A DNA stretch of 64,000 nt. Origin: an uncultured Paracoccaceae bacterium (GTDB taxonomy: Bacteria; Pseudomonadota; Alphaproteobacteria; Rhodobacterales; Rhodobacteraceae). The stretch's first letter is position 1; each line of letters opens with the position of its first letter. The position numbers and the translations under genes are program-made. The stretch lies in assembly GCA_947497985.1 (NCBI GenBank), contig CANMIX010000001.1, positions 124,001 to 188,000 on the forward strand. The letters are read 5' to 3'. The notes below the pieces were generated by a model that saw nothing but the letters and a program-made list of their open reading frames with translations, had not been told where the DNA came from and did not search any database. This document shows positions 1-64,000 of the stretch, piece after piece.

Positions 1-846
1 GGTGCGGTGGACCGCGTCCTCGAAGCCTTTGAACAGATGGAGCATTTCAGCAACAGAACGCAGGCGCTGTTCCCCATTGGCCAAAGCCGCCCGGCCAAGA
101 CGATCCACCCGGCGCCCCAGACGGACGGCTGATAAAACATCCGCCAACCGCCGCCGCCGCCCATGATGCATCCGTGGCGCGGCACTGGCCAATGTGGGCA
201 AGCCCAACTGTGCGGCCACTTCGGTCAAAGCCGTGAACCGCGCCGGGTCCGCCCCATCATAATGCGGCGACATCATCAGATGCATCCGCCCGCCAAAGCG
301 GCGCGTCAACCCGTCCATATGCGGCCCCCACCCGCCCGCGCCGCCGGGCATATCGGTCGCCTGTGGCACCAGGATCAGGTGGAGATCTTGTGCAAATTCC
401 ATCAGATCCGCCAGGTGGAGGGTACAGCTGCCTTTGCCTGCTCGGAGCCGTCCCACAGACAGAAGCCGGGTCAGGTTGCCCCAGCCCTTCCGGGTCTGCG
501 GCAGGGCGATGACCGGCGGCGCGTCCACGCATTCCAACCGCGCCGCTGGGATCAGACGTGGGACATCGTAGATCGGGAAACTGTTGCGACTACGCGACAG
601 ATGCGCGGGACGAGGTGGGCCAATCGGCGTGTTCCCCTGATCCCAGGCCTGACGTTCCCGTACCCGGCGGGCAATATCACGCGCTTCGGCATGGGCCCGC
701 ACGATCCCCGCAACCGAGTTCACATCCGCAATCGCCAGCGCCGCAACCCCGATGGTCAGCGCACGGGTGATATACTCCTCCGGATGTGCGGCTCCGGTGA
801 GAAAGGTGAAATTGGACAGGCAGGCGAATTCGGCAAACATGGACAT
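1..846 (-). CDS. dnaE2: Error-prone DNA polymerase DnaE2, N-terminal part (cut by window edge)
   Basis: This is the N-terminal ~282 residues of a C-family DNA polymerase; the reading frame is still open at base 1. The translation begins MSMFAEFACLSNFTFL and continues with a TGAAHPEEY-like segment, the typical start of the PHP domain of DnaE2. Further on, HHGRRRRLADVLSAVR matches the DnaE2 region before the polymerase core. DnaE2 does damage-tolerant synthesis, normally with ImuA and ImuB. No imuAB lies upstream here; the upstream neighbour is an FAD oxidoreductase ending 60 bases away. The start is uncertain: ATG at 846 fits family length, and an in-frame ATG at 879 would add 11 residues. A good-looking GGGA before an ATG at 857 is out of frame. 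Confidence 0.85.
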   Translation of the reverse strand, partial: MSMFAEFACLSNFTFLTGAAHPEEYITRALTIGVAALAIADVNSVAGIVRAHAEARDIARRVRERQAWDQGNTPIGPPRPAHLSRSRNSFPIYDVPRLIPAARLECVDAPPVIALPQTRKGWGNLTRLLSVGRLRAGKGSCTLHLADLMEFAQDLHLILVPQATDMPGGAGGWGPHMDGLTRRFGGRMHLMMSPHYDGADPARFTALTEVAAQLGLPTLASAAPRMHHGRRRRLADVLSAVRLGRRVDRLGRAALANGEQRLRSVAEMLHLFKGFEDAVHRT

Positions 847-905
847 GGTAGCGTCATGATATTCCCTTTTTGTTCCCATTACGAGTCCGCTGTGAACCAA
901 GGGAA

Positions 906-2180
906 TTACCGTGCAGAAACCAGATGCGCCAGGGTCGCGCCAGTCTCATAATAGGCACTGCGCAGCCCGGTGAAACCTTCGGAGTGGTCTGGTTGAACCT
1001 CTGTCGGCATGGTGGCTTTATCGCCTTTCAGCAATGCCTTAGCTGCACTGGTTCCAAACACCGTACCGGGACCGATTCCACGTCCCGAATAGCCAAACAC
1101 CGCCAAAGCATCTGGACCAAATTCAACGGTCTTGGGAATATGGTCACCTGTCATCGCAATCTGACCACGCCAATGATGTTCAAACGGCAGATTCGCCAGT
1201 TCGGGAAAGATCTGCACCAGTTTGCGCGTGGCCCAGCGCGTATGGACAGCCCCCGCCGCGCCAGTGGCATTACCGATGCCACCAACGATCAGGCGACCGG
1301 ATTGATCCATACGAAAGGACGACATCACAAGCGCCGTGTCCCAGCATCCTTCGCCGCCCGCCAGAATCCGTTCGCGCTGCGCGGGAGGAAGGGGCGCGGT
1401 GGCGAATTGGCTGTAGGACACAGGGACAAAAGCGGGGGTATAAGGGCTATTGATCCCGTCAAAATAGGCATTTGTCGCCAGTAAGATCGTTTTGGCCGCG
1501 ACGCGGCCTTGCGCGGTTTGGACCTGCCAGCGTCCCTCATCCCGTGAAAGCTGTTTGACCGCGGATCCGGTGAAAATTTGCGCACCGGCCAGCTGAGCCG
1601 CGCGCGCCAGCCCGGTGCAATAGGATAGGGGTTGGACCGTTCCTGCGCGCGGATCAAAAAGCGCACCATGATAGAGGTCCGATCCCGTCCGTCGCGCGGT
1701 CTCTGCCGCGTCCAACAGCTGGAGCGGCGCGCCGAATTGATTGCCTTGGCGGTGTCGGCTTTCCAGATCACGCAGGCCGGAGGGCGCGTGGGCCAGGTGA
1801 AGCGTGCCGTTCCGGGTCGCTTCGCATGAGATATCGTGGCGCGCAATCAGATCGAACACCTGCGAGGGGGCATCGGAAAGGACATCAATCAAATGCCGGC
1901 CCGGACCGTCGCCAAGTGCGGCGATCACTGCGTCTGGGGGCAACCAAAGGCCTGCGTTGACCAGACCCACATTGCGACCCGAGCCGCCGTGACCGATGGT
2001 TTGAGCCTCAAGCAGTACGACAGAAGCACCTTGATTTGCGGCCTCAAGCGCGGCGGCGCATCCGGTAAAACCGCCGCCGATGACCACAAGGTCCGCCGTG
2101 ATCTCAGCCGTCAAAGCAGTGCTGTGGCAAGCTTCACTGCACGTGGCCTGCCAGAGATTGTCGTTATGTTCAGAAACCAT
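906..2180 (-). CDS. FAD-dependent oxidoreductase (DadA/DAO superfamily)
   Basis: This 424-residue flavoenzyme has an N-terminal Rossmann dinucleotide motif, GGGFTG, at residues 35-40, with an acidic residue (LLEAQ) about 20 residues later for the FAD ribose. GSGRNVGLVNAG follows, a pattern common in amine and amino-acid oxidases of the glycine oxidase / gamma-glutamylputrescine oxidase group. The C-terminal FGYSGRGIGPGT is the second FAD contact of this fold. There is no signal peptide, so it should be cytoplasmic. The substrate cannot be read from sequence; a primary or secondary amine or D-amino acid is likely. It may be transcribed ahead of dnaE2, but nothing suggests a shared function. 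Confidence 0.85.
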   Translation of the reverse strand: MVSEHNDNLWQATCSEACHSTALTAEITADLVVIGGGFTGCAAALEAANQGASVVLLEAQTIGHGGSGRNVGLVNAGLWLPPDAVIAALGDGPGRHLIDVLSDAPSQVFDLIARHDISCEATRNGTLHLAHAPSGLRDLESRHRQGNQFGAPLQLLDAAETARRTGSDLYHGALFDPRAGTVQPLSYCTGLARAAQLAGAQIFTGSAVKQLSRDEGRWQVQTAQGRVAAKTILLATNAYFDGINSPYTPAFVPVSYSQFATAPLPPAQRERILAGGEGCWDTALVMSSFRMDQSGRLIVGGIGNATGAAGAVHTRWATRKLVQIFPELANLPFEHHWRGQIAMTGDHIPKTVEFGPDALAVFGYSGRGIGPGTVFGTSAAKALLKGDKATMPTEVQPDHSEGFTGLRSAYYETGATLAHLVSAR

Positions 2181-2326
2181 AGTAAAGCGATCCAGATATC
2201 GTCACCGACCAGTTAGACACAGCGCGACGGGACTGAAAATACGTTTTCTGAATATCTGTCTATTTTCCCCTCTGGCCTAGGTGGACAGCCTGACGAAATG
2301 CTCATTTTCAAGCCAGAGGAAGGCTC

Positions 2327-2353
2327 GCATAGGTTTCGCAGCGAAACCTATGC
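2327..2353. promoter_or_regulatory. Perfect 13-bp inverted repeat (operator or terminator-like hairpin)
   Basis: GCATAGGTTTCGC (2327-2339) is followed by one base and its exact reverse complement (2341-2353). It lies between the 3' end of the ABC ATPase gene (stop at 2409) and the start of the FAD oxidoreductase (2180), both on the minus strand. Neither side has a strong T-tract in the minus direction, so it is not a textbook terminator. An operator for the oxidoreductase, or a hairpin ending the ABC transcript, are both possible. Confidence 0.45.
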
Positions 2354-2408
2354 CATTGTTTAATATGCTAAAAATTTACTAATCCGGCGTGCGAAGCATC
2401 TGCAACAC

Positions 2409-3341
2409 CTACGCCACCGAGGAGGTCAGTGAGAGGAAGACATCTTCTAGATCTGCTTCTTCGGTTTTGACATCGCGGATCGAAATCCCAGCAGCGCGCA
2501 CCGCTTCCAAGACCGCTTCGGCGGTGGTGGCCTGACTGCGGTAGCGCAGGACAACCGCGCCATCGCCGCGCAGCTCAGCCTCGATCCCATCACCCTGTGG
2601 CAGGGTCGCAACCGGAGCCGCAGGATGTACAACCATGGCACGCCCATCCAGACGCCCCAGCATATTGGCCGTAGTATCGCGCGCCACGACAGATCCCTGA
2701 TTGATAATCGCAATCTCATCACACATTTCCTCGGCCTCTTCCAAGTAATGGGTGGTGAGGATAATGGTCATACCTTGGGCATTCAGCGCGCGGATATTGT
2801 CCCACAGCATCTGGCGCAGTTCGATATCGACGCCGGCCGTGGGTTCATCCAGCACCAGAATATTGGGGCGGTGCACCATAGCCTTGCCCAGCAAAAGGCG
2901 ACGACGCATGCCACCGGACAGGGTGCGGGCATAGGCCTCGGCCTTGTCTTCCAAGCCGATCATGCGCAGAATCTCGTCGCTGCGACGCTCTGATTTGGGC
3001 ACACCATACAGACCCGCCTGCACTTCCAACGCGCCGCGTGGGGTAAAGAAGGGATCCAGGTTCAGCTCTTGTGGCATAACGCCAATGGCGGCGCGGGATT
3101 GACGCGGGTTTGCGTCCTGATCAAAACCCCAGATCGACACCCGTCCGCTGGTTTTTAGAACCAGACCCGCCAAGATATTGATCAGAGTGGATTTCCCAGC
3201 ACCGTTTGGCCCCAGAAGACCAAAGACAGAACCACGTGGAATGGACAGATCGATGCCCTTTAACGCGTGTTTCTCGGGCTGACCTTTGCGCCCTTTGTAG
3301 GTTTTCCGCACTGCTTCCAGACGGATTGCATCTTCGCTCAT
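2409..3341 (-). CDS. ABC transporter ATP-binding protein (multidrug/YadG-like)
   Basis: This 310-residue ATPase subunit has Walker A GPNGAGKST at 44-52, the signature LSGGMRRR at 141-148 and Walker B ILVLDE at 161-166, followed by EPTAGVD and the switch histidine in LTTHYLEEAEE. The Q-loop region GVMPQELNLDPFFT and the C-terminal extension resemble the YadG/CcmA-type exporters (ABC-2 families). These normally pair with a YadH-like permease, but none is adjacent: downstream is the FAD oxidoreductase and upstream a divergent zinc-finger gene. It therefore probably works with a permease encoded elsewhere. The ATG at 3341 is preceded by AAGGG. Confidence 0.9.
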   Translation of the reverse strand: MSEDAIRLEAVRKTYKGRKGQPEKHALKGIDLSIPRGSVFGLLGPNGAGKSTLINILAGLVLKTSGRVSIWGFDQDANPRQSRAAIGVMPQELNLDPFFTPRGALEVQAGLYGVPKSERRSDEILRMIGLEDKAEAYARTLSGGMRRRLLLGKAMVHRPNILVLDEPTAGVDIELRQMLWDNIRALNAQGMTIILTTHYLEEAEEMCDEIAIINQGSVVARDTTANMLGRLDGRAMVVHPAAPVATLPQGDGIEAELRGDGAVVLRYRSQATTAEAVLEAVRAAGISIRDVKTEEADLEDVFLSLTSSVA

Positions 3342-3412
3342 CCCAGCCCTTGCCCCCGGTTTTGCCTTGGCTCATAAATGCGCGTATATGAAAATCAAGA
3401 GGACCGCCAGCG

Positions 3413-3595
3413 ATGAGCATCGAAGCGCCTGAAACCAAGATCGTAGATAGCTACCGCATCTCATGCGACGGCAGCGAAGGCGCATTGGGCCATCCGCGCG
3501 TCTACCTGCAAATCCCCACCGACGCGGGTTTTGTGGAATGCCCTTATTGCGACTGCAAATACATCCATAAGGATCACGCAGATCAGGCGGCCTAA
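3413..3595 (+). CDS. Small zinc-finger domain protein (zf-CHCC, NDUFS6-like)
   Basis: This 60-residue protein carries the zf-CHCC signature: GHPRVYLQI, then ECPYCDCKYIH, giving one histidine and two cysteines of a CxxC pair as metal ligands. Bacterial members resemble the zinc-binding part of the mitochondrial complex I subunit NDUFS6; their bacterial role is not settled. AGAGGA stands before the ATG. The gene is divergent from the ABC ATPase, with 71 bases between the two starts, and a strong terminator follows 22 bases after the stop. Confidence 0.85.
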   Translation: MSIEAPETKIVDSYRISCDGSEGALGHPRVYLQIPTDAGFVECPYCDCKYIHKDHADQAA

Positions 3596-3617
3596 GGCCC
3601 CGTAGATATGCAATTTG

Positions 3618-3645
3618 AAACGCGCCCCATTGGGCGCGTTTTTGT
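3618..3645 (+). terminator. Rho-independent terminator after the zinc-finger gene
   Basis: AAACGCGCCC (3618-3627) pairs with GGGCGCGTTT (3632-3641) around a CATT loop and is followed by a T-rich stretch. The stem is symmetrical, so it could also end the small minus-strand gene whose stop is at 3655. Confidence 0.9.
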
Positions 3646-3654
3646 TTGAAGCCG

Positions 3655-3849
3655 CTATTTAGAGATCTGAATATCCTGCGATTGCGCCCGCGAAACGGCC
3701 CGGGAAATGCAGGCAAGCATCTCCCTTTGCTCTTGTTCGTCCTCTATAACATGTGGAAACAGATTGTGACCGGCCCAAAAGCGCAGCCTATCGCCATTGC
3801 TCAGACGTCCACGCCCCACGACGCGAAACGGGACCGTGTTTTGATGCAT
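3655..3849 (-). CDS. Small hypothetical protein
   Basis: I do not recognise this 64-residue open frame. It has a mixed, soluble composition (GRGRLSNGDRLRFWAG, then an acidic IEDEQEQ and a short helical tail) and no membrane segment. It ends just before the terminator shared with the convergent zinc-finger gene, which favours a real gene. Against it, the only ribosome-binding-like AGG touches the ATG directly. The opposite strand also holds an open frame of 90 codons, which looks less protein-like. Confidence 0.45.
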   Translation of the reverse strand: MHQNTVPFRVVGRGRLSNGDRLRFWAGHNLFPHVIEDEQEQREMLACISRAVSRAQSQDIQISK

Positions 3850-3929
3850 CCTGTGGACTTGGGAGCCAAAAATAGATTTGTAAAAGTCGACATGTTATTC
3901 AGTGCGTGCCTCAGTTAAGCCGCACAAAA

Positions 3930-4484
3930 TTAATCAATCCGTGCGGTATCGTGTAACGGTACCATCTGATCCCCACATTTCAACGTTGGATTGTGGTTTT
4001 TGTCTTCCAGAAAATGCAACACATTCTCCCCGGTCCAGGCGCGGATCATCCGGCCTTTGCTGTCCTTGCCAACCCCGACCTGAGTGCCATCGTGGTTGTC
4101 GCGCTCGTCGTAGATCAAGTGAAAGCGGGATCCATCGGCACATTTAAGACGCGCACGCCCTTCGCCGCGGATGTCTGTGCCATCAATATTGCTCCAATGC
4201 CCCGAACATTGCACGCCTTCGCTGGTCTGGCCCAGAATAATGCCAACCCCGTCACCGCGTGCCTGCCCGTCAAAGAACACGCCTTTTTCGCCGATACAGG
4301 CCAGAACCCGCATACATGTTTTACCGACCGCTTTGGACGGCCCACAGGGAGGCTGCTTGGATTGCAGGTTCAACGCGGTTTTTTGGCTTTGCACAGACGG
4401 GACAGCATTTGCCTCCGAAAGGGCTGCGGTCCCCATAGAAACGTTTAGAAGTAAAAGAGCGACTGGAAGAACAAAGCGGAACAT
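3930..4484 (-). CDS. Exported hypothetical protein, cysteine-containing
   Basis: This ~184-residue protein begins with a signal peptide (MFRFVLPVALLLLNVSMGTAAL) and so is likely periplasmic. The mature part holds seven cysteines (CGPSKAVGKTCMRVLAC, VQCSGHW, LKCADGS, LKCGDQM), which could form disulfides. Two repeated-looking stretches, GEGRARLKCADG and GQARGDGVGIILG, suggest a small beta-rich fold. No family is recognised. An ATG at 4496 would add four residues; neither start has a clear ribosome-binding site. It is divergent from polA, with only 37 bases between the two starts. Confidence 0.75.
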   Translation of the reverse strand: MFRFVLPVALLLLNVSMGTAALSEANAVPSVQSQKTALNLQSKQPPCGPSKAVGKTCMRVLACIGEKGVFFDGQARGDGVGIILGQTSEGVQCSGHWSNIDGTDIRGEGRARLKCADGSRFHLIYDERDNHDGTQVGVGKDSKGRMIRAWTGENVLHFLEDKNHNPTLKCGDQMVPLHDTARID

Positions 4485-4521
4485 GTCAGTAAACATTCAA
4501 AGTAGCTTGGAGAAGAATGAC

Positions 4522-7320
4522 ATGAGCAATACTGAATTCGGCAAGGGCTGTCATCTGCATCTTATCGACGGTTCTGCATTCATTTTCAGGGCTTATCATG
4601 CGCTCCCCCCCTTGACACGGAAATCTGATGGGCTGCCGATTGGTGCGGTCTCTGGATTCTGCAACATGCTGCAGCGCTATGTCGAGAGCAACACGGGCCC
4701 AGACGCCCCGACGCACGTAGCTGTGATCTTTGACCATTCCGGAAAGAGCTTTCGCAACGAGATGTATGATCTTTATAAGGCGAACCGCCCTCCAGCGCCT
4801 GAAGATCTGCGTCCGCAATTCCCGCTGACCCGCGATGCCACCCGCGCCTTTAACATCGCCTGCAAGGAAGTCGAAGGGTTCGAGGCCGATGACATCATCG
4901 CCACGCTGGCCTGTCAGGCCCGTGACGCAGGTGGGCGCTGCACGATTATCAGTTCCGACAAAGACCTGATGCAATTGGTTGGCGACGGTGTGGAAATGCT
5001 GGATGCGATGAAGAACCGGCGCATTGACCGCGACGGGGTGCACGAGAAATTCGGCGTCGGTCCGGAGCGGGTTGTCGATGTTCAGGCCCTGGCTGGCGAT
5101 AGCGTGGATAACGTGCCCGGCGCGCCTGGGATCGGGATCAAGACAGCGGCGTTGTTGATCAATGAGTTCGGCTCGCTCGAAGAGTTGCTGGACCGCGCCG
5201 AAGAGATCAAACAGCCCAAACGACGCCAGACCCTGATCGAAAAACGCGATCAAATCGAGATGTCCAAGAAATTGGTGCAGCTGGATTGCGACATGGATCT
5301 GGATTTCACCATTGCAGATCTGGAAGTAAAAGACCCCGAGCCGGAGGTTCTGCTGGCGTTCCTGGCAGAGATGGAATTCACCACCCTGACAAAACGCATG
5401 GCCAGCCAAATGGGTGCAGAGGCACCGGCGATCCCGGATGCGCCAGCGGCAGACAATACCGCAACAGCGGAGGCCGTGCCGTTTGACGCTGAAAAATACG
5501 AATGCGTGCGTGACAGCGCTGCGCTGCAAAACTGGATCGACCAGATCTATTCACGCGGCTGGGTTGCCGTGGACACCGAAACCACCGGCCTGGATGAAAT
5601 GGTCGTGGACCTGGTGGGCATATCGCTGTCTGTCGAGGCGGGCAGCGCATGTTACATCCCGCTGACCCACAAGATCGGTGGCGACGATCTGTTTGGTGGC
5701 GAAGGACTGGCCGAGGGGCAGATGCCCTTGGACGAGGCGTTGGCGTTGTTGAAACCCGTGCTTGAGGATCCAGCGATCCTGAAAATCGGGCAGAACATGA
5801 AGTATGACGCCAAGATTTTCACCCGCTACGGGGTCACTGTGGCGCCGGTCGATGACACCATGTTGATGTCCTATGCGCTGCATGGCGGTGAGCACGGGCA
5901 CGGCATGGATACACTGTCTGAACGTTATCTGGATCATACACCGATCCCGATCAAACCCCTGCTGGGCACGGGAAAATCAGCGATCACCTTTGACAAGGTC
6001 GCGATTGACGAGGCCACGGCCTATGCGGCCGAAGATGCCGATATCACCCTGCGCCTGTGGCAACAGTTCAAACCAAAACTGCACCAGCGTCAGGTCACAA
6101 CGGTCTATGAAACGCTGGAACGCCCGCTGATTCCGGTGCTGGCGCAGATGGAGATGCATGGCATCAAGGTCGACCGCGAAACCTTGAGCCGGATGTCCAA
6201 TTCCTTTGCCCAGAAAATGGCAGGGCTTGAGGCGGAAATTCACGAGCTGGCCGGTGAGACATTTAATGTGGGCTCTCCGGCGCAGCTGGGCGAGATCCTG
6301 TTTGACAAGATGGCGCTGCCGGGTGGCAAACGCGGCAAGAACGGCAAGTATTCCACCGGTGCGGATATCCTCGAGGATCTGGCCACGGAACATGACATGC
6401 CCGGTCGGGTGTTGGATTGGCGGCAACTGTCCAAGCTGAAATCGACCTACACGGATGCGCTGCAGGACCACATCAACCCGGACACCGGTCGCGTGCACAC
6501 GTCGTATTTGCAGACCGGAGCCAACACTGGCCGGATGGCATCCAGTGATCCCAACCTGCAAAACATCCCCGTGCGCAGCGAAGAGGGGCGTCGCATCCGC
6601 GAGGCTTTTGTGGCGGAACCCGGCAACGTCTTGCTCTCGCTTGACTATTCGCAGATCGAATTGCGCATTCTGGCCCATGTGGCAGGAATTGATGCGCTGA
6701 AAGCAGCCTTTGACGCGGGTCAGGACATTCACGCCATGACCGCAAGCGAGATGTTTGACGTGCCACTGGATGAGATGACGCCAGACATTCGCCGCCAAGC
6801 CAAGGCGATCAACTTTGGTGTGATCTACGGCATTTCCGGTTTTGGTCTGGCGCGCAATCTGCGCATCCCGCGCAAAGAGGCGCAGGGCTTTATCGACCGC
6901 TACTTTGAACGCTTCCCGGGCATTCGCAAATATATGGACAACACGGTGGAATTTGCCAAGGAGCACGGCTATGTGCAGACCCTGTTTGGCCGCAAGATCC
7001 ACACGCCCGAGATTGCCGCCAAAGGGCCAAAAGCCGGTTTTGCCAAACGAGCGGCGATCAATGCGCCGATCCAGGGCACAGCCGCCGATGTGATCCGCCG
7101 CGCCATGGTGCGCATGCCGAGTGCCATCGCGCATCTGCCCGCGCGGATGTTGTTGCAGGTCCATGATGAATTGCTGTTCGAAGTGCCCGAGGCGGAGGTG
7201 GAGGAAACCATTTCGGTCGCAAAAGAGGTTATGGAAACCGCTGCAGATCCGGCGGTGCATCTGGATGTGAAACTGGTTGTGGAGGCAGGACGCGGCCAGA
7301 ATTGGGCCGAAGCCCACTAA
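4522..7320 (+). CDS. polA: DNA polymerase I
   Basis: This 932-residue polymerase fills RNA-primer gaps and repair patches. It carries all three domains: the 5'-3' exonuclease at ~1-290 (HLIDGSAFIFRAYHALPP near the start, IISSDKDLMQL), the 3'-5' exonuclease at ~330-520 with an intact AVDTETTGL (D351, E353), and the polymerase domain at ~550-932. The last has LDYSQIELR (D708), RRQAKAINFGVIYGIS and QVHDELLFEV (H881, D882). Proofreading is therefore probably active. The chosen ATG at 4522 has GGAGAAG six bases upstream; an in-frame ATG at 4483 would add 13 residues. A GC-rich terminator follows. Confidence 0.98.
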   Translation: MSNTEFGKGCHLHLIDGSAFIFRAYHALPPLTRKSDGLPIGAVSGFCNMLQRYVESNTGPDAPTHVAVIFDHSGKSFRNEMYDLYKANRPPAPEDLRPQFPLTRDATRAFNIACKEVEGFEADDIIATLACQARDAGGRCTIISSDKDLMQLVGDGVEMLDAMKNRRIDRDGVHEKFGVGPERVVDVQALAGDSVDNVPGAPGIGIKTAALLINEFGSLEELLDRAEEIKQPKRRQTLIEKRDQIEMSKKLVQLDCDMDLDFTIADLEVKDPEPEVLLAFLAEMEFTTLTKRMASQMGAEAPAIPDAPAADNTATAEAVPFDAEKYECVRDSAALQNWIDQIYSRGWVAVDTETTGLDEMVVDLVGISLSVEAGSACYIPLTHKIGGDDLFGGEGLAEGQMPLDEALALLKPVLEDPAILKIGQNMKYDAKIFTRYGVTVAPVDDTMLMSYALHGGEHGHGMDTLSERYLDHTPIPIKPLLGTGKSAITFDKVAIDEATAYAAEDADITLRLWQQFKPKLHQRQVTTVYETLERPLIPVLAQMEMHGIKVDRETLSRMSNSFAQKMAGLEAEIHELAGETFNVGSPAQLGEILFDKMALPGGKRGKNGKYSTGADILEDLATEHDMPGRVLDWRQLSKLKSTYTDALQDHINPDTGRVHTSYLQTGANTGRMASSDPNLQNIPVRSEEGRRIREAFVAEPGNVLLSLDYSQIELRILAHVAGIDALKAAFDAGQDIHAMTASEMFDVPLDEMTPDIRRQAKAINFGVIYGISGFGLARNLRIPRKEAQGFIDRYFERFPGIRKYMDNTVEFAKEHGYVQTLFGRKIHTPEIAAKGPKAGFAKRAAINAPIQGTAADVIRRAMVRMPSAIAHLPARMLLQVHDELLFEVPEAEVEETISVAKEVMETAADPAVHLDVKLVVEAGRGQNWAEAH

Positions 7321-7380
7321 TTTTAGTCAGACGTTCCGCAGATACCCGTCACAAGGCAGGATCTCCCGCCTATTCCAGCT

Positions 7381-7524
7381 CGCTCCCTTGGGGAGCGCCC
7401 TTCACAGTTGGGCATAGCGCCGCGCTTTGCGCGGCGCGGTCTTTTTCCGCAACCATTCTTGGAAAATAACCAGACCTGCGCCCAGGCGCACCCGCGCCGG
7501 GCTCCGCCCGGCGCCATGCCCAAC
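7381..7524. repeat. Hairpin-rich spacer with nested inverted repeats after polA
   Basis: Four palindromes lie within 144 bases: CGCTCCC-TTG-GGGAGCG (7381-7397), GCGCCGCGC-TTT-GCGCGGCGC (7417-7437), TGCGCC-CA-GGCGCA (7477-7490) and GCGCCGGGC-TCC-GCCCGGCGC (7494-7514). In addition, 7407-7421 pairs at 14 of 15 bases with 7510-7524, so the whole block can fold as one long stem with internal hairpins. The 266-base gap 7321-7586 holds no gene that I can support. Confidence 0.6.
7417..7445 (+). terminator. polA terminator
   Basis: A nine-base-pair GC stem with a TTT loop (7417-7437) is followed by GGTCTTTTT, giving a standard rho-independent terminator 96 bases after the polA stop. Confidence 0.8.
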
Positions 7525-7586
7525 GGGTGAGGTACATTCGCCAGAATGTCCCGAGACGGGCGGGAGAGCCTGCGCTGCGCTTCAAG

Positions 7587-7826
7587 CTAATTGGATGTGT
7601 CAGGCGCTTTGGTCAATTTAGCCACCACGCGACGTACAAATGGGGCCACGACCAGCACAATCGTAAACGCAACCGGCCATGCAAAAGCCCATGCGCCCAG
7701 CCAAGCATTCACCGTTTCCACACCCAGTCCGACGTTTTTCACGCTTGCGACAAGCGACACGATACAAGACATGATGCCCGACAATAGGAAACCAAACAGG
7801 ATCGGGGCGTAACGTGCAGGGATCAT
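7587..7826 (-). CDS. DUF2798 family membrane protein
   Basis: This 79-residue protein has two hydrophobic segments (residues ~6-28 and ~42-65), with a charged tail RRVVAKLTKAP. The pattern FGFLLSGIMSCIVSLVAS near the N-terminus followed by AWPVAFTIVLVVAP matches the DUF2798 family of small two-helix inner-membrane proteins. Their function is unknown. GGAG lies at a normal distance before the ATG. It stands alone, convergent with polA. Confidence 0.8.
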   Translation of the reverse strand: MIPARYAPILFGFLLSGIMSCIVSLVASVKNVGLGVETVNAWLGAWAFAWPVAFTIVLVVAPFVRRVVAKLTKAPDTSN

Positions 7827-7907
7827 AGGAGCTCCGGTATTAGATAGGCCTCTTAGATAAACACCGTTGCTCTAAAAGCAATGGGTCGGCGGACCAGTGT
7901 TGTGGCG

Positions 7908-8666
7908 TCACTGGTCGCGCAACCATCCCAAGGAATCCTCGGTCCGAGGTGTCGAGGGCGTGTATTCGGCGCTCACCCATCCCTTATAACCACTGTCATC
8001 CATCGCGGCAAAAAGCTGCTGGAAATCAACCGGCCCTGTGCCCGGCTCACACCGTCCTGGGGCAGCGCCAAATTGCACATGCACCGCGTGACTGCCAAAT
8101 TTCCCCCAGACGTCCGCAGCATCACCATGGATCATCTGCGCATGATAGGCGTCATATTGCAGACCGACATTGGCACGATCCACCTCTGACAGTACCTCAA
8201 CCGCAAGCGGGTAGTCCGCCAGAAAATACCCAGGTTGGTCCGCACGGTTGAGCGGTTCAATGGTGAATTTCTGGTCTGGTGCTTGGTCTGCAGCGAATTG
8301 CAGATTTCGGATAAAACAAGCCCGAGCTTCAGGCCCTTCGCAATAGCCTGCCATAATATGGATCATCTTGGGGCGCAGAACATCCGCATAGCGCATCACC
8401 CGGCGGATATCGCGCTGGAACCGCTCTTCCATCTCAGGCATGGCGGCATACCCCGGACGCCCGCCGGTGTAATTGGGCGGGGGTGCATTGATCAGCAGCA
8501 GCTCTAGCCCATTGGCCAACAACGCACGCTGGGTTTCCTTGGCAGCGATTTCATAGGGGAACAAAACCTCAACCGCTTCAAATCCGGCATCGGCGGCAGC
8601 AGAGAAACGGTCTAGATAGGGCAGTTCGGTAAAGAGCATCGAGAGATTGACTGCAAAGCGTGGCAT
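7908..8666 (-). CDS. hyi: Hydroxypyruvate isomerase family protein
   Basis: This 252-residue xylose-isomerase-like TIM barrel interconverts hydroxypyruvate and tartronate semialdehyde in the usual annotation. Family features are the start MPRFAVNLSMLFTELPYLDRF, GFEAVEVLFPYE, MHVQ-type HVQFGAAPGRCEPGTG, and the metal/catalytic glutamate in GWVSAEYTP near the C-terminus. The start at 8666 has AGGACC upstream and matches family length; an upstream ATG at 8690 would add eight residues. The SDR gene ends 137 bases upstream on the same strand, so both may act on related hydroxy-acids, but the usual partner (GlxR-type reductase) is not present. Confidence 0.85.
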   Translation of the reverse strand: MPRFAVNLSMLFTELPYLDRFSAAADAGFEAVEVLFPYEIAAKETQRALLANGLELLLINAPPPNYTGGRPGYAAMPEMEERFQRDIRRVMRYADVLRPKMIHIMAGYCEGPEARACFIRNLQFAADQAPDQKFTIEPLNRADQPGYFLADYPLAVEVLSEVDRANVGLQYDAYHAQMIHGDAADVWGKFGSHAVHVQFGAAPGRCEPGTGPVDFQQLFAAMDDSGYKGWVSAEYTPSTPRTEDSLGWLRDQ

Positions 8667-8803
8667 TGAGGTCCTGCGTATCTGTCCCAAAAGTCGGCCT
8701 AGGGTCTAGCCGCAGCCTAGGGCAGCGCCAAGCCAGCGCAAACCCTGCATTTGGCACAAATTTTCACAATGGCGGTAGGTCGCCGATGCAGCCCGGCTGC
8801 TGA

Positions 8804-9556
8804 TTAGCGGCGCAAATCTGGCAGCCCAACGCCGGTGCTTTCGAAACCACCATCCGACGCGATCACCTGACCGGTGACATAACTGGCCTTGTCAGAACAT
8901 AGGAAGCAGATGACGTCGCCGATTTCATCTTCGGTGCCGTAGCGGTTCAATGGGATGGCATCGTGATAGGCATCAATAATGGCTTGCGAATGCACCGCCA
9001 TCGCCAATTTGGTGCGCACAGGCCCCGGGCAGACACAATTGGCGCGTATGCCATATTCCCCAAGCTCTGCCGCCTGTTGTTTGGTAAATTGGATCACCGC
9101 CGCCTTGGAGGTGCCATAGGCCAAACGCAATGTGCTGGCGCGCAAGCCCGAGATCGACGCGATATTGACGATGGCGCCTTTGGTTTCTTTGAGCGCGGGA
9201 ATAACCGCCTGGCTGACCAGAAACACTCCGTCCAGATTGGTTTCCATCACCCGACGCCACATGGCAAAACTGTGCTCTTCGATGGGACCAAAATCGGCAA
9301 CGCCTGCGTTATTGACCAATGCATCCACCCGGCCAAAAGCGCCAAGTATAGCGGCGACCATATCGGTCACCTGATCCGGGTTTGAGACATCATATTGGAA
9401 CGCTTTCGCTCCCGTCAGCCCCTCACTGGCCGCTGTCAATTCGGCCCCGTCGCGATCAACCATGGCGACCTGCCAGCCTTGGTCGAGAAACAGTTTGGTT
9501 GTGGCCAGACCAATGCCACGTGCGGCTCCTGTTACGATTGCGACTTTCTGTGTCAT
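8804..9556 (-). CDS. Short-chain dehydrogenase/reductase (SDR)
   Basis: This 250-residue classical SDR has the cofactor motif TGAARGIG (residues 9-16), an acidic residue after beta-2 (MVDRDG, favouring NAD(H)), NNAG at 82-85, catalytic serine in IASISG (~134-136) and Y147/K151 in YGTSK. The C-terminal SDKASYVTGQVIASDGG is typical. The substrate is not deducible; 3-oxoacyl-ACP reductase-like annotations are common for such proteins. GGAGGA precedes the chosen ATG; an ATG at 9598 would add 14 residues without homology. It lies upstream of hyi on the same strand. Confidence 0.9.
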   Translation of the reverse strand: MTQKVAIVTGAARGIGLATTKLFLDQGWQVAMVDRDGAELTAASEGLTGAKAFQYDVSNPDQVTDMVAAILGAFGRVDALVNNAGVADFGPIEEHSFAMWRRVMETNLDGVFLVSQAVIPALKETKGAIVNIASISGLRASTLRLAYGTSKAAVIQFTKQQAAELGEYGIRANCVCPGPVRTKLAMAVHSQAIIDAYHDAIPLNRYGTEDEIGDVICFLCSDKASYVTGQVIASDGGFESTGVGLPDLRR

Positions 9557-9685
9557 GATCCGTCCTCCGTTTTGCGATCGACGTTGACCGCCGTGCACAC
9601 GCTCCCCACGTGGTGGCGCAACTGTTGCAATATGAAGGGGTTATTTCAATCAACCACGCCGCAAAGTGCCGCAGCGGAAAAGAGG

Positions 9686-10276
9686 TCAGTCCAGCTCATC
9701 CGATGGAATGATCGGGAAGAATTCACCGCCAGACCACAGCCCAAACCAGCCGTCCTTGTGACTGCCAAGGTCAACGAGCCGGTAAAAGCTTTTGCGATCA
9801 ATCAACGCCTCAAGATCCGCACGGATCAAGATATAGGGCGACGGCTCACCAGTTTTGGGATCACGTTCGACCCGGATCGGATGATCGCCACCGGCAACGG
9901 CCCTGTCGCCCACGTGAGTCGTAAAGGTGAGCGTCTGCGACTCATTTTCGCCGGATGTTTCGAAATCCACAGCCACAAATGGGGCGTCATCGACGGTGAT
10001 GCCGACTTTTTCCACCGGTGTGACCAAAAAATATTTCCCCTCCTCGCGCTTCAAAATTGAGGAGAACAGCTTGACCAGTTCAAACCGCCCAATGGGCGTT
10101 CCAAGGTAGAACCAGGTCCCATCCCGTGCAATTCGCATGTCCAAATCGCCACAAAAGGGTGGATTCCATAGATGCACAGGCGGCAGGCTTTTGCCCGTGG
10201 AGGCTGCTTTTGCGGCGGCAGCCAGCCCATCTGCAGAGGGCGTCACAGCTTTTTGTCCACTCATTGCTTTTGCCAT
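9686..10276 (-). CDS. DUF1285 domain-containing protein
   Basis: This ~196-residue cytoplasmic protein has the DUF1285 pattern: PPVHLWNPPFCGDLDMRI, DGTWFYLGTPIGR, LVKLFSSILKREEGKYFLVTPVEKVGI and VDDAPFVAVD. Family structures show a beta-sandwich of unknown function. The ATG at 10276 (MAKAMSG) is 52 bases from the divergent moxR start; a second ATG lies at 10264. The frame stays open upstream to 10615, but that part overlaps the MoxR gene and is not protein-like. Linkage to the MoxR-DUF58-DUF4159 operon suggests a related role by context only. Confidence 0.85.
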   Translation of the reverse strand: MAKAMSGQKAVTPSADGLAAAAKAASTGKSLPPVHLWNPPFCGDLDMRIARDGTWFYLGTPIGRFELVKLFSSILKREEGKYFLVTPVEKVGITVDDAPFVAVDFETSGENESQTLTFTTHVGDRAVAGGDHPIRVERDPKTGEPSPYILIRADLEALIDRKSFYRLVDLGSHKDGWFGLWSGGEFFPIIPSDELD

Positions 10277-10328
10277 TTCTAAGAAGCGCGGTAGAGTGCC
10301 AGTGTATAGGCGGCGCAAAGGGAATGCT

Positions 10329-11345
10329 ATGTCAGAACCCGACGAATTATTGACGGAAATCGAGACTTTGGAAGCAAAGTTGCGGGAGGCGCGGGCCTCG
10401 ATCACGCGACGCTTCATTGGGCAGGAACGAGTCGTCGACCTGACGTTGGCAACACTGTTGTGTGGCGGGCATGGATTGTTGATCGGCCTGCCAGGCCTGG
10501 GCAAGACACGACTGGTTGAGACCGTGTCAACCGTGATGGGTTTGAACGGCAATCGCATCCAGTTCACCCCGGATTTGATGCCGGCCGATATTCTGGGGTC
10601 CGAAGTGTTGGACACCGATCCCGACGGCAGCCGCGCGTTTCGGTTTATTCAAGGCCCGATTTTCTGCCAGCTTCTGATGGCGGATGAGATCAACCGCGCC
10701 AGCCCACGGACCCAATCTGCTTTGCTGCAGGCGATGCAGGAACGTGAAGTCACTGTGGCCGGTGAAACCCGGTCGCTGGGCACGCCGTTTCATGTGTTGG
10801 CAACCCAGAACCCGATTGAACAAGAAGGCACCTATCCGTTGCCCGAGGCGCAATTGGACCGCTTCCTGTTCCAGATCAATGTGCCCTACCCGGATCGCAA
10901 CACCGAACGCGATATTCTATTGGCGACCACGGGGATCGAAGACGCCGAAGCAACCGAAGTCTTCTCAGGCGAAGAGCTGATGGCCGCGCAGGTGCTGTTA
11001 CGCCGGATGCCCGTGGGTGAATCGGTGGTGGAGCTGATCTTGGATCTGGTGCGTGCCTTCCGCCCCAATGAACCCGATGTGGCAGACAAAGTCCGCGATA
11101 CGGTGTCCTGGGGTCCCGGACCACGCGCGGCGCAGGCCCTGATGTTGGCGGTGCGGGCGCGGGCAATGTTGCAGGGGCGTCTGGCCCCCAGCGCCGATGA
11201 CGTGATCGACATGGCCTTGCCGGTCCTCAGCCACCGGATGCAGCTGACCTTTGCCGCCCGCGCGCGGGGTGACAGTTTGACCGATCTGATTGAAACCGTC
11301 GCCGCCGAATTGCTTGCCAAACCGCGTGCAGGTGCAGCCGCGTGA
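10329..11345 (+). CDS. MoxR family AAA+ ATPase
   Basis: This 338-residue ATPase has Walker A GLPGLGKT (53-60), Walker B LLMADE (D119, E120) followed by NRASPRTQSALLQAMQEREVTV, and sensor 1 VLATQNPIEQEGTYPLPEAQLDRF, the hallmark of MoxR proteins. These act as chaperones that mature or activate partner complexes carrying VWA-type domains. It is the first gene of an operon; its stop overlaps the GTG start of the DUF58 gene by four bases. AAAGGGA precedes the ATG. Confidence 0.95.
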   Translation: MSEPDELLTEIETLEAKLREARASITRRFIGQERVVDLTLATLLCGGHGLLIGLPGLGKTRLVETVSTVMGLNGNRIQFTPDLMPADILGSEVLDTDPDGSRAFRFIQGPIFCQLLMADEINRASPRTQSALLQAMQEREVTVAGETRSLGTPFHVLATQNPIEQEGTYPLPEAQLDRFLFQINVPYPDRNTERDILLATTGIEDAEATEVFSGEELMAAQVLLRRMPVGESVVELILDLVRAFRPNEPDVADKVRDTVSWGPGPRAAQALMLAVRARAMLQGRLAPSADDVIDMALPVLSHRMQLTFAARARGDSLTDLIETVAAELLAKPRAGAAA

Positions 11346-12229
11346 GCCTAGCCCCCATCCCGACAGGCGTTTTGCGCCAGCGTGCCGAAGAAGAAGCGAG
11401 CGCCTTGCCGCCGCTGTTGGTGCAGGCGGAACAGTTGGCCGGGTCGATCCTTTTGGGCGACCACGGGCGGCGGCGCTCGGGTGTGGGGGATGATTTCTGG
11501 CAATACCGCCCGCTGCAACAGGGTGACAGCCGCCGGATGATCGACCATCGGCGGTCTGCCAAAGGCGATCAGCAATTCGTGCGCGAGCGGGAATGGCAGA
11601 TCGCCCAAACGGTGCATTTATGGTGTGACCTTGGCGCGTCTATGCGGTTTGGCTCGGATGACAATCAACCGCAAAAGATCGAGCGCGCCCGTGTTCTGGC
11701 CCTTGCGGCCGCCATTTTGATGATCCGCGCCGGCGAACGTGTGGGGCTGACCGGAGGCATGTTGCCACCCCGGCGTGGCAATGCGCAGATCCTACGGCTG
11801 ACCGAAATGCTGAACCGCACCCATGAAGTTGACTATAGCCCACCAGAGCACCGTGCCATGGTGCCACATGCGCGGGCCCTGTTCATCTCGGACTTTTTGG
11901 GGCCGTTTGATGAGCTGCAACTCGCCTTGACCAAGGCCGCCGACCGCGGCGTACAAGGCGTTTTGTTGCAGGTGCTTGACCCGGTCGAAGAAGATTTCCC
12001 CTTTGTGGGACGCACCCGGTTTCACAGTGCATCGGGCGGGTTGGAACATGAAACGCTAAAAGCCTCGGCCTTGCGTGACCGCTACGTGGAACGGTTGGCG
12101 GAACGGCGTGATCTGTTGGATCGCCTGTGTCGCGATGCGGGCTGGCGCATGGGGGTACACCACACAGGTGAAAGTGCCCAAACCGGTCTGATGTGGATTT
12201 ACCACGCCCTACAAAGGAGCCCGGCATGA
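11342..12229 (+). CDS. DUF58 domain-containing protein (VWA-like)
   Basis: This 295-residue soluble protein starts at a GTG overlapping the moxR stop. The central DUF58 signature is clear: GVGDDFWQYRPLQQGDSRRMIDHRRSAK, followed by VHLWCDLGASMRF, which has the Asp and Ser positions of a MIDAS-like site. DUF58 proteins are the standard VWA-fold partners of MoxR ATPases. Its end overlaps the next gene (ATGA), so translation of the three genes is probably coupled. Confidence 0.93.
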   Translation: MSLAPIPTGVLRQRAEEEASALPPLLVQAEQLAGSILLGDHGRRRSGVGDDFWQYRPLQQGDSRRMIDHRRSAKGDQQFVREREWQIAQTVHLWCDLGASMRFGSDDNQPQKIERARVLALAAAILMIRAGERVGLTGGMLPPRRGNAQILRLTEMLNRTHEVDYSPPEHRAMVPHARALFISDFLGPFDELQLALTKAADRGVQGVLLQVLDPVEEDFPFVGRTRFHSASGGLEHETLKASALRDRYVERLAERRDLLDRLCRDAGWRMGVHHTGESAQTGLMWIYHALQRSPA

Positions 12230-14985
12230 GTGTGATTGCAGGCATTGGCTTTTCCGCGCCTTGGCTGTTGCTGGGCCTGCTGGTTTTGCCAGTTCTGTGG
12301 CTGTTGCTGCGCGCCGTGCCACCGGCGCCGATCAAACGGCTATTCCCGGCAGTCACCCTGTTGGTGGGGCTGCGCGATGACGACAGCCAGACGGATCGCA
12401 CCCCGTGGTGGTTGCTGCTGCTGCGCATGCTGGCTGTGGCTGCGGTGATCATCGGTCTGGCAGGACCGGTTTTGAACCCACAAGAAAGGTCCAGCGGGTC
12501 TGGTCCTTTGTTGATGGTTCTGGATGCCAGCTGGGCCGGTGCCAGTCACTGGACCGCATTGGAACGTCAGTTAGAGACGGATTTGGCCGAAGCCGGTCGT
12601 GCCGGACGCCCTGTCGCTGTGTTGCGGTTGACACAGCCTGCGCCGTTGACCTTTCAGGCGGCGGATGTCTGGGCACAGCAATTGCCCGGCCTGCAACCCG
12701 AAGCCTGGGCTGCAAATGCCGATACAATTGCCCAAAGCCTGACCCATCTGAGCGCGGTGCCTGACGCCTTTGACACCCAATGGTACAGCGACGGTCTGGC
12801 GTTTGAGCAACAAACAGATGTGCTTGCCGCATTGGAAGATCGGGGCAACGTGACCGTTGTGGCCCCGCCCGCGCCTGTTGTTGGACTGCGTCCGCCGGTG
12901 TTCGACGATGGCGCGATTGAGCTGCGCGCCACCCGTGTTGAGACCAGTTCGGCTCAAACTCTGCCGGTTTTGGCCCAAGGCAAAGACCCCAGCGGCACAT
13001 TGCGCACATTGGCCACCGCCACCATCGAGTTGGAGCCGGGTGCCACAGATGGAATGGCACGGCTTTCGTTGCCGTCAGAACTGCGCGGGCGGTTGCAGTG
13101 GTTTGCCCTGCAAGGGCGGCGGTCGGCCGGCGCCATAGCATTGAGTGATGATTCCCTGCGGCGGCGCGAAGTCGCCTTGATCGGTGCAACCAGCGGCAAC
13201 GAGGGCCTCGCCCTGTTGTCGCCACTGCATTACCTGCGCAAAGCTCTGGTCGACACCACCGACCTGCTGGAGGGCAATCTGGGCGATCTGTTGCCCGCCA
13301 ACCCGGATGTTGTTGTTCTGGCCGATGTCGCGCATTTGCCGCAAAGCCAGGAAACCGCCTTGATCGAATGGATCGAAGAGGGTGGATTGCTGTTGCGGTT
13401 TGCCGGGCCCCGACTGGCGGCCAGCGACACCGCCCGTGGTGATGTACACCCCTTGATGCCCGTACGCTTGCGGGCCGGTGGTCGCAGCCTTGGCGGCGCG
13501 ATGAGCTGGGGCGCGCCCAAGACGTTGGCTCCCTTTTCCGAGAACTCTCCCTTTTACGGGCTGAACATCCCGGACGAGGTGTCGGTTGTCTCGCAGGTGG
13601 TGGCACAGCCGGATCCGGATCTGGCAGAGCGTGTGATCGCCGAACTGGGTGACGGCACCCCGCTGGTGACCCGCAAATCCCTTGGTCAGGGTCAAATTGT
13701 GCTGTTTCATGTGACCGCCAATGCAGAATGGAGCAGCCTGCCTTTGTCTGGCCTGTTTGTCGAAATGCTGGAACGGTTGGCGGTGTCCAGCGCAACCCGC
13801 AGCCCCGATGGCGCCGATCTGGAAGGCACCATCTGGAAACCGGTGCAGGTTCTGGACGGGTTTGGCCAGATCCAAGACGGCGGCACATTGCCCGGTGTTG
13901 CGGGGCCCGATTTGGTGACCGCAGCCTTGGGGCAGGACTTGCAACCTGGTGTCTATTCCAGCAACGGCCGCAGTCTGGCCCGCAATGTATTGAGCGCGGA
14001 TCAGGTTCTGACGGCCCCCGTTTGGCCCGGTTCTGTGACTTTGCGCGGGTTCGAACACTCACAAGAGCGCGTTTTGGGTGGTCTGTTTCTGGCCGCTGCA
14101 TTGATTGCCTTGGCACTGGACGCGCTGGCAACACTTGCCGTATCCGGCCTGCTCCGCATTGGGCGCGCCGCAGCGGTCATCTTGGCTGCAGCCGTAACAT
14201 TTGCCGCTGATCCAGGTCAGGCACAGGAAACTGACAATCCAACCGCGCTCGCGTCAGAGGTGACATTGGGCTATGTCCTAACCGGAGACACGCAGCTGGA
14301 TGCGCTTGCCCGCGATGGGCTGCGTGGGTTGAGCGAGGTGCTGTATTTCCGCACCTCAATAGAACCCGCAAACCCTGCAGGTGTCGACATCGAGGCCGAT
14401 GAGCTGGCGTTTTATCCGTTGCTGTATTGGCCGATTTCAACCCGTCAGCCGCTGCCGTCGCCTGCGGCCTATGAAAAGCTGAACGCATACCTGCAATCGG
14501 GCGGGATGATCCTGTTTGATACCCGCGATGCGGATTTGTCCCGGGTGGGGGCCACCAGCGATAACGCGCGGTTCCTGCAACGTCTGGCGCGGCCCTTGGA
14601 CATCCCTCCGCTGGAACCGGTGCCCGACGACCATGTTCTGACCCGTGCCTTTTACTTGCTGCAGGATTTCCCAGGGCGCCAACGCGGCGCGCCTGTCTGG
14701 GTCGAAGCTGCCCCTGCGGATGCGGAACAGGTCGAAGGCCTGCCGTTTCGCAATCTCAACGACGGGGTCAGCCCGGTTGTGATTGGCGGCAACGACTGGG
14801 CCTCGGCCTGGGCGGTTGATGACAATGGGCGCGCGCGCCTGCCGGTGGGGCGCGGATTTGCAGGCGAACGCCAACGGGAACTTGCCTACCGGTTTGGCGT
14901 CAACCTGATCATGCATGTGCTGACAGGAAACTATAAATCCGACCAGGTCCACGTGCCGGCCTTGCTGGATCGATTGGGGCAATAA
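12226..14985 (+). CDS. DUF4159 domain membrane protein with N-terminal BatA-like region
   Basis: This 919-residue protein starts at 12226 with AAAGGAG upstream, overlapping the DUF58 stop. It opens with two membrane helices (~10-30 and ~61-80), resembling the BatA / aerotolerance-regulator N-terminus. A long central region has a VWA-like LLMVLDASWAG and a glutamine-amidotransferase-like ALIEWIEEGGLLLRFAGP. Two helices follow at ~618-663, then a C-terminal DUF4159 domain (LGYVLTGDTQLDALARDGL, LQSGGMILFDTRDAD). The C-terminal domain probably sits across the membrane. Function is unknown; context points to an envelope complex assembled by MoxR. Confidence 0.88.
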   Translation: MSVIAGIGFSAPWLLLGLLVLPVLWLLLRAVPPAPIKRLFPAVTLLVGLRDDDSQTDRTPWWLLLLRMLAVAAVIIGLAGPVLNPQERSSGSGPLLMVLDASWAGASHWTALERQLETDLAEAGRAGRPVAVLRLTQPAPLTFQAADVWAQQLPGLQPEAWAANADTIAQSLTHLSAVPDAFDTQWYSDGLAFEQQTDVLAALEDRGNVTVVAPPAPVVGLRPPVFDDGAIELRATRVETSSAQTLPVLAQGKDPSGTLRTLATATIELEPGATDGMARLSLPSELRGRLQWFALQGRRSAGAIALSDDSLRRREVALIGATSGNEGLALLSPLHYLRKALVDTTDLLEGNLGDLLPANPDVVVLADVAHLPQSQETALIEWIEEGGLLLRFAGPRLAASDTARGDVHPLMPVRLRAGGRSLGGAMSWGAPKTLAPFSENSPFYGLNIPDEVSVVSQVVAQPDPDLAERVIAELGDGTPLVTRKSLGQGQIVLFHVTANAEWSSLPLSGLFVEMLERLAVSSATRSPDGADLEGTIWKPVQVLDGFGQIQDGGTLPGVAGPDLVTAALGQDLQPGVYSSNGRSLARNVLSADQVLTAPVWPGSVTLRGFEHSQERVLGGLFLAAALIALALDALATLAVSGLLRIGRAAAVILAAAVTFAADPGQAQETDNPTALASEVTLGYVLTGDTQLDALARDGLRGLSEVLYFRTSIEPANPAGVDIEADELAFYPLLYWPISTRQPLPSPAAYEKLNAYLQSGGMILFDTRDADLSRVGATSDNARFLQRLARPLDIPPLEPVPDDHVLTRAFYLLQDFPGRQRGAPVWVEAAPADAEQVEGLPFRNLNDGVSPVVIGGNDWASAWAVDDNGRARLPVGRGFAGERQRELAYRFGVNLIMHVLTGNYKSDQVHVPALLDRLGQ

Positions 14986-14993
14986 GACCTGAT

Positions 14994-17039
14994 ATGAACC
15001 ACGATATTCTATTTGATCCGCTGCTGCCCTGGCCCTTTATCTGGGTGCTGATTGGCGTAAGTGCGGCTGTCATGGTGGTCGCGGCCTGGAAACGACTGTC
15101 CGGCTGGGCCTTGCGTGGGTTGGCGGCGGCTATTCTGGCGGTTGCGCTTGCGGGCCCCGTGTCTCAGACCGAAGACCGCGCCCCGCTGGATGACATTGTG
15201 ATTGTGGTCAGCGACCTGAGCGCAAGCCAGACATTGGACGACCGGGCACAGCAAAGCGCCGAGGCGCTGGACCATATCCGCGCAGAGGTCGCCAACCGGG
15301 CCAATACCGAATTACGTGAAGTGACGCTGGACGATGGTGCCGATGATGCGGGCACCGAATTGATGACGGCCATCAGCGAAGCACTGGCCAATGAACCAAG
15401 CGGCCGCGTTGCAGGTATTGTCGCCATTTCGGACGGGCAGGTGCACGATATGGAGGCCGCCCTTGACCTGCCTGCCCCGTTGCATTTGCTGCGCACCGGC
15501 CATGCAACCGATTGGGACCGCCGTCTGGTCGTTCAAAAAGCGCCCAGCTTTGCGATTATCGGTGAACCCGTCACCCTAACGCTACGGATCGAAGATCAAG
15601 GCGCAGCACCAGAAACCGGCGGTGTCGCGCAATTGGGCATTTCCATCGACGGCGCGGATCCGCAGCAATTTACCCTGCCGGTTGGGGTCGATTTTGAGCT
15701 TCCCTTGTCCCTGCCCCATGGCGGGCGCAATGTCATCCAGTTTACCGTGCCCACCGCCGAAGGCGAACTGACGGATCGCAACAATACAGCGCTGGTGCAG
15801 ATCAACGGTGTGCGCGACCGGCTGCGGGTACTGCTGGTATCAGGTGAACCGCATCCGGGTGGGCGCACCTGGCGCAACCTGTTGAAATCCGACAGCGCCG
15901 TTGATCTGGTCCATTTCACCATCCTGCGCCCACCGGAAAAACAAGACGGCGTTCCGGTCGAAGAACTGTCCCTGATCGCCTTTCCCACGCGGGAGCTGTT
16001 TTTGGAGAAGATCGAGGATTTCGACCTGATTATCTTTGATCGTTACAAACGCCGCGGGATCCTGCCATCGGTCTATCTGGATAATGTCTCGGACTATGTG
16101 CGCAAAGGCGGCGCGGTTCTGGTGGCCGCAGGGCCCGATTTTGCCAGCGCCGACAGTATCTATCGCTCTCCCCTCTCGCAGATCCTGCCCGCGCAACCGA
16201 CTGCGCGGGTGATCGAGGAACATTTCCGCCCAACCGTCTCGGATCTGGGAACACGCCATCCGGTCACCGCAGACCTGCAAGGCACCGAGACCTGGGGACG
16301 CTGGCTGCGGCAGATTGAATTGAACGCGCCTGAAGGCAATGTCCTGATGCGCGGCGTAGACGAACGACCGCTGTTGATCCTGAACCGTGTGGACGAAGGA
16401 CGCGTGGCCTTGTTGGCCTCTGATCACGCATGGCTGTGGAGCCGCGGTTACGAAGGTGGCGGGCCACAGTTGGAGTTGCTGCGGCGGCTGGCTCATTGGA
16501 TGATGAAAGAGCCCGACTTGGAAGAGGATATGTTATGGGCCGAAGCCAACGGGCAAACCATGCGGATCCTGCGACGCAGCCTGAATGGCGACGTTGGCAA
16601 TGTTGAAATCACCGGTCCAGATGGCGCACAAACCGTCTTGCCCATGGAGGAAACAGCGCCCGGTCAATGGGAAACGCGGTTCGTCGGTCCTGAAATTGGA
16701 TTGTATCGATTGCAGGAAGGCGATCAGGAGGCTGTAATTGGCTTGGGACCTGCTGCTCCGCGCGAATTTGAGGAAACCATCGCCACTGGTGGCGTTCTTG
16801 CGCCAGTCCTGAACACCTGGCAAGCCGGCGACATCGCAGTTGAAAACGGGTTGCCACGTCTGCGCGACGTGCGCGCCGGTCGCCCGGCGCATGGGCGTGG
16901 CTGGATTGGACTGACCCCACGCAACGCTTATGAAACGCTAGCCGTACGCCAAAATCCCTTGTTACCCGCGTGGTTGTTGTTGCTCATCAGTGGCTTACTG
17001 ATTCTCGCAGCCTGGCTGCGTGAAGGGCGGCGCGGCTGA
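14994..17039 (+). CDS. Large membrane protein of the MoxR operon
   Basis: This 681-residue protein follows the DUF4159 gene by eight bases. It has two N-terminal helices (~12-30 and ~38-57), a large domain with VWA-like IVIVVSDLSASQTLDD near residue 65, Ig-like beta segments (~180-260), and a ThuA/amidotransferase-like stretch (LRVLLVSGEPHPGGRTWRN, then FDLIIFDRYKRRG and GGAVLVAAGPDFAS). A single C-terminal helix (PAWLLLLISGLLILAAWL) ends in a basic tail. The layout matches the membrane-anchored partner found with DUF4159 proteins in alphaproteobacteria. I cannot assign a biochemical role. Confidence 0.85.
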   Translation: MNHDILFDPLLPWPFIWVLIGVSAAVMVVAAWKRLSGWALRGLAAAILAVALAGPVSQTEDRAPLDDIVIVVSDLSASQTLDDRAQQSAEALDHIRAEVANRANTELREVTLDDGADDAGTELMTAISEALANEPSGRVAGIVAISDGQVHDMEAALDLPAPLHLLRTGHATDWDRRLVVQKAPSFAIIGEPVTLTLRIEDQGAAPETGGVAQLGISIDGADPQQFTLPVGVDFELPLSLPHGGRNVIQFTVPTAEGELTDRNNTALVQINGVRDRLRVLLVSGEPHPGGRTWRNLLKSDSAVDLVHFTILRPPEKQDGVPVEELSLIAFPTRELFLEKIEDFDLIIFDRYKRRGILPSVYLDNVSDYVRKGGAVLVAAGPDFASADSIYRSPLSQILPAQPTARVIEEHFRPTVSDLGTRHPVTADLQGTETWGRWLRQIELNAPEGNVLMRGVDERPLLILNRVDEGRVALLASDHAWLWSRGYEGGGPQLELLRRLAHWMMKEPDLEEDMLWAEANGQTMRILRRSLNGDVGNVEITGPDGAQTVLPMEETAPGQWETRFVGPEIGLYRLQEGDQEAVIGLGPAAPREFEETIATGGVLAPVLNTWQAGDIAVENGLPRLRDVRAGRPAHGRGWIGLTPRNAYETLAVRQNPLLPAWLLLLISGLLILAAWLREGRRG

Positions 17040-17043
17040 CAAA

Positions 17044-17058
17044 GTGACGCGGCGTCAC
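17044..17058. promoter_or_regulatory. Short perfect palindrome in the spacer before the sensor kinase
   Basis: GTGACGC-G-GCGTCAC (17044-17058) lies five bases after the MoxR-operon stop and 180 bases before the hybrid kinase. No T-tract follows, so it is more likely an operator or half of a weak hairpin than a terminator. The rest of the 199-base gap shows nothing further that I can name. Confidence 0.3.
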
Positions 17059-17238
17059 CAAAGAGCCGCATTCGCCCCGCCAACAGAAAAAACTTCGCGG
17101 CTTTTACCTGTCAAACGCCCGTCAATTTAACGCCATTGCAAGTATTTCCACCGTAACTGGTGACGTGTCAAAGCACGGTTTGGCTTTGCACTCATTGGTT
17201 TTTTCGCCATTTCGGCAAAGTTTTGGAGTACGGCAGGG

Positions 17239-19461
17239 ATGAGCCTTGCAAATCGGTTGGCAGAAGAACGGCGCGCAAGACTGGCTGCCGAACGCTTGCT
17301 TGAATTGAAGCAGGCGGAATTGACTGCAGCCAACCGCAAGCTTGGGCGTCATGCTTTGGCGCTTACAAAACAGATCGGTGTCAGCCAAGCCGAAGTCAAA
17401 ACCGTCCGCGTAGAGAATGAGAAGGTCAAAAGCGACCTGACCCAGGCACATGAAAAGGTGGTGCAAGCCGAACAACGGCTGTGGCATTCGATCCAGGCCT
17501 TTCAGGATGGGTTTGCTTTCTTTGACAGTGACAGCACTCTGATCGGGGCGAATACGGCCTATCTCAATATTTTTGACGGGCTTGAAGAAGTGGTGCCCGG
17601 CATTTCATACATCCGAATTCTGCAGCTTTTGACGGATGAAGGGCTGATCAACACTGGCGAAGTGCCGATGGATGATTGGCGCAAGATGATGACAGAGCGT
17701 TGGATGTCACCCACGCCCGAACCGGTGATTGTACGTCTGTGGGACGACCGCTATCTGAAGCTGCTTGACCAACGCGGCCACGGCGGCGACATGGTCAGCC
17801 TTGCGCTGGATATCACCACAACCGTTCAATACGAGGAAGAGCTGCGCACCGCGCGTGAACGTGCCGAAGCGGCCAACCGCGCCAAATCCGCCTTCCTGGC
17901 CAATATGAGCCATGAGATTCGAACACCCATGAACGGTGTTGTGGGCATGGCGGAATTGTTGAATGACACCAATCTGACCTCAGAACAGTCGCTTTACGCC
18001 AATACGATCAAGAACTCTGGCGAAGCGTTGTTGGTGATTATCAACGACGTTCTGGATTATTCCAAAATCGAAGCCGACAAGCTGGTTCTGCATCCTGAAC
18101 CCTTCAACCTTGAACAAAGCATGCATGAGGTTGTCACCCTGTTGCAGCCATCTGCGCGCGACAAAGGGTTGTCGATGATGGTCGATTACGACCTGTTCCT
18201 GCCCTCAACCTATGTCAGCGATCCCGGTCGTGTGCGTCAGATTTTGACGAATTTGGTGGGCAATGCGGTCAAATTCACCAAAAGCGGTCACGTTGCACTG
18301 CGGGCGACCGGCGTGCCGACGCAGGACGACAACCATTGCGCCATCCATATAACCATCGAAGACACCGGCATCGGTATTCCCGAAGAAAAACAAGCGCATA
18401 TCTTTGGTGAGTTCAATCAGGTCGAGGATGAGCGCAATCGCAAATTCGAAGGCACCGGCCTGGGTCTTGCAATCACCAAACGCCTGATCGAAATGATGGG
18501 CGGCGAAATCTGGGTTGAAAGCGAAGAAGGCAAAGGGTCCTGCTTTGGCTTCCGCCTGGTGTTGCCAATCAGCGAGCCCAAGACCGTTTCGGTACCGAAA
18601 TTGCCAGAAAGTTTGCGGGTTGTTCTGGTTGTGGATGATCAAGACGCCAGCCGCGAGATCGTGGAAAAGCAACTGTTGCAACTGGGGATGACCATTGAAC
18701 GGGCGACCACCCGTGAAGAAGCGTTGCAAAAAATGGAAAACCGCGTCGATCTGGTGATCTGTGACTGCGATATGGCCCAAACAGATGGCGTCGCTCTCGC
18801 CAAAGAGATCCGCGGCGGCGCAAACGGTGAAGTTCCGATCCTTGCGTTGAGCGCATCGCCAACCATCGTCGGGGATCCGGCTGTCCAGGGACTTGCCAAT
18901 TCCATTCTCACCAAACCGGTACCGCGCCTCGAACTGTTCAAACAGCTCAGCGCGATCGGCAATGGGCAGCAACCACAAGTCCCCACCCCGGCGGCTCCCG
19001 AACAGAACGTCGCCGTGGAGGTCCAACCCGGCGAAGACTTGGCACACGCGGCCGTCTCTGGCGCGCCCAAGATGCGCATTCTCGCCGCTGAGGACAATAA
19101 GACCAACCAACTTGTATTCCGCAAGATGGTCAAAGAGCTGAACATCGACCTGAAATTCGCCAACAATGGTGTTGAAGCGGTCGAAGGCTATCAGGAATTC
19201 AAACCGGATTTGATTTTCATGGATATTTCCATGCCGATCATGGATGGCAAACAGGCCACCAGCGAAATCCGCCGGATTGAATCGACAACCGGAAAACACG
19301 TGCCAATCGTCGCCCTCACCGCCCACGCCATGACTGGCGACAGCGAGGGGATCTTGGCTGCGGGGCTCGATTTCTATCTGACCAAGCCACTGCGCAAGAA
19401 CCTGATCCACGAACGGATCGAGGCCCATTGCCCAGAGGCCGTGCAACCATTGCGCAGTTAA
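17239..19461 (+). CDS. Soluble hybrid sensor histidine kinase with two receiver domains
   Basis: This 740-residue protein has no membrane segment. Order: an N-terminal coiled coil (~1-75, LAEERRARLAAERLLELKQAE), a PAS-like sensor (~80-200, IQAFQDGFAFFDSDSTLIGAN), HisKA with the phospho-accepting H225 ([14 protein letters not shown]), HATPase (~330-440, GTGLGLAITKRLI), a first receiver (~455-575, D509 in CDCDM, with TKP lysine) and a second receiver (~610-730, D662 in FMDISMPIMDG). Both receivers keep their key residues. It may sense an intracellular signal through the PAS. No output regulator is adjacent. Its stop overlaps the convergent yaaA stop by four bases. Confidence 0.93.
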   Translation: MSLANRLAEERRARLAAERLLELKQAELTAANRKLGRHALALTKQIGVSQAEVKTVRVENEKVKSDLTQAHEKVVQAEQRLWHSIQAFQDGFAFFDSDSTLIGANTAYLNIFDGLEEVVPGISYIRILQLLTDEGLINTGEVPMDDWRKMMTERWMSPTPEPVIVRLWDDRYLKLLDQRGHGGDMVSLALDITTTVQYEEELRTARERAEAANRAKSAFLANMSHEIRTPMNGVVGMAELLNDTNLTSEQSLYANTIKNSGEALLVIINDVLDYSKIEADKLVLHPEPFNLEQSMHEVVTLLQPSARDKGLSMMVDYDLFLPSTYVSDPGRVRQILTNLVGNAVKFTKSGHVALRATGVPTQDDNHCAIHITIEDTGIGIPEEKQAHIFGEFNQVEDERNRKFEGTGLGLAITKRLIEMMGGEIWVESEEGKGSCFGFRLVLPISEPKTVSVPKLPESLRVVLVVDDQDASREIVEKQLLQLGMTIERATTREEALQKMENRVDLVICDCDMAQTDGVALAKEIRGGANGEVPILALSASPTIVGDPAVQGLANSILTKPVPRLELFKQLSAIGNGQQPQVPTPAAPEQNVAVEVQPGEDLAHAAVSGAPKMRILAAEDNKTNQLVFRKMVKELNIDLKFANNGVEAVEGYQEFKPDLIFMDISMPIMDGKQATSEIRRIESTTGKHVPIVALTAHAMTGDSEGILAAGLDFYLTKPLRKNLIHERIEAHCPEAVQPLRS

Positions 19462-20228
19462 CCCTCGGCGCGCCGCAAGAAAACAGGTTTGTTCGGCTCT
19501 GAAAGATCAGCGTTGTAGCTATAACCACCCAGATCGAACGTCAGCAGACTTTCGGGATCTGACAGGCGGTTTTGAATGATGTAACGCGCCATCGCACCAC
19601 GGGCACGTTTTGCGTAGAAACTGACGATCTTGGGCGTGCCTGCTTTGTCTTCCATAAAGGTCGGCGTCACCACTCGCAGGTTCAGCGCCTCCGAATCAAC
19701 GGCCCCAAAATATTCCTGGCTGGCGCAATTGATCAACGTGTTACTGCCTGTCTCCGCAGCCTGCATGTTCAAGGCCTCGGAAATACGAGCGCCCCAGAAC
19801 TCATAGAGGTTTTTGCCGTTTGGGTTCTTCAGGCGCGATCCCATCTCCAACCGATAGGGTTGAATACCATCCATCGGGCGCAAAATGCCGTAAAGCCCCG
19901 AGAGAATGCGGAAATGACGCTGGGCCCAATCGATTTCATCCGCCTCAAGCGACGTGGCGTCCAGACCCTGATAGGTGTCCCCCGCAAAGGCAAACATGGC
20001 CGCGCGCAGGTCCGAGCTTTCAGGCACCGGCGCAAAGCTGCGAAACCGATCATAGTTCAATTGAGCAAGGTTTTCGCTGATGTGCATCAGCTTTTGCAGA
20101 TCCGCAACGCTGAGGCCACGTGCCACTTCTGCCAGTTCAATTGCTGCATCTTGCAGGGCTGGTTCGGTGACCTCACCTGCGCGTTCCGACCAGTCCAGCT
20201 TTTTCGCCGGTGATACCACAACCAACAT
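19458..20228 (-). CDS. yaaA: Peroxide stress protein YaaA
   Basis: This 256-residue protein matches the YaaA/DUF328 family from its first residues, MLVVVSPAKKLDW, through LMHISENLAQLNYDRF, YQGLDA and FRILSGLYGILRPMDGIQPYRLEMGSRL, to CASQEYFGAV. In E. coli, YaaA lowers intracellular free iron and protects DNA during peroxide stress. It is cytoplasmic. Length is normal. recQ lies 33 bases upstream on the same strand, so the two may share a transcript. Confidence 0.95.
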   Translation of the reverse strand: MLVVVSPAKKLDWSERAGEVTEPALQDAAIELAEVARGLSVADLQKLMHISENLAQLNYDRFRSFAPVPESSDLRAAMFAFAGDTYQGLDATSLEADEIDWAQRHFRILSGLYGILRPMDGIQPYRLEMGSRLKNPNGKNLYEFWGARISEALNMQAAETGSNTLINCASQEYFGAVDSEALNLRVVTPTFMEDKAGTPKIVSFYAKRARGAMARYIIQNRLSDPESLLTFDLGGYSYNADLSEPNKPVFLRRAEG

Positions 20229-20260
20229 ATCGTCTTGTCCCCTTGATCCTGGATGCAGGT

Positions 20261-22309
20261 CTATCCCGCGCCGCGCAGGACGTCCAGAAACGCCGCAGCG
20301 AAACGTTGCGCGCGGCGCTCCCCCAGCAGCTTTTTCACGCCAAATTCATCATCTGGACGCAGTTGCGCAATCTTGGCCAGCATTGCCGCCGAACAGCTCA
20401 AGGGTTTGTCCAACCCCGTCTCACCCCGGGTCAATTTGGCCTGCACTTCCAGCAATGCGTCATAAACGTCACCACCGCCGGCACTGGCCAATTTGCGCCG
20501 GGCCGGGTGCATCTGTTCCGCCTCGCCCGTAATCACAGTCAGGAATGCATCGCCGTAGCGGTCCAGTTTTTTGGCTCCAACACCGCTGATCCGGGCCATT
20601 TCATCCAAGGATTGCGGACGTTTCTCGGCCATCTCGATCAGGGTGCGATCCGGGAAAATCACATAGGCCGGCACTTTCTGCGCCTCTGCCAACCCACGGC
20701 GCTTGGCCTTTAGGGCGGACATCAACGGTGCATCTTCCTCAGACACCAGTGTTTTCACTGCGGGACGGCGGCTGGCCTTGGCAATGGTGTCACGGCGCAG
20801 ATCAATGCTGTCTTGCCCTTTCAGGATCGGCAGTGCCGCTTCGGTCATGCGCAATGCGCCGTGACGTTCGGGGTCGGGGCGCACCAGATCGTGCCCCATC
20901 ATCTGGCGGAACACAGCCTGCCATTCGCGTTTTTTGTATTCCTGCCCACAGGCAAAGACCGACAGTTGATCGTGGCCCCGATCCCGGATCCGGTCGGTTT
21001 GCTGGCCAGTCAGGATGTCGATCAAATGGCCGCTGCCATAGGTCTCTTCGGTGCGCAGAATAGCCGAAAGCGCCTTGCGCACGGCGATGGTCCCATCAAA
21101 GACCTCCACCGGGGTGTCGCACAGATCACAATGGCCACAGGGCTCTGCTGCCTCGTCGAAATAGGCCAACAGGTTCTGGCGGCGGCATTTCAATGCCTCG
21201 GCCAGTCCAAGCAGCGCATTCAATCGCGCATGATCGGCGGAACGGCGTTCAGGTGGGGCAAGCCCTTCGTCGATTTGCGACCGACGCAGGCGAATGTCGT
21301 CTGATCCATAAAGCGTCAGCGTCTCAGCCGGGGCACCATCCCGCCCCGCGCGGCCGATTTCCTGATAATAGGACTCAATCGATTTGGGCAGGTCCGCATG
21401 GGCCACCCAGCGGATGTCAGGTTTGTCGATCCCCATGCCAAAGGCCACGGTGGCCACAACAATCAACCCGTCTTCACGGGCAAAACGGGTCTCAACGATG
21501 CGGCGATCTTCGGCCTCCATCCCACCGTGGTAATGACAGGCCACGTGACCCGCTTCACGCAAGGCGTGGGCCAGCCCTTCGGTCTTGGCGCGGGTGCCGC
21601 AATAGACGATGCCCGACTGCCCTTTGCGTGCCTCCGCAAAATCAAGGATCTGGCGGCGTGGGTTATCCTTGGCCGCAAAGGCGAGGTGGATATTGGGACG
21701 ATCAAAGCCACGCAAAAAGCTGCGCGGCGCTTCGCCGTCAAACAGCTTTTGGACGATCTCATCGCGGGTTTCCTGATCTGCAGTCGCCGTAAAGGCCGCC
21801 AGCGGCACATCAAGCGCGCGGCGCAGCTCACCTATGCGCAGATAATCCGGGCGGAAATCATGGCCCCATTGGCTGACGCAATGGGCCTCGTCCACGGCAA
21901 TCAGGCTGACCCCGATGCGACGCAACATGCCCATGGCCGATCCCGCCGCCAAGCGTTCCGGCGCCATATACAGAAGTTTCAACTGCCCTTGTTCGATTGC
22001 GTCCCAAACGGCTTCGGTCTCTTCTTCGGTATTGCCCGAGGTCAGAGCGCCCGCAGACACGCCCGCCTCTTGCAAGGCGCGCACCTGGTCGCGCATCAGA
22101 GCAATCAGCGGAGAGATAACAACGGTTATGCCGTCGCGCATCAATGCAGGCAGCTGGAAACACAGAGATTTACCGCCACCGGTTGGCATGATGGCAAGCA
22201 CGTTTTCGCCCTCGGCCACAGCCTCTACAATTTCGCCCTGGCCCGGTCGAAAATCATCGAATCCAAAGATATCCCGCAAAAGCGGAGTAGCGCCTGTTGG
22301 GCCGGACAT
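20261..22309 (-). CDS. recQ: ATP-dependent DNA helicase RecQ
   Basis: This 682-residue 3'-5' helicase acts in recombinational repair. It has Walker A GGGKS (44-48), DEAH (140-143) followed by CVSQWGHDFRPDY, the arginine-finger region GRAGRDGAP, an RQC zinc site (CRRQNLLAYF then CGHCDLC) and a C-terminal HRDC domain (~515-600). The start at 22309 is preceded by AGAGG and gives MSGPTGATPLLRDIFGFDDFRPGQ; an upstream ATG at 22378 adds 23 residues that do not look like RecQ. The yggT-like gene lies 109 bases upstream on the same strand. Confidence 0.95.
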   Translation of the reverse strand: MSGPTGATPLLRDIFGFDDFRPGQGEIVEAVAEGENVLAIMPTGGGKSLCFQLPALMRDGITVVISPLIALMRDQVRALQEAGVSAGALTSGNTEEETEAVWDAIEQGQLKLLYMAPERLAAGSAMGMLRRIGVSLIAVDEAHCVSQWGHDFRPDYLRIGELRRALDVPLAAFTATADQETRDEIVQKLFDGEAPRSFLRGFDRPNIHLAFAAKDNPRRQILDFAEARKGQSGIVYCGTRAKTEGLAHALREAGHVACHYHGGMEAEDRRIVETRFAREDGLIVVATVAFGMGIDKPDIRWVAHADLPKSIESYYQEIGRAGRDGAPAETLTLYGSDDIRLRRSQIDEGLAPPERRSADHARLNALLGLAEALKCRRQNLLAYFDEAAEPCGHCDLCDTPVEVFDGTIAVRKALSAILRTEETYGSGHLIDILTGQQTDRIRDRGHDQLSVFACGQEYKKREWQAVFRQMMGHDLVRPDPERHGALRMTEAALPILKGQDSIDLRRDTIAKASRRPAVKTLVSEEDAPLMSALKAKRRGLAEAQKVPAYVIFPDRTLIEMAEKRPQSLDEMARISGVGAKKLDRYGDAFLTVITGEAEQMHPARRKLASAGGGDVYDALLEVQAKLTRGETGLDKPLSCSAAMLAKIAQLRPDDEFGVKKLLGERRAQRFAAAFLDVLRGAG

Positions 22310-22418
22310 GCGGGCCTCTTGCTCTGTGAGTGCTGCTCGGGTTTGGGGCACAATCTCACAAGGCGAATCGGGCGGCAAGGGGCCGCCGCGATACTGGCCA
22401 AAGTTTTACGCAGAGCCG

Positions 22419-22706
22419 CTAGTAAAAGGCAGATATATTGTTCTGGAGAATAATGCGGCAGGCATAGACGGCGATCAAAACAACCAAAGGCGCCAGATCA
22501 ACCCCGGACAGGTCTGGCATAAAACGCCGCACTCGTCCGTAGATCGGCTCCAGAATGCGGTTCAGCATGTACCAGATTTGACCAACAAGCTGTTGGTTAA
22601 GGTTCAAGACCTGGAAGTTGATCAACCAGCTCATGATCACATGGGCGATGATGAAGAACCAGACGATATCCAGGACCAGCATCAGGATTTGAAACAACGA
22701 CTGCAT
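22419..22706 (-). CDS. YggT family membrane protein
   Basis: This 95-residue inner-membrane protein has two hydrophobic helices (~5-25 and ~67-90). Between them is the YggT signature: an NLNQQLVGQIWYMLNRILEP segment and a YGRVRRFMP-type motif. The family has been linked to osmotic stress and to cell division or envelope organisation, but its role is not settled. GGGAAAAG precedes the ATG at 22706; an upstream ATG at 22841 would add 45 residues unlike the family. Confidence 0.9.
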   Translation of the reverse strand: MQSLFQILMLVLDIVWFFIIAHVIMSWLINFQVLNLNQQLVGQIWYMLNRILEPIYGRVRRFMPDLSGVDLAPLVVLIAVYACRIILQNNISAFY

Positions 22707-22934
22707 GTCTTTTCCCTTTGTTGCAACGCGGTAATAGGTAGGCACGTCTGGCGGGATGCGCAAGGCCTGCGCAAGCTCGCGGTTGATGAGCGGTAAACTC
22801 ATGGCATCACAGGCACAGGTTTCTGTCGGGGCATGCCGCATCCACGCTTCTTAGCCGCAGGGAATTGGCGACAGGGTTGCAAGCGGACTAGGCGGACCTC
22901 ATAACTGGCTCAAAGCCAACCAAGGGGCGGTGTT

Positions 22935-24299
22935 ATGGGTGAGATTTCCGCGCGCAAGCGCATTTGGGGTTGGTGGTTTTTTGACTGGGCCAGCCAGCCT
23001 TATCACACGCTGTTGGTCACCTTTGTCTTTAGCCCGTTTTTTGCCGCCGTTGCCGCAGATCATTTCGTAAACTTAGGTGCAGAAGGTGAAGCCGCCAAGG
23101 CGCAGGCTCAAACCTTGTGGTCGGTCTGTATGACAATAACCGGGCTGACGGTCGGGCTGTCTGCGCCTTTTGTGGGCGCTATGGCGGATGGGTCGGGACG
23201 CAAGCTGCCGTGGATCTTCGCATTCTCAGTATTGTATGTGATGGGCGCGACGGGGCTGTGGTTTATGGACCCTGCTGGCAGCAATCTCTACCTCATGTTG
23301 TTGAGCTTTGGGATCGGGTTCATTGGCGCGGAATTCGCGTCTGTTTTTGTCAATGCTCAGCTGCCGACATTGGGGACAAGATCTGACGTTGGCGCGATAT
23401 CAGGATCTGGTTTTGCCTTTGGGTATTTGGGTGGGGTGATATCGCTTTTCGTCATGCTGCTGCTGTTTGTGGAACAAGCAAATGGAAAGACGCTGATTGG
23501 CCTGGATCCCCTTTTTGGGCTGGATGCAGCCGCCCGCGAAGGAACCCGTGCGGTAGGTCCGGTGGTCGCGATTTGGTTTGCAATCTTTATGCTGCCTTAT
23601 GCCTTGTGGGTGCGTGACAAAGCTCAAGACGGGCCCCGTGTCGGCCCCCGTGACGCCGTGGGCAAGGTTGTTCGCTCGCTGCAAGCGTTGCGCCACCGCA
23701 AAAGTCTGGCGGCGTTTTTAGGTGGGTCGATGCTGTACCGGGACGGGTTGAACGGGCTTTATGCTTTTGGTGGTGTCTATGCGCGGCTGGTTCTGGAGTG
23801 GGAGATCACGCAGATCGGTATTTTCGGTATCGTCGCGGCAATTTCCGCCGCCGCCTTTAGTTGGGTTGGCGGGTTTGCGGATCGCCGTTTTGGGCCGAAA
23901 CCGGTGATTACTCTGGCGATTTTGGTTCTTATGGCGGTTTGCACTGTGGTGGTTGGCATGTCCCGCGACCAGATCTTTGGCGTGGCCCTTGCCGAGGGAT
24001 CACCCCTGCCTGACACCGTGTTTTTCATCTGTGGAATGTTGATTGGTGGGTTCGGTGGCATCCTGCAATCCGCCAGTCGCACCCTGATGGTCCGTCACAC
24101 GGCACTGGAAAACGCAACTGAGAGCTTTGGCTTGTATGGGTTGTCAGGGCGCGCCACTGCATTTCTGGCACCGCTTTTGATCGGCATTGCCACAGCAATC
24201 AGCGAAAGCGCGCGATTGGGGATCACGCCAGTAATTGCACTCTTTGTCTTGGGGCTTCTTCTGCTACGGTGGGTCCGAGCAGAAGGAGATCAGGTTTGA
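22935..24299 (+). CDS. MFS transporter, UMF1 (Atg22-like) family
   Basis: This 454-residue protein has about 12 membrane helices. The start RIWGWWFFDWASQPYHTLLVTFVFSPFFAA is the hallmark of the UMF1 family (WWxxDWAxxxYxxxxxTFVF). The loop FVGAMADGSGRKLPWI is the MFS cytoplasmic motif. Yeast Atg22 exports amino acids from the vacuole; bacterial substrates are unknown. Its stop overlaps the TTG start of the murein endopeptidase gene, so the two are translationally coupled. This makes export or uptake of cell-wall peptides or amino acids an attractive guess, by context only. Confidence 0.92.
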   Translation: MGEISARKRIWGWWFFDWASQPYHTLLVTFVFSPFFAAVAADHFVNLGAEGEAAKAQAQTLWSVCMTITGLTVGLSAPFVGAMADGSGRKLPWIFAFSVLYVMGATGLWFMDPAGSNLYLMLLSFGIGFIGAEFASVFVNAQLPTLGTRSDVGAISGSGFAFGYLGGVISLFVMLLLFVEQANGKTLIGLDPLFGLDAAAREGTRAVGPVVAIWFAIFMLPYALWVRDKAQDGPRVGPRDAVGKVVRSLQALRHRKSLAAFLGGSMLYRDGLNGLYAFGGVYARLVLEWEITQIGIFGIVAAISAAAFSWVGGFADRRFGPKPVITLAILVLMAVCTVVVGMSRDQIFGVALAEGSPLPDTVFFICGMLIGGFGGILQSASRTLMVRHTALENATESFGLYGLSGRATAFLAPLLIGIATAISESARLGITPVIALFVLGLLLLRWVRAEGDQV

Positions 24300-25165
24300 A
24301 AACACTACTTGCCTCTTTAATCATTTTCGTCGGTTTGATCAGTCCTGCACTGGCGCAGACGCCTGCCAAACAGCTGTTTGGTGCCCAGGCAGACGGATCT
24401 GCACAACGACCGGACCCGTTGGGGTCCTATGCCAAAGGCTGTGTTGCCGGCGCGGTCGAGCTTCCTGAAACCGGACCAACCTGGCAAGCGATGCGCCTGT
24501 CGCGCAACCGCAATTGGGGTCATCCCGAGGCGGTGGATTTTGTCCAGGATCTGAGCCGGTTTGCCGCACGTCAACAGGGGTGGGATGGGTTATACATCGG
24601 CGACATCAGCCAGCCGCGTGGAGGGCCGATGCTGTCGGGTCACCGCAGCCATCAAATTGGTTTGGATATCGACATCTGGATGCGCCCGGCGGATCGGTTG
24701 AACCTGTCGCGCAACGCGCGCGAAAACATTTCTTCGATTTCGATGCGCCGTTCCAATGGGGCATTTGTGAACAGCAGCTGGAGCCGTCAGCACCATGAAA
24801 TTCTGCGCGCTGCCGCCAAGGACAAACGGGTGGCGCGGATTTTTGTGTTTCCCGGAGCCAAAGTCCAAATGTGCAAGGATGCCAAAGGGGACCGTCGCTG
24901 GCTGCGAAAAATCAGACCTTGGTGGGGGCATCACTACCACTTCCATGTCCGACTGGCCTGCCCGCGCGGCGCGCGTGGCTGTGTGGATCAAGCCGCCCCA
25001 CCAGCGGGCGATGGCTGCGCGGACGCCCAACGTTGGGTCAATGACATTCTGAATCCCCCCCCACCCAAACCAGTTGACCCCAACGCTCCAAAGCCTAAAC
25101 CAAGGCGCGACTACACTCTTTCGGATCTTCCCCAACAATGCGCCGCCGTTTTGCAATCAAACTGA
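24296..25165 (+). CDS. mepA: Penicillin-insensitive murein endopeptidase MepA
   Basis: This 289-residue periplasmic zinc peptidase cleaves D-Ala-meso-DAP cross-links. I chose the TTG at 24296 because AGGAGAT lies five bases upstream and it gives a clean signal peptide (MKTLLASLIIFVGLISPALA). An ATG at 24269 would add nine charged residues. Zinc ligands are visible in SGHRSHQIGLDIDIW (H119/D126 likely) and WWGHHYHFHVRL. The pattern CPRGARGCVDQ with several cysteines is normal for the family. It overlaps the MFS gene upstream and the esterase-like gene downstream. Confidence 0.93.
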   Translation: MKTLLASLIIFVGLISPALAQTPAKQLFGAQADGSAQRPDPLGSYAKGCVAGAVELPETGPTWQAMRLSRNRNWGHPEAVDFVQDLSRFAARQQGWDGLYIGDISQPRGGPMLSGHRSHQIGLDIDIWMRPADRLNLSRNARENISSISMRRSNGAFVNSSWSRQHHEILRAAAKDKRVARIFVFPGAKVQMCKDAKGDRRWLRKIRPWWGHHYHFHVRLACPRGARGCVDQAAPPAGDGCADAQRWVNDILNPPPPKPVDPNAPKPKPRRDYTLSDLPQQCAAVLQSN

Positions 25166-26049
25166 TTATTCCCGTGCTGCTGGGTGCCAGCCTTGCGGTT
25201 GCAGCTTATGCAGCAGGGCGATCTGGAACCGGCATAGGCCCAGCGCGTTTCCTCAGCAGTTATGAATTAACCGCCAAGCCGGACTGGTTTGGCGGCTTTT
25301 CAGCGCTTGTCTTGGATAAAACTGGGGGACGTGTCGTGGTGCTGACGGATCGATCCCATCTGGTCGCAGGGCATGTCACACGCAGCGCAGGCAAAATCGA
25401 CCGCGTGACCTTTGACACGCATGTCCATCTGCGCAACGCCGATGGACAGACCATGCGCCAAGATCGAGACTCGGTCGACAGTGAGGGGCTTGCAATTGGC
25501 AAAGACGGCGCGCTGTTTATCTCGTTTGAAGGCAAAGCGCGCGTATCGCGATACGCAAAAGCTGACGCTCAGGCCGAAGATCTGCCACGGATCAGCGCCT
25601 TTGCCACACTGAAAAAGAACAAAGCGTTGGAAGCTTTGGCCATCGATCCGCTCGGTCGACTGTATACTTTGCCGGAAAACAGCGCCGGCGATACCTTTCC
25701 GGTCTGGCGCTGGGATGGAGCGCGCTGGCAGACTCCGTTTCATGTGCAAAAACGAAATGGATACTTACCAGTCGGGCTGGACATTGGGCCAGATGGCCGG
25801 TTTTACCTGCTGGAGCGTAAATTCGCATTGATCGGGTTTCGCAGCCGTCTGAGGCGCTGGGATATTGACGGTGACGCATTGCAGTCTGAGACCGTTTTGC
25901 TGACCACGACGCTGCGCACCCATGACAATCTGGAAGGGTTGTCGGTCTGGCGCAGCACAGAAGGCGATTTGCGCGCAACGATGGTGTCGGATAACAATTT
26001 CATGCCGTTTCAACGCAGCGAATTGGTCGAATACCAATTGCCAGAGTGA
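25138..26049 (+). CDS. Exported esterase-like activity of phytase family protein
   Basis: This 303-residue protein has an N-terminal hydrophobic signal (IIPVLLGASLAVAAYAAG), followed by a beta-propeller-like body: FGGFSALVLDKTGGRVVVLTDRS, VDSEGLAIGKDGALFISFEG, NKALEALAIDPLGRLYTLPEN and VGLDIGPDGRFYLLERKF. These blade repeats match PF13449, named for a phytase-like fold with esterase activity in some members. The substrate is unknown. Its first 28 bases overlap mepA, so the three-gene MFS-mepA-esterase set is probably one transcript. Confidence 0.85.
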   Translation: MRRRFAIKLIIPVLLGASLAVAAYAAGRSGTGIGPARFLSSYELTAKPDWFGGFSALVLDKTGGRVVVLTDRSHLVAGHVTRSAGKIDRVTFDTHVHLRNADGQTMRQDRDSVDSEGLAIGKDGALFISFEGKARVSRYAKADAQAEDLPRISAFATLKKNKALEALAIDPLGRLYTLPENSAGDTFPVWRWDGARWQTPFHVQKRNGYLPVGLDIGPDGRFYLLERKFALIGFRSRLRRWDIDGDALQSETVLLTTTLRTHDNLEGLSVWRSTEGDLRATMVSDNNFMPFQRSELVEYQLPE

Positions 26050-26162
26050 CACCGGCGCCCCGCGTACGGTGAGTTGATTTTACCCTACGGCTTCGGTACA
26101 GGCACGGATCGGCCATCATCCTCGATCAAGTTGCCGCAACCTTGTTAAAACGGACCCTGTTC

Positions 26163-26792
26163 ATGTCTCGCACGTATCTGCCCGGTATCGCCGCCATGGC
26201 TGCCATTGTTGTCGCCTCTAATATTCTGGTTCAATTCCTGTTTGGGAATTGGCTTACATGGGGGGCATTCACCTATCCGCTGGCCTTTCTGGTGACAGAC
26301 GTGATGAACCGTGTGTACGGAGTCGCAGCCGCCCGCAAAGTGGTGCTGGCAGGGTTTGTGACCGGTGTGATTTGTTCCTTGATCGGCAGTCAGATCATGC
26401 TGGAATTTGGTCCAGCTGTGCCATTGCGCATCGCGGTTGCCTCGGGCATGGCGTTTTTGATCGCACAACTGACAGACGTGGCCGTGTTCAATCGGTTCAA
26501 AGCCGGTGTCTGGTGGCGCGCGCCGCTGGTTTCGACCCTCGTTGGCTCGGCCCTGGATACCGTGATCTTCTTTTCCATCGCCTTCTCGGCTTCCGTCACC
26601 TTGTTTGGTGCCGGTGCGGACGCTGCAATCAACTGGTCCTGGGAAGCCGTTCCGTTCATGGGCGGCGGGGCGCTTTTGCCGCTTTGGTTCTCGCTTGCCT
26701 TTGCCGATTGGTGCGTAAAGCTGACGCTCGCGCTGGTCGCACTTGTTCCTTTCCGCATCATCGTGGGGCGGATTACGGCACGTTCCACATGA
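26163..26792 (+). CDS. yhhQ: Queuosine precursor transporter (YhhQ family)
   Basis: This ~209-residue inner-membrane protein has about six helices and the family signature AFTYPLAFLVTDVMNRVYG, with ARKVVLAGFVTGVICSLIG after it. E. coli YhhQ imports the queuosine precursors preQ0 and preQ1. The ATG at 26163 gives MSRTYLPGIAAMAAIVVASN; a TTG 21 bases upstream is possible. I looked for a preQ1 riboswitch in the 113 bases upstream and found no recognisable one. Confidence 0.9.
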   Translation: MSRTYLPGIAAMAAIVVASNILVQFLFGNWLTWGAFTYPLAFLVTDVMNRVYGVAAARKVVLAGFVTGVICSLIGSQIMLEFGPAVPLRIAVASGMAFLIAQLTDVAVFNRFKAGVWWRAPLVSTLVGSALDTVIFFSIAFSASVTLFGAGADAAINWSWEAVPFMGGGALLPLWFSLAFADWCVKLTLALVALVPFRIIVGRITARST

Positions 26793-26863
26793 TTTTGTTT
26801 TGACATCTATCCATTCTGTGGCACGCTGAAGCTACGCGTAACATTCAGAAAGGAGGTGCTCTA

Positions 26864-26920
26864 GTGTCTATTGGGAACTTGGAGATCGGTGTCGGAACAG
26901 TTTGGGAGGCACAAAGCTAA
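26864..26920 (+). CDS. Putative 18-residue leader/micro-protein
   Basis: GTG at 26864 follows AAAGGAGG with seven bases of spacing, a near-perfect Shine-Dalgarno and stronger than most in this window. The product would be MSIGNLEIGVGTVWEAQS, ending at TAA 26918-26920. It has one tryptophan and no run of a single amino acid, so it does not look like an amino-acid attenuator. The stop lies inside a hairpin. It may be a regulatory uORF or a small protein; translation is not proven. Confidence 0.4.
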   Translation: MSIGNLEIGVGTVWEAQS

Positions 26921-26988
26921 GGCAGTCCTTAGTGGAGTAAAATTCTAAATTGGTGACCGCCTAACCGGCGCACCTCCGAATACTCAAG

Positions 26989-27030
26989 AAGGGCTGTTCG
27001 TTGCGCAATTTCGAACAGCCCTTTTGTTTT
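26989..27030 (+). terminator. Strong terminator between the RNA candidate and arfB
   Basis: AAGGGCTGTTCG (26989-27000) pairs with CGAACAGCCCTT (27012-27023) around an 11-base loop, followed by TTGTTTT. It separates the upstream transcript from arfB. Confidence 0.9.
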
Positions 27031-27084
27031 GCCCTTTGCCACAGCCGCTTGTTAACGGCATAAACCGGTCAAAGGACCCTGTTT

Positions 27085-27504
27085 ATGCTGCATATCAACA
27101 ATCAAATCACCATTCACGACTGGGAACTGACGGAGCAATTCATTCGTGCTTCGGGTCCTGGTGGGCAAAATGTAAACAAGGTTTCGACTGCGGTTGAGCT
27201 GCGATTTGAAGCTGAACGCTCTCCCTCTTTGCCACCTGCGGTCAAGAAGCGCCTGCGCCGTCTGGCTGGTCGGCGCTGGACCAAGGAAGGAGCCTTGATC
27301 CTGTTCTGCGATGAAACCCGTAGCCAGGCACGCAATCGCGACTTGGCCCGGGAACGTCTGACCGAATTGATCCAAAAAGCGCTGGTCGCACCCAAGCGGC
27401 GCATTGCGACCAAACCGACCCGCGGATCCGTTCAACGTCGCCTGACCAGTAAAAAACAACGTGGCGAGGTCAAAAACCTGCGTGGCAAGGTGCAAGACGA
27501 CTAA
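27085..27504 (+). CDS. arfB: Alternative ribosome-rescue factor ArfB (YaeJ/ICT1 type)
   Basis: This 139-residue peptidyl-tRNA hydrolase releases ribosomes stalled on non-stop mRNAs. The release-factor loop is intact: RASGPGGQNVNKVSTAVELRF with GGQ at residues 26-28. The C-terminal ~40 residues are strongly basic (KRRIATKPTRGSVQRRLTSKKQRG), as needed to enter the empty mRNA channel. Domain 1/2 of release factors is absent, so it is not RF1 or RF2. AAAGGA lies upstream of the ATG. The next gene starts 24 bases later, possibly co-transcribed. Confidence 0.95.
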   Translation: MLHINNQITIHDWELTEQFIRASGPGGQNVNKVSTAVELRFEAERSPSLPPAVKKRLRRLAGRRWTKEGALILFCDETRSQARNRDLARERLTELIQKALVAPKRRIATKPTRGSVQRRLTSKKQRGEVKNLRGKVQDD

Positions 27505-27528
27505 ACGTGATTTGCCCAAGGAGAGACG

Positions 27529-28554
27529 ATGCAACCTGGACCCCGTAATCTGATCACCGATGTACCGCAGCTTTTGGTGGGCAATGCACAGGACAGAGTG
27601 TTGAAATCTGGCACGACGGTTGTCACCGCAGACAAACCCTTCACCGCTGCGGTCCATGTGATGGGCGGTGCACCGGGCACACGTGAAACAGACCTTTTGG
27701 AACCAGATAAATCCGTCTCACAAGTTGACGCGCTGGTTCTGTCAGGCGGCTCTGCCTTTGGTTTGGATGCCTGTTCCGGAGCGATGGATGGTCTACACAA
27801 GACGGGGCGCGGGTTTCGCCTGGGTCCCGCTGTGATCCCCATCGTGCCGGGGGCCATTCTGTTTGATCTCCTGAACGGTGGAGAAAAAGATTGGGACGCG
27901 AACCCCTATCGCGCGCTCGGTTTGCAGGCTTTTAAGAACGCATCAACGTCCTTTGACCTTGGCAGCTATGGCGCTGGCACCGGCGCCACAACTGCGACGC
28001 TAAAAGGAGGATTGGGCTCGGCCTCGCTGGTGCTGGATAACGGTGTCACCGTCGCCGCGCTGGTTGCCGCCAATCCGATGGGATCCGTGACCACGCCAGG
28101 CGAGCGGCATTTCTGGGCGGCCCCTTTTGAAATCGCAAACGAATTTGGCGGTTTGGGGCCTGACCCCGCGTCTGGCCTGGGCCGCGATCTGGACAGTCGC
28201 AAGTTGCAAGCGATGCGCAAGCTGATCGATGGGCCAGTGGGAGATCGCGCAAATACCACCATTGCGATTGTCGCCACAGACGCAGGGCTGAGCAAGGCCC
28301 AATGCAAACGGGTTGCAACGGCGGCACATGATGGGATCGCACGGGCAATTGTCCCGGCACACACACCGGTGGATGGGGATCTGGTTTTTGCGTTGTCGAC
28401 CAGCGACGCAACGACAGAAGACGCCGCACTGGCTGACATCTGCCACGCCGCGGCTCTCTGTCTAAGTCGGGCAATCGGGCGCGGGATCTTTCACGCGACA
28501 CCCGAGGACAATGATTTGTTGCCAACTTGGCGTTCAAGCGCCCAATCCGCCTAG
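27529..28554 (+). CDS. P1 family (DmpA/S58) peptidase
   Basis: This 341-residue N-terminal-nucleophile hydrolase has family segments VLSGGSAFGLDACSGAMDGL, PIVPGAILFDL, GAGTGATTATLKGGLGSASL and GVTVAALVAANPMGSV. DmpA-type proteins are aminopeptidases that mature by self-cleavage into two chains; substrates include beta- or D-amino-terminal peptides. No signal peptide is visible. AAGGAGAG precedes the ATG. Specificity cannot be inferred. Confidence 0.9.
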   Translation: MQPGPRNLITDVPQLLVGNAQDRVLKSGTTVVTADKPFTAAVHVMGGAPGTRETDLLEPDKSVSQVDALVLSGGSAFGLDACSGAMDGLHKTGRGFRLGPAVIPIVPGAILFDLLNGGEKDWDANPYRALGLQAFKNASTSFDLGSYGAGTGATTATLKGGLGSASLVLDNGVTVAALVAANPMGSVTTPGERHFWAAPFEIANEFGGLGPDPASGLGRDLDSRKLQAMRKLIDGPVGDRANTTIAIVATDAGLSKAQCKRVATAAHDGIARAIVPAHTPVDGDLVFALSTSDATTEDAALADICHAAALCLSRAIGRGIFHATPEDNDLLPTWRSSAQSA

Positions 28555-28666
28555 GACAGATTGTCCCGATCCGGCTCCTGCGACACTTTCGCGACCATCG
28601 TCGCGTTGACTCTAGGGTGGCAGAAGATCTTAAAGAAAGCAGCCGGATTTACTGGAGCAAGCTGAA

Positions 28667-29080
28667 ATGAAACGAATTTTGACAGTCGCAGGAATGATCA
28701 TGCTAGCCGCCCCCGCCTTTGCAGCAGGGGACATTGATGCAGGCGAAAAGGGCTTTAAGAAGTGCAAAGCCTGCCACATGATCGTCTCCGACGCAGGTGA
28801 GACAATCGTAAAAGGTGGCAAGACCGGACCCAATCTTTACGGGATTGCAGGAAAAACCCTCGGGACCGCAGAGGGCTACAAATATGGCGCGTCTCTTGTT
28901 GCCGCTGGTGAAGCAGGTGCCGTTTGGGACGCCGAAAGCTTTGCAGCTTATACTGCGGATCCGACTGCTTTCCTGAAAGAAGCAACCGGAGATTCAAAGG
29001 CCAAATCGAAAATGTCCTTCCGCCTGAAAAAGGGCTCAGAAGACATCTACGCCTATCTTGAAAGCGTCGCCGCCGAGTAA
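28667..29080 (+). CDS. Periplasmic class I cytochrome c (c2-like)
   Basis: This 137-residue protein has a signal peptide (MKRILTVAGMIMLAAPAFAA, cut around 20), a heme c site CKACH (C33, C36, H37), GPNLYGIAGK, and an axial methionine in SKMSF (M116). Size and motifs fit the cytochrome c2 / mitochondrial c type, carrying electrons from the bc1 complex to oxidase. GGAG precedes the ATG, and a palindrome CGCGAC-N4-GTCGCG (28590-28605) lies upstream and could be an operator. A terminator follows. Confidence 0.93.
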   Translation: MKRILTVAGMIMLAAPAFAAGDIDAGEKGFKKCKACHMIVSDAGETIVKGGKTGPNLYGIAGKTLGTAEGYKYGASLVAAGEAGAVWDAESFAAYTADPTAFLKEATGDSKAKSKMSFRLKKGSEDIYAYLESVAAE

Positions 29081-29131
29081 CCTCTACGGCCTTTTCTGTC
29101 CATTTTTACCGACAAAAACCTACCAAGCCTG

Positions 29132-29160
29132 AGCCGCGACCACTGGCCGCGGCTTTTCTT
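29132..29160 (+). terminator. Terminator after cytochrome c gene
   Basis: AGCCGCG (29132-29138) pairs with CGCGGCT (29148-29154), followed by TTTCTT. Confidence 0.85.
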
Positions 29161-29246
29161 GTGCCAGAATGGATTTTCGCCTGTTACCCTATCTGTCTCA
29201 TTCGGCCTGCTCGGCCTGTGCAAATTGTTCTGGATCTGACCCTCTC

Positions 29247-29777
29247 ATGAGCCACGTCATCCCAGCTTGGGTAAATGGAAAATTGCAACCGGTGGAAAAG
29301 ATCGCAGCCCACGAGCAGGGTCTGCGCCACAAGGCTGTCTCGGTGTTTGTCATACAGTCTGGCAGCATCCTGATGCAGCGCCGCGCAATGGCCAAATACC
29401 ATACGCCAGGTCTATGGGCGAACAGCTGCTGCACCCATCCCAACTGGGGCGAAGAACCGGTAGCCTGCGCTATGCGCAGACTGCGCGAAGAACTGGGTAT
29501 AGGGGGGCTTTACCCGGAGTTCCGCCACCGGCTGGAGTACCGCGCGGATGTTGGCAGCGGTATGATCGAACACGAAGAGGTCGACGTGTTTCTGGCCCAT
29601 GTGCATCGCCCGATCCAGGTCAAAATCAACCCGGATGAGGTGATGGAAACCCGCTGGGTGGACTATCACGATCTACAAGCCGAAGTGGCCCGCCATCCCG
29701 AACGGTTCACGCCTTGGCTGAAAATCTATCTGGCGGATTATGCCAATGTGATCTTTGGCCCGGACCTGAAAATCTGA
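29247..29777 (+). CDS. idi: Isopentenyl-diphosphate delta-isomerase, type I
   Basis: This 176-residue Nudix-fold enzyme interconverts IPP and DMAPP for isoprenoids (ubiquinone, carotenoids). The catalytic cysteine lies in LWANSCCTHP, metal-binding histidines in KYHTPGLW, the Nudix-like RRLREELGI and the glutamates in IEHEEVDVF. The ATG at 29247 (MSHVIPAWVNGK) gives family length; an ATG at 29169 would add 26 residues that overlap the preceding spacer. The Shine-Dalgarno is weak. In this order idi is often near photosynthesis genes, but none are here. Confidence 0.95.
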   Translation: MSHVIPAWVNGKLQPVEKIAAHEQGLRHKAVSVFVIQSGSILMQRRAMAKYHTPGLWANSCCTHPNWGEEPVACAMRRLREELGIGGLYPEFRHRLEYRADVGSGMIEHEEVDVFLAHVHRPIQVKINPDEVMETRWVDYHDLQAEVARHPERFTPWLKIYLADYANVIFGPDLKI

Positions 29778-29791
29778 GCGCGCATCAGCAG

Positions 29792-30637
29792 CTAGGCGAC
29801 CGCGATATTGTCGATCAAGCGCACCCCATCCAGCCACACGGCGGCCAAAAGGCGCGCTGGTTTGGTGGTGTCCGTCACGGGTTGGAGGGTTTCTGCACAG
29901 CGCAGGTCGAAATATTCGATCTCCCCGAAACCGGCGGCGGCCAACTGATCCAGCGAGGCTTGCTGCAAAACAGCCCAGTCCTGTCCCTGCTCTAGGTTCA
30001 TAGCAGCCTCTGTCATCACCGCATACAATTTGGCAGCGCGCTCCATTGCATCCGCTGACAGGCGCATATTGCGCGATGACATGGCCAGACCGGAGGTTTC
30101 ACGCACGGTGGGGCAGCCGATCACCTCAATTGGGATGTTCAGATCACGCGCCATGCGGCGCACCAACATCAGCTGTTGATAGTCTTTTTCGCCAAAGAAG
30201 GCCTGCTGCGCGCCGGTCATCAAAAAGAGCTTGGCAACAATTGTCGACACACCATCAAAATGGCCGGGACGAAAGGCGCCTTCCAATACGTCGCTGACAC
30301 CGCTGACAGACACAGTGGTGGCATAGCCGTTGGGGTAGATTTCATCCGCTTCCGGCACAAAAACGGCGTCTACGTTATATGGCGCCAGCTTTTCCGCATC
30401 GCTTTGTTCCGTGCGTGGGTATTTGGCCAGATCTTCCGGGTTGTTGAATTGTTTCGGGTTCACAAAGATCGTGACGATGACCCGGTCACAGGCGGCTTTG
30501 GCGGCCTTGACCAGTGACAAGTGGCCATCGTGCAAGGCCCCCATGGTCGGCACCACGCCAACGGTTTCCCCAGCAAGGATCCATGTTTTGTGTTGCGCGC
30601 GCAAATCTGACAACGCGCGCACAATGGGCGCGCTCAT
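29792..30637 (-). CDS. panC: Pantothenate synthetase
   Basis: This 281-residue enzyme joins pantoate and beta-alanine using ATP. The HIGH-type motif is in [15 protein letters not shown], with [26 protein letters not shown] and the KMSKS-like [11 protein letters not shown]. The start overlaps the panB stop by four bases (ATGA), so panB-panC form one translationally coupled operon. It is convergent with idi, with 14 bases between the stops. Confidence 0.97.
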
Positions 30638-31476
30638 GTCGCACTGCCTTTTTTCGCCGGTGCATGATCTGCAAAAACATGTTCCGGTGCAGGAAAGCTT
30701 CGGGCCCGCACTTCGGCTGCATATTCAGCGATTGCTGCCTCAGCCGCGTCACCAAGGTCGGCAAAGCGTTTCACGAATTTTGGTTTGAACGCCGTGAAGA
30801 AGCCCAGCATGTCGTCCACCACAAGGATCTGCCCGTCGCAGCCCGCAGATGCACCAATGCCAATGGTCGGGACCGAAATCTCGGCTGTTACGCGATCAGC
30901 AAGCGAGGCGGGCAATTTTTCCAGAACAACCGAAAACGCACCAGCCCTTTCAATAGCCTTAGCATCCGCAAGGATCAGATCTGCAGCGTCGTCGCGACCC
31001 TGAACCTTGTATCCACCAAGCGTGTTGACGGATTGGGGCGTCAGACCGATATGGGCCATCACCGGGATGCCGCGTTTTACGAGGAAACGGATCGTCTCCT
31101 CCATCTCAACGCCACCTTCTAATTTGACCGCCGCAGCGCCGGTTTCGGTCATCAGTCGGGCTGCATTGCGAAAGGCTTGTGCGGGACCTTCTTCGTACGA
31201 TGCAAAAGGCATATCGATGACCATCATCGCACTGCTCAAACCACGGGCCACAGCCTGGCCATGCATGATCATCATCTCCATCGTGACCGACAACGTGGAT
31301 GTCATGCCGTGCAACACCATCCCGACGCTGTCACCGACCAGAACGATGTCGCAATGCGCATCCATGAAGCGTGCCATTGGGGTGGTATAGGCCGTCAAGC
31401 TCACAAGGGGCTCTCCGCCTTTGCGCGCTCGAATGTCCTCTGCATTCGGAGCTGTTTTTCGGGCCGTCGCGCTCAT
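30634..31476 (-). CDS. panB: 3-methyl-2-oxobutanoate hydroxymethyltransferase
   Basis: This 280-residue TIM-barrel enzyme makes ketopantoate from 2-oxoisovalerate and methylene-tetrahydrofolate. Family segments: [46 protein letters not shown], and the metal/active-site [20 protein letters not shown] precedes the ATG at 31476; an ATG at 31500 would add eight residues. The 254-base region upstream to the next gene holds no further gene that I can support, so it should contain the panBC promoter. Confidence 0.97.
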
Positions 31477-31729
31477 TGGCGGTCCTCCAGATGGCTGCAT
31501 TTGGCGTGACCTATCAATTTCGCGCGGGTTTTGCCAGTGGCCCTAACGTCGCGACCGCCGTAGCGCAGCGCGGTATATTTTCAAAAGTGAATTTGCGCCC
31601 ACTCAAAAAAGGCGTTTATTTTCATGCTATTAATCGAATTCTGTGGATCACGCGTTCTGTTTCGCGCCATGCTGAACACAAACACCGTAGAAATACGCGG
31701 AGATTGATTTCACCGGGATTTCCAGATTT

Positions 31730-32848
31730 TCACAGCCCACGCGTTGCCCGAAGATGTGCGATACGTTCGGTGACTTCGGCGCATATGGGACCATCGCGCG
31801 GCGCGTCCTGTAGGGTTGTGAACCAATGTTCCGGCGGATTTCGTCCCAGGCGATGCCCGTCAAAACGTAAACTCCGCAAGACCTTTTGAGCAGGCTCTGG
31901 CAACAGGCTGGGGATCTGAAATCCGTTCAGAACGCCCCAAATCCCGGTCCAGAGGCGTGCGACGGACCAAGGATTATAGCCGCCGCCGCCCAGGACAAGC
32001 AAACGCGGTGCCTTGCCCACAAGGCTGCGTAAGACGTCCCAATGGGCGTTGTTGGACAAGGCCAGATGCGCCAATGGATCCTCAACCACGGCGTCCGCGC
32101 CGCATTGCAGGACGATCGCATCGGGTTCGAACTGTTCGATCAACGGCAAGATCAGTGCCTCGCGCGCCAAGGCCATTTCGCTGTCGTTGAACCCGCGTGG
32201 CACGGGCAAGTTGACGGCTGACCCGCCTGCGGTTTCCTCCAATCCTCCGGTGCGCGGCCAAAGGTTTTCCTCGTGGATGGAGATCATCAGCACATCCGGA
32301 TCACCGCGAAACCCGACCTCGACCCCATCTGGATGATGAGCGTCAATGTCCAGATATACGATCCGACGCACCCCGTTATGGCGCAGCGACAGCATGCCCA
32401 GAACCGGATCGTTGAGGTAGCAAAACCCGTTCGCGCGGTCCGGCATGCCATGATGGGTACCGCCAGCGGGTGCATAGATTTGCCCGCCCTTTGCCAACAG
32501 CTCACCAGCCAGGATAGAGGCCCCGGCAGAGGTCGCTGGTCGGCGATACATCTCGGTAAAGACTGGGTTTGAATGGGTACCCAGGTGATGCCGGGCACGG
32601 ATTTCGGGAGAAACGGTTTGCGACTTTTCCGCTTCGACCAGCGCGTCGACATAGTCGGGGTCATGCCATTGGCGCAATGCGGCCGGTTTTGCCCGTGGAG
32701 AACGGATGAACACGTCCGGTTCCAGCCAGCCCAAGGCGCGGGACAGATCCATCACGGATGAGACCCGCGGCACCCTGAGCGGATGCGACGTGCCATAACT
32801 GGAAAGGCGATAAATATCGTGGCCGATGAAATGCGGGCGTTGAAGCAT
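31730..32848 (-). CDS. Histone deacetylase family protein (AcuC-like)
   Basis: This 372-residue zinc-dependent deacetylase fold has GGTHHGM (two active-site histidines), YLDIDAHHPDGV (zinc Asp/His), IVLQCGADAV (second zinc Asp) and LGGGGYNPWSVARLW. All key residues are present, so it should be active. Bacterial members deacetylate acetoin-metabolism proteins, polyamines or unknown acetylated substrates; the target here cannot be read. The neighbouring divergent GNAT-like gene (124 bases between starts) could be a partner, but that is inference. Confidence 0.9.
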   Translation of the reverse strand: MLQRPHFIGHDIYRLSSYGTSHPLRVPRVSSVMDLSRALGWLEPDVFIRSPRAKPAALRQWHDPDYVDALVEAEKSQTVSPEIRARHHLGTHSNPVFTEMYRRPATSAGASILAGELLAKGGQIYAPAGGTHHGMPDRANGFCYLNDPVLGMLSLRHNGVRRIVYLDIDAHHPDGVEVGFRGDPDVLMISIHEENLWPRTGGLEETAGGSAVNLPVPRGFNDSEMALAREALILPLIEQFEPDAIVLQCGADAVVEDPLAHLALSNNAHWDVLRSLVGKAPRLLVLGGGGYNPWSVARLWTGIWGVLNGFQIPSLLPEPAQKVLRSLRFDGHRLGRNPPEHWFTTLQDAPRDGPICAEVTERIAHLRATRGL

Positions 32849-32971
32849 AAAGCAGATCTATCGCGAAGTCCGGCAGATCCAAATGACAATTAAATTCAGG
32901 ATTAAAGAATTTGATCCACGGTCATCGGATGCCAACAGAATCGGGCAAAATAGAAGAGACTGGCGACGCTA

Positions 32972-33478
32972 ATGTACGATACATCACCGACCGCGCCGAT
33001 GGTGACGCAGGATCAACCGCTTGACCTGCACCCTATCGCGCCAGAAGAGCAACCGCGATTTTTGCCGGTGTTTGCGCGGTATCTGATGGAGATTGCCCCT
33101 GCCGAGGACCAAGACGTGATCAAGAAGTCGCGCCGCGTTCTGAACAGGCAGGACCATTGCAGTTTCTGGCTACGCGCCGGGCAGTCTGACCTCGGGTTTG
33201 CAATTGTCCTGTTACTACCGGAAGGGCAGAAAGAACTGTCCGATTTCACCATATTTCCACAATTTCGAAGATCCGGGTTTGGCCGGGCCGCGGCTGTGCA
33301 GCTTCTGACCCGGTTTCCCGGCCAATGGCGGATGGGCGTTTCGCGAGCCTCTACAGATGCCGCAGCGTTTTGGGGCACGTGCCTAAGCTCCATGCCGCAT
33401 GTCTCCAAAGTCAAAACCGGAGCGCCATTTACCGCCTGCCAAAGCAAAAGCTTCAATTTCTGGGTGACCGCCGCATGA
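32972..33478 (+). CDS. GNAT-like N-acetyltransferase
   Basis: This 168-residue protein has an acetyl-CoA-site pattern, FTIFPQFRRSGFGRAAAVQLL, matching the GNAT motif A (Q/RxxGxG/A), preceded by the beta-4 strand FAIVLLLPEGQ. The C-terminal part is short. Substrate unknown. It is divergent from the deacetylase-like gene and convergent with pncB. A protein acetylase/deacetylase pair is an attractive idea, but adjacency is the only support. Confidence 0.7.
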   Translation: MYDTSPTAPMVTQDQPLDLHPIAPEEQPRFLPVFARYLMEIAPAEDQDVIKKSRRVLNRQDHCSFWLRAGQSDLGFAIVLLLPEGQKELSDFTIFPQFRRSGFGRAAAVQLLTRFPGQWRMGVSRASTDAAAFWGTCLSSMPHVSKVKTGAPFTACQSKSFNFWVTAA

Positions 33479-33507
33479 TCCGCGCTACTGTGCGGTAGAA
33501 ACGGCGG

Positions 33508-34800
33508 TCAGACTATGACGTCGATGCTTTCCTGGTCGCCGACCTTAAACACCCGTTTGTAACGCGCGATCTCATCCGCCGGGCCCATGGCTTTTTCCGG
33601 GTTATCAGAGAGTTTGACCGTGGGTTTGCCATTGGCCGAAACCGCTTTGCACACCAATGAGAACGGCGCGAGACGATCATTGGGGACCAGATCGCGGAAG
33701 TCATTGGTCAACAAGGTGCCCCACCCAAAGGAAATCTGTACCCGACCGGCAAATCGCGCCTGAAGATCTTCCATTTTACCCACGTCCAATCCGTCGGAAA
33801 AGATCACGCGCTTGGTCGATGGATCCTCGCCCCGTGACTGCCACCATTGAATGGCGCTTTCTGCCCCTAGGGCCGGATCGCCGCTGTCGATACGAATACC
33901 GGTCCAGCCTGCCAGCCAATCGGGTGCGCGATCTAGGAAGCCTTGGGTTCCATATGTGTCCGGCAGCAAGATGCGTAGGTTTCCGTCGTGTTCCTCATGC
34001 CAATCTGACAAAACATCATAAGGGGCCTGGGCCAAGTCGGCGTCATTTTCCGCGAGCGCTGAATAGACCATGGGTAATTCATGAGCGTTGGTGCCGATCG
34101 CCTCAACCTCGCGCCGCATTGCGATCAAGCAGTTGGACGTGCCGGTAAAACGCGCTCCAAGCCCTTCGATCATGGCTTGGACGCACCAATCTTGCCACAG
34201 AAAACCGTGCCGTCGACGGGTGCCGAAATCGGCAATCGACAGATCCGGAACCTCGCGCAAGCGTTCGATTTTCTCCCACACGCGAGTCATTGCACGGGCA
34301 TAGAGAACTTGCAGTTCAAACCGCCCCATCTCGTTTATGACGGCCCGTGATCGCAGCTCCATCAAAACGGCCAAAGCTGGGATTTCCCACAACATGACCT
34401 CATGCCATTTGCCTTCAAAAGTCAGCTCGTATTGATCGCCTTTGCGCTCCAGATGATAAGGCGGCAGGCGCAGGTTCTCGAACCACTCCATGAAATCGGA
34501 CCGGAACATCTGGCGCTTGCCATAGAACATGTTGCCACGCAGCCAGGTGCTTTCGCCGCGGGACAAGGACAGCGAACGGATGTGATCCAATTGCTCTCGC
34601 AGTTCACCCTCGTCAATCAGTTTGGCCAAGGGGACATCCGTGGACCGGTTGATCAGAGAGAATTTGACATGGGTGTTTGGACGGTTGCGAAACACCGACT
34701 GACACATCAGCAGCTTATAGAAATCCGTGTCGATCAATGAGCGGACAATCGGGTCAATCTTCCACTTGTGATTGTATACGCGCGTCGCGATGTCCAACAT
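33508..34800 (-). CDS. pncB: Nicotinate phosphoribosyltransferase
   Basis: This 430-residue enzyme makes nicotinate mononucleotide from nicotinate and PRPP in NAD salvage. Matching segments: SLIDTDFYKLLMCQSVF near the start, EIPALAVLMELRSRAV, FGTRRRHGF (substrate loop and the phosphorylatable-histidine region), TGTSNCLIAM and TGIRIDSGDP. AAGGCGAC precedes the ATG. The gene begins six bases after a hybrid histidine kinase, and pncA lies upstream of that, making an apparent pncA-kinase-pncB unit. Confidence 0.96.
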   Translation of the reverse strand: MLDIATRVYNHKWKIDPIVRSLIDTDFYKLLMCQSVFRNRPNTHVKFSLINRSTDVPLAKLIDEGELREQLDHIRSLSLSRGESTWLRGNMFYGKRQMFRSDFMEWFENLRLPPYHLERKGDQYELTFEGKWHEVMLWEIPALAVLMELRSRAVINEMGRFELQVLYARAMTRVWEKIERLREVPDLSIADFGTRRRHGFLWQDWCVQAMIEGLGARFTGTSNCLIAMRREVEAIGTNAHELPMVYSALAENDADLAQAPYDVLSDWHEEHDGNLRILLPDTYGTQGFLDRAPDWLAGWTGIRIDSGDPALGAESAIQWWQSRGEDPSTKRVIFSDGLDVGKMEDLQARFAGRVQISFGWGTLLTNDFRDLVPNDRLAPFSLVCKAVSANGKPTVKLSDNPEKAMGPADEIARYKRVFKVGDQESIDVIV

Positions 34801-34806
34801 GTCGCC

Positions 34807-37104
34807 TTACCTACTGTTTCGCTCCGTTCTTAGGCTAGCATCAGTAGCATCGTAAAGTGAATGTGCGGGAGTTTCGATGCGTCGTTGTGTGATCACGTCC
34901 TGCAAATTGGCCAAAAGCGCCTTGCGGCTTACGGGTTTGGACAGGAAGTCGTCCATGCCAGCTTCAAAACAAGCCGCACGATCTTCCTCAAACGCGTTTG
35001 CCGTCAGCGCCACAATATGAGGTTGCGGTATGTTCAATTCGCGAATGGCACGCGTGGCCTGCAAACCGTTCACATTTGGCATCGAAAGATCCATCAAAAT
35101 GATTTCTGGCTCCAGCGCTTTGGCCATGTCGATCGCCTGCTCGCCGTCAACCGCAAAGCCGAGCTTGGCCCCGCTGTCCTTCAGAAACTTTTGGACCAAC
35201 ACGCGGTTCACCTGGTTGTCTTCGGCCACAAGGATCCGCACGTCTGTCAATGCGACTTGCGGGTTTGGTTCAATTCCCTCGGCAGGCACCTCTTCCTCAC
35301 CCGCAGCCAAGACCAGTTTTGTTGTAAAACACGAGCCCTGCCCCGGTTCGGACGTCAAAGTGATCTCGCCGCCCATTGCGTGCGCCAGCCGTTGTGAGAT
35401 GGTCAGGCCAAGCCCGGTGCCGCCGAACCGACGGGACGTTGCAGCATCTGCTTGAGAGAAGCGTTCAAAAATACGTTCTTGAACGTCAAGAGGCACGCCG
35501 ATCCCGGTGTCTGTCACAGCAAAGGACAGATGAGCGGTGTCGTTTTCAACAACACTTTCCACATCAACGCGGACGCCCCCTTCACCGGTGAATTTGATCG
35601 CATTGCCCACGACATTCATGAGGATCTGGGTAATTCGGCGATCGTCGCCGCATAGATACCGCGGTACTTCCTCGGGAATATTAAGGGTCAGCGAAATACC
35701 CTTCTCCTCTGCCAGAGGCGGCAGAATAGCCATCCCCGTCTCGAAACACCTACGAACGTCAAAATTAATCGGAGTGAGTGTCACGTCGCGCGCTTCCATT
35801 TTGGAGAGATCCAAAATGTCATTGATCAGGGCCAACAAGGAGCGCGCAGAGCTATGAATGGTTTCCGCATAGTTGCGCTGGTCGTCATCCAGCCGCGTGT
35901 GTTCAAGCAGTTGCGTCATGCCAATAACGCCATTGAGCGGAGTGCGAATTTCGTGGCTCATGATCGCCAGAAATTCCGCCTTGGAGCGTGCCCCATCTTC
36001 TGCGGCTTTGCGCGCACATTCCAGCTCTGCTTCGTGCTCTTTTGCAGCCGTGATGTCGCGCTCGACGGAAATTACACTCTCCAGCTGTCCTTGGGCGTTC
36101 ACCATTGGCACCTGGCTGACCTCTAGCCAGATCCGCTGCCCGTCTTTTCGTTGGCTCAACAACACAGCGCGCACCGTTTCCCCAGACAAAAGTTTCGCGT
36201 TCATTTCAGCAACCGCGGTCATATCCGTCTCAGGACAATTGAGAAGATTACCGGGCCGATGCCCAATTGCCTCTTGTGCCGAAAACCCCGTGACGCGGCT
36301 GAAACTCTCGTTCACCCAGGTTATATTAAACTCGTTGTCGACAATCATGACGCTGTCGTTGGCCGACTCTGCCACCAGGGCCAGGCGGCGTGCTTCGATC
36401 TGCTGCGCATGCATTTGCGTATATGCGTCTTGCAGTTCCCTTTGCTGGTTGACGAGTTTCAACTCTGTTTTACGTCGGCGTTCATGGCGTGCCATCATCA
36501 ACCGCGCCTGCCAAATGGTCACGAGACCAAAGAGCACGAGCCCCCCGATTTCCAACGGATGGTCGCTTGTCCTCACGAGCACATCCGGTGGCCCGACAAG
36601 CATAATGCCCATCGCTACGGCAAAATTCACCATTGCACGCATTGCGATTGGGATTGGGTTCAGATGGAAAAACATCACATAGGCGACGCTGACCCCCATG
36701 AGCAGATACATTGCGAAGATCGGTTCCCAATGCACGTGATGGTCAACCAAGCTCACCGTGCAAAAATAGGCCAAAATGGCAACGGCGGTCGCATAACAAA
36801 TGGAGTCGACCAATCCCAGGAGCAGGCTCATGCGTTTTACGCGGGCCTCATCCAACGCCTCGATCCGCGTGTTAAGAAGACGCTTCATATAGAACGTCTC
36901 AATCAGATCCCCTGCGACGATCAACGCAAAGCAAAACGGCGCAATCTCGATAGTTGTTTGATATATAAAAAACAAACACCATCCACTGGTAAAGAGTATG
37001 CGTGTTTTTAGATGGGTTACTTTGTGTCCGGCGTAACGTTGCAACAAGCCAAGAGCACTGTATCGTTTATCGTGTTTGGCGACCGGGCATGTTGCGTCTG
37101 TCAT
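34807..37104 (-). CDS. Membrane hybrid sensor histidine kinase
   Basis: This 765-residue protein has five or six N-terminal membrane helices (~35-205), a short coiled coil, a PAS domain (~240-355, [25 protein letters not shown]) with a PAC tail, HisKA with H384 ([13 protein letters not shown]), HATPase (~485-600, [18 protein letters not shown]) and one receiver (~620-740, D672 in [12 protein letters not shown]). The membrane part is not a named sensor family that I recognise. It lies between pncA (77 bases upstream) and pncB (six bases downstream), all on one strand, which suggests a link to nicotinamide or NAD status. Confidence 0.93.
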
Positions 37105-37181
37105 CTCTGGGATCTTCCTCAGTTTGCGACCACATTAGATAAAGATTGCATTTATGGTTCGTTACTTTTGATAACGCCCTT

Positions 37182-37772
37182 TCAGAACGAAACCCCTGCC
37201 GCTTGCATGTTGCGCATTGCCGCATCCAACGAGCCATCCAGATCAATCCCGCGACATGCGTTTAGATCAACTGTGACCGCATAGCCGAGTTCGGCAGCAT
37301 CCAAGGCTGAATAGGCCACGCAGAAGTCCGTTGCGAGCCCCGCAAGCAACAGACGCGAAACCCCGCGTTCCTGCAGATATCCATGCAGGCCAGTTACGGT
37401 TTTCCGGTCATTCTCAAAAAACGCTGAATAGCTGTCGATCGCCGCGCGAAATCCTTTGCGCAGGATCAGATCACCATCCGTGCGCAAATCCCTGTGAAAC
37501 GCCGCACCGTCCGTCCCTTGCATACAATGGTCAGGCCATAAAACCTGTGTTCCATAAGACAATTCAGTGGTTTCAAACGGTGCTTTTTCTGGATGGGCGC
37601 TGGCAAAAGACTGGTGCCCTGAAGGATGCCAATCCTGGGTCAAAATCACCGTATCATACTGTTCCATCAACGCATTGATCGGCGCAACCACGGCGTCTCC
37701 GTCCGGGACGGCCAATGCGCCGCCAGGGCAAAAGTCGTTTTGAACGTCTATAACTATTAGGGCTGCGGTCAT
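37182..37772 (-). CDS. pncA: Nicotinamidase
   Basis: This 196-residue hydrolase converts nicotinamide to nicotinate. The catalytic triad is visible: D9 (VIDVQNDF), K106 (LRKGF) and C151 (GLATDFCVAYSALDA). Metal ligands D47 and H49 (TQDWHPSGH) and H82 (PDHCMQGT) are present. GGGGAAAG lies before the ATG at 37772; an ATG at 37811 would add 13 residues. It is the first gene of the pncA-kinase-pncB set. Confidence 0.97.
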   Translation of the reverse strand: MTAALIVIDVQNDFCPGGALAVPDGDAVVAPINALMEQYDTVILTQDWHPSGHQSFASAHPEKAPFETTELSYGTQVLWPDHCMQGTDGAAFHRDLRTDGDLILRKGFRAAIDSYSAFFENDRKTVTGLHGYLQERGVSRLLLAGLATDFCVAYSALDAAELGYAVTVDLNACRGIDLDGSLDAAMRNMQAAGVSF

Positions 37773-37970
37773 TGTCTGCTTTCCCCTCGTCAGAGATTTA
37801 TTGTGAAACATCGCAACGCTATTTGAATCTTCGCTGACCTGCTTGCGTCACGCAACCGTAAATCATGTAAGTAAGATATGTTATTTTCTGAGCACATTTG
37901 CGCCTGATACTGCGTTGCACACGTGTTTGTAGCGCTTGAAATACGCGTCAGAGCGATTTAATGGCGGGAC

Positions 37971-38882
37971 ATGTACACAATCGCTGCTCTCTACCACTTC
38001 ACCCGTTTTGCGGACCCTGCCGACATCAAACCGGCGCTTTTGGACCTGTGCCTTACGCAGGACGTCAAGGGATCGCTCCTGTTGGCGCAGGAGGGTATCA
38101 ACGGGACAATCGCCGGGCCGCGCGCTGGTATCGACGCCGTTTTGGCTCATATCAAAACACTGCCCGGATGTTCGAACCTTGAGTGGAAAGAAGCCACCAG
38201 CGATCACCCGCCCTTTGGCAAGATGAAGGTTCGGCTGAAAAAAGAGATCGTTACGATGGGGCAGCCGGATGTTGATCCCCTTGCGCGCGTTGGCAATTAC
38301 ATCGAACCTCAGGATTGGAACGATCTGATCCAGCAGGACGATGTTGTGGTGATTGATACCCGCAACGACTACGAAGTCGCGATTGGAACCTTTGAAGGCG
38401 CTGTGGACCCAAAAACTGTCAGCTTTGGTGATTTCCCGGCCTGGTGGGAAGAAAACCAAAACCAGTTTCACAACAAACGCGTGGCGATGTTCTGCACCGG
38501 TGGGATTCGTTGCGAAAAATCCACCAACTACTTGCTTGGTCAGGGCATCGAGGACGTCTACCACCTAAAAGGCGGCATCCTGCGGTATCTGGAAGAAGTA
38601 CCTGCCGAAGAAAGCACCTGGCAGGGCGAGTGTTTCGTCTTTGACAACCGTGTTTCGGTTGGGCACGGACTAGAGGAAGGCCCGCATCTGTTGTGTCACG
38701 GATGTCGCCGACCAATCCTGCCTGAGGACATGGAACGCCCCGAATTCGAAATGGGCGTCTCCTGTCATCAGTGTGTGCATGACACCTCAGAACATGACAA
38801 AGCGCGCTTTCGGGAGCGGCAGAAACAGATCCGGCTTGCCCGTGAGCGCGGTGACAAAACCTACGCCGGCAATCCACTGTAG
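37971..38882 (+). CDS. trhO: tRNA uridine(34) hydroxylase, rhodanese family
   Basis: This 303-residue protein makes 5-hydroxyuridine at tRNA position 34 using O2. It has the family's N-terminal acylphosphatase-like part (GSLLLAQEGINGTIAGP), a rhodanese domain with the cysteine loop MFCTGGIRCEKST, and a C-terminal cysteine-rich region (CHGCRRPI, CHQCVHD). Length is normal. It is divergent from pncA and ends in a strong terminator. Confidence 0.95.
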   Translation: MYTIAALYHFTRFADPADIKPALLDLCLTQDVKGSLLLAQEGINGTIAGPRAGIDAVLAHIKTLPGCSNLEWKEATSDHPPFGKMKVRLKKEIVTMGQPDVDPLARVGNYIEPQDWNDLIQQDDVVVIDTRNDYEVAIGTFEGAVDPKTVSFGDFPAWWEENQNQFHNKRVAMFCTGGIRCEKSTNYLLGQGIEDVYHLKGGILRYLEEVPAEESTWQGECFVFDNRVSVGHGLEEGPHLLCHGCRRPILPEDMERPEFEMGVSCHQCVHDTSEHDKARFRERQKQIRLARERGDKTYAGNPL

Positions 38883-38907
38883 CGCCTGATACAGTTTGGA
38901 ACGCAAA

Positions 38908-38940
38908 AGCCCGCAACCAGATGGTCGCGGGCTTTTTTTT
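38908..38940 (+). terminator. Terminator after trhO
   Basis: AGCCCGC (38908-38914) pairs with GCGGGCT (38927-38933), followed by eight Ts. gyrB converges on it from the other strand. Confidence 0.92.
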
Positions 38941-39009
38941 GATCCTCATCGCAATGTCTCTTTTGCAAGGCTGCCCAGCGGCCAAACCGCAAAGCAGCGA
39001 TCCATGAGA

Positions 39010-41427
<2,418 letters not shown>

Positions 41428-41533
41428 TCACAATTTCCTGCTTTAGCTTTCCGATTTTATACGAATTTCGAGCCTGAATGTCACGCGTGGCGGCTCGATT
41501 TTCTTGGCAAATTCAAGCTGTTTTCACCACGGC

Positions 41534-42631
41534 TCACGCCTGACGAACAACCGAATGACCATCTTCTTCCGCCACTTCAAAAACCTGCGCGCGTTTTTCG
41601 ATCTCAGCAAAGAGTTCCGGCCCAGTTCCAGTCATCCAAGCTTGCACGCCAAGGGCGCAGATCTCGTCATAGAGCGCCGCGCGACGGCCAGCGTCCAAAT
41701 GCGCGGCCACTTCATCCAAAAGCAGAATGGGCGGCCCACTTCCCTGCTCCATCAACGCGCGCGCATTGGCAAGAATGAGAGAGATCAAAAGCGCTTTCTG
41801 CTCACCGGTAGAGCAATCCTTGGCAGGCAGCGCCTTTGTGCGGTAGGTGCCCAACATGTCGGTCCGGTGCGGGCCTATCAGGGTACGACCGACCACAAGA
41901 TCGCGAAATCGGCTCTCTTCTAAAGCGGCCTGAAAATCTGTGGCACTCAGGGGCATGTCGCCGTCAGATTGCATCAGCTCCAATTCGGCCGTCGGAAAGG
42001 CGGTCTGTGCGCTCTCTTGCGCCATATGCAGATAATCGACAGCGTTTAAGCGCGCTTGGTGAATGCGGTGTCCGGCCTCGGCCATTTGCTGTTCGACAAC
42101 CCGATACCAAACTGGGTCACGCACCTCTTGCTTCAACAGCTTGTTCCGCTCACGCATGGCCTTTTCATAGGTCAGCGTGGCCTCGGCATGATCAGGGGCA
42201 AAACTTAGCGCCACACGGTCGAGAAAACGCCTGCGCCCTTCCGCGCTTTCGATCCACAGACGGTCCATCGCCGGTACCAGCCAGACAACCCGCGCAATCT
42301 CACCCAAGGCGATTTGATTGCTCGCCTTATTGTCGATCTTGACCTGACGGGCAGCGCCCGGCTCAGACCAGGTGTCTATCTCGTAAGATTGCGCACTGCT
42401 GCGCAAAACCCCGCTCAGTTTCCAGCCCAAAGCTTCGGGTTGTCGCGCCATATCCGCGGCACTGGCGCGTCGAATACCCCGACCAGGGGAAAACAACGAA
42501 ACAGCCTCAAGCACGTTGGTCTTACCGGCGCCGTTATTGCCATAAAGCGCAACAGGGCGACCGTCCAAATGCATTTCCGCCCGCAAATGCGAGCGGAAAT
42601 GAGACATTTTTAAAACGGTCAGCGCACGCAC
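41534..42631 (-). CDS. recF: DNA replication/repair protein RecF
   Basis: This 365-residue SMC-like ATPase loads RecA at single-strand gaps. Walker A is GNNGAGKTNVLEAV; the start MRALTVLKMSHFRSH, the ABC-like signature STGEQKALLISLILANA and Walker B ILLLDEVAAHLD are all present. The start codon is GTG at 42631, with AAGGGAG 10 bases upstream; an ATG at 42607 (MSHFRSH) is a shorter alternative. It lies 63 bases after dnaN. Confidence 0.96.
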   Translation of the reverse strand: MRALTVLKMSHFRSHLRAEMHLDGRPVALYGNNGAGKTNVLEAVSLFSPGRGIRRASAADMARQPEALGWKLSGVLRSSAQSYEIDTWSEPGAARQVKIDNKASNQIALGEIARVVWLVPAMDRLWIESAEGRRRFLDRVALSFAPDHAEATLTYEKAMRERNKLLKQEVRDPVWYRVVEQQMAEAGHRIHQARLNAVDYLHMAQESAQTAFPTAELELMQSDGDMPLSATDFQAALEESRFRDLVVGRTLIGPHRTDMLGTYRTKALPAKDCSTGEQKALLISLILANARALMEQGSGPPILLLDEVAAHLDAGRRAALYDEICALGVQAWMTGTGPELFAEIEKRAQVFEVAEEDGHSVVRQA

Positions 42632-42694
42632 AGAACTGCGCTCCCTTTCATCTTTTCCAAAATACTTCCGCCAGAGGCAGTGCCGTCAGGCACT

Positions 42695-43816
42695 TTAAAC
42701 GCGCATCGGCATCACGACGTAGACAGCGCTTTCGTCGCTGCCTTCGCGCATCAGCGTGGGGTCACCGGAAGAATTGAACATGAAAACCGCATTTTCGCGG
42801 TCAACCTGATTGGCGATCTCCAACAGGTACTTGGCGTTGAAGCCGATATCGAGATGTTCATCGCTGTAGGCAACTGCTAGCTCTTCCTCAGCCGCACCGC
42901 TGTCCGGTGCATTGACCGACAGAACCAGCTGATCTTCGCTCAGCTGCAGTTTAACCGCGCGAGACCGTTCTGAAGAAACAGTTGCCACACGGTCAACCGC
43001 CTTTGCGAACTCACTCGCGTCCACTTCCAGGCGACGTGTGTTACCAACTGGGATCACTCGGGTGTAGTCCGGGAAGGTGCCATCAATCACTTTGGACGTC
43101 AGGGTGATATTGGGCGTGGCAAAGCGAACCTTGGTTTCCGAAACAGAAACGGCAATGTCCATTTCATCGTCATCCAGCAGCTTGCGCAGCTCACCCACAG
43201 TTTTGCGCGGAACAATGACACCCGGCATGTCTTCGGCACCCGCAGGTACATCGGCATCAATACGGGCCAGACGGTGACCGTCGGTTGCAACGCAACGCAG
43301 AACGCGTCCACCGGTGCTCCCGTCTGAGACATGCATATAGACGCCATTCAGATAGTACCGCGTCTCTTCGGTCGAGATGGCGAATTTGGATTTATCAAAC
43401 AGGCGGCGCAGAACTGCGGCGTTTGCGGCAAAGTTCGACTGATATTCGGACGTAGCCATAACCGGAAAATCTTCACGCGGCAAAGTTGCGAGCGAGAAGT
43501 TCGACCGTCCCGCTTCGACCGTCAGACGACCGGTGGCCGCATCAGCCGTCAGGGTGACCAACGCACCGTCGGGAAGCTTGCGTACGATTTCATGCAATGT
43601 GGTCGCAGCAACTGTCGTCGCGCCTGCGCGTTCAACCTGTGCCGTTGCCTTGTCCACCACTTCGATGTCCAAGTCCGTAGCACGGAATTGCACCGTGTCA
43701 CCTTCGGCCTCGATCAGCACATTTGCAAGGATCGGAATGGTGTTGCGGCGTTCCACGACGGACTGCGCCTGGGCCACAGCCTTCAGAAGGGTGCCACGTT
43801 CGATACTGATCTTCAT
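42695..43816 (-). CDS. dnaN: DNA polymerase III sliding clamp (beta)
   Basis: This 373-residue processivity clamp starts MKISIERGTLLKAVAQAQSVVERRNTIPIL and ends in VYVVMPMRV, the standard ends of the family. TDLDIEV, CVATDGHRLA and SSERSRAVKL are typical clamp segments. I chose ATG 43816 because AAAGGA lies nine bases upstream; the ATG at 43825 touches that Shine-Dalgarno directly. dnaA lies 246 bases upstream with a terminator in between, so dnaN probably has its own promoter. Confidence 0.98.
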   Translation of the reverse strand: MKISIERGTLLKAVAQAQSVVERRNTIPILANVLIEAEGDTVQFRATDLDIEVVDKATAQVERAGATTVAATTLHEIVRKLPDGALVTLTADAATGRLTVEAGRSNFSLATLPREDFPVMATSEYQSNFAANAAVLRRLFDKSKFAISTEETRYYLNGVYMHVSDGSTGGRVLRCVATDGHRLARIDADVPAGAEDMPGVIVPRKTVGELRKLLDDDEMDIAVSVSETKVRFATPNITLTSKVIDGTFPDYTRVIPVGNTRRLEVDASEFAKAVDRVATVSSERSRAVKLQLSEDQLVLSVNAPDSGAAEEELAVAYSDEHLDIGFNAKYLLEIANQVDRENAVFMFNSSGDPTLMREGSDESAVYVVMPMRV

Positions 43817-44006
43817 ATCTATCATTCCTTTCGTCTGGCTTTACCAGCAGCCCGTCGCCAAGCCGGGAGGTCACGGTAACCTTTTGCGTCCCCAAGACAA
43901 GACTTTATTCGATTTCTCCGATTGTAGATCGCCAGCGTCAAGGGGCCAAAGACCGCTATTGTGCAGAAGCGCAGCATTCGTGGCTTTCCGGCTGTATTTA
44001 CAACGT

Positions 44007-44040
44007 AAAAACGACCCTGAATTCGATCGGGGTCGTTTCA
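44007..44040 (-). terminator. dnaA terminator
   Basis: In the minus direction, AAACGACCC (complement of 44030-44038) pairs with GGGTCGTTT (complement of 44009-44017), followed by a T run ending at 44007. It lies 24 bases after the dnaA stop. Confidence 0.85.
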
Positions 44041-44062
44041 AAATCAAACAAGACGGGATCCG

Positions 44063-45508
44063 TTACGCTTCCAAGGAGCGGCGCAGCATTTCCACGTCTT
44101 CTGCGATCTGGCCGTCAACCTGTTTCAGCTCTTCGATACGCTTCACACCATGCATTACGGTGGTGTGGTCGCGACCACCAAAACGGCGCCCGATCTCTGG
44201 CAAAGACCGGCTGGTCAACTGCTTGCACAGATACATCGCGACCTGACGTGGACGCGCATAGGAGCGCAAGCGTTTGGGGCCGATAATATCGGACATGCGG
44301 ATATTGTAGTATTCCGAAACCTTGCGTTGAATTTCCTCAACGGTGATTTTGCGTTCCGAAGCCCGCAGAACATCCGCCAGGCAGTCCTGCGTCAGTTCCA
44401 TGTCAATCTCACGCCCAACCAGTGACGCAAAAGCAAACAGGCGAGTCAACGCGCCTTCCAAGACGCGGACATTGGTTGAGATCCGGTGCGCCAGAAACTC
44501 CAACACGCCATCCGCGATCTGGAGATCAGGGAAGGTTTGGCGGTGCTGTTGAACCTTGGTCTGCAGAATCCCCAGACGCAATTCGTAGTCAGTTGGGTGC
44601 AGATCGACCACAAGACCACACTGAAGACGGGATTTCACACGATCTTCCAGCTCTTTGATCTCACCAGGCGCGCGGTCCGCAGAGATAATGATCTGTTTGT
44701 TCTGGTCCACAAGCGCGTTGAACGTGTGAAAGAATTCTTCCTGCGTCGAATCTTTGCCCGCAATGAACTGCACGTCATCCACCATCAAGACGTCAACCGA
44801 GCGGAAAAGATGTTTGAAATCCATCATTTTACGTTCGCGCAGCGCCTGTACAAAGCGGTACATGAACTGCTCTGCCGATAGATACAGTACATTGAGTTCC
44901 GGATTGGAGCGTTTCAACTCCCATGCGATCGCGTGCATAAGGTGCGTTTTACCCAAGCCAACGCCGCCATAAAGGACGAGTGGGTTGAATGTCACGGGCC
45001 CCGCTTCACCCACACGACGCGCAGCGGCATGTGCCAGTTCATTGGGTTTACCCACTACAAAAGTGTCGAAGGTGAACCGCGGATCCAGCGGCGCGGCCTG
45101 CAACGCTTCCAAAGTGTCTTTGCCTGCTGAACGTGCTTCGGACACTGCCGGAGCATCGGCCGACTCTCGGCGCGCTACGGGCGCCGCAACATCCGTGTCC
45201 TCTTCGGAGCCTTGAATCACTTCGAAAAGTGGCTGCCCAGAAGGTGCCGCAGGGCGGTTTGGAGAATTTACCGCGACATTAAATGCCAAACGCTGAACAT
45301 GTTCACCTGACATATTCAATTCGTGCAAAATCAAGTCAGAGAAATTCTGCCCGACATAGTTACCCATAAAATTAGTGGGCACATTAAAAACAGCGATTCC
45401 ATCGTCCAGGTTCTGAAGCTCAAGTGGCTCGATCCAAGTCGTGAAATTATTTTGTCCGACTGTCTTTAACAATCTTTGTCTGACACTGCCCCATTTATCG
45501 TTCGTCAT
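44063..45508 (-). CDS. dnaA: Chromosomal replication initiator DnaA
   Basis: This 481-residue initiator has domain I (WGSVRQRLLKTVGQNNFTTWIEPL), a variable domain II (~90-150), the AAA+ domain with Walker A GGVGLGKTHL (~181) and Walker B VDVLMVDDVQF, and the domain IV helix-turn-helix with the DnaA signature GGRDHTTVMHGVKRIEEL. GAGAGG precedes the ATG. It is the first gene of the minus-strand replication cluster. Confidence 0.98.
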   Translation of the reverse strand: MTNDKWGSVRQRLLKTVGQNNFTTWIEPLELQNLDDGIAVFNVPTNFMGNYVGQNFSDLILHELNMSGEHVQRLAFNVAVNSPNRPAAPSGQPLFEVIQGSEEDTDVAAPVARRESADAPAVSEARSAGKDTLEALQAAPLDPRFTFDTFVVGKPNELAHAAARRVGEAGPVTFNPLVLYGGVGLGKTHLMHAIAWELKRSNPELNVLYLSAEQFMYRFVQALRERKMMDFKHLFRSVDVLMVDDVQFIAGKDSTQEEFFHTFNALVDQNKQIIISADRAPGEIKELEDRVKSRLQCGLVVDLHPTDYELRLGILQTKVQQHRQTFPDLQIADGVLEFLAHRISTNVRVLEGALTRLFAFASLVGREIDMELTQDCLADVLRASERKITVEEIQRKVSEYYNIRMSDIIGPKRLRSYARPRQVAMYLCKQLTSRSLPEIGRRFGGRDHTTVMHGVKRIEELKQVDGQIAEDVEMLRRSLEA

Positions 45509-45673
45509 TATTCGCCTCTCGCGTCCCCACGTGCCGCGGCCTCTTTGGGCCTATCGTTTCGTCCCGTACCCATTATTGGGTTTTGAAAAGCAAAAGGATC
45601 CCTGTGCCGGAAAACTGACGTTTTCCTAGCCAGAGGATACGGTCCCTCTTACTTGTCTATTTTTTTAAGCAAT

Positions 45674-45691
45674 GGGTGAACGTTATCACCC
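45674..45691. promoter_or_regulatory. CRP-like palindrome 1 upstream of dnaA
   Basis: GGGTGA-ACGTTA-TCACCC is a perfect six-base inverted repeat with a six-base spacer, sharing GTGA-N6-TCAC with the second site 105 bases away. It lies ~165 bases upstream of the dnaA start. Confidence 0.4.
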
Positions 45692-45778
45692 TGCAACGAT
45701 TCACGAGCGGCGTACCCTCAAATGGCTTATAGCTATCTCTGACGGTCAAAAAGACAACAGAGACAACGCCTTAAACGG

Positions 45779-45796
45779 CTGTGAAACATATCACAG
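45779..45796. promoter_or_regulatory. CRP-consensus palindrome 2 upstream of dnaA
   Basis: CTGTGA-AACATA-TCACAG contains the exact E. coli CRP consensus TGTGA-N6-TCACA. It lies ~270 bases upstream of dnaA. Whether a CRP-like protein of this lineage reads this sequence is not known from the window. Confidence 0.45.
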
Positions 45797-45974
45797 TCAT
45801 CGACGTCATTTTCGGATCTCGGTGGAAACCACCTCGGCAGCAAGTCCCCCAGCGCATGAATCGCTGAATATTGGTAGCAATTTAGAGTAGGAGACAGCAA
45901 CGAAACTATGATGTTGACTCATACTTTGGTCAGAAAGAATCTCTGCCCTTTGCGATAAGTTTTTGTCCTAATGG

Positions 45975-46007
45975 AAAAAAAAGAAGCGCCGCAAATCGCA
46001 GCGCTTC
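45975..46007 (-). terminator. rpsT terminator
   Basis: GAAGCGC (complement of 46001-46007) pairs with GCGCTTC (complement of 45983-45989), followed by a run of eight Ts in the minus direction. Confidence 0.9.
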
Positions 46008-46054
46008 ACAAATTTGTGGTACTTAAACAGCACCCTAGTTGAGTTGTATAAGAA

Positions 46055-46318
46055 TCAACCCAGCGCTTTAACGCGCGCGGCAAGGCGAGACACCTTACGA
46101 GACGCTGTGTTCTTGTGATAAACGCCTTTGGTAACACCACGCATCAGTTCAGGCTGAGCTGCGCGCAGAGCAGTTGTTGCCGCTTCTTTGTCACCAGATT
46201 CGATTGCTTCTTCAACGTTACGCAGGAAAGTACGGATGCGAGAACGACGGGCTTTGTTTACCGCAAAGCGCTTTTCGTTTTGACGTGCGCGCTTTTTGGC
46301 CTGAGGCGAATTTGCCAT
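46055..46318 (-). CDS. rpsT: 30S ribosomal protein S20
   Basis: This 87-residue basic protein begins [17 protein letters not shown], the S20 hallmark, and ends with [12 protein letters not shown]. It binds the 5' domain of 16S rRNA. GAGGT precedes the ATG at 46318; the frame stays open 17 codons further upstream but that part is not S20-like. In the minus direction a candidate -10 TAGAAT (complement of 46393-46398) lies ~75 bases upstream. Confidence 0.98.
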
Positions 46319-46480
46319 GATGTGGACCTCTACAGGGTTTGTGTTCTTTGAAGGCGCAATGCCAACCAACCCCGGATCCGGTCACCGGTGTGATTCTAGC
46401 CTAGGCGGGCTGCACGCGCATGTATGACGGCGGTATGTACCCACACAGCGTGGGAATTGCAAGCCCCGTCCCCTAGAACG

Positions 46481-46510
46481 CAAAAGGTCAGCCGAAAAGC
46501 TGACCTTTTG
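46481..46510 (-). terminator. Terminator after enoyl-CoA hydratase gene
   Basis: A perfect 12-base-pair stem, CAAAAGGTCAGC / GCTGACCTTTTG (46481-46492 and 46499-46510), has Ts on both sides and so can work in both directions. Confidence 0.85.
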
Positions 46511-46542
46511 TGAATGTTCTTATGCCACTTGGCACCGTTCTA

Positions 46543-47319
46543 TCACTTATCTCGGAACTGAGCTTCACGTTTCTCAAGGAAGGCGCCCATTCCCTCTTTT
46601 TGATCTTCGGTGGCAAACAGGGAATGGAACAAGCGGCGCTCGTACAACAGCCCTTCCGCCAGCGGGACTTCAAAGCTGCGGTTCACCGCTTCTTTGGTGG
46701 CCATAACACTGAGCTGTGACTTTTCAGCGATTTTCTGAGCCGCCCCGGTGGCTTCGTCCATCAACTTTTTAGCCGCCACGACGCGTGAAACCAGACCAGA
46801 ACGTTCGGCTTCATCGGCTTCCATGAAACGCCCGGTCAGGTTCATGTCCATGGCTTTGGATTTGCCGATAAACCGGGTCAGCCGTTGGCTGCCACCCATG
46901 CCAGGCATAACACCAAGGTTGATTTCGGGCTGACCAAATTTGGCCGTGTCCGACGCAATGATAAAATCGCACATCATCGCCAGTTCGCAGCCACCACCCA
47001 ACGCATAGCCAGAAACCGCGGCAATGATTGGTTTGCGGATCGCAGCGATGCGATTGCTGACTTTGGCAAACAGATCTTCGCTGTAGACATCGACAAAGCT
47101 CTTGTCCGACATCTCTTTGATATCTGCCCCAGCAGCAAAGGCTTTCTCGGATCCGGTGACAACGATACAGCGCACTTTATCGCTTGCATCGGCTTCTTCC
47201 AATGCGGTCGCAAGTTCGGACAGCAATTCGGTATTGAGCGCGTTCAGCGCCTCCGGGCGGTTCAGTTTTATGAGGCAAACATGGTCCTGCACGTCGACGT
47301 TAATCGTCTCATATGCCAT
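46543..47319 (-). CDS. Enoyl-CoA hydratase
   Basis: This 258-residue crotonase-fold enzyme hydrates 2-enoyl-CoA in fatty-acid or amino-acid breakdown. The oxyanion hole is in [10 protein letters not shown], the first catalytic Glu region in [15 protein letters not shown] and the second in [20 protein letters not shown]. Both catalytic glutamates are present, so hydration rather than isomerisation is likely. Length is standard. No other beta-oxidation gene is adjacent; the location between rpsT and mutM is typical for Rhodobacterales. Confidence 0.95.
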
Positions 47320-47384
47320 CGGGTTTTGCTTTCGATTGTTCCGTTTAGGATCGATTCCTTACCACGCGCGCAGCTCGGATCAAG

Positions 47385-48236
47385 CTATCTTTGGCATTGA
47401 CTGCAATAGAAGGTCGAACGTCCAGATTGGGTAATTCGAGCGATTTCACCCTCACAATTTTGCCGTCTGCAGGGCTCCCCTTCCCTACCGTAAACATCGA
47501 AGCTGTGCTGAAAATATCCAAGTTCTCCATTGGCTTGGCGGAAATCCTTGAGCGAAGAACCGCCCGCTTTTATTGCATCTTGTAACACTTCGCGAATAAC
47601 CGGAACGAGGCTTGCAACACGTGTTTGCGCTATCTCTCGTGCCTTACGTTTGGGCGAAATTCCGCAGCGAAACAGTGTCTCACAGACGTAAATATTGCCG
47701 AGACCCGCGATGATTCCCTGATCCAACAGCGCAGATTTCACCGGCGTGTTGCGTGTTTTCAGGGCCTCAACCAGGTAAGCTTCATCAAATGAATTGCCCA
47801 ACGGTTCCGGCCCCAAGACCGCCAACAGCTTGTGATCTTCAAGCCCATCGGTTGGGATCAAATCCATCGCACCAAAGCGTCGCGGATCGTTGAACGTGAC
47901 CCGCGCGCCATTGTCCATATCAAGCACCACATGGTCGTGTTTTTGATGTGCAGGATGGTCATGCACAAATTGGCCCAACGGATCACCGGACACTGTCATG
48001 CGTCCAGACATGCCCAGATGCACCAGTAAGGTCTCACCGCGATCCAGCTCTGCCAGGATGTATTTGGAGCGACGTCGAAGCGCCAATACACGCGCTCCCT
48101 GCAGACGTTCAGACATGTTGTCCGGGAAAGGCCAACGCAGATCCGGGCGGTTCACTTGTGCGCGTGAAATCACCGCACTTTCCATTGAAGGTGCCAATCC
48201 GCGCATCACGGTCTCGACCTCGGGCAGTTCAGGCAT
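47385..48236 (-). CDS. mutM: Formamidopyrimidine-DNA glycosylase
   Basis: This 283-residue enzyme removes oxidised purines such as 8-oxoguanine. It starts [14 protein letters not shown], with the catalytic proline and glutamate right after Met, has the beta-elimination lysine in [10 protein letters not shown], the H2TH segment in [17 protein letters not shown], and a C-terminal zinc finger (CRRQNC ... YCSQCQ) that ends the protein. GGAGCG precedes the ATG at 48236. It is divergent from ubiE with 93 bases between starts. Confidence 0.97.
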
Positions 48237-48329
48237 TACATCGCTCCTGCAACAGATGACGGTGGGCCGCATTGTGCCGCCCGAATTGCGCTCTATAACT
48301 GGGGCGAACCAAAGGAAACGGCAAGCCAA

Positions 48330-49082
48330 ATGACCGAGACGCAGGACAACACCACCCATTTTGGATTTGAAACCGTGCCCGAGCATGAAAAGGCTGGGCG
48401 TGTGCAGGGGGTCTTTAACTCGGTCGCCTCAAAATACGACATTATGAATGACGTCATGAGCGTCGGCATTCACCGCGTTTGGAAAGACGCGATGATGGAT
48501 TGGCTTGCGCCACGCCCTGGGCAAAAGCTGTTGGATGTGGCTGGCGGTACCGGCGATATCTCCTTCCGGTTCTTGAAACGGGCAGGTTACGGGCATTCAA
48601 CCGTCTTGGATCTGACGCGGCCAATGCTGGAAGAAGGGCGCAAACGCGCCGAAGCCGAACGGATGGCGGACAGTCTGGATTGGGTCACAGGCGACGCGAT
48701 GGCCTTGCCGTTTCAGGACAATACATTTGACGTCTACACCATCTCCTTTGGCATTCGGAACGTGACCCGGCCCTTGGAGGCGCTGAAAGAAGCCTATCGC
48801 GTGTTGAAACCCGGTGGCCGCTTGATGGTTTTGGAGTTCAGCCAGCTGCCGAATGAAGGGTTGCAAAAGCTTTACGACCTTTACTCCTTTAACGTGATCC
48901 CGCGCATGGGCAAGCTGATCGCCAACGACTACGACAGCTACCAATATCTGGTGGAATCAATCCGCAATTTCCCGGATCAAGACACATTCCTTGGCATGCT
49001 GCGTGAAGCAGGTTTTGAAAACGCGAAATACCGCAACTTGTCGTTGGGTATTGCTGCCCTGCACTCTGGCTGGAAGATCTGA
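48330..49082 (+). CDS. ubiE: Ubiquinone/menaquinone C-methyltransferase
   Basis: This 250-residue SAM-dependent methyltransferase carries out the C-methylation step in ubiquinone synthesis. Family segments: [37 protein letters not shown]-type start, SAM motif [31 protein letters not shown] and [12 protein letters not shown]. It is followed after three bases by ubiB. Confidence 0.97.
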
Positions 49083-49085
49083 TCC

Positions 49086-50615
49086 ATGCGTGGTCCCCAC
49101 AATATTGTCCGCCTGATCCGCACGGGCGCCACGATGGTGCGCACCGGCGCCATGAATGCCGTTCTGGACGCGTTTGAAGCGCCACGTCCCGTCCGCATGG
49201 TCGCCTACGCCCTTGGCTGGCCGTTCCAGTGGATGGGATACAAAGGCGACGAAGAGATGCCCGCCGCGACGCGGGCGTTGACCGCACTTGGCCCCGCCTA
49301 CATCAAGTTTGGGCAAGTTCTATCGACGCGGCCTGATGTTGTCGGCGAAGATCTGGCGCAACAACTGCGTGTTCTGCAAGACAAATTGCCCCCGTTCTCT
49401 CGCGAAGAAGCTATTCGACAAGTCGAACATGAACTGGGTCGCCCCATGTCCGAGGTCTTCTCGGAATTTAGCGAGCCCATCGCTGCAGCATCCATCGCTC
49501 AGGTCCACAAAGCGCGTTTGGTCGATAGCGGCCAAGACGTCGCGGTAAAAGTGCTGCGCCCAGGCATCGAACGTGCGTTCAACCGTGACGTCGACGCTTT
49601 CTACTTTGCCGCCCGCATCGCCGACATCTGCGCCCCGGGCGCGCGCCGCTTGCGGCCAATGGAAGTGATCAAACATTTTGACGGTGTGGTTCAAGGGGAG
49701 CTGGATCTGCGACTAGAGAGTGCCGCAGCCTCTGAATTCACAGCAAATACCATCAACGACGAAGGGTTCCAGCTGCCGCAAGTCCAATGGAATTACTCGT
49801 CACGACGGGTCATGACATTGGGCTGGGCTGACGGAACGGCTTTGGGCGACAATGCAGCCCTAGACGCGGCGGGTCATGATCGCCGCGTATTGGCGGAGCG
49901 TGTTTTGTCCCTGTTCCTGCGACATGCCCTGCGCGACGGATATTTCCATGCGGACATGCATCAGGGAAACCTGAAAGTCGCAGCCAATGGTGACATCATT
50001 GCCTATGACTTTGGCATTATGGGTCACATCGATGAATACACGCGTCGGGTCTATGCCGAGATCCTTTATGGCTTCATCAAACGGGATTACCGCCGTGTGG
50101 CGGAGGTCCATTTCGAAGCAGGTTATGTTCCGGCGGATCAAGACGTTGATGAATTTGCCCGCGCGCTGCGCGCCGTGGGCGAGCCGATCTTTGGTATGGA
50201 TGCGGCACATATTTCGATGGGGCGTTTGCTGAACTATCTGTTCGAAGTGACCGAACGGTTTGGCATGGAAACCCGCACCGAACTGATCCTTCTGCAACGC
50301 ACCATGGTTGTGGTTGAAGGCGTCGCCCGATCCCTGGACCCTCATATGAACATTTGGGAATCGGCGCACCCCGTTGTCGAGGACTACATCAAGTCTTCAA
50401 TCGGCCCCAAAGCAGTAGCCTCGGATCTGGCGAAGACAGCCAAAGTTCTGGCGCGCTTTGGCCCTCGCCTGCCTGGGTTGGTCGAAAAAGCACTGATCGA
50501 ACAATCCACCGGTTCCACCGCACGCAATTCGAAAAAATCAAACCGACTGCGCCCCGTGGCATTTGGTGTTGTGCTTGGCGTCGCGCTCTGCCTCATCGTA
50601 ACGGCGATCATTTGA
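49086..50615 (+). CDS. ubiB: Ubiquinone biosynthesis kinase-like protein UbiB
   Basis: This 509-residue ABC1/ADCK-family atypical kinase supports ubiquinone biosynthesis. The KxGQ motif is in YIKFGQVLSTRPD, the invariant lysine in DVAVKVLRPG, the catalytic-loop-like FHADMHQGNLKV and the metal-binding YDFGIMGHID. A single C-terminal membrane helix (AFGVVLGVALCLIVTAII) ends the protein; E. coli UbiB has two. It forms an operon with ubiE. Confidence 0.96.
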   Translation: MRGPHNIVRLIRTGATMVRTGAMNAVLDAFEAPRPVRMVAYALGWPFQWMGYKGDEEMPAATRALTALGPAYIKFGQVLSTRPDVVGEDLAQQLRVLQDKLPPFSREEAIRQVEHELGRPMSEVFSEFSEPIAAASIAQVHKARLVDSGQDVAVKVLRPGIERAFNRDVDAFYFAARIADICAPGARRLRPMEVIKHFDGVVQGELDLRLESAAASEFTANTINDEGFQLPQVQWNYSSRRVMTLGWADGTALGDNAALDAAGHDRRVLAERVLSLFLRHALRDGYFHADMHQGNLKVAANGDIIAYDFGIMGHIDEYTRRVYAEILYGFIKRDYRRVAEVHFEAGYVPADQDVDEFARALRAVGEPIFGMDAAHISMGRLLNYLFEVTERFGMETRTELILLQRTMVVVEGVARSLDPHMNIWESAHPVVEDYIKSSIGPKAVASDLAKTAKVLARFGPRLPGLVEKALIEQSTGSTARNSKKSNRLRPVAFGVVLGVALCLIVTAII

Positions 50616-50647
50616 CTTCTGTCGGTGTTGTCTAGAGAATTTCCAGT

Positions 50648-51214
50648 ATGACGGAACACGACGACGATATTTTGCATCTTTTGCCCGCGCGCCTGAAAGA
50701 GGCGCGGCGCGCCCAAGGGTTATCCTTGGAAGCCGTGGCCAATCTGTCTGGCGTGAGCCGGTCCATGGTCAGTCAAATCGAACGTGGGGAATCGAGCCCT
50801 ACCATTGCGACCCTGTGGAATTTGACCCGCGCACTGCAGGTGGATTTTGCAGGCCTCTTGGAAGCTGCAGACAAACAGGACCGGATTAACGTGTTGCGAT
50901 CCGCTGACGTGCCCGTCATTCAAAACATGGGGCAAGGCTGCAAGATACAGATCTTGTCACCGCCAGAAGATGCGGGCGGGCATGAGGTTTACGACATTTC
51001 GCTCTCAAAAGGGGGCGCCTTGGTCAGCCAACCGCATTCGGTTGGCACGCGCGAACAGCTGACCGTCTTGCACGGTCAAATCCGGCTTGGGTCCGGCAAT
51101 GTGGAAGAGACGCTTAGCACTGGCGATACTGCGCGATATGCAGCAGATGTTCCCCATACGATTTCCGCAATTGAGACCGACGCACGCGTCTTTCTGATCG
51201 TAAAGAATGGCTAA
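50648..51214 (+). CDS. XRE-family regulator with C-terminal cupin domain
   Basis: This 188-residue regulator has an N-terminal helix-turn-helix (~12-65, LKEARRAQGLSLEAVANLSGVSRSMVSQIERGESSPTIATLW-type) and a cupin sensor (~110-185, VGTREQLTVLHGQIRLGSG, GDTARYAADVPHTISA). Such proteins often control amino-acid or amine catabolism and bind a small ligand in the cupin. It stands 135 bases upstream of kbl-tdh on the same strand, and several TCCGT repeats lie in between, so it is a candidate regulator of that operon. Confidence 0.9.
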   Translation: MTEHDDDILHLLPARLKEARRAQGLSLEAVANLSGVSRSMVSQIERGESSPTIATLWNLTRALQVDFAGLLEAADKQDRINVLRSADVPVIQNMGQGCKIQILSPPEDAGGHEVYDISLSKGGALVSQPHSVGTREQLTVLHGQIRLGSGNVEETLSTGDTARYAADVPHTISAIETDARVFLIVKNG

Positions 51215-51227
51215 TATCGGTCCCTAG

Positions 51228-51341
51228 TCCGTTGTAATCTTACGTCCATGCAATCCGTTATTGCGGACAATTTTCCGTCATTATAAATTTCCCCCTTTAC
51301 GGACGCGCATCCAATATGACAGAATCCCTCATAGCAACGGA
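51228..51341. promoter_or_regulatory. Clustered TCCGT motifs and candidate promoter before kbl
   Basis: TCCGT occurs at 51228 (TCCGTT), 51254 (TCCGTT) and 51274 (TCCGTC) on the plus strand, and as ACGGA at 51299 and AACGGA at 51336 on the other strand. The second copy also forms TCCG-TTATTG-CGGA. A -10-like TATAAA lies at 51282-51287, with TTGCGG at 51261-51266 as a weak -35. The density of the motif suggests operator sites. Confidence 0.4.
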
Positions 51342-51349
51342 GTTCTGCC

Positions 51350-52534
51350 ATGCCCCATGACTTCCTCACTCACCTCACCGAGACCCTCCAGCAGATTGAA
51401 AAGGACGGGCTGTACAAACGCGAGCGCATGATCACCTCTCCGCAGGGTGGAAACATCCGGGTCGGCGACCGCGCGGTGATTAACCTCTGCGCCAACAATT
51501 ACCTTGGTCTGGCGGATCACCCGGATCTGATCGCAGCTGCTAAATCAGCGCTGGAGCCCAAAGGGTTCGGCATGGCGTCGGTGCGTTTCATCTGCGGCAC
51601 GCAGGATATCCATCGCGAGCTGGAACAACAGCTCGCTGCGTTTTTGAAAAAGGACGATTCGATCCTTTTTGCGGCCTGTTTTGATGCCAACGGTGGCCTG
51701 TTCGAGCCGCTGTTGACCGCAGAAGACGCGATCATTTCGGACAGTTTGAACCATGCTTCGATCATTGACGGCATCCGCCTATGCAAGGCGCAACGCTATC
51801 GCTACACCAACAACGACATGGAGGATCTGGAAGCCAAGCTGAAGGACGCCCGTGCCAAAGGCGCGCGCCATATCATGATCGCAACCGACGGTGTGTTCTC
51901 CATGGACGGATACCTTGCGAACCTGCCAGAAATCCGAGCGCTGGCGGATCAATATGACGCCGTCGTTATGGTCGACGACTGCCACGCCACTGGCTTTATG
52001 GGCCCAAACGGCGCCGGAACACCGGATCACTTTGGGGTTGATATAGATATTCTAACAGGCACATTGGGCAAAGCTTTGGGCGGTGCCATCGGTGGTTATA
52101 TCGCCGGGCCACAGCCAGTGATCGACCTGCTGCGCCAACGGGCACGTCCTTATTTGTTCTCTAACTCTTTGCCACCCGCAATTGTCGCTGCTGGGATCGA
52201 AGCCCTGCGCCTCGTCGAAGAGGGCGCAGACCTGAGGCAACAGCTTTTTGACAATACGCGCTTTTGGCGCGAGGGGCTCGAACAACTGGGCTTTGATCTA
52301 CTGCCCGGTGAACACCCCATTGTCCCAGTGATGCTGGGCGAGGCGCAGCTGGCACAGGATATGGCCGCGAAACTGTTTGACGAGGGTGTCTATGTTTCCG
52401 GTTTCTTCTTCCCCGTGGTTCCGCGTGGCCAAGCCCGGATCCGCACCCAGATGAATGCAGCTCTGACACGGGCAGACCTTGAACGAGCTTTGGCGGCGTT
52501 TGAAACGGCCGGCAAGGCCTGCGGGGTGATCTGA
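51350..52534 (+). CDS. kbl: Glycine C-acetyltransferase (2-amino-3-ketobutyrate CoA ligase)
   Basis: This 394-residue PLP enzyme cleaves 2-amino-3-ketobutyrate with CoA to glycine and acetyl-CoA. The PLP lysine is K241 in [23 protein letters not shown] holds the cofactor Asp/His. [11 protein letters not shown] and [16 protein letters not shown] are typical of this alpha-oxoamine synthase. GGAG precedes the ATG. Its stop overlaps the tdh start by one base (TGATG), so the two are coupled. Confidence 0.97.
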
Positions 52535-53580
52535 TGCGTGTGAACACGATGAAAGCATTGGAAAAGTCCAAACCCAAGGAAGGCCTGTGGATGGTGCAGG
52601 CTCCCGTTCCTGAAATTGGCCCGGATGAGGTGCTGATCAAAGTGAACAAGACCGGGATCTGCGGCACCGACATTCATATCTGGAATTGGGATGACTGGGC
52701 CGCGGCAACAGTGCCTGTCCCGATGATTACCGGCCATGAGTTCGCAGGCGAGATTGTTGAGATCGGCAAAGATGTTACCGGTTTGACCATTGGGCAGCGC
52801 TGCTCCGGCGAAGGACATTTGATCGAACATGACAGCCGTCAGTCGCGGGCTGGTAAATTCCACCTAGACCCCGGCACCCGGGGTATCGGCGTGAATGTTC
52901 AGGGGGCGTTTGCCCAGTATCTGCGGCTCCCGGCCTTTAACGTGGTGCCCCTGCCCGATGACATTCCAGATGAAATTGGTGCGATTCTGGATCCTCTCGG
53001 CAACGCCGTTCACACCGCGCTCAGCTTTGATTTATTGGGAGAGGATGTGTTGATCACCGGGGCCGGTCCCATCGGGATCATGGCGGCAGCTGTTGCTCGC
53101 CACGCTGGTGCGCGCAATGTGGTGATCACCGATATCAACCCGGATCGCCTTGCGTTGGCCGCCCATGTGGTACCAACCGTGCGGCCAGTGGACGTGCGCA
53201 ACGAAGACCTGAATGATGTCATCCATCAGCTTGGCATGACCCAAGGGTTTGATGTGGGGCTGGAAATGTCGGGCAATCAGATCGCACTGGACCAGATGGT
53301 GGAGGCGCTTGTTATGGGTGGCAAAATCGCTCTGCTTGGCATTCCACCCGGAAAGTCTCCGGTCGATTGGTCGCGCATCGTGTTCAAAGCCATCACGATC
53401 AAAGGCGTCTATGGCCGTGAGATGTTTGAAACTTGGTACAAGATGATCGCGATGCTGCAAAACGGTCTGGATGTGAGCCGCGTGATCACCGACCGCTATG
53501 CCGTCGGTGACTTCGCAAAAGGGTTTGCCGCTATGAAATCAGGTAGGTCGGGAAAGGTGGTCCTGGACTGGACCACCTAG
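52534..53580 (+). CDS. tdh: L-threonine 3-dehydrogenase, lacking structural-zinc cysteines
   Basis: This 348-residue zinc-dependent alcohol-dehydrogenase-type enzyme oxidises threonine to 2-amino-3-ketobutyrate for Kbl. Catalytic zinc residues C43 (GICGTD), H68 and E69 (ITGHEFAGE) are present, and the Rossmann motif [10 protein letters not shown] is intact. In E. coli Tdh the GEGH motif is followed by four cysteines holding a structural zinc. Here the same stretch ([20 protein letters not shown], ~93-111) has none. NAD preference is inferred from the family. Confidence 0.93.
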
Positions 53581-53583
53581 CGC

Positions 53584-54309
53584 TCAGCGTACCTTGATAC
53601 GCCCGTCCTTGGTCAGCCAATTGACGTTGTCACCTTCAAACACCGCAACAGACAGCGGACGACCATATCCAGCTCCGCTGTCGAGGTTGATCCGGTTGCC
53701 GTAGTCCTGCGGAGCCTCAAGCGCGGTATGCCCGTGCACAATGGTCCAAGGGTGAGGATCGGAATAGCTGAGATAGGGTTCACGAATCCAAAGGAGATCG
53801 TTTTCTTCCTGATCTTCCAGCGCGACATTCGGGCGAATACCTGCGTGAACAAACAGATAGTTCCCGTGCTGGTAATAGGTTTTCAGGCTTTTGAGAAAAG
53901 CGATATGCTCAGCAGGGACCGCCTTTTGCGCCGCGGGATGCAGCACGCCGAGCGGCGTATCTGCAGCACCCTCGATGCCATAGGACGCCAGAGTTGTATC
54001 ACCGCCCAACGGAGGGCTGACCCAAGTGTATTTCGCTTTCAAAAGCGGATCCAAGCGAGGCGTGTCTTCCATAAACCATTCAAACAAGCGGTCATGGTTG
54101 CCTTTGAGCGCGGTCCAATTGCGACCTGCATCGATGCCCGTTTTCAAGACTTCAATCACACCACGACTGTCAGGTCCCCGGTCAACGTAATCGCCTAGAA
54201 ACACGATCTGCGCGTCAGGGCCGCCATCGGCCTCAATCCACGCAAGTGCCTCGTGCAACATCTGAATTTGGCCATGGACATCCCCCATCGCGTAAATCGT
54301 ATCAGACAT
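53584..54309 (-). CDS. Metallophosphoesterase (PPP/ApaH-like)
   Basis: This 241-residue protein has all PPP-family metal motifs: YAMGDVHGQ, FLGDYVDRGPDS, ALKGNHDRL, and histidines in LFVHAGIRP and IVHGHTALE. It hydrolyses phosphoester bonds; it could be a serine/threonine phosphatase or a dinucleoside polyphosphate hydrolase. AAGGGAA precedes the ATG at 54309; the upstream ATG at 54327 adds six residues. It is convergent with tdh, with three bases between the stops. Confidence 0.93.
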   Translation of the reverse strand: MSDTIYAMGDVHGQIQMLHEALAWIEADGGPDAQIVFLGDYVDRGPDSRGVIEVLKTGIDAGRNWTALKGNHDRLFEWFMEDTPRLDPLLKAKYTWVSPPLGGDTTLASYGIEGAADTPLGVLHPAAQKAVPAEHIAFLKSLKTYYQHGNYLFVHAGIRPNVALEDQEENDLLWIREPYLSYSDPHPWTIVHGHTALEAPQDYGNRINLDSGAGYGRPLSVAVFEGDNVNWLTKDGRIKVR

Positions 54310-54414
54310 CACAAATTCCCTTCTCAAAAATCAAACGTTCGGTAACACACATACAAGGCATTGGTAACAGGACGCTATCAGCGATTACACCAAAAGCCCC
54401 TGTTGACCCTTAAT

Positions 54415-54441
54415 TGAAAAAGACCACCCCCAAGGGTGGCC
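54415..54441 (-). terminator. serA terminator
   Basis: In the minus direction, CCACCC and GGGTGG (complements of 54434-54439 and 54424-54429) form a stem followed by TCTTTTTC. It lies about 30 bases after the serA stop. Confidence 0.8.
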
Positions 54442-54469
54442 TTTGATTTAAGCAGTCTAAGAGAATGCT

Positions 54470-56065
54470 TTAGGCAACGTCAAAAGCCAACGGCTTCACC
54501 TGAGTGAACATGCCGGTTTCTTCCAGTTTACCACGTGCTTCTGCGGACACAGGACCATCAACGTAAAGCAGAGCAATCGCTTCTCCACCGACATCTGCAC
54601 GACCTAATGTGAAGTTCGCGATGTTTACATCCATCGCACCCAGCGTACCGCCCAGGGTACCAATGATGCCTGGTACGTCTTTGTTGGTGGTGTACAGCAT
54701 ATTGGCGCCGACTTCGGCGTCGATGTTGATGCCTTTGATTTGGATGAAACGTGGCTTGCCATCCGAGAACACGGTGCCCGCAACCGAACGCTCACGCTTG
54801 GAGGTCACAACGGTCACTTTGATGTAGCCATCAAAAGAACCTGTTTTATCCTGGGTGGTGGTCGAAATCTGAACGCCACGCTCTTTTGCGATGACCGGCG
54901 CGGAAACCATGTTCACGTCCGGGTTTGCCTTTTTCAGGATGCCCGCAATGACCGAACAGTTCAGTGCTTCCAAGTTCATCTCGGACACCACACCATCGTA
55001 GCAGATGTTGATGGCTTCGATTGGCTCGTCGGTCATCTGACCGGCAAATGCACCAAGGTGGTCGGCCAATTTGATCCAAGGGCCCATAACTTTGGCTTCT
55101 TCGGCGGTCACAGATGGCATGTTCAGTGCGTTTTCAACGGCACCGGTCAACAGATAGTTGGACATCTGCTCGGCAACCTGCAGCGCCACGTTTTCTTGTG
55201 CCTCGGTGGTTGCCGCGCCCAAGTGCGGGGTGCAGACAACATTTGGCAGGTTGAACAGCGCGTTTTCTTTGGCGGGCTCTTCTTTGAACACGTCAAATGC
55301 CGCACCGGCAACATGACCAGATTTCAGCAGTTCCGCCAGCGCTTCTTCGTCTACCAGACCACCGCGGGCACAGTTGATGATGCGCACGCCTTTCTTGGTC
55401 TTGGCCAGGTTTTCAGCGGACAGGATGTTCTTGGTGCCTTCGGTAAAGGGCACGTGCAGGGTGATGAAGTCGGCGCGCGACAGCAACTCGTCCAGCTCGA
55501 CCTTTTCGACCTGCATCTTTTCGGCCTTCTCTTCCGACAGGAAGGGGTCGAATGCGACGACTTTCATTTTCAAGCCACGGGCACGGTCACAAACGATGCC
55601 ACCAATGTTGCCTGCGCCGATCACGCCAAGGGTCTTGTTGGTCAGCTCAACGCCCATGAATTTGGACTTTTCCCATTTACCAGCGTGGGTGGACTCGGAC
55701 GCTTCCGGGATCTGGCGTGCAACAGCGAACATCATCGCAATCGCATGTTCGGCAGTGGTGATCATGTTGCCAAACGGTGTGTTCATGACGATCACACCTT
55801 TTTTCGAGGACGCTTCTTTGTCCACGTTATCGGTGCCGATACCTGCGCGACCGACAACTTTCAGGTTTGTCGCTGCCTCAAGGATGGTCGGGGTGACTTT
55901 GGTCGCGGAACGAATTGCCAGACCATCGTATTGGCCAATGATTTCAGCCAGTTTCTCTTTGTCTTTGCCCAGCTCGGGCATGAAATCCACGTCGATGCCA
56001 CGATCACGGAAGATCTGGACGGCGGTTTCGGACAGTTTGTCGGATACGAGTACTTTGGGAGCCAT
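54470..56065 (-). CDS. serA: D-3-phosphoglycerate dehydrogenase
   Basis: This 531-residue enzyme starts serine synthesis by oxidising 3-phosphoglycerate. NAD site GVIGAGNIGG (~147), catalytic Arg in INCARGGLVDEEAL, and His in CTPHLGAATTEAQ. It is the long form with an intervening ASB domain (~320-450) and a C-terminal ACT domain (~455-531, LYTTNKDVPGIIGTLGGTLG), so serine feedback is possible. AAGGA precedes the ATG. Upstream, a hypothetical gene separates it from serC. Confidence 0.97.
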   Translation of the reverse strand: MAPKVLVSDKLSETAVQIFRDRGIDVDFMPELGKDKEKLAEIIGQYDGLAIRSATKVTPTILEAATNLKVVGRAGIGTDNVDKEASSKKGVIVMNTPFGNMITTAEHAIAMMFAVARQIPEASESTHAGKWEKSKFMGVELTNKTLGVIGAGNIGGIVCDRARGLKMKVVAFDPFLSEEKAEKMQVEKVELDELLSRADFITLHVPFTEGTKNILSAENLAKTKKGVRIINCARGGLVDEEALAELLKSGHVAGAAFDVFKEEPAKENALFNLPNVVCTPHLGAATTEAQENVALQVAEQMSNYLLTGAVENALNMPSVTAEEAKVMGPWIKLADHLGAFAGQMTDEPIEAINICYDGVVSEMNLEALNCSVIAGILKKANPDVNMVSAPVIAKERGVQISTTTQDKTGSFDGYIKVTVVTSKRERSVAGTVFSDGKPRFIQIKGINIDAEVGANMLYTTNKDVPGIIGTLGGTLGAMDVNIANFTLGRADVGGEAIALLYVDGPVSAEARGKLEETGMFTQVKPLAFDVA

Positions 56066-56081
56066 GGTTTTGGGTCCTTTT

Positions 56082-56579
56082 TTAGAATTTCAAAGCCTGA
56101 TCGACGTAAAGCCAAGGTGAAAGACCTTCTACGTCATCGATCGGAGATTTAGTCAGTGCCAGCGAAATCTCGAACTCCAGATCCGCAGACGAATTTGCTT
56201 TGTATTTAGCCCACGATTTAGCAGGCAAAAGGGCAGAGTTTACGATGGCTAGAGCGAGATGTTCTGCGTTCCAATCGTAGTCACGCAGTCCGATGGCAGC
56301 TTGATGCCCGTCATGATGCTCAAACAAGGAACACATAAACGCTTCGCCGCCTTCTTCGTTCGCAGTCCAGCCATTCGCTGTTGTGTAATCGAGGCCAACC
56401 TCAAAAAACGAACCCGCTTCACAGTTCAAAATCAGCTTGCCATATCGACGCCAATCTAACCGAAGGGTTGGTTTTGGTTCGGGGCTCACGTCAACGACGC
56501 GCCCCGTACCAGCTAGGTTTTCGCCCTTTGCCCAGAAACTGACTTCTGCAAATTCAGATGAAAAGGCGACCTCGATCAC
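56082..56579 (-). CDS. Hypothetical protein inserted between serC and serA
   Basis: I do not recognise this ~165-residue soluble protein. A GTG start at 56579 follows the serC stop by four bases, with AAGG before it; an ATG at 56612 would overlap serC. It has no signal peptide or membrane helix. It is rich in aromatic and acidic residues (EVSFWAKGENLAG, LRLDWRRYGKLIL, EVGLDYTTANGWTANEEGGE, LFEHHDGHQ, IGLRDYDWNAEHLALAI). G+C in 56161-56340 is 87 of 180 (48%), slightly below the lines I counted in serA and serC (53-55%). It is likely co-transcribed with both. Confidence 0.7.
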   Translation of the reverse strand: MIEVAFSSEFAEVSFWAKGENLAGTGRVVDVSPEPKPTLRLDWRRYGKLILNCEAGSFFEVGLDYTTANGWTANEEGGEAFMCSLFEHHDGHQAAIGLRDYDWNAEHLALAIVNSALLPAKSWAKYKANSSADLEFEISLALTKSPIDDVEGLSPWLYVDQALKF

Positions 56580-56583
56580 GTTA

Positions 56584-57729
56584 TCAGCCTTGCGCTTCGA
56601 TCTCGGCCTCAAAGGCCCAAGCGAGCCACGGCAACATCGCGTTCAGGTCGGCGGTTTCAACCGTACCACCACACCAGATCCGCAGACCGGCAGGTGCATC
56701 ACGATAGGCGCCAACGTCCAGCGCGACATCTTCGGCTTCCAGACGTTTTGCAACGGCCTTGGCAAATGCTGCGCCGTCCTGAATGCGGTCATCCGTGAAC
56801 TTGAGGCAGACAGACGTGTTCGAACGTGTTGCGTCATCCTCGGCCAGGTTCGCGATCCAATCATTTGCATCGCAGAAATCGAACACAGCCTGTGCGTTTG
56901 CATCCGCGCGGGCGATCAGACCTTTCAGACCACCAACAGAACGGGCCCAGTCCAGCGCAACCAGATAATCCTCAACCGCCAGCATAGAAGGCGTGTTGAT
57001 GGTTGCACCGCTAAAGATACCGTCGATCAGCTTGCCACCTTTGGTCAGGCGGAAGATTTTTGGCAGCGGCCATGCAGGGGTATAGCTTTCCAGACGTGCA
57101 ACAGCGCGCGGGCTCAGCACGATCATGCCGTGGGCCGCTTCGCCGCCCAGAACTTTCTGCCAGGAGAAAGTGGTCACATCCAGCTTATCCCAAGGCAGGT
57201 CCTGCGCAAATGCAGCGGAGGTCGCGTCACAGATGGTCAGACCTTCGCGGTCATCCGCGATCCAGTCGCCATTGGGAACACGCACGCCCGAGGTGGTGCC
57301 ATTCCAAGTGAAGACAACATCGTTCTTGGGATCGATAGACGCCATGTCGACGATTTCGCCGTATTCGGCGGTTTTGACTTCGGCGTCGATCTTCAGCTGT
57401 TTGACAACATCGGTGACCCAGCCGGCGCCAAAGCTTTCCCAGGCGACCATCTCAACCTTGCGTTCGCCCAGCAGGTTCCACATGGCCATTTCAACTGCGC
57501 CGGTGTCGGACGCAGGAACGATGCCAATTTTATAATCGGCCGGAATGCCCAGAATCTCGCGTGTTTCTTCGATCGCGGCTTTCAGTTTGGCTTTGCCAAC
57601 AGCTGCACGATGCGAACGGCCAAGAGGCGCGTCGGCGAGCTTAGACAGTTCAAAAACGGGGGGTTTGGCACAGGGGCCAGAAGAAAAACGCGGGTTAGCC
57701 GGCCGCGTTGCCGGTTGAGAAATAGCCAT
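56584..57729 (-). CDS. serC: Phosphoserine aminotransferase
   Basis: This 381-residue PLP enzyme makes phosphoserine from 3-phosphohydroxypyruvate. The PLP lysine is K192 ([16 protein letters not shown]); [11 protein letters not shown] and [19 protein letters not shown] are typical of the alphaproteobacterial SerC type. AAGGG precedes the ATG at 57729. The frame continues upstream to 57936, but that stretch is the structured leader, not protein. It is divergent from serB. Confidence 0.96.
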
Positions 57730-57753
57730 TGCTGCTACCCTTCCAGATAAGTG

Positions 57754-57788
57754 CCTCTCGTTGGGGAGAGGTGTCCCGTCGACCGGGA
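57754..57788 (-). promoter_or_regulatory. serC leader RNA (putative serC motif)
   Basis: Read on the minus strand, two adjacent hairpins lie 25 bases before the serC ATG: TCCCG-GTCGA-CGGGA (57788-57774) and CCTCTC-CCCAAC-GAGAGG (57771-57754). A serC RNA motif has been described upstream of serC operons in alphaproteobacteria; position and two-hairpin form agree, but I match it from memory without a covariance model. It would act on serC, the hypothetical gene and serA. Confidence 0.6.
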
Positions 57789-57986
57789 TAGAGAAGGACG
57801 GTGATTGCAGCAACAGGTAAAATCGCCTAATTCCGGCCATTCTAAATCCAATTGCGACCAATAATTTCGCCTTTAGGAAACTTCGTAACAGCAAACTACC
57901 CTGTTCGATCCCTATGTAGGGGGCTGGTTCCGGCAATCTTGTCCCGGTATGAGTCGGGAAGAATCACCGCAAAGGACGCGCGCCTC

Positions 57987-58862
57987 ATGTTTGTCACCAC
58001 CCTGCTGTGCAACCCCTCTTCGCCCACCTTGGAACCGGCTCTGGCCGAGTCGCTTCGCAACGCTTGGGGCGGCAGTGACATCAACTGGCTGGCTGAGAAT
58101 GTGGCATTGGAATTCACCCATCCGGAAAAGCCCGAAAACCAATGGGACGTTTGGGAAGATCTCCAGAAAATGGCCGTGGACCTTGTGGTGCAACCCCTTG
58201 AAGGTCGTAAGAAAAAAATGCTTCTGGCAGATATGGATTCGACCATGATCCAGCAGGAATGCATTGACGAGTTGGCTGATGAAGCAGGCGTTGGTGAGCG
58301 GGTCAAAGACATCACAGCCCGCGCCATGAATGGTGAGCTGGATTTCGACGGTGCCTTGCGTGAACGCGTCGGCCTGCTGAAAGGTCTGCCAGAGGGCGTC
58401 ATTGCCGACGTCCTGAAAAACCGCATTACCTTTATGCCCGGTGGCAAAGAGCTGCTGGCGACCATGAAGGCAAACGGCGGCTACGCGGCGCTGGTATCAG
58501 GCGGTTTCACCGCATTTACGGCGCGCGTCGCGGCAGAGCTTGGCTTTGATGAGAACCGCGCGAATACACTTATCACTGCTGACGGCCATCTCACGGGTGA
58601 GGTCGGCATGCCGATTCTGGGTCGCCAGGCCAAGGTCGACGCGCTGGAAGATATCACAGCCCGCCTTGGCATCACCGACGCTGATGTGATTGCTGTTGGC
58701 GATGGTGCCAATGATTTGGGCATGTTGGGCCGCGCGGGTTCTGGCGTAGCGCTCCATGCAAAGCCCTCGGTCGCTGCGGAATGTGACATCCGCATCAATC
58801 ACGGCGATCTCACGGCGCTTCTTTATCTCCAAGGCTACAGCCGCGACGAATTCGCCACCTAA
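57987..58862 (+). CDS. serB: Phosphoserine phosphatase
   Basis: This 291-residue HAD phosphatase completes serine synthesis. Catalytic motif I is LADMDSTMI (D82, D84), motif II VSGGFTAF, and motifs III/IV VDALEDI and VGDGANDLGMLGRAG. An N-terminal ~70-residue regulatory part precedes the HAD core. I chose ATG 57987 with AAAGGA 11 bases upstream; the frame is open 45 codons further but that part overlaps the serC/serB promoter region. Its stop overlaps the next start by one base. Confidence 0.96.
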   Translation: MFVTTLLCNPSSPTLEPALAESLRNAWGGSDINWLAENVALEFTHPEKPENQWDVWEDLQKMAVDLVVQPLEGRKKKMLLADMDSTMIQQECIDELADEAGVGERVKDITARAMNGELDFDGALRERVGLLKGLPEGVIADVLKNRITFMPGGKELLATMKANGGYAALVSGGFTAFTARVAAELGFDENRANTLITADGHLTGEVGMPILGRQAKVDALEDITARLGITDADVIAVGDGANDLGMLGRAGSGVALHAKPSVAAECDIRINHGDLTALLYLQGYSRDEFAT

Positions 58863-59620
58863 TGTTCGAGGTCAGTCTCGAAATCCTTGCGCTGTTGATG
58901 GTCGCAGGCTTTGTGGCCGGTTTTATCGACGCCATCGCAGGCGGAGGCGGATTGGTGACAGTTCCGACTCTGTTGCTGGTCGGCGCCGATCCAGTGACCG
59001 CATTGGCAACAAACAAGGTTCAGGGGCTCTTTGGTGCCGGAACTGCAGCCATGTCCTATGCCCGTGGTGGCCACGTAAACCTTCGAAAGCAAGCGGGGCC
59101 TGCGGCAATCGCATTTGCCGCTTCGATGTGTGGCGCGCTTTTGGTGTCGGTCCTGCCGACTGATACGATCCGATTGGTTCTGCCTATCGTTCTTGTTGGG
59201 ATCGCTGTGTTTTTTGCGGTCAAAAAAGGCTTGGATGACCAAGATCGCCAACAACGTTTAACGCCTTTGATCTTTGGTGCATCTGTTGTGCCCTTATGTG
59301 GAGCCTACGACGGCTTGTTGGGACCGGGGGCAGGCAGTTTTTACATGCTCGGCTTTGTCAGCCTGGCCGGATACGGCGTGTTGAAAGCAACCGCGCATAC
59401 CAAACTTTTGAACTTTGCCTCAAACCTTGGCGGATTGGCTGTGTTTGCGGTTGTGGCCACGCCGTGGTGGTTCACGGGCCTCGCGATGGCTGTCGCCCAA
59501 GTCGCCGGAGCCCAGTGCGGCGCTTTGCTCGCCCAAAAAATCGGGGCGCGACTTATCAAACCCCTGCTGGTCACAACGTCATTGATCCTTGCGGTCAAGT
59601 TGCTGTGGGAGATGATTTAA
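58862..59620 (+). CDS. TSUP family transporter (TauE/SafE)
   Basis: This 252-residue inner-membrane protein has about eight helices and the TSUP signature GFVAGFIDAIAGGGGLVTVPTLLL, then LATNKVQGLFGAGTAAMSYARGG and a second copy-like GAYDGLLGPGAGSFYMLGF. The family moves sulfonates, sulfite, sulfoacetate or thiosulfate in known cases. It is translationally coupled to serB; a role in serine/cysteine sulfur metabolism is only a guess. Confidence 0.92.
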   Translation: MFEVSLEILALLMVAGFVAGFIDAIAGGGGLVTVPTLLLVGADPVTALATNKVQGLFGAGTAAMSYARGGHVNLRKQAGPAAIAFAASMCGALLVSVLPTDTIRLVLPIVLVGIAVFFAVKKGLDDQDRQQRLTPLIFGASVVPLCGAYDGLLGPGAGSFYMLGFVSLAGYGVLKATAHTKLLNFASNLGGLAVFAVVATPWWFTGLAMAVAQVAGAQCGALLAQKIGARLIKPLLVTTSLILAVKLLWEMI

Positions 59621-59683
59621 CGCCTGTTTTCTGATAGGCTGAACGCATTCGCAGTGTGTGGTTTATCAGTAAAGGAGGCTTTG

Positions 59684-59998
59684 ATGCCCCAGTTTATATT
59701 TGCGTATCACGGCGGCAAAACACCCGAGACGCCTGAAGAAGGTGAACGGGTGATGGCAGCGTGGAATGATTGGTTCGCCGAGATGGGGGAAATCGTAGAC
59801 ATCCCTGGCGCCCCGGTTGGCATGTCCAAAACCGTGAGCCAAGGCGGGGTTGCCGACAACGGCGGCAGCAATCCGGTCTCAGGCTATACGGTGATTTCTG
59901 TCGACACGATCGATGACGCGTGCCGCATGGCAGAAGGCTGCCCCATGGTCAAAGACGGCTCAGGCTCGGTTGAAATCGCTGAAATCCTGGAAATGTAA
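59684..59998 (+). CDS. YCII-related (DGPF-type) small protein
   Basis: This 104-residue protein has the YCII/DGPF-like ferredoxin-type fold: start MPQFIFAYHGGKTPET, EEGERVMAAWNDWFAEMGE, and GYTVISVDTIDDACRMAEGCPMV. Family members have few known functions; some are chlorodienelactone-type enzymes. AAAGGAGG precedes the ATG at 59684, one of the best ribosome-binding sites in the window. It stands alone. Confidence 0.88.
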   Translation: MPQFIFAYHGGKTPETPEEGERVMAAWNDWFAEMGEIVDIPGAPVGMSKTVSQGGVADNGGSNPVSGYTVISVDTIDDACRMAEGCPMVKDGSGSVEIAEILEM

Positions 59999-60009
59999 GC
60001 TTCTGGGTC

Positions 60010-61008
60010 TCAAAAGTTCAAAGCTGCGGCTGGACGTATCGAGCCGCAGTTTATTCCGCGCCAATTAACAATTGGAACATTCGTAAATTTTGTGACGGTC
60101 GGGTGAGTCGGATCCAGCACCCCGAGACTCACGAGAAGAGTCGCGATAGCGCATTCACTTGCGCGCGTGGATCCGTCAGTAATTTTCAACGCGACTCCAA
60201 GCTGTTGTTCAGGCAACATCGCAACAAAAACAGCCTCGGCCCCTGTCTTGATCGCGACCCGTCCGCCCATCGCGCGCATCAATTCGGTACAGGCACGCCC
60301 CTCGCCCGCGACTAGTTCCGGATGGGCGGTCATTGCCTGAACCAATGATGCAGCGGCCTGAGAGGCGCGATCATGTCGGTGGTGCGCAGATGCGAACCAG
60401 GCCATGGAACGTGCCAACCCTTTAAGGGACGTCGCAAAATTCGGGGCAGAGCATCCATCGATACCAAATCCGGGACTTGTGGCATCTGTCGCCTCTTCAA
60501 AGGCTGCCAGACAAGCCTGTTGAACGGGGTGATCAGGTTCCACATATTCTGTCCCTGCGCCGAGATGTTGTGCCAAGGTCAAGAAGCCTGCGTGTTTACC
60601 GGAGCAATTGTTGTGGATCTGACAGGGGTTTTGGTCTGTTTTGATCAGCTGATCGCGGGCTTCGCCATCTTTAGGCATATGGGCACCGCATCGGAAATCA
60701 CCGTCATCTAACCCCAACTGGTCAAGCCATCTCCCAACTCGGTCGGTGTGAATTTTTGCACCATTGTGAGAGGCGCAAGCCAAGGCCAGATGTTCGCTGT
60801 TCAGCCCATATTTAGCCGCCGCGCCAGAGGTCAGCAATGGCAGGGCTTGCAGCATTTTGGCAGAGCTTCGAGGGTAGATGATTGTTTCCGGATCCCCCAA
60901 GCTGTGCACGATCTGACCAGAGGCATCGCAGACAACTGCATGGCCAAAATGAAGCGATTCACACAGATCTGCGCGCCATATTTCCACCAAAGGAACCGGG
61001 TTCGTCAT
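60010..61008 (-). CDS. Asparaginase II (rhizobial thermolabile type)
   Basis: This 332-residue enzyme of the PF06089 type, unrelated in sequence to E. coli AnsB, hydrolyses asparagine to aspartate. Family segments: PLVEIWRADLCESLHFGHAVV, YPRSSAKMLQALPLL, ACASHNGAKIH, CQIHNNCSGKHAGFL and GIDGCSAPNFATSL. Serine/lysine of the RSSAK motif are thought to be catalytic. AGAGGT precedes the ATG at 61008; the frame is open 59 codons further into a non-matching stretch. It is divergent from the IalB gene. Confidence 0.93.
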   Translation of the reverse strand: MTNPVPLVEIWRADLCESLHFGHAVVCDASGQIVHSLGDPETIIYPRSSAKMLQALPLLTSGAAAKYGLNSEHLALACASHNGAKIHTDRVGRWLDQLGLDDGDFRCGAHMPKDGEARDQLIKTDQNPCQIHNNCSGKHAGFLTLAQHLGAGTEYVEPDHPVQQACLAAFEEATDATSPGFGIDGCSAPNFATSLKGLARSMAWFASAHHRHDRASQAAASLVQAMTAHPELVAGEGRACTELMRAMGGRVAIKTGAEAVFVAMLPEQQLGVALKITDGSTRASECAIATLLVSLGVLDPTHPTVTKFTNVPIVNWRGINCGSIRPAAALNF

Positions 61009-61178
61009 TTTAGACCTCTTTTCTGCGCGATTTCCCGCCAAACTCCCTTTCAACCGTAGCACTTGATACGTTAATATGCTTCTGTAACGCAAGCGCGGGA
61101 CAGGGGAAGAGACGGCGTGACAAAGCCGCAAAACCCCAGCGTAATTGAGGTAGAAGACAGTCTTTGGAGTCGGGACAA

Positions 61179-61712
61179 ATGGCATCGAAACTCGTCCGCA
61201 TCATCGCGGGACTGAGCGTGGCCTGCGTTGCCAGCATGGCCGTAGCACAACAAGCAACAACTGATAATCGCGTGGGCGCCAATGTAGATTGGAGCGTCTT
61301 TCAAGGTGATAGTCCCAAAGAGTGTTGGGGCGTTTCCGCACCTAAGGAGACCGTGAACACACGCGAAGGCCGCGTGGTCGCGGTACGTCGCAGTGAAATT
61401 CAACTGTTCGTCTTTTATCGCCCTGGGACGTCAACAGATGGCCAGGTCACCTTTACCGGCGGATACCCGTTTGCGCCCGGTTCCACGGTTTCGATGGAAA
61501 TCGGTGACGAACAGTTCAATCTGATCACCGAAGGCGAATGGGCGTGGCCCACAACCGCAGGCGATGACACAAAAATCATCGCAGCGATGAAACGAGGCGC
61601 GAGCGCCATTCTCACTGCGCGCTCTGCGCGTGGTACACAGACCAAAGACACATTCTCATTGCTCGGGTTTACCGCTGCCGTTGATGACGCCGCGAAACGG
61701 TGCAACGGCTAA
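61179..61712 (+). CDS. Invasion-associated locus B (IalB) family protein
   Basis: This 177-residue exported protein has a signal peptide (LVRIIAGLSVACVASMAVAQ) and the IalB pattern: WSVFQGDSPKECWGVSAPKE, VFYRPGT, TFTGGYPFAPGSTVSMEIG, and a C-terminal DTFSLLGFTAAVDDAAKRC. Two cysteines (one near each end) may form a disulfide. Named from Bartonella invasion, but common in free-living alphaproteobacteria, where the role is unknown. GGAG precedes the ATG. A strong terminator follows. Confidence 0.9.
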   Translation: MASKLVRIIAGLSVACVASMAVAQQATTDNRVGANVDWSVFQGDSPKECWGVSAPKETVNTREGRVVAVRRSEIQLFVFYRPGTSTDGQVTFTGGYPFAPGSTVSMEIGDEQFNLITEGEWAWPTTAGDDTKIIAAMKRGASAILTARSARGTQTKDTFSLLGFTAAVDDAAKRCNG

Positions 61713-61739
61713 AAGCTGTAGGTTTTGATGTCTCGAACG

Positions 61740-61767
61740 GACCGCCCAAACGGGCGGTCTTTTTGTT
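61740..61767 (+). terminator. Terminator after the IalB gene
   Basis: GACCGCCC (61740-61747) pairs with GGGCGGTC (61752-61759) around AAAC, followed by TTTTTGTTTT. Confidence 0.93.
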
Positions 61768-61815
61768 TTGGACCATGTGCAAAACACAGCGCGCAACAAA
61801 GACTACATCTTTTGT

Positions 61816-61842
61816 TTGGAACTTGGGGTAATCTCCTATATA
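61816..61842 (+). promoter_or_regulatory. Possible rlmN promoter
   Basis: TTGGAA (61816-61821) and TATATA (61837-61842) are separated by 15 bases, 40 bases before the rlmN ATG and after a terminator. The spacing is short for a housekeeping promoter, so only the -10 is convincing. Confidence 0.3.
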
Positions 61843-61881
61843 GAGCCGCCTTCCATCCCCAAGCAGTTCGAGTCCCAAGCC

Positions 61882-63075
61882 ATGACCGCCAAAGCGCCGA
61901 TCACGCAAGACGTACTGACCCTGCCCCGCAAAGACGCGGAAGGCGACAAGATCAACCTTGTCGGTCTGACCCGCGCCCGCATGCGTGAGGTGTTGATCGA
62001 AAACGGCACGCCTGAAAAGCAGGCCAAGATGCGCGTTGGGCAGATCTGGCAGTGGATCTACCAATGGGGAAAACGCGATTTTGCGGATATGACCAACCTC
62101 GCCAAGGGGTATCGGGCTGATCTGGCTGAGAAGTTTGAAATCCGCATCCCCGAAGTGGTGAGCAAACAAGTTTCGACGGATGGCACGCGCAAATACTTGG
62201 TCCGCATCAATGGCGGCCATGAAGTAGAGGTTGTCTACATCCCCGAGGACGATCGCGGCACGCTGTGTATCTCGTCGCAGGTGGGTTGTACGCTGACATG
62301 TTCTTTCTGCCACACCGGGACACAGAAACTGGTGCGCAACCTGACGCCTGCGGAAATCGTTGGCCAGGTTATGATGGCGCGCGATGATCTGGACGAATGG
62401 CCGGTCCCGGGCGCGCCCAAGGATGAGACCCGCCTGCTGTCGAACATCGTTCTGATGGGCATGGGTGAGCCGCTGTACAACTTTGAAAACGTACGCGACG
62501 CGATGAAAATTGCGATGGATCCTGAAGGGATCTCCTTGTCACGTCGCCGCATTACCCTGTCAACGTCCGGCGTTGTGCCAGAAATTGCGCGAACAGCCGA
62601 GGAAATCGGTTGTCTTTTGGCAATTTCTTTCCACGCAACCACAAATGATGTCCGCGACGTGCTGGTCCCGATCAACAAACGTTGGAACATTGATGAGCTG
62701 CTGCAATCGCTGGCGGATTATCCCAAAGTGTCCAATTCCGAACGGATCACCTTTGAATATGTCATGCTGGACGGCGTGAACGACACGGATGAGGACGCGC
62801 ATCGTCTGGTTGATCACATCAAACGCTACAAAATTCCGGCCAAGATCAACCTGATCCCGTTCAACGAATGGCCCGGCGCGCCTTACAAGCGGTCCTCCAA
62901 CAACCGTATCCGGGCCTTTGCCAATATTATCTATCAGGCGGGTTATGCCTCTCCGATCCGCAAAACACGCGGCGAAGACATTATGGCGGCGTGTGGCCAG
63001 TTGAAGTCAGCGACCGAACGCGCGCGTAAGTCACGCAAGCAGATCGAAGCCGAAGCTGGCATGAACAACGGCTAA
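61882..63075 (+). CDS. rlmN: 23S rRNA/tRNA (adenine-C2) methyltransferase RlmN
   Basis: This 397-residue radical SAM enzyme methylates A2503 of 23S rRNA and A37 of some tRNAs. The iron-sulfur cysteines are C136, C140 and C143 (QVGCTLTCSFCHTG); the C-terminal catalytic cysteine is in GEDIMAACGQL. MGMGEPLYNFENV and TLSTSGVVPEIAR are typical. The ATG at 61882 gives family length; the frame continues 38 codons upstream through the promoter region. The Shine-Dalgarno is weak. Confidence 0.96.
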   Translation: MTAKAPITQDVLTLPRKDAEGDKINLVGLTRARMREVLIENGTPEKQAKMRVGQIWQWIYQWGKRDFADMTNLAKGYRADLAEKFEIRIPEVVSKQVSTDGTRKYLVRINGGHEVEVVYIPEDDRGTLCISSQVGCTLTCSFCHTGTQKLVRNLTPAEIVGQVMMARDDLDEWPVPGAPKDETRLLSNIVLMGMGEPLYNFENVRDAMKIAMDPEGISLSRRRITLSTSGVVPEIARTAEEIGCLLAISFHATTNDVRDVLVPINKRWNIDELLQSLADYPKVSNSERITFEYVMLDGVNDTDEDAHRLVDHIKRYKIPAKINLIPFNEWPGAPYKRSSNNRIRAFANIIYQAGYASPIRKTRGEDIMAACGQLKSATERARKSRKQIEAEAGMNNG

Positions 63076-63100
63076 ACCCGTTGCCGATCTAGAGGTACCA

Positions 63101-63128
63101 AAAAGCCCGGCGCATAGGCCGGGCTTTT
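63101..63128. terminator. Bidirectional terminator between rlmN and the LOG gene
   Basis: AAAAGCCCGGC (63101-63111) pairs with GCCGGGCTTTT (63118-63128), with T runs in both directions. It lies between two convergent stops. Confidence 0.92.
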
Positions 63129-63132
63129 GCGT

Positions 63133-63981
63133 TTAACGTTCGCGACCGGGCAGGCTGTCGCGCGGCGGCGCGCTTTCCCATGCCTCAAAAATTTCCATCG
63201 CCTCTTGGGCGCTTTCGGCGAATTTGAACAGGTTGAGATCATCCGCTGAGATGGTGCCCGCATCCGACAGGGCCTCCCAATTGATGATCTTTTCCCAGAA
63301 CTCGCGTCCAAACAGGATGAACGGAACACGCTCCATCCGGCCGGTTTGGATCAAGGTCAGGGTCTCGAACAGCTCATCCAATGTGCCAAAGCCGCCAGGG
63401 AACACGGTGATCGCACGCGCGCGCATCAGGAAATGCATTTTGCGAATCGCGAAGTAGTGGAAATTGAAGCTCAGCGAGGGTGTCACATACTCATTGGGCG
63501 CCTGCTCATGCGGTAAGACAATGCTGAGACCAATTGAGCTGCCCCCCGCATCAACTGCGCCACGATTGCCCGCCTCCATCACGCCGGGGCCACCGCCGGT
63601 AACGACAACGTTCTGTTTCCCGCCAGTCTCCATCGACTTTAACGTCATCAACCGGGCAAATTCACGGGCTTCGTCATAGAAATGGGACAGGTCCGCCAAA
63701 GTCTGGGTCCTGGCCTGCTCCTTATTTGCTGGCGCAGGAATGCGCGCGCCACCAAACATGACAATCGTGCTTTCGACGCCCTGTTCGTCCAACATCAACT
63801 GAGGTTTCAACAGTTCAAGCTGCAACCGAACTGGACGAAGCTCTTCGCGGCACAGGAACTCTTCGTCGGCAAAAGCCAGAGCATAAGCCGGAGAAGACGT
63901 CTGCGGCGTTAGCGGAACATGTTCGGCGCGGTCACGATCTGCGTGGGCATCAGGAAAACGACTGTGGCGTTCTTCGGTCAT
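63133..63981 (-). CDS. LOG family protein (TIGR00730-type Rossmann fold)
   Basis: This 282-residue protein has the LOG signature PGGFGTLDE at 195-203, together with FGGARIP (~76-82), GGGPGVMEAGNRGA and the KMHFLMRARA helix. Characterised members release the base from cytokinin or purine nucleoside monophosphates; older lysine-decarboxylase labels are wrong. The N-terminal ~65 residues are an extra helical part seen in the longer bacterial form. GAGGT precedes the ATG. The gene is complete within the window. Confidence 0.92.
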   Translation of the reverse strand: MTEERHSRFPDAHADRDRAEHVPLTPQTSSPAYALAFADEEFLCREELRPVRLQLELLKPQLMLDEQGVESTIVMFGGARIPAPANKEQARTQTLADLSHFYDEAREFARLMTLKSMETGGKQNVVVTGGGPGVMEAGNRGAVDAGGSSIGLSIVLPHEQAPNEYVTPSLSFNFHYFAIRKMHFLMRARAITVFPGGFGTLDELFETLTLIQTGRMERVPFILFGREFWEKIINWEALSDAGTISADDLNLFKFAESAQEAMEIFEAWESAPPRDSLPGRER

Positions 63982-64000
63982 GGAAAAGGGACCTCGTCTA

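Follow-up and report, generated by a model that had tools for sequence, protein, structure and literature searches.

The 64,000-nt stretch of an uncultured Paracoccaceae genome analysed here (the window, from an assembly of 47 contigs) contains a free-standing RNA gene, a unit of ~230 nt at window positions 26800-27030 that comprises a promoter-like sequence, a Shine-Dalgarno (SD) sequence, an 18-codon open reading frame (ORF) opened by GTG, hairpins and a terminator. It lies between two genes that we take to be yhhQ (26142-26792; Pfam Vut_1), upstream, and arfB (27085-27504; Pfam RF-1 domain), downstream, both names having been assigned by readers of the sequence. The best named relatives of this arfB belong to Roseobacter, Ruegeria, Shimia and similar genera, on which basis the family compared below is taken to be Rhodobacteraceae.

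The promoter-like TTGACA-N16-CACGCT (26800-26827; all features of the element are on the plus strand) is conserved upstream of the SD in relatives: TTTGACA, with up to two mismatches, lies 49 to 55 nt ahead of the SD in 53 of 59 upstream stretches, and TTGH occurs at -60 to -36 in 121 of 128 family loci, not deduplicated, against 32.0 expected from base shuffling. A strict sigma-70 scan of the window reported no promoter at the element. An intrinsic terminator, AGAAGGGCTGTTCG...CGAACAGCCCTTTT (26987-27025), closes the unit; a simple terminator scan restricted to loops of 3-8 did not list it. The conserved promoter-like sequence and the terminator agree with the original prediction, made from the window alone, of a discrete unit closed by a strong terminator.

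The SD AAAGGAGG (26849-26856) is followed by seven bases and GTG (26864-26866), which opens the micro-ORF VSIGNLEIGVGTVWEAQS (26864-26920) of 18 codons ending in TAA (26918-26920), at the coordinates first proposed. The SD forms part of an extended complement to the 3' tail of 16S rRNA (26848-26864), in which GAAAGGAGGTG is contiguous and is followed by one mismatch and one G-U over 17 nt. As predicted, the SD is also matched 110 bases downstream: GGAGGTGC at 26852-26859 is perfectly reverse-complementary to GCACCTCC at 26970-26977, an anti-SD stretch that mimics the 16S tail. The SD core GGAGGTG (26852-26858) and its partner at 26971-26977 form helix P1, and G26970 is also able to pair with C26859.

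Across the window, Rfam at gathering score returned only the serC leader (RF00517, 70.1 bits) at 57730-57781 on the minus strand, an ordinary member of a known family, and no match to the 26800-27030 element.

Conserved fold and covariation

The single-sequence fold of the window element had a predicted energy of -67.1 kcal/mol (z = -2.58; 5 of 200 shuffles equally low). Relatives were collected with a filter demanding a CTCC-type stretch downstream, so that the presence of an anti-SD in this set is partly by construction; L026, L035, L050, L059 and L061, missed by the filter, were added by hand. Alignment A1 omitted seven of 59 sequences (L002, L012, L017, L023, L027, L046 and L068), and A2 omitted L033 as well. 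Across 52 sequences, most of which had come through this motif filter, a six-helix structure was paired in 95.1% of cells, and 22 of its 36 pairs had changed on both sides. Compensatory change, which the original prediction had named as the thing to look for with a covariance model, exceeded 500 shuffles, none of which reached the observed value on any of five measures, and sliding the partners by one column reduced pairing to 55-62%.

The double changes were concentrated in P2 (helix 3; GTTTGGG at 26900-26906 with TCTAAAT at 26944-26950; 86.5% of cells paired, six of seven pairs changed on both sides) and the terminator (helix 6; 97.7%, 11 of 11), which together held 137 of 182 double-changed cells. 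Helix 2, GTCGG (26891-26895) with CCGGC (26965-26969), was paired in 96.5% of cells with two of five pairs changed on both sides, and helix 5, GGT (26952-26954) with GCC (26959-26961), in 94.2% with two of three. The hairpin predicted over the micro-ORF stop (helix 4; CTAAGG-CAGT-CCTTAG, 26917-26932) is present, with 92.9% of cells paired over three core pairs and one pair changed on both sides. P1 was unbroken in 52 of 52 sequences; its changes were one-sided with the pair kept and were limited to G-C/G-U and U-A/U-G, as would be expected if its 5' strand were held by complementarity to 16S rRNA. Comparison among relatives shows a 3' half carrying covarying helices and a 16S-tail imitation that pairs with the putative ribosome landing site.

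We also assembled a larger family set without the CTCC filter, in which a locus needed only a GTCGGRACA motif and the ten leading bases of the SD, with at most one substitution among these. Of 143 loci examined, 128 were located, giving 124 distinct sequences, and 15 were missed. Among the missed loci, the element is present, wholly or in part, in L012, L034, L046, L057 and L060; L018, L030, L036, L051-L054, L058 and L062 have none within 330 nt ahead of arfB, where L066 has just 37 nt of sequence. The longest helix between the SD and downstream sequence was 7-9 bp in 120 of the 124 sequences compared to 106 of 620 base-shuffled controls, while outside the family it was only slightly longer than in shuffles (mean 8.4 vs. 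7.4). Shuffles for this test, the class-locus tests and the 16S and upstream tests were plain base shuffles, and all compared sequences are related, such that the counts are not independent.

Pairing probabilities were computed for 117 relatives, seven of the 124 sequences being lost and the anti-SD being misplaced in at least one (L009). Predicted SD:anti-SD pairing had a median of 0.93, with the SD unpaired at a median of 0.01 and the anti-SD stretch at 0.02; on energetics alone, the complete RNA is expected to be closed. When the SD was kept open, the anti-SD for the most part paired elsewhere (median 0.27 unpaired), and with a ribosome placed at the stop, predicted SD:anti-SD pairing still had a median of 0.91, falling to 0.02 in the window. 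Since in most relatives neither an open SD nor a stop-bound ribosome leaves a clean open state, a clean open/closed switch shared by the relatives is not predicted. The original prediction had also proposed a local hairpin (26952-26974) competing for the anti-SD. GGTG (26952-26955) can indeed pair with CACC (26971-26974) on paper, but the evidence does not support it as a conserved second state: with the SD forced open, the anti-SD paired within the preceding 45 nt at a median of 0.04 (0.15 in the window). In the consensus fold GGT pairs instead with GCC to give helix 5, which is compatible with P1. The labels "switch" and "dual-function RNA" attached to these features were inferences.

Micro-ORF and complementarity to the 16S rRNA tail

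Conservation of the micro-ORF in relatives, which the original prediction required, was evident in its length: exactly 18 codons in 120 of the 124 distinct family sequences, the window included. Start codons were GTG in 116, TTG in 5 and ATG in 3, and stop codons TAG in 49, TGA in 47 and TAA in 28. In the four sequences of other length, codon 19 reads CGG, CGG, CCG and CAA, never TGG, though the same two variable bases would allow it; the two 13-codon sequences now have CGG and CCG there. The start shifts with the SD spacer, which is 7 nt in 116 sequences, 6 in 6 and 5 in 2. Among 79 loci of the class Alphaproteobacteria outside the family, ORFs were mostly 14-36 codons long and began with ATG (47), GTG (27) or TTG (5) and in no case with CTG, so that C never fills the variable first position of NTG. 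These patterns indicate that start, stop and length are under selection and that the micro-ORF is a real one; the RNA is very probably translated.

The encoded peptide was less uniform. The ratio of nonsynonymous to synonymous change (N/S) was 0.40 in codons 2-12 and 1.07, with no sign of amino-acid constraint, in codons 13-18, and the micro-peptides differ between bacterial families. Third positions of codons 6, 7 and 12 are nearly frozen too, so the constraint on codons 2-12 may act on the RNA. We read the selection as being on ribosome passage of a fixed length more than on the peptide.

The 16S tail, GGCTGGATCACCTCCTTTC, was read in relatives (L262 and L268-L270), because the tail search did not locate a 16S gene in the window's assembly, nor in most of the other genomes. 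The 5' element GAAAGGAGGTGATCCAG is an exact 17-nt complement of this tail. All 17 nt are perfect in 60 of the 124 family sequences and 11 contiguous nt in 46, the window among them, with just the first ten or so bases having been used to locate sequences. The window element, in which the base after the 11 contiguous nt mismatches and one later pair is G-U, was predicted to form a duplex of -27.0 kcal/mol with the tail, ranking first of 21,326 sampled 24-nt window stretches on both strands; the mean over 128 family loci was -31.7 kcal/mol. A search of 14 genomes with the exact 14-nt tail TGGATCACCTCCTT gave eight places in five genomes, of which three were 16S 3' ends and five were antisense of the RNA. 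Comparison thus shows the 5' end to be an extended stretch complementary to the 16S rRNA 3' tail, a putative ribosome landing site. A maximal match is not essential, since the window and L002-L006 of the same genus have only 11 contiguous complementary nt; L265 of that genus has AAAAGGAGGTGATCCAG.

Range of the element and relation to CC2171

By blastn, the window element was recovered from 17 of 61 genomes, its own included. A covariance model built from the alignment of relatives (R1) matched 263 of 295 family genomes (262 of 294 genera) and gave no match in the other 32; the element is single-copy, G226 alone having two R1 matches. Among seven genomes searched one by one, G691 and G692 had no R1 match. 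Applied to 240 class genomes, R1 scored weakly in 20 outside the family.

Of 385 class genomes, 79 contained the shared 5' part GAAAGGAGGTGRTCCRNTGTC with one mismatch allowed, each of them a single time apart from G048, and a reversed control had no match among the genomes listed. The 16S match reached at least 15 nt in 53 of 75 of these pattern-selected loci. This long match and the Ser codon are no evidence here because the loci were selected with a pattern that already includes the TC of codon 2 and the greater part of the 16S complement. Bases outside the pattern are also common to the loci: the next base is T in 60 of 75, and CAAC occurs no more than 14 nt upstream in 58 of 75 compared to 7.6 expected. 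Downstream, 63 of 76 loci have a terminator-like hairpin (three of the 79 were dropped as too short) compared to 0 of 76 shuffles. Four loci (L144, L147, L208 and L209) were left out of the 16S and upstream analysis as their 55-58-codon ORFs look like another gene. At about position 1500 they hold secreted-looking small genes that share the extended SD and the start; these are probably another gene that exploits this landing site, or else an enlarged relative.

A relaxed cmscan against the Rfam family CC2171 (RF01867), filed as "Gene; sRNA", scored L164 at 79.7 bits, L140 at 46.2, L165 at 36.7, the window element at 30.2 and L155 at 29.2. The window element is thus far below the gathering cut-off of 75 bits, and the scores of L164, L140 and L165 bridge the gap. 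In the window's genome the element was the only RF01867 match (E = 2.3e-4), and across 14 named control genomes only Caulobacter vibrioides matched. Of 240 class genomes, 49 matched at E 0.001 and only seven exceeded the cut-off, which misses the element in all three family genomes searched. RF01867 and R1 coincide in 19 of the 20 non-family R1 places, G521 being the exception, with the reach of both models outside the family resting largely on the 5' module.

The element and CC2171 have in common the 5' module cAAcaAucGAAAGGAGGUGAUCCAGUGUCUCAU, a similar length and a terminator-like hairpin at the end, and in the cmscan alignment the CC2171 module GAAAGGAGGUGAUCCAGUGUCU differs from the window's GAAAGGAGGUGCUCUAGUGUCU at two positions. 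When the middle part is set against the RF01867 fold, non-standard pairs are numerous and a long segment stays unaligned, and the peptides differ (VSHCH...TWIV in L164, VSR..LERGVGT in the window family). On this comparison we regard the window element as related to, but diverged from, the Caulobacter sRNA CC2171 and do not file it as a member, because its score is under the cut-off and the alignment is poor beyond the 5' module and terminator. To the sRNA family already listed, our analysis adds a distribution across the class, complementarity to 16S rRNA, an ORF of fixed length and a closure that is conserved.

In a literature search of partial coverage we found no paper on CC2171 by name and none linking yhhQ with an R. 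sphaeroides sRNA. The accessible part of a study of Caulobacter Hfq ligands (PMC11005374) lists sRNAs under other names, to which CC2171 could not be matched. StsR of R. sphaeroides was rejected as the identity of the element on its length, given as 72 nt in the portion of the source available. The uORFC-8-2 motif, an attenuator before cysS in Rhodobacterales (PMC8632094), has a similar short ORF, stems and terminal U-run, but it is tied to cysS and cysteine codons, whereas the window element has no fixed downstream gene. Extended SD sites in Staphylococcus aureus (PMC13009471) likewise involve long SD:anti-SD pairings and small ORFs, though as a feature of many mRNAs rather than of one free-standing gene.

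A plasmid search with the window element gave no match, and one with the CC2171-like L164 gave five records (three Azospirillum, two Methylobacterium). L164-like DNA without a listed gene was present on large replicons of Methylobacterium bullatum (NZ_LR743510.1, 2300612-2300804), Azospirillum lipoferum (NC_016623.1, 79534-79730) and A. ramasamyi (NZ_CP029831.1, 41176-41372). Positions 97-220 of L164 gave sub-threshold matches to several microRNA families on both strands and are probably a long hairpin.

Gene neighbourhood and candidate functions

Among 49 family loci (L124 repeats the window), a yhhQ relative lay within ~1.5 kb in 45 and an arfB relative in 42. This proximity, together with a leader ORF and a terminator, is what a ribosome-mediated attenuator or leader of arfB would present, and in the window the sequence of the stop hairpin is able to form a -14.2 kcal/mol duplex with the 5' arm of the terminator. 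The resulting antiterminator was convincing by eye but failed a swap test, own pairs being no better than swapped ones (z = +1.57), so that the one candidate pairing examined showed no co-evolution and gave no support for mutually exclusive terminator and antiterminator forms. Three Paracoccus genomes do not have the RNA ahead of arfB; R1 finds one copy elsewhere in them, with yhhQ beside it and no arfB, which bears out the caution of the original prediction that proximity to arfB was suggestive only. No arfB or yhhQ relative was near any of 42 tested loci outside the family (L130-L171), and no conserved gene directly downstream emerged: 79 non-family loci had 147 neighbour proteins in 130 clusters, with the downstream gene on the same strand in 37 and on the opposite strand in 36. 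Since neighbours vary and the downstream strand is mixed, the element is a stand-alone gene and not a leader, and from these neighbourhoods the arfB link is incidental; attenuation of arfB, rejected on synteny and absent co-evolution, is largely refuted and very improbable. The idea that SD-like sequence and hairpins came together by chance, or that the element is an rRNA fragment, has in its favour that SD-like sequences are common and that the match resembles the 16S end. It is refuted, with practically no probability left to it, by the matches in 263 of 295 genomes, the covariation and the selection on start and stop, and by the element being antisense to 16S and having a start codon.

Our tentative reading, which we consider possible though short of probable, is of a stand-alone RNA that engages ribosomes and limits itself, and that may report or buffer the supply of free 30S subunits by being open or closed. 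30S subunits would load during RNA synthesis, before the 16S imitation exists; this order is possible because the anti-SD is made ~110 nt after the SD. Ribosomes would then run the 18 codons, after which the RNA would close and the landing site be lost. A self-closing, 30S-engaging RNA would best account for the match to 16S, an ORF of fixed length, the unconstrained C-terminus of the peptide and the single copy, with doubts arising from the weak SD helix outside the family, the short 16S match of the window and the lack of a clean open state. That one dedicated alphaproteobacterial RNA senses free 30S subunits (or mature 16S 3' ends) through an antisense site of up to 17 nt, a 16S-tail off-switch and a timer in the form of a short ribosome run whose peptide is irrelevant, which would make it an RNA sensor of ribosome capacity, is distinctly doubtful.

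The promoter-like sequence and terminator would also suit a conventional dual-function sRNA, which would pair with mRNAs in trans, perhaps through CCCACCTCC as anti-SD, or GGCAGCCC or CCTAACCGG, with micro-ORF translation controlling only stability or exposure. Precedent comes from Pos19 of Rhodobacter sphaeroides, which is reported to regulate mRNAs without translation of its sORF (PMC5036791). Like the element, it is a small RNA that has a terminator and a short ORF, which in this related bacterium is translated; it differs in being 219 nt long with a 150-nt sORF and in its RpoE dependence. Such an sRNA would need neither a long 16S complement nor a fixed ORF length, and predictions leave the anti-SD stretch paired (median 0.02 unpaired). 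We consider this explanation unlikely. A gene for a functional micro-peptide, with the RNA fold regulating its own translation, fits the selected-looking start, stop and frame and the low N/S of codons 2-12, but the relaxed codons 13-18, the nearly frozen third positions pointing to RNA constraint and the differing peptides of other families render it improbable.

A single-copy RNA gene kept in about nine of ten family genera, with a 5' module recognisable across the class, likely does something basic. The extended 16S-tail complement, fixed-length ORF and built-in 16S imitation point to the ribosome, not an mRNA, as the partner. If this holds, whether bacteria measure free ribosomes with an RNA becomes a testable question.

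As a separate observation on micro-ORFs outside the family, EQP, encoded by GAGCARCC-like codons, recurs in L132, L138, L140, L141, L181, L183, L184, L190, L200, L203 and L205, and these codons resemble both the GGCAGCCC motif of the family and the 16S tail.
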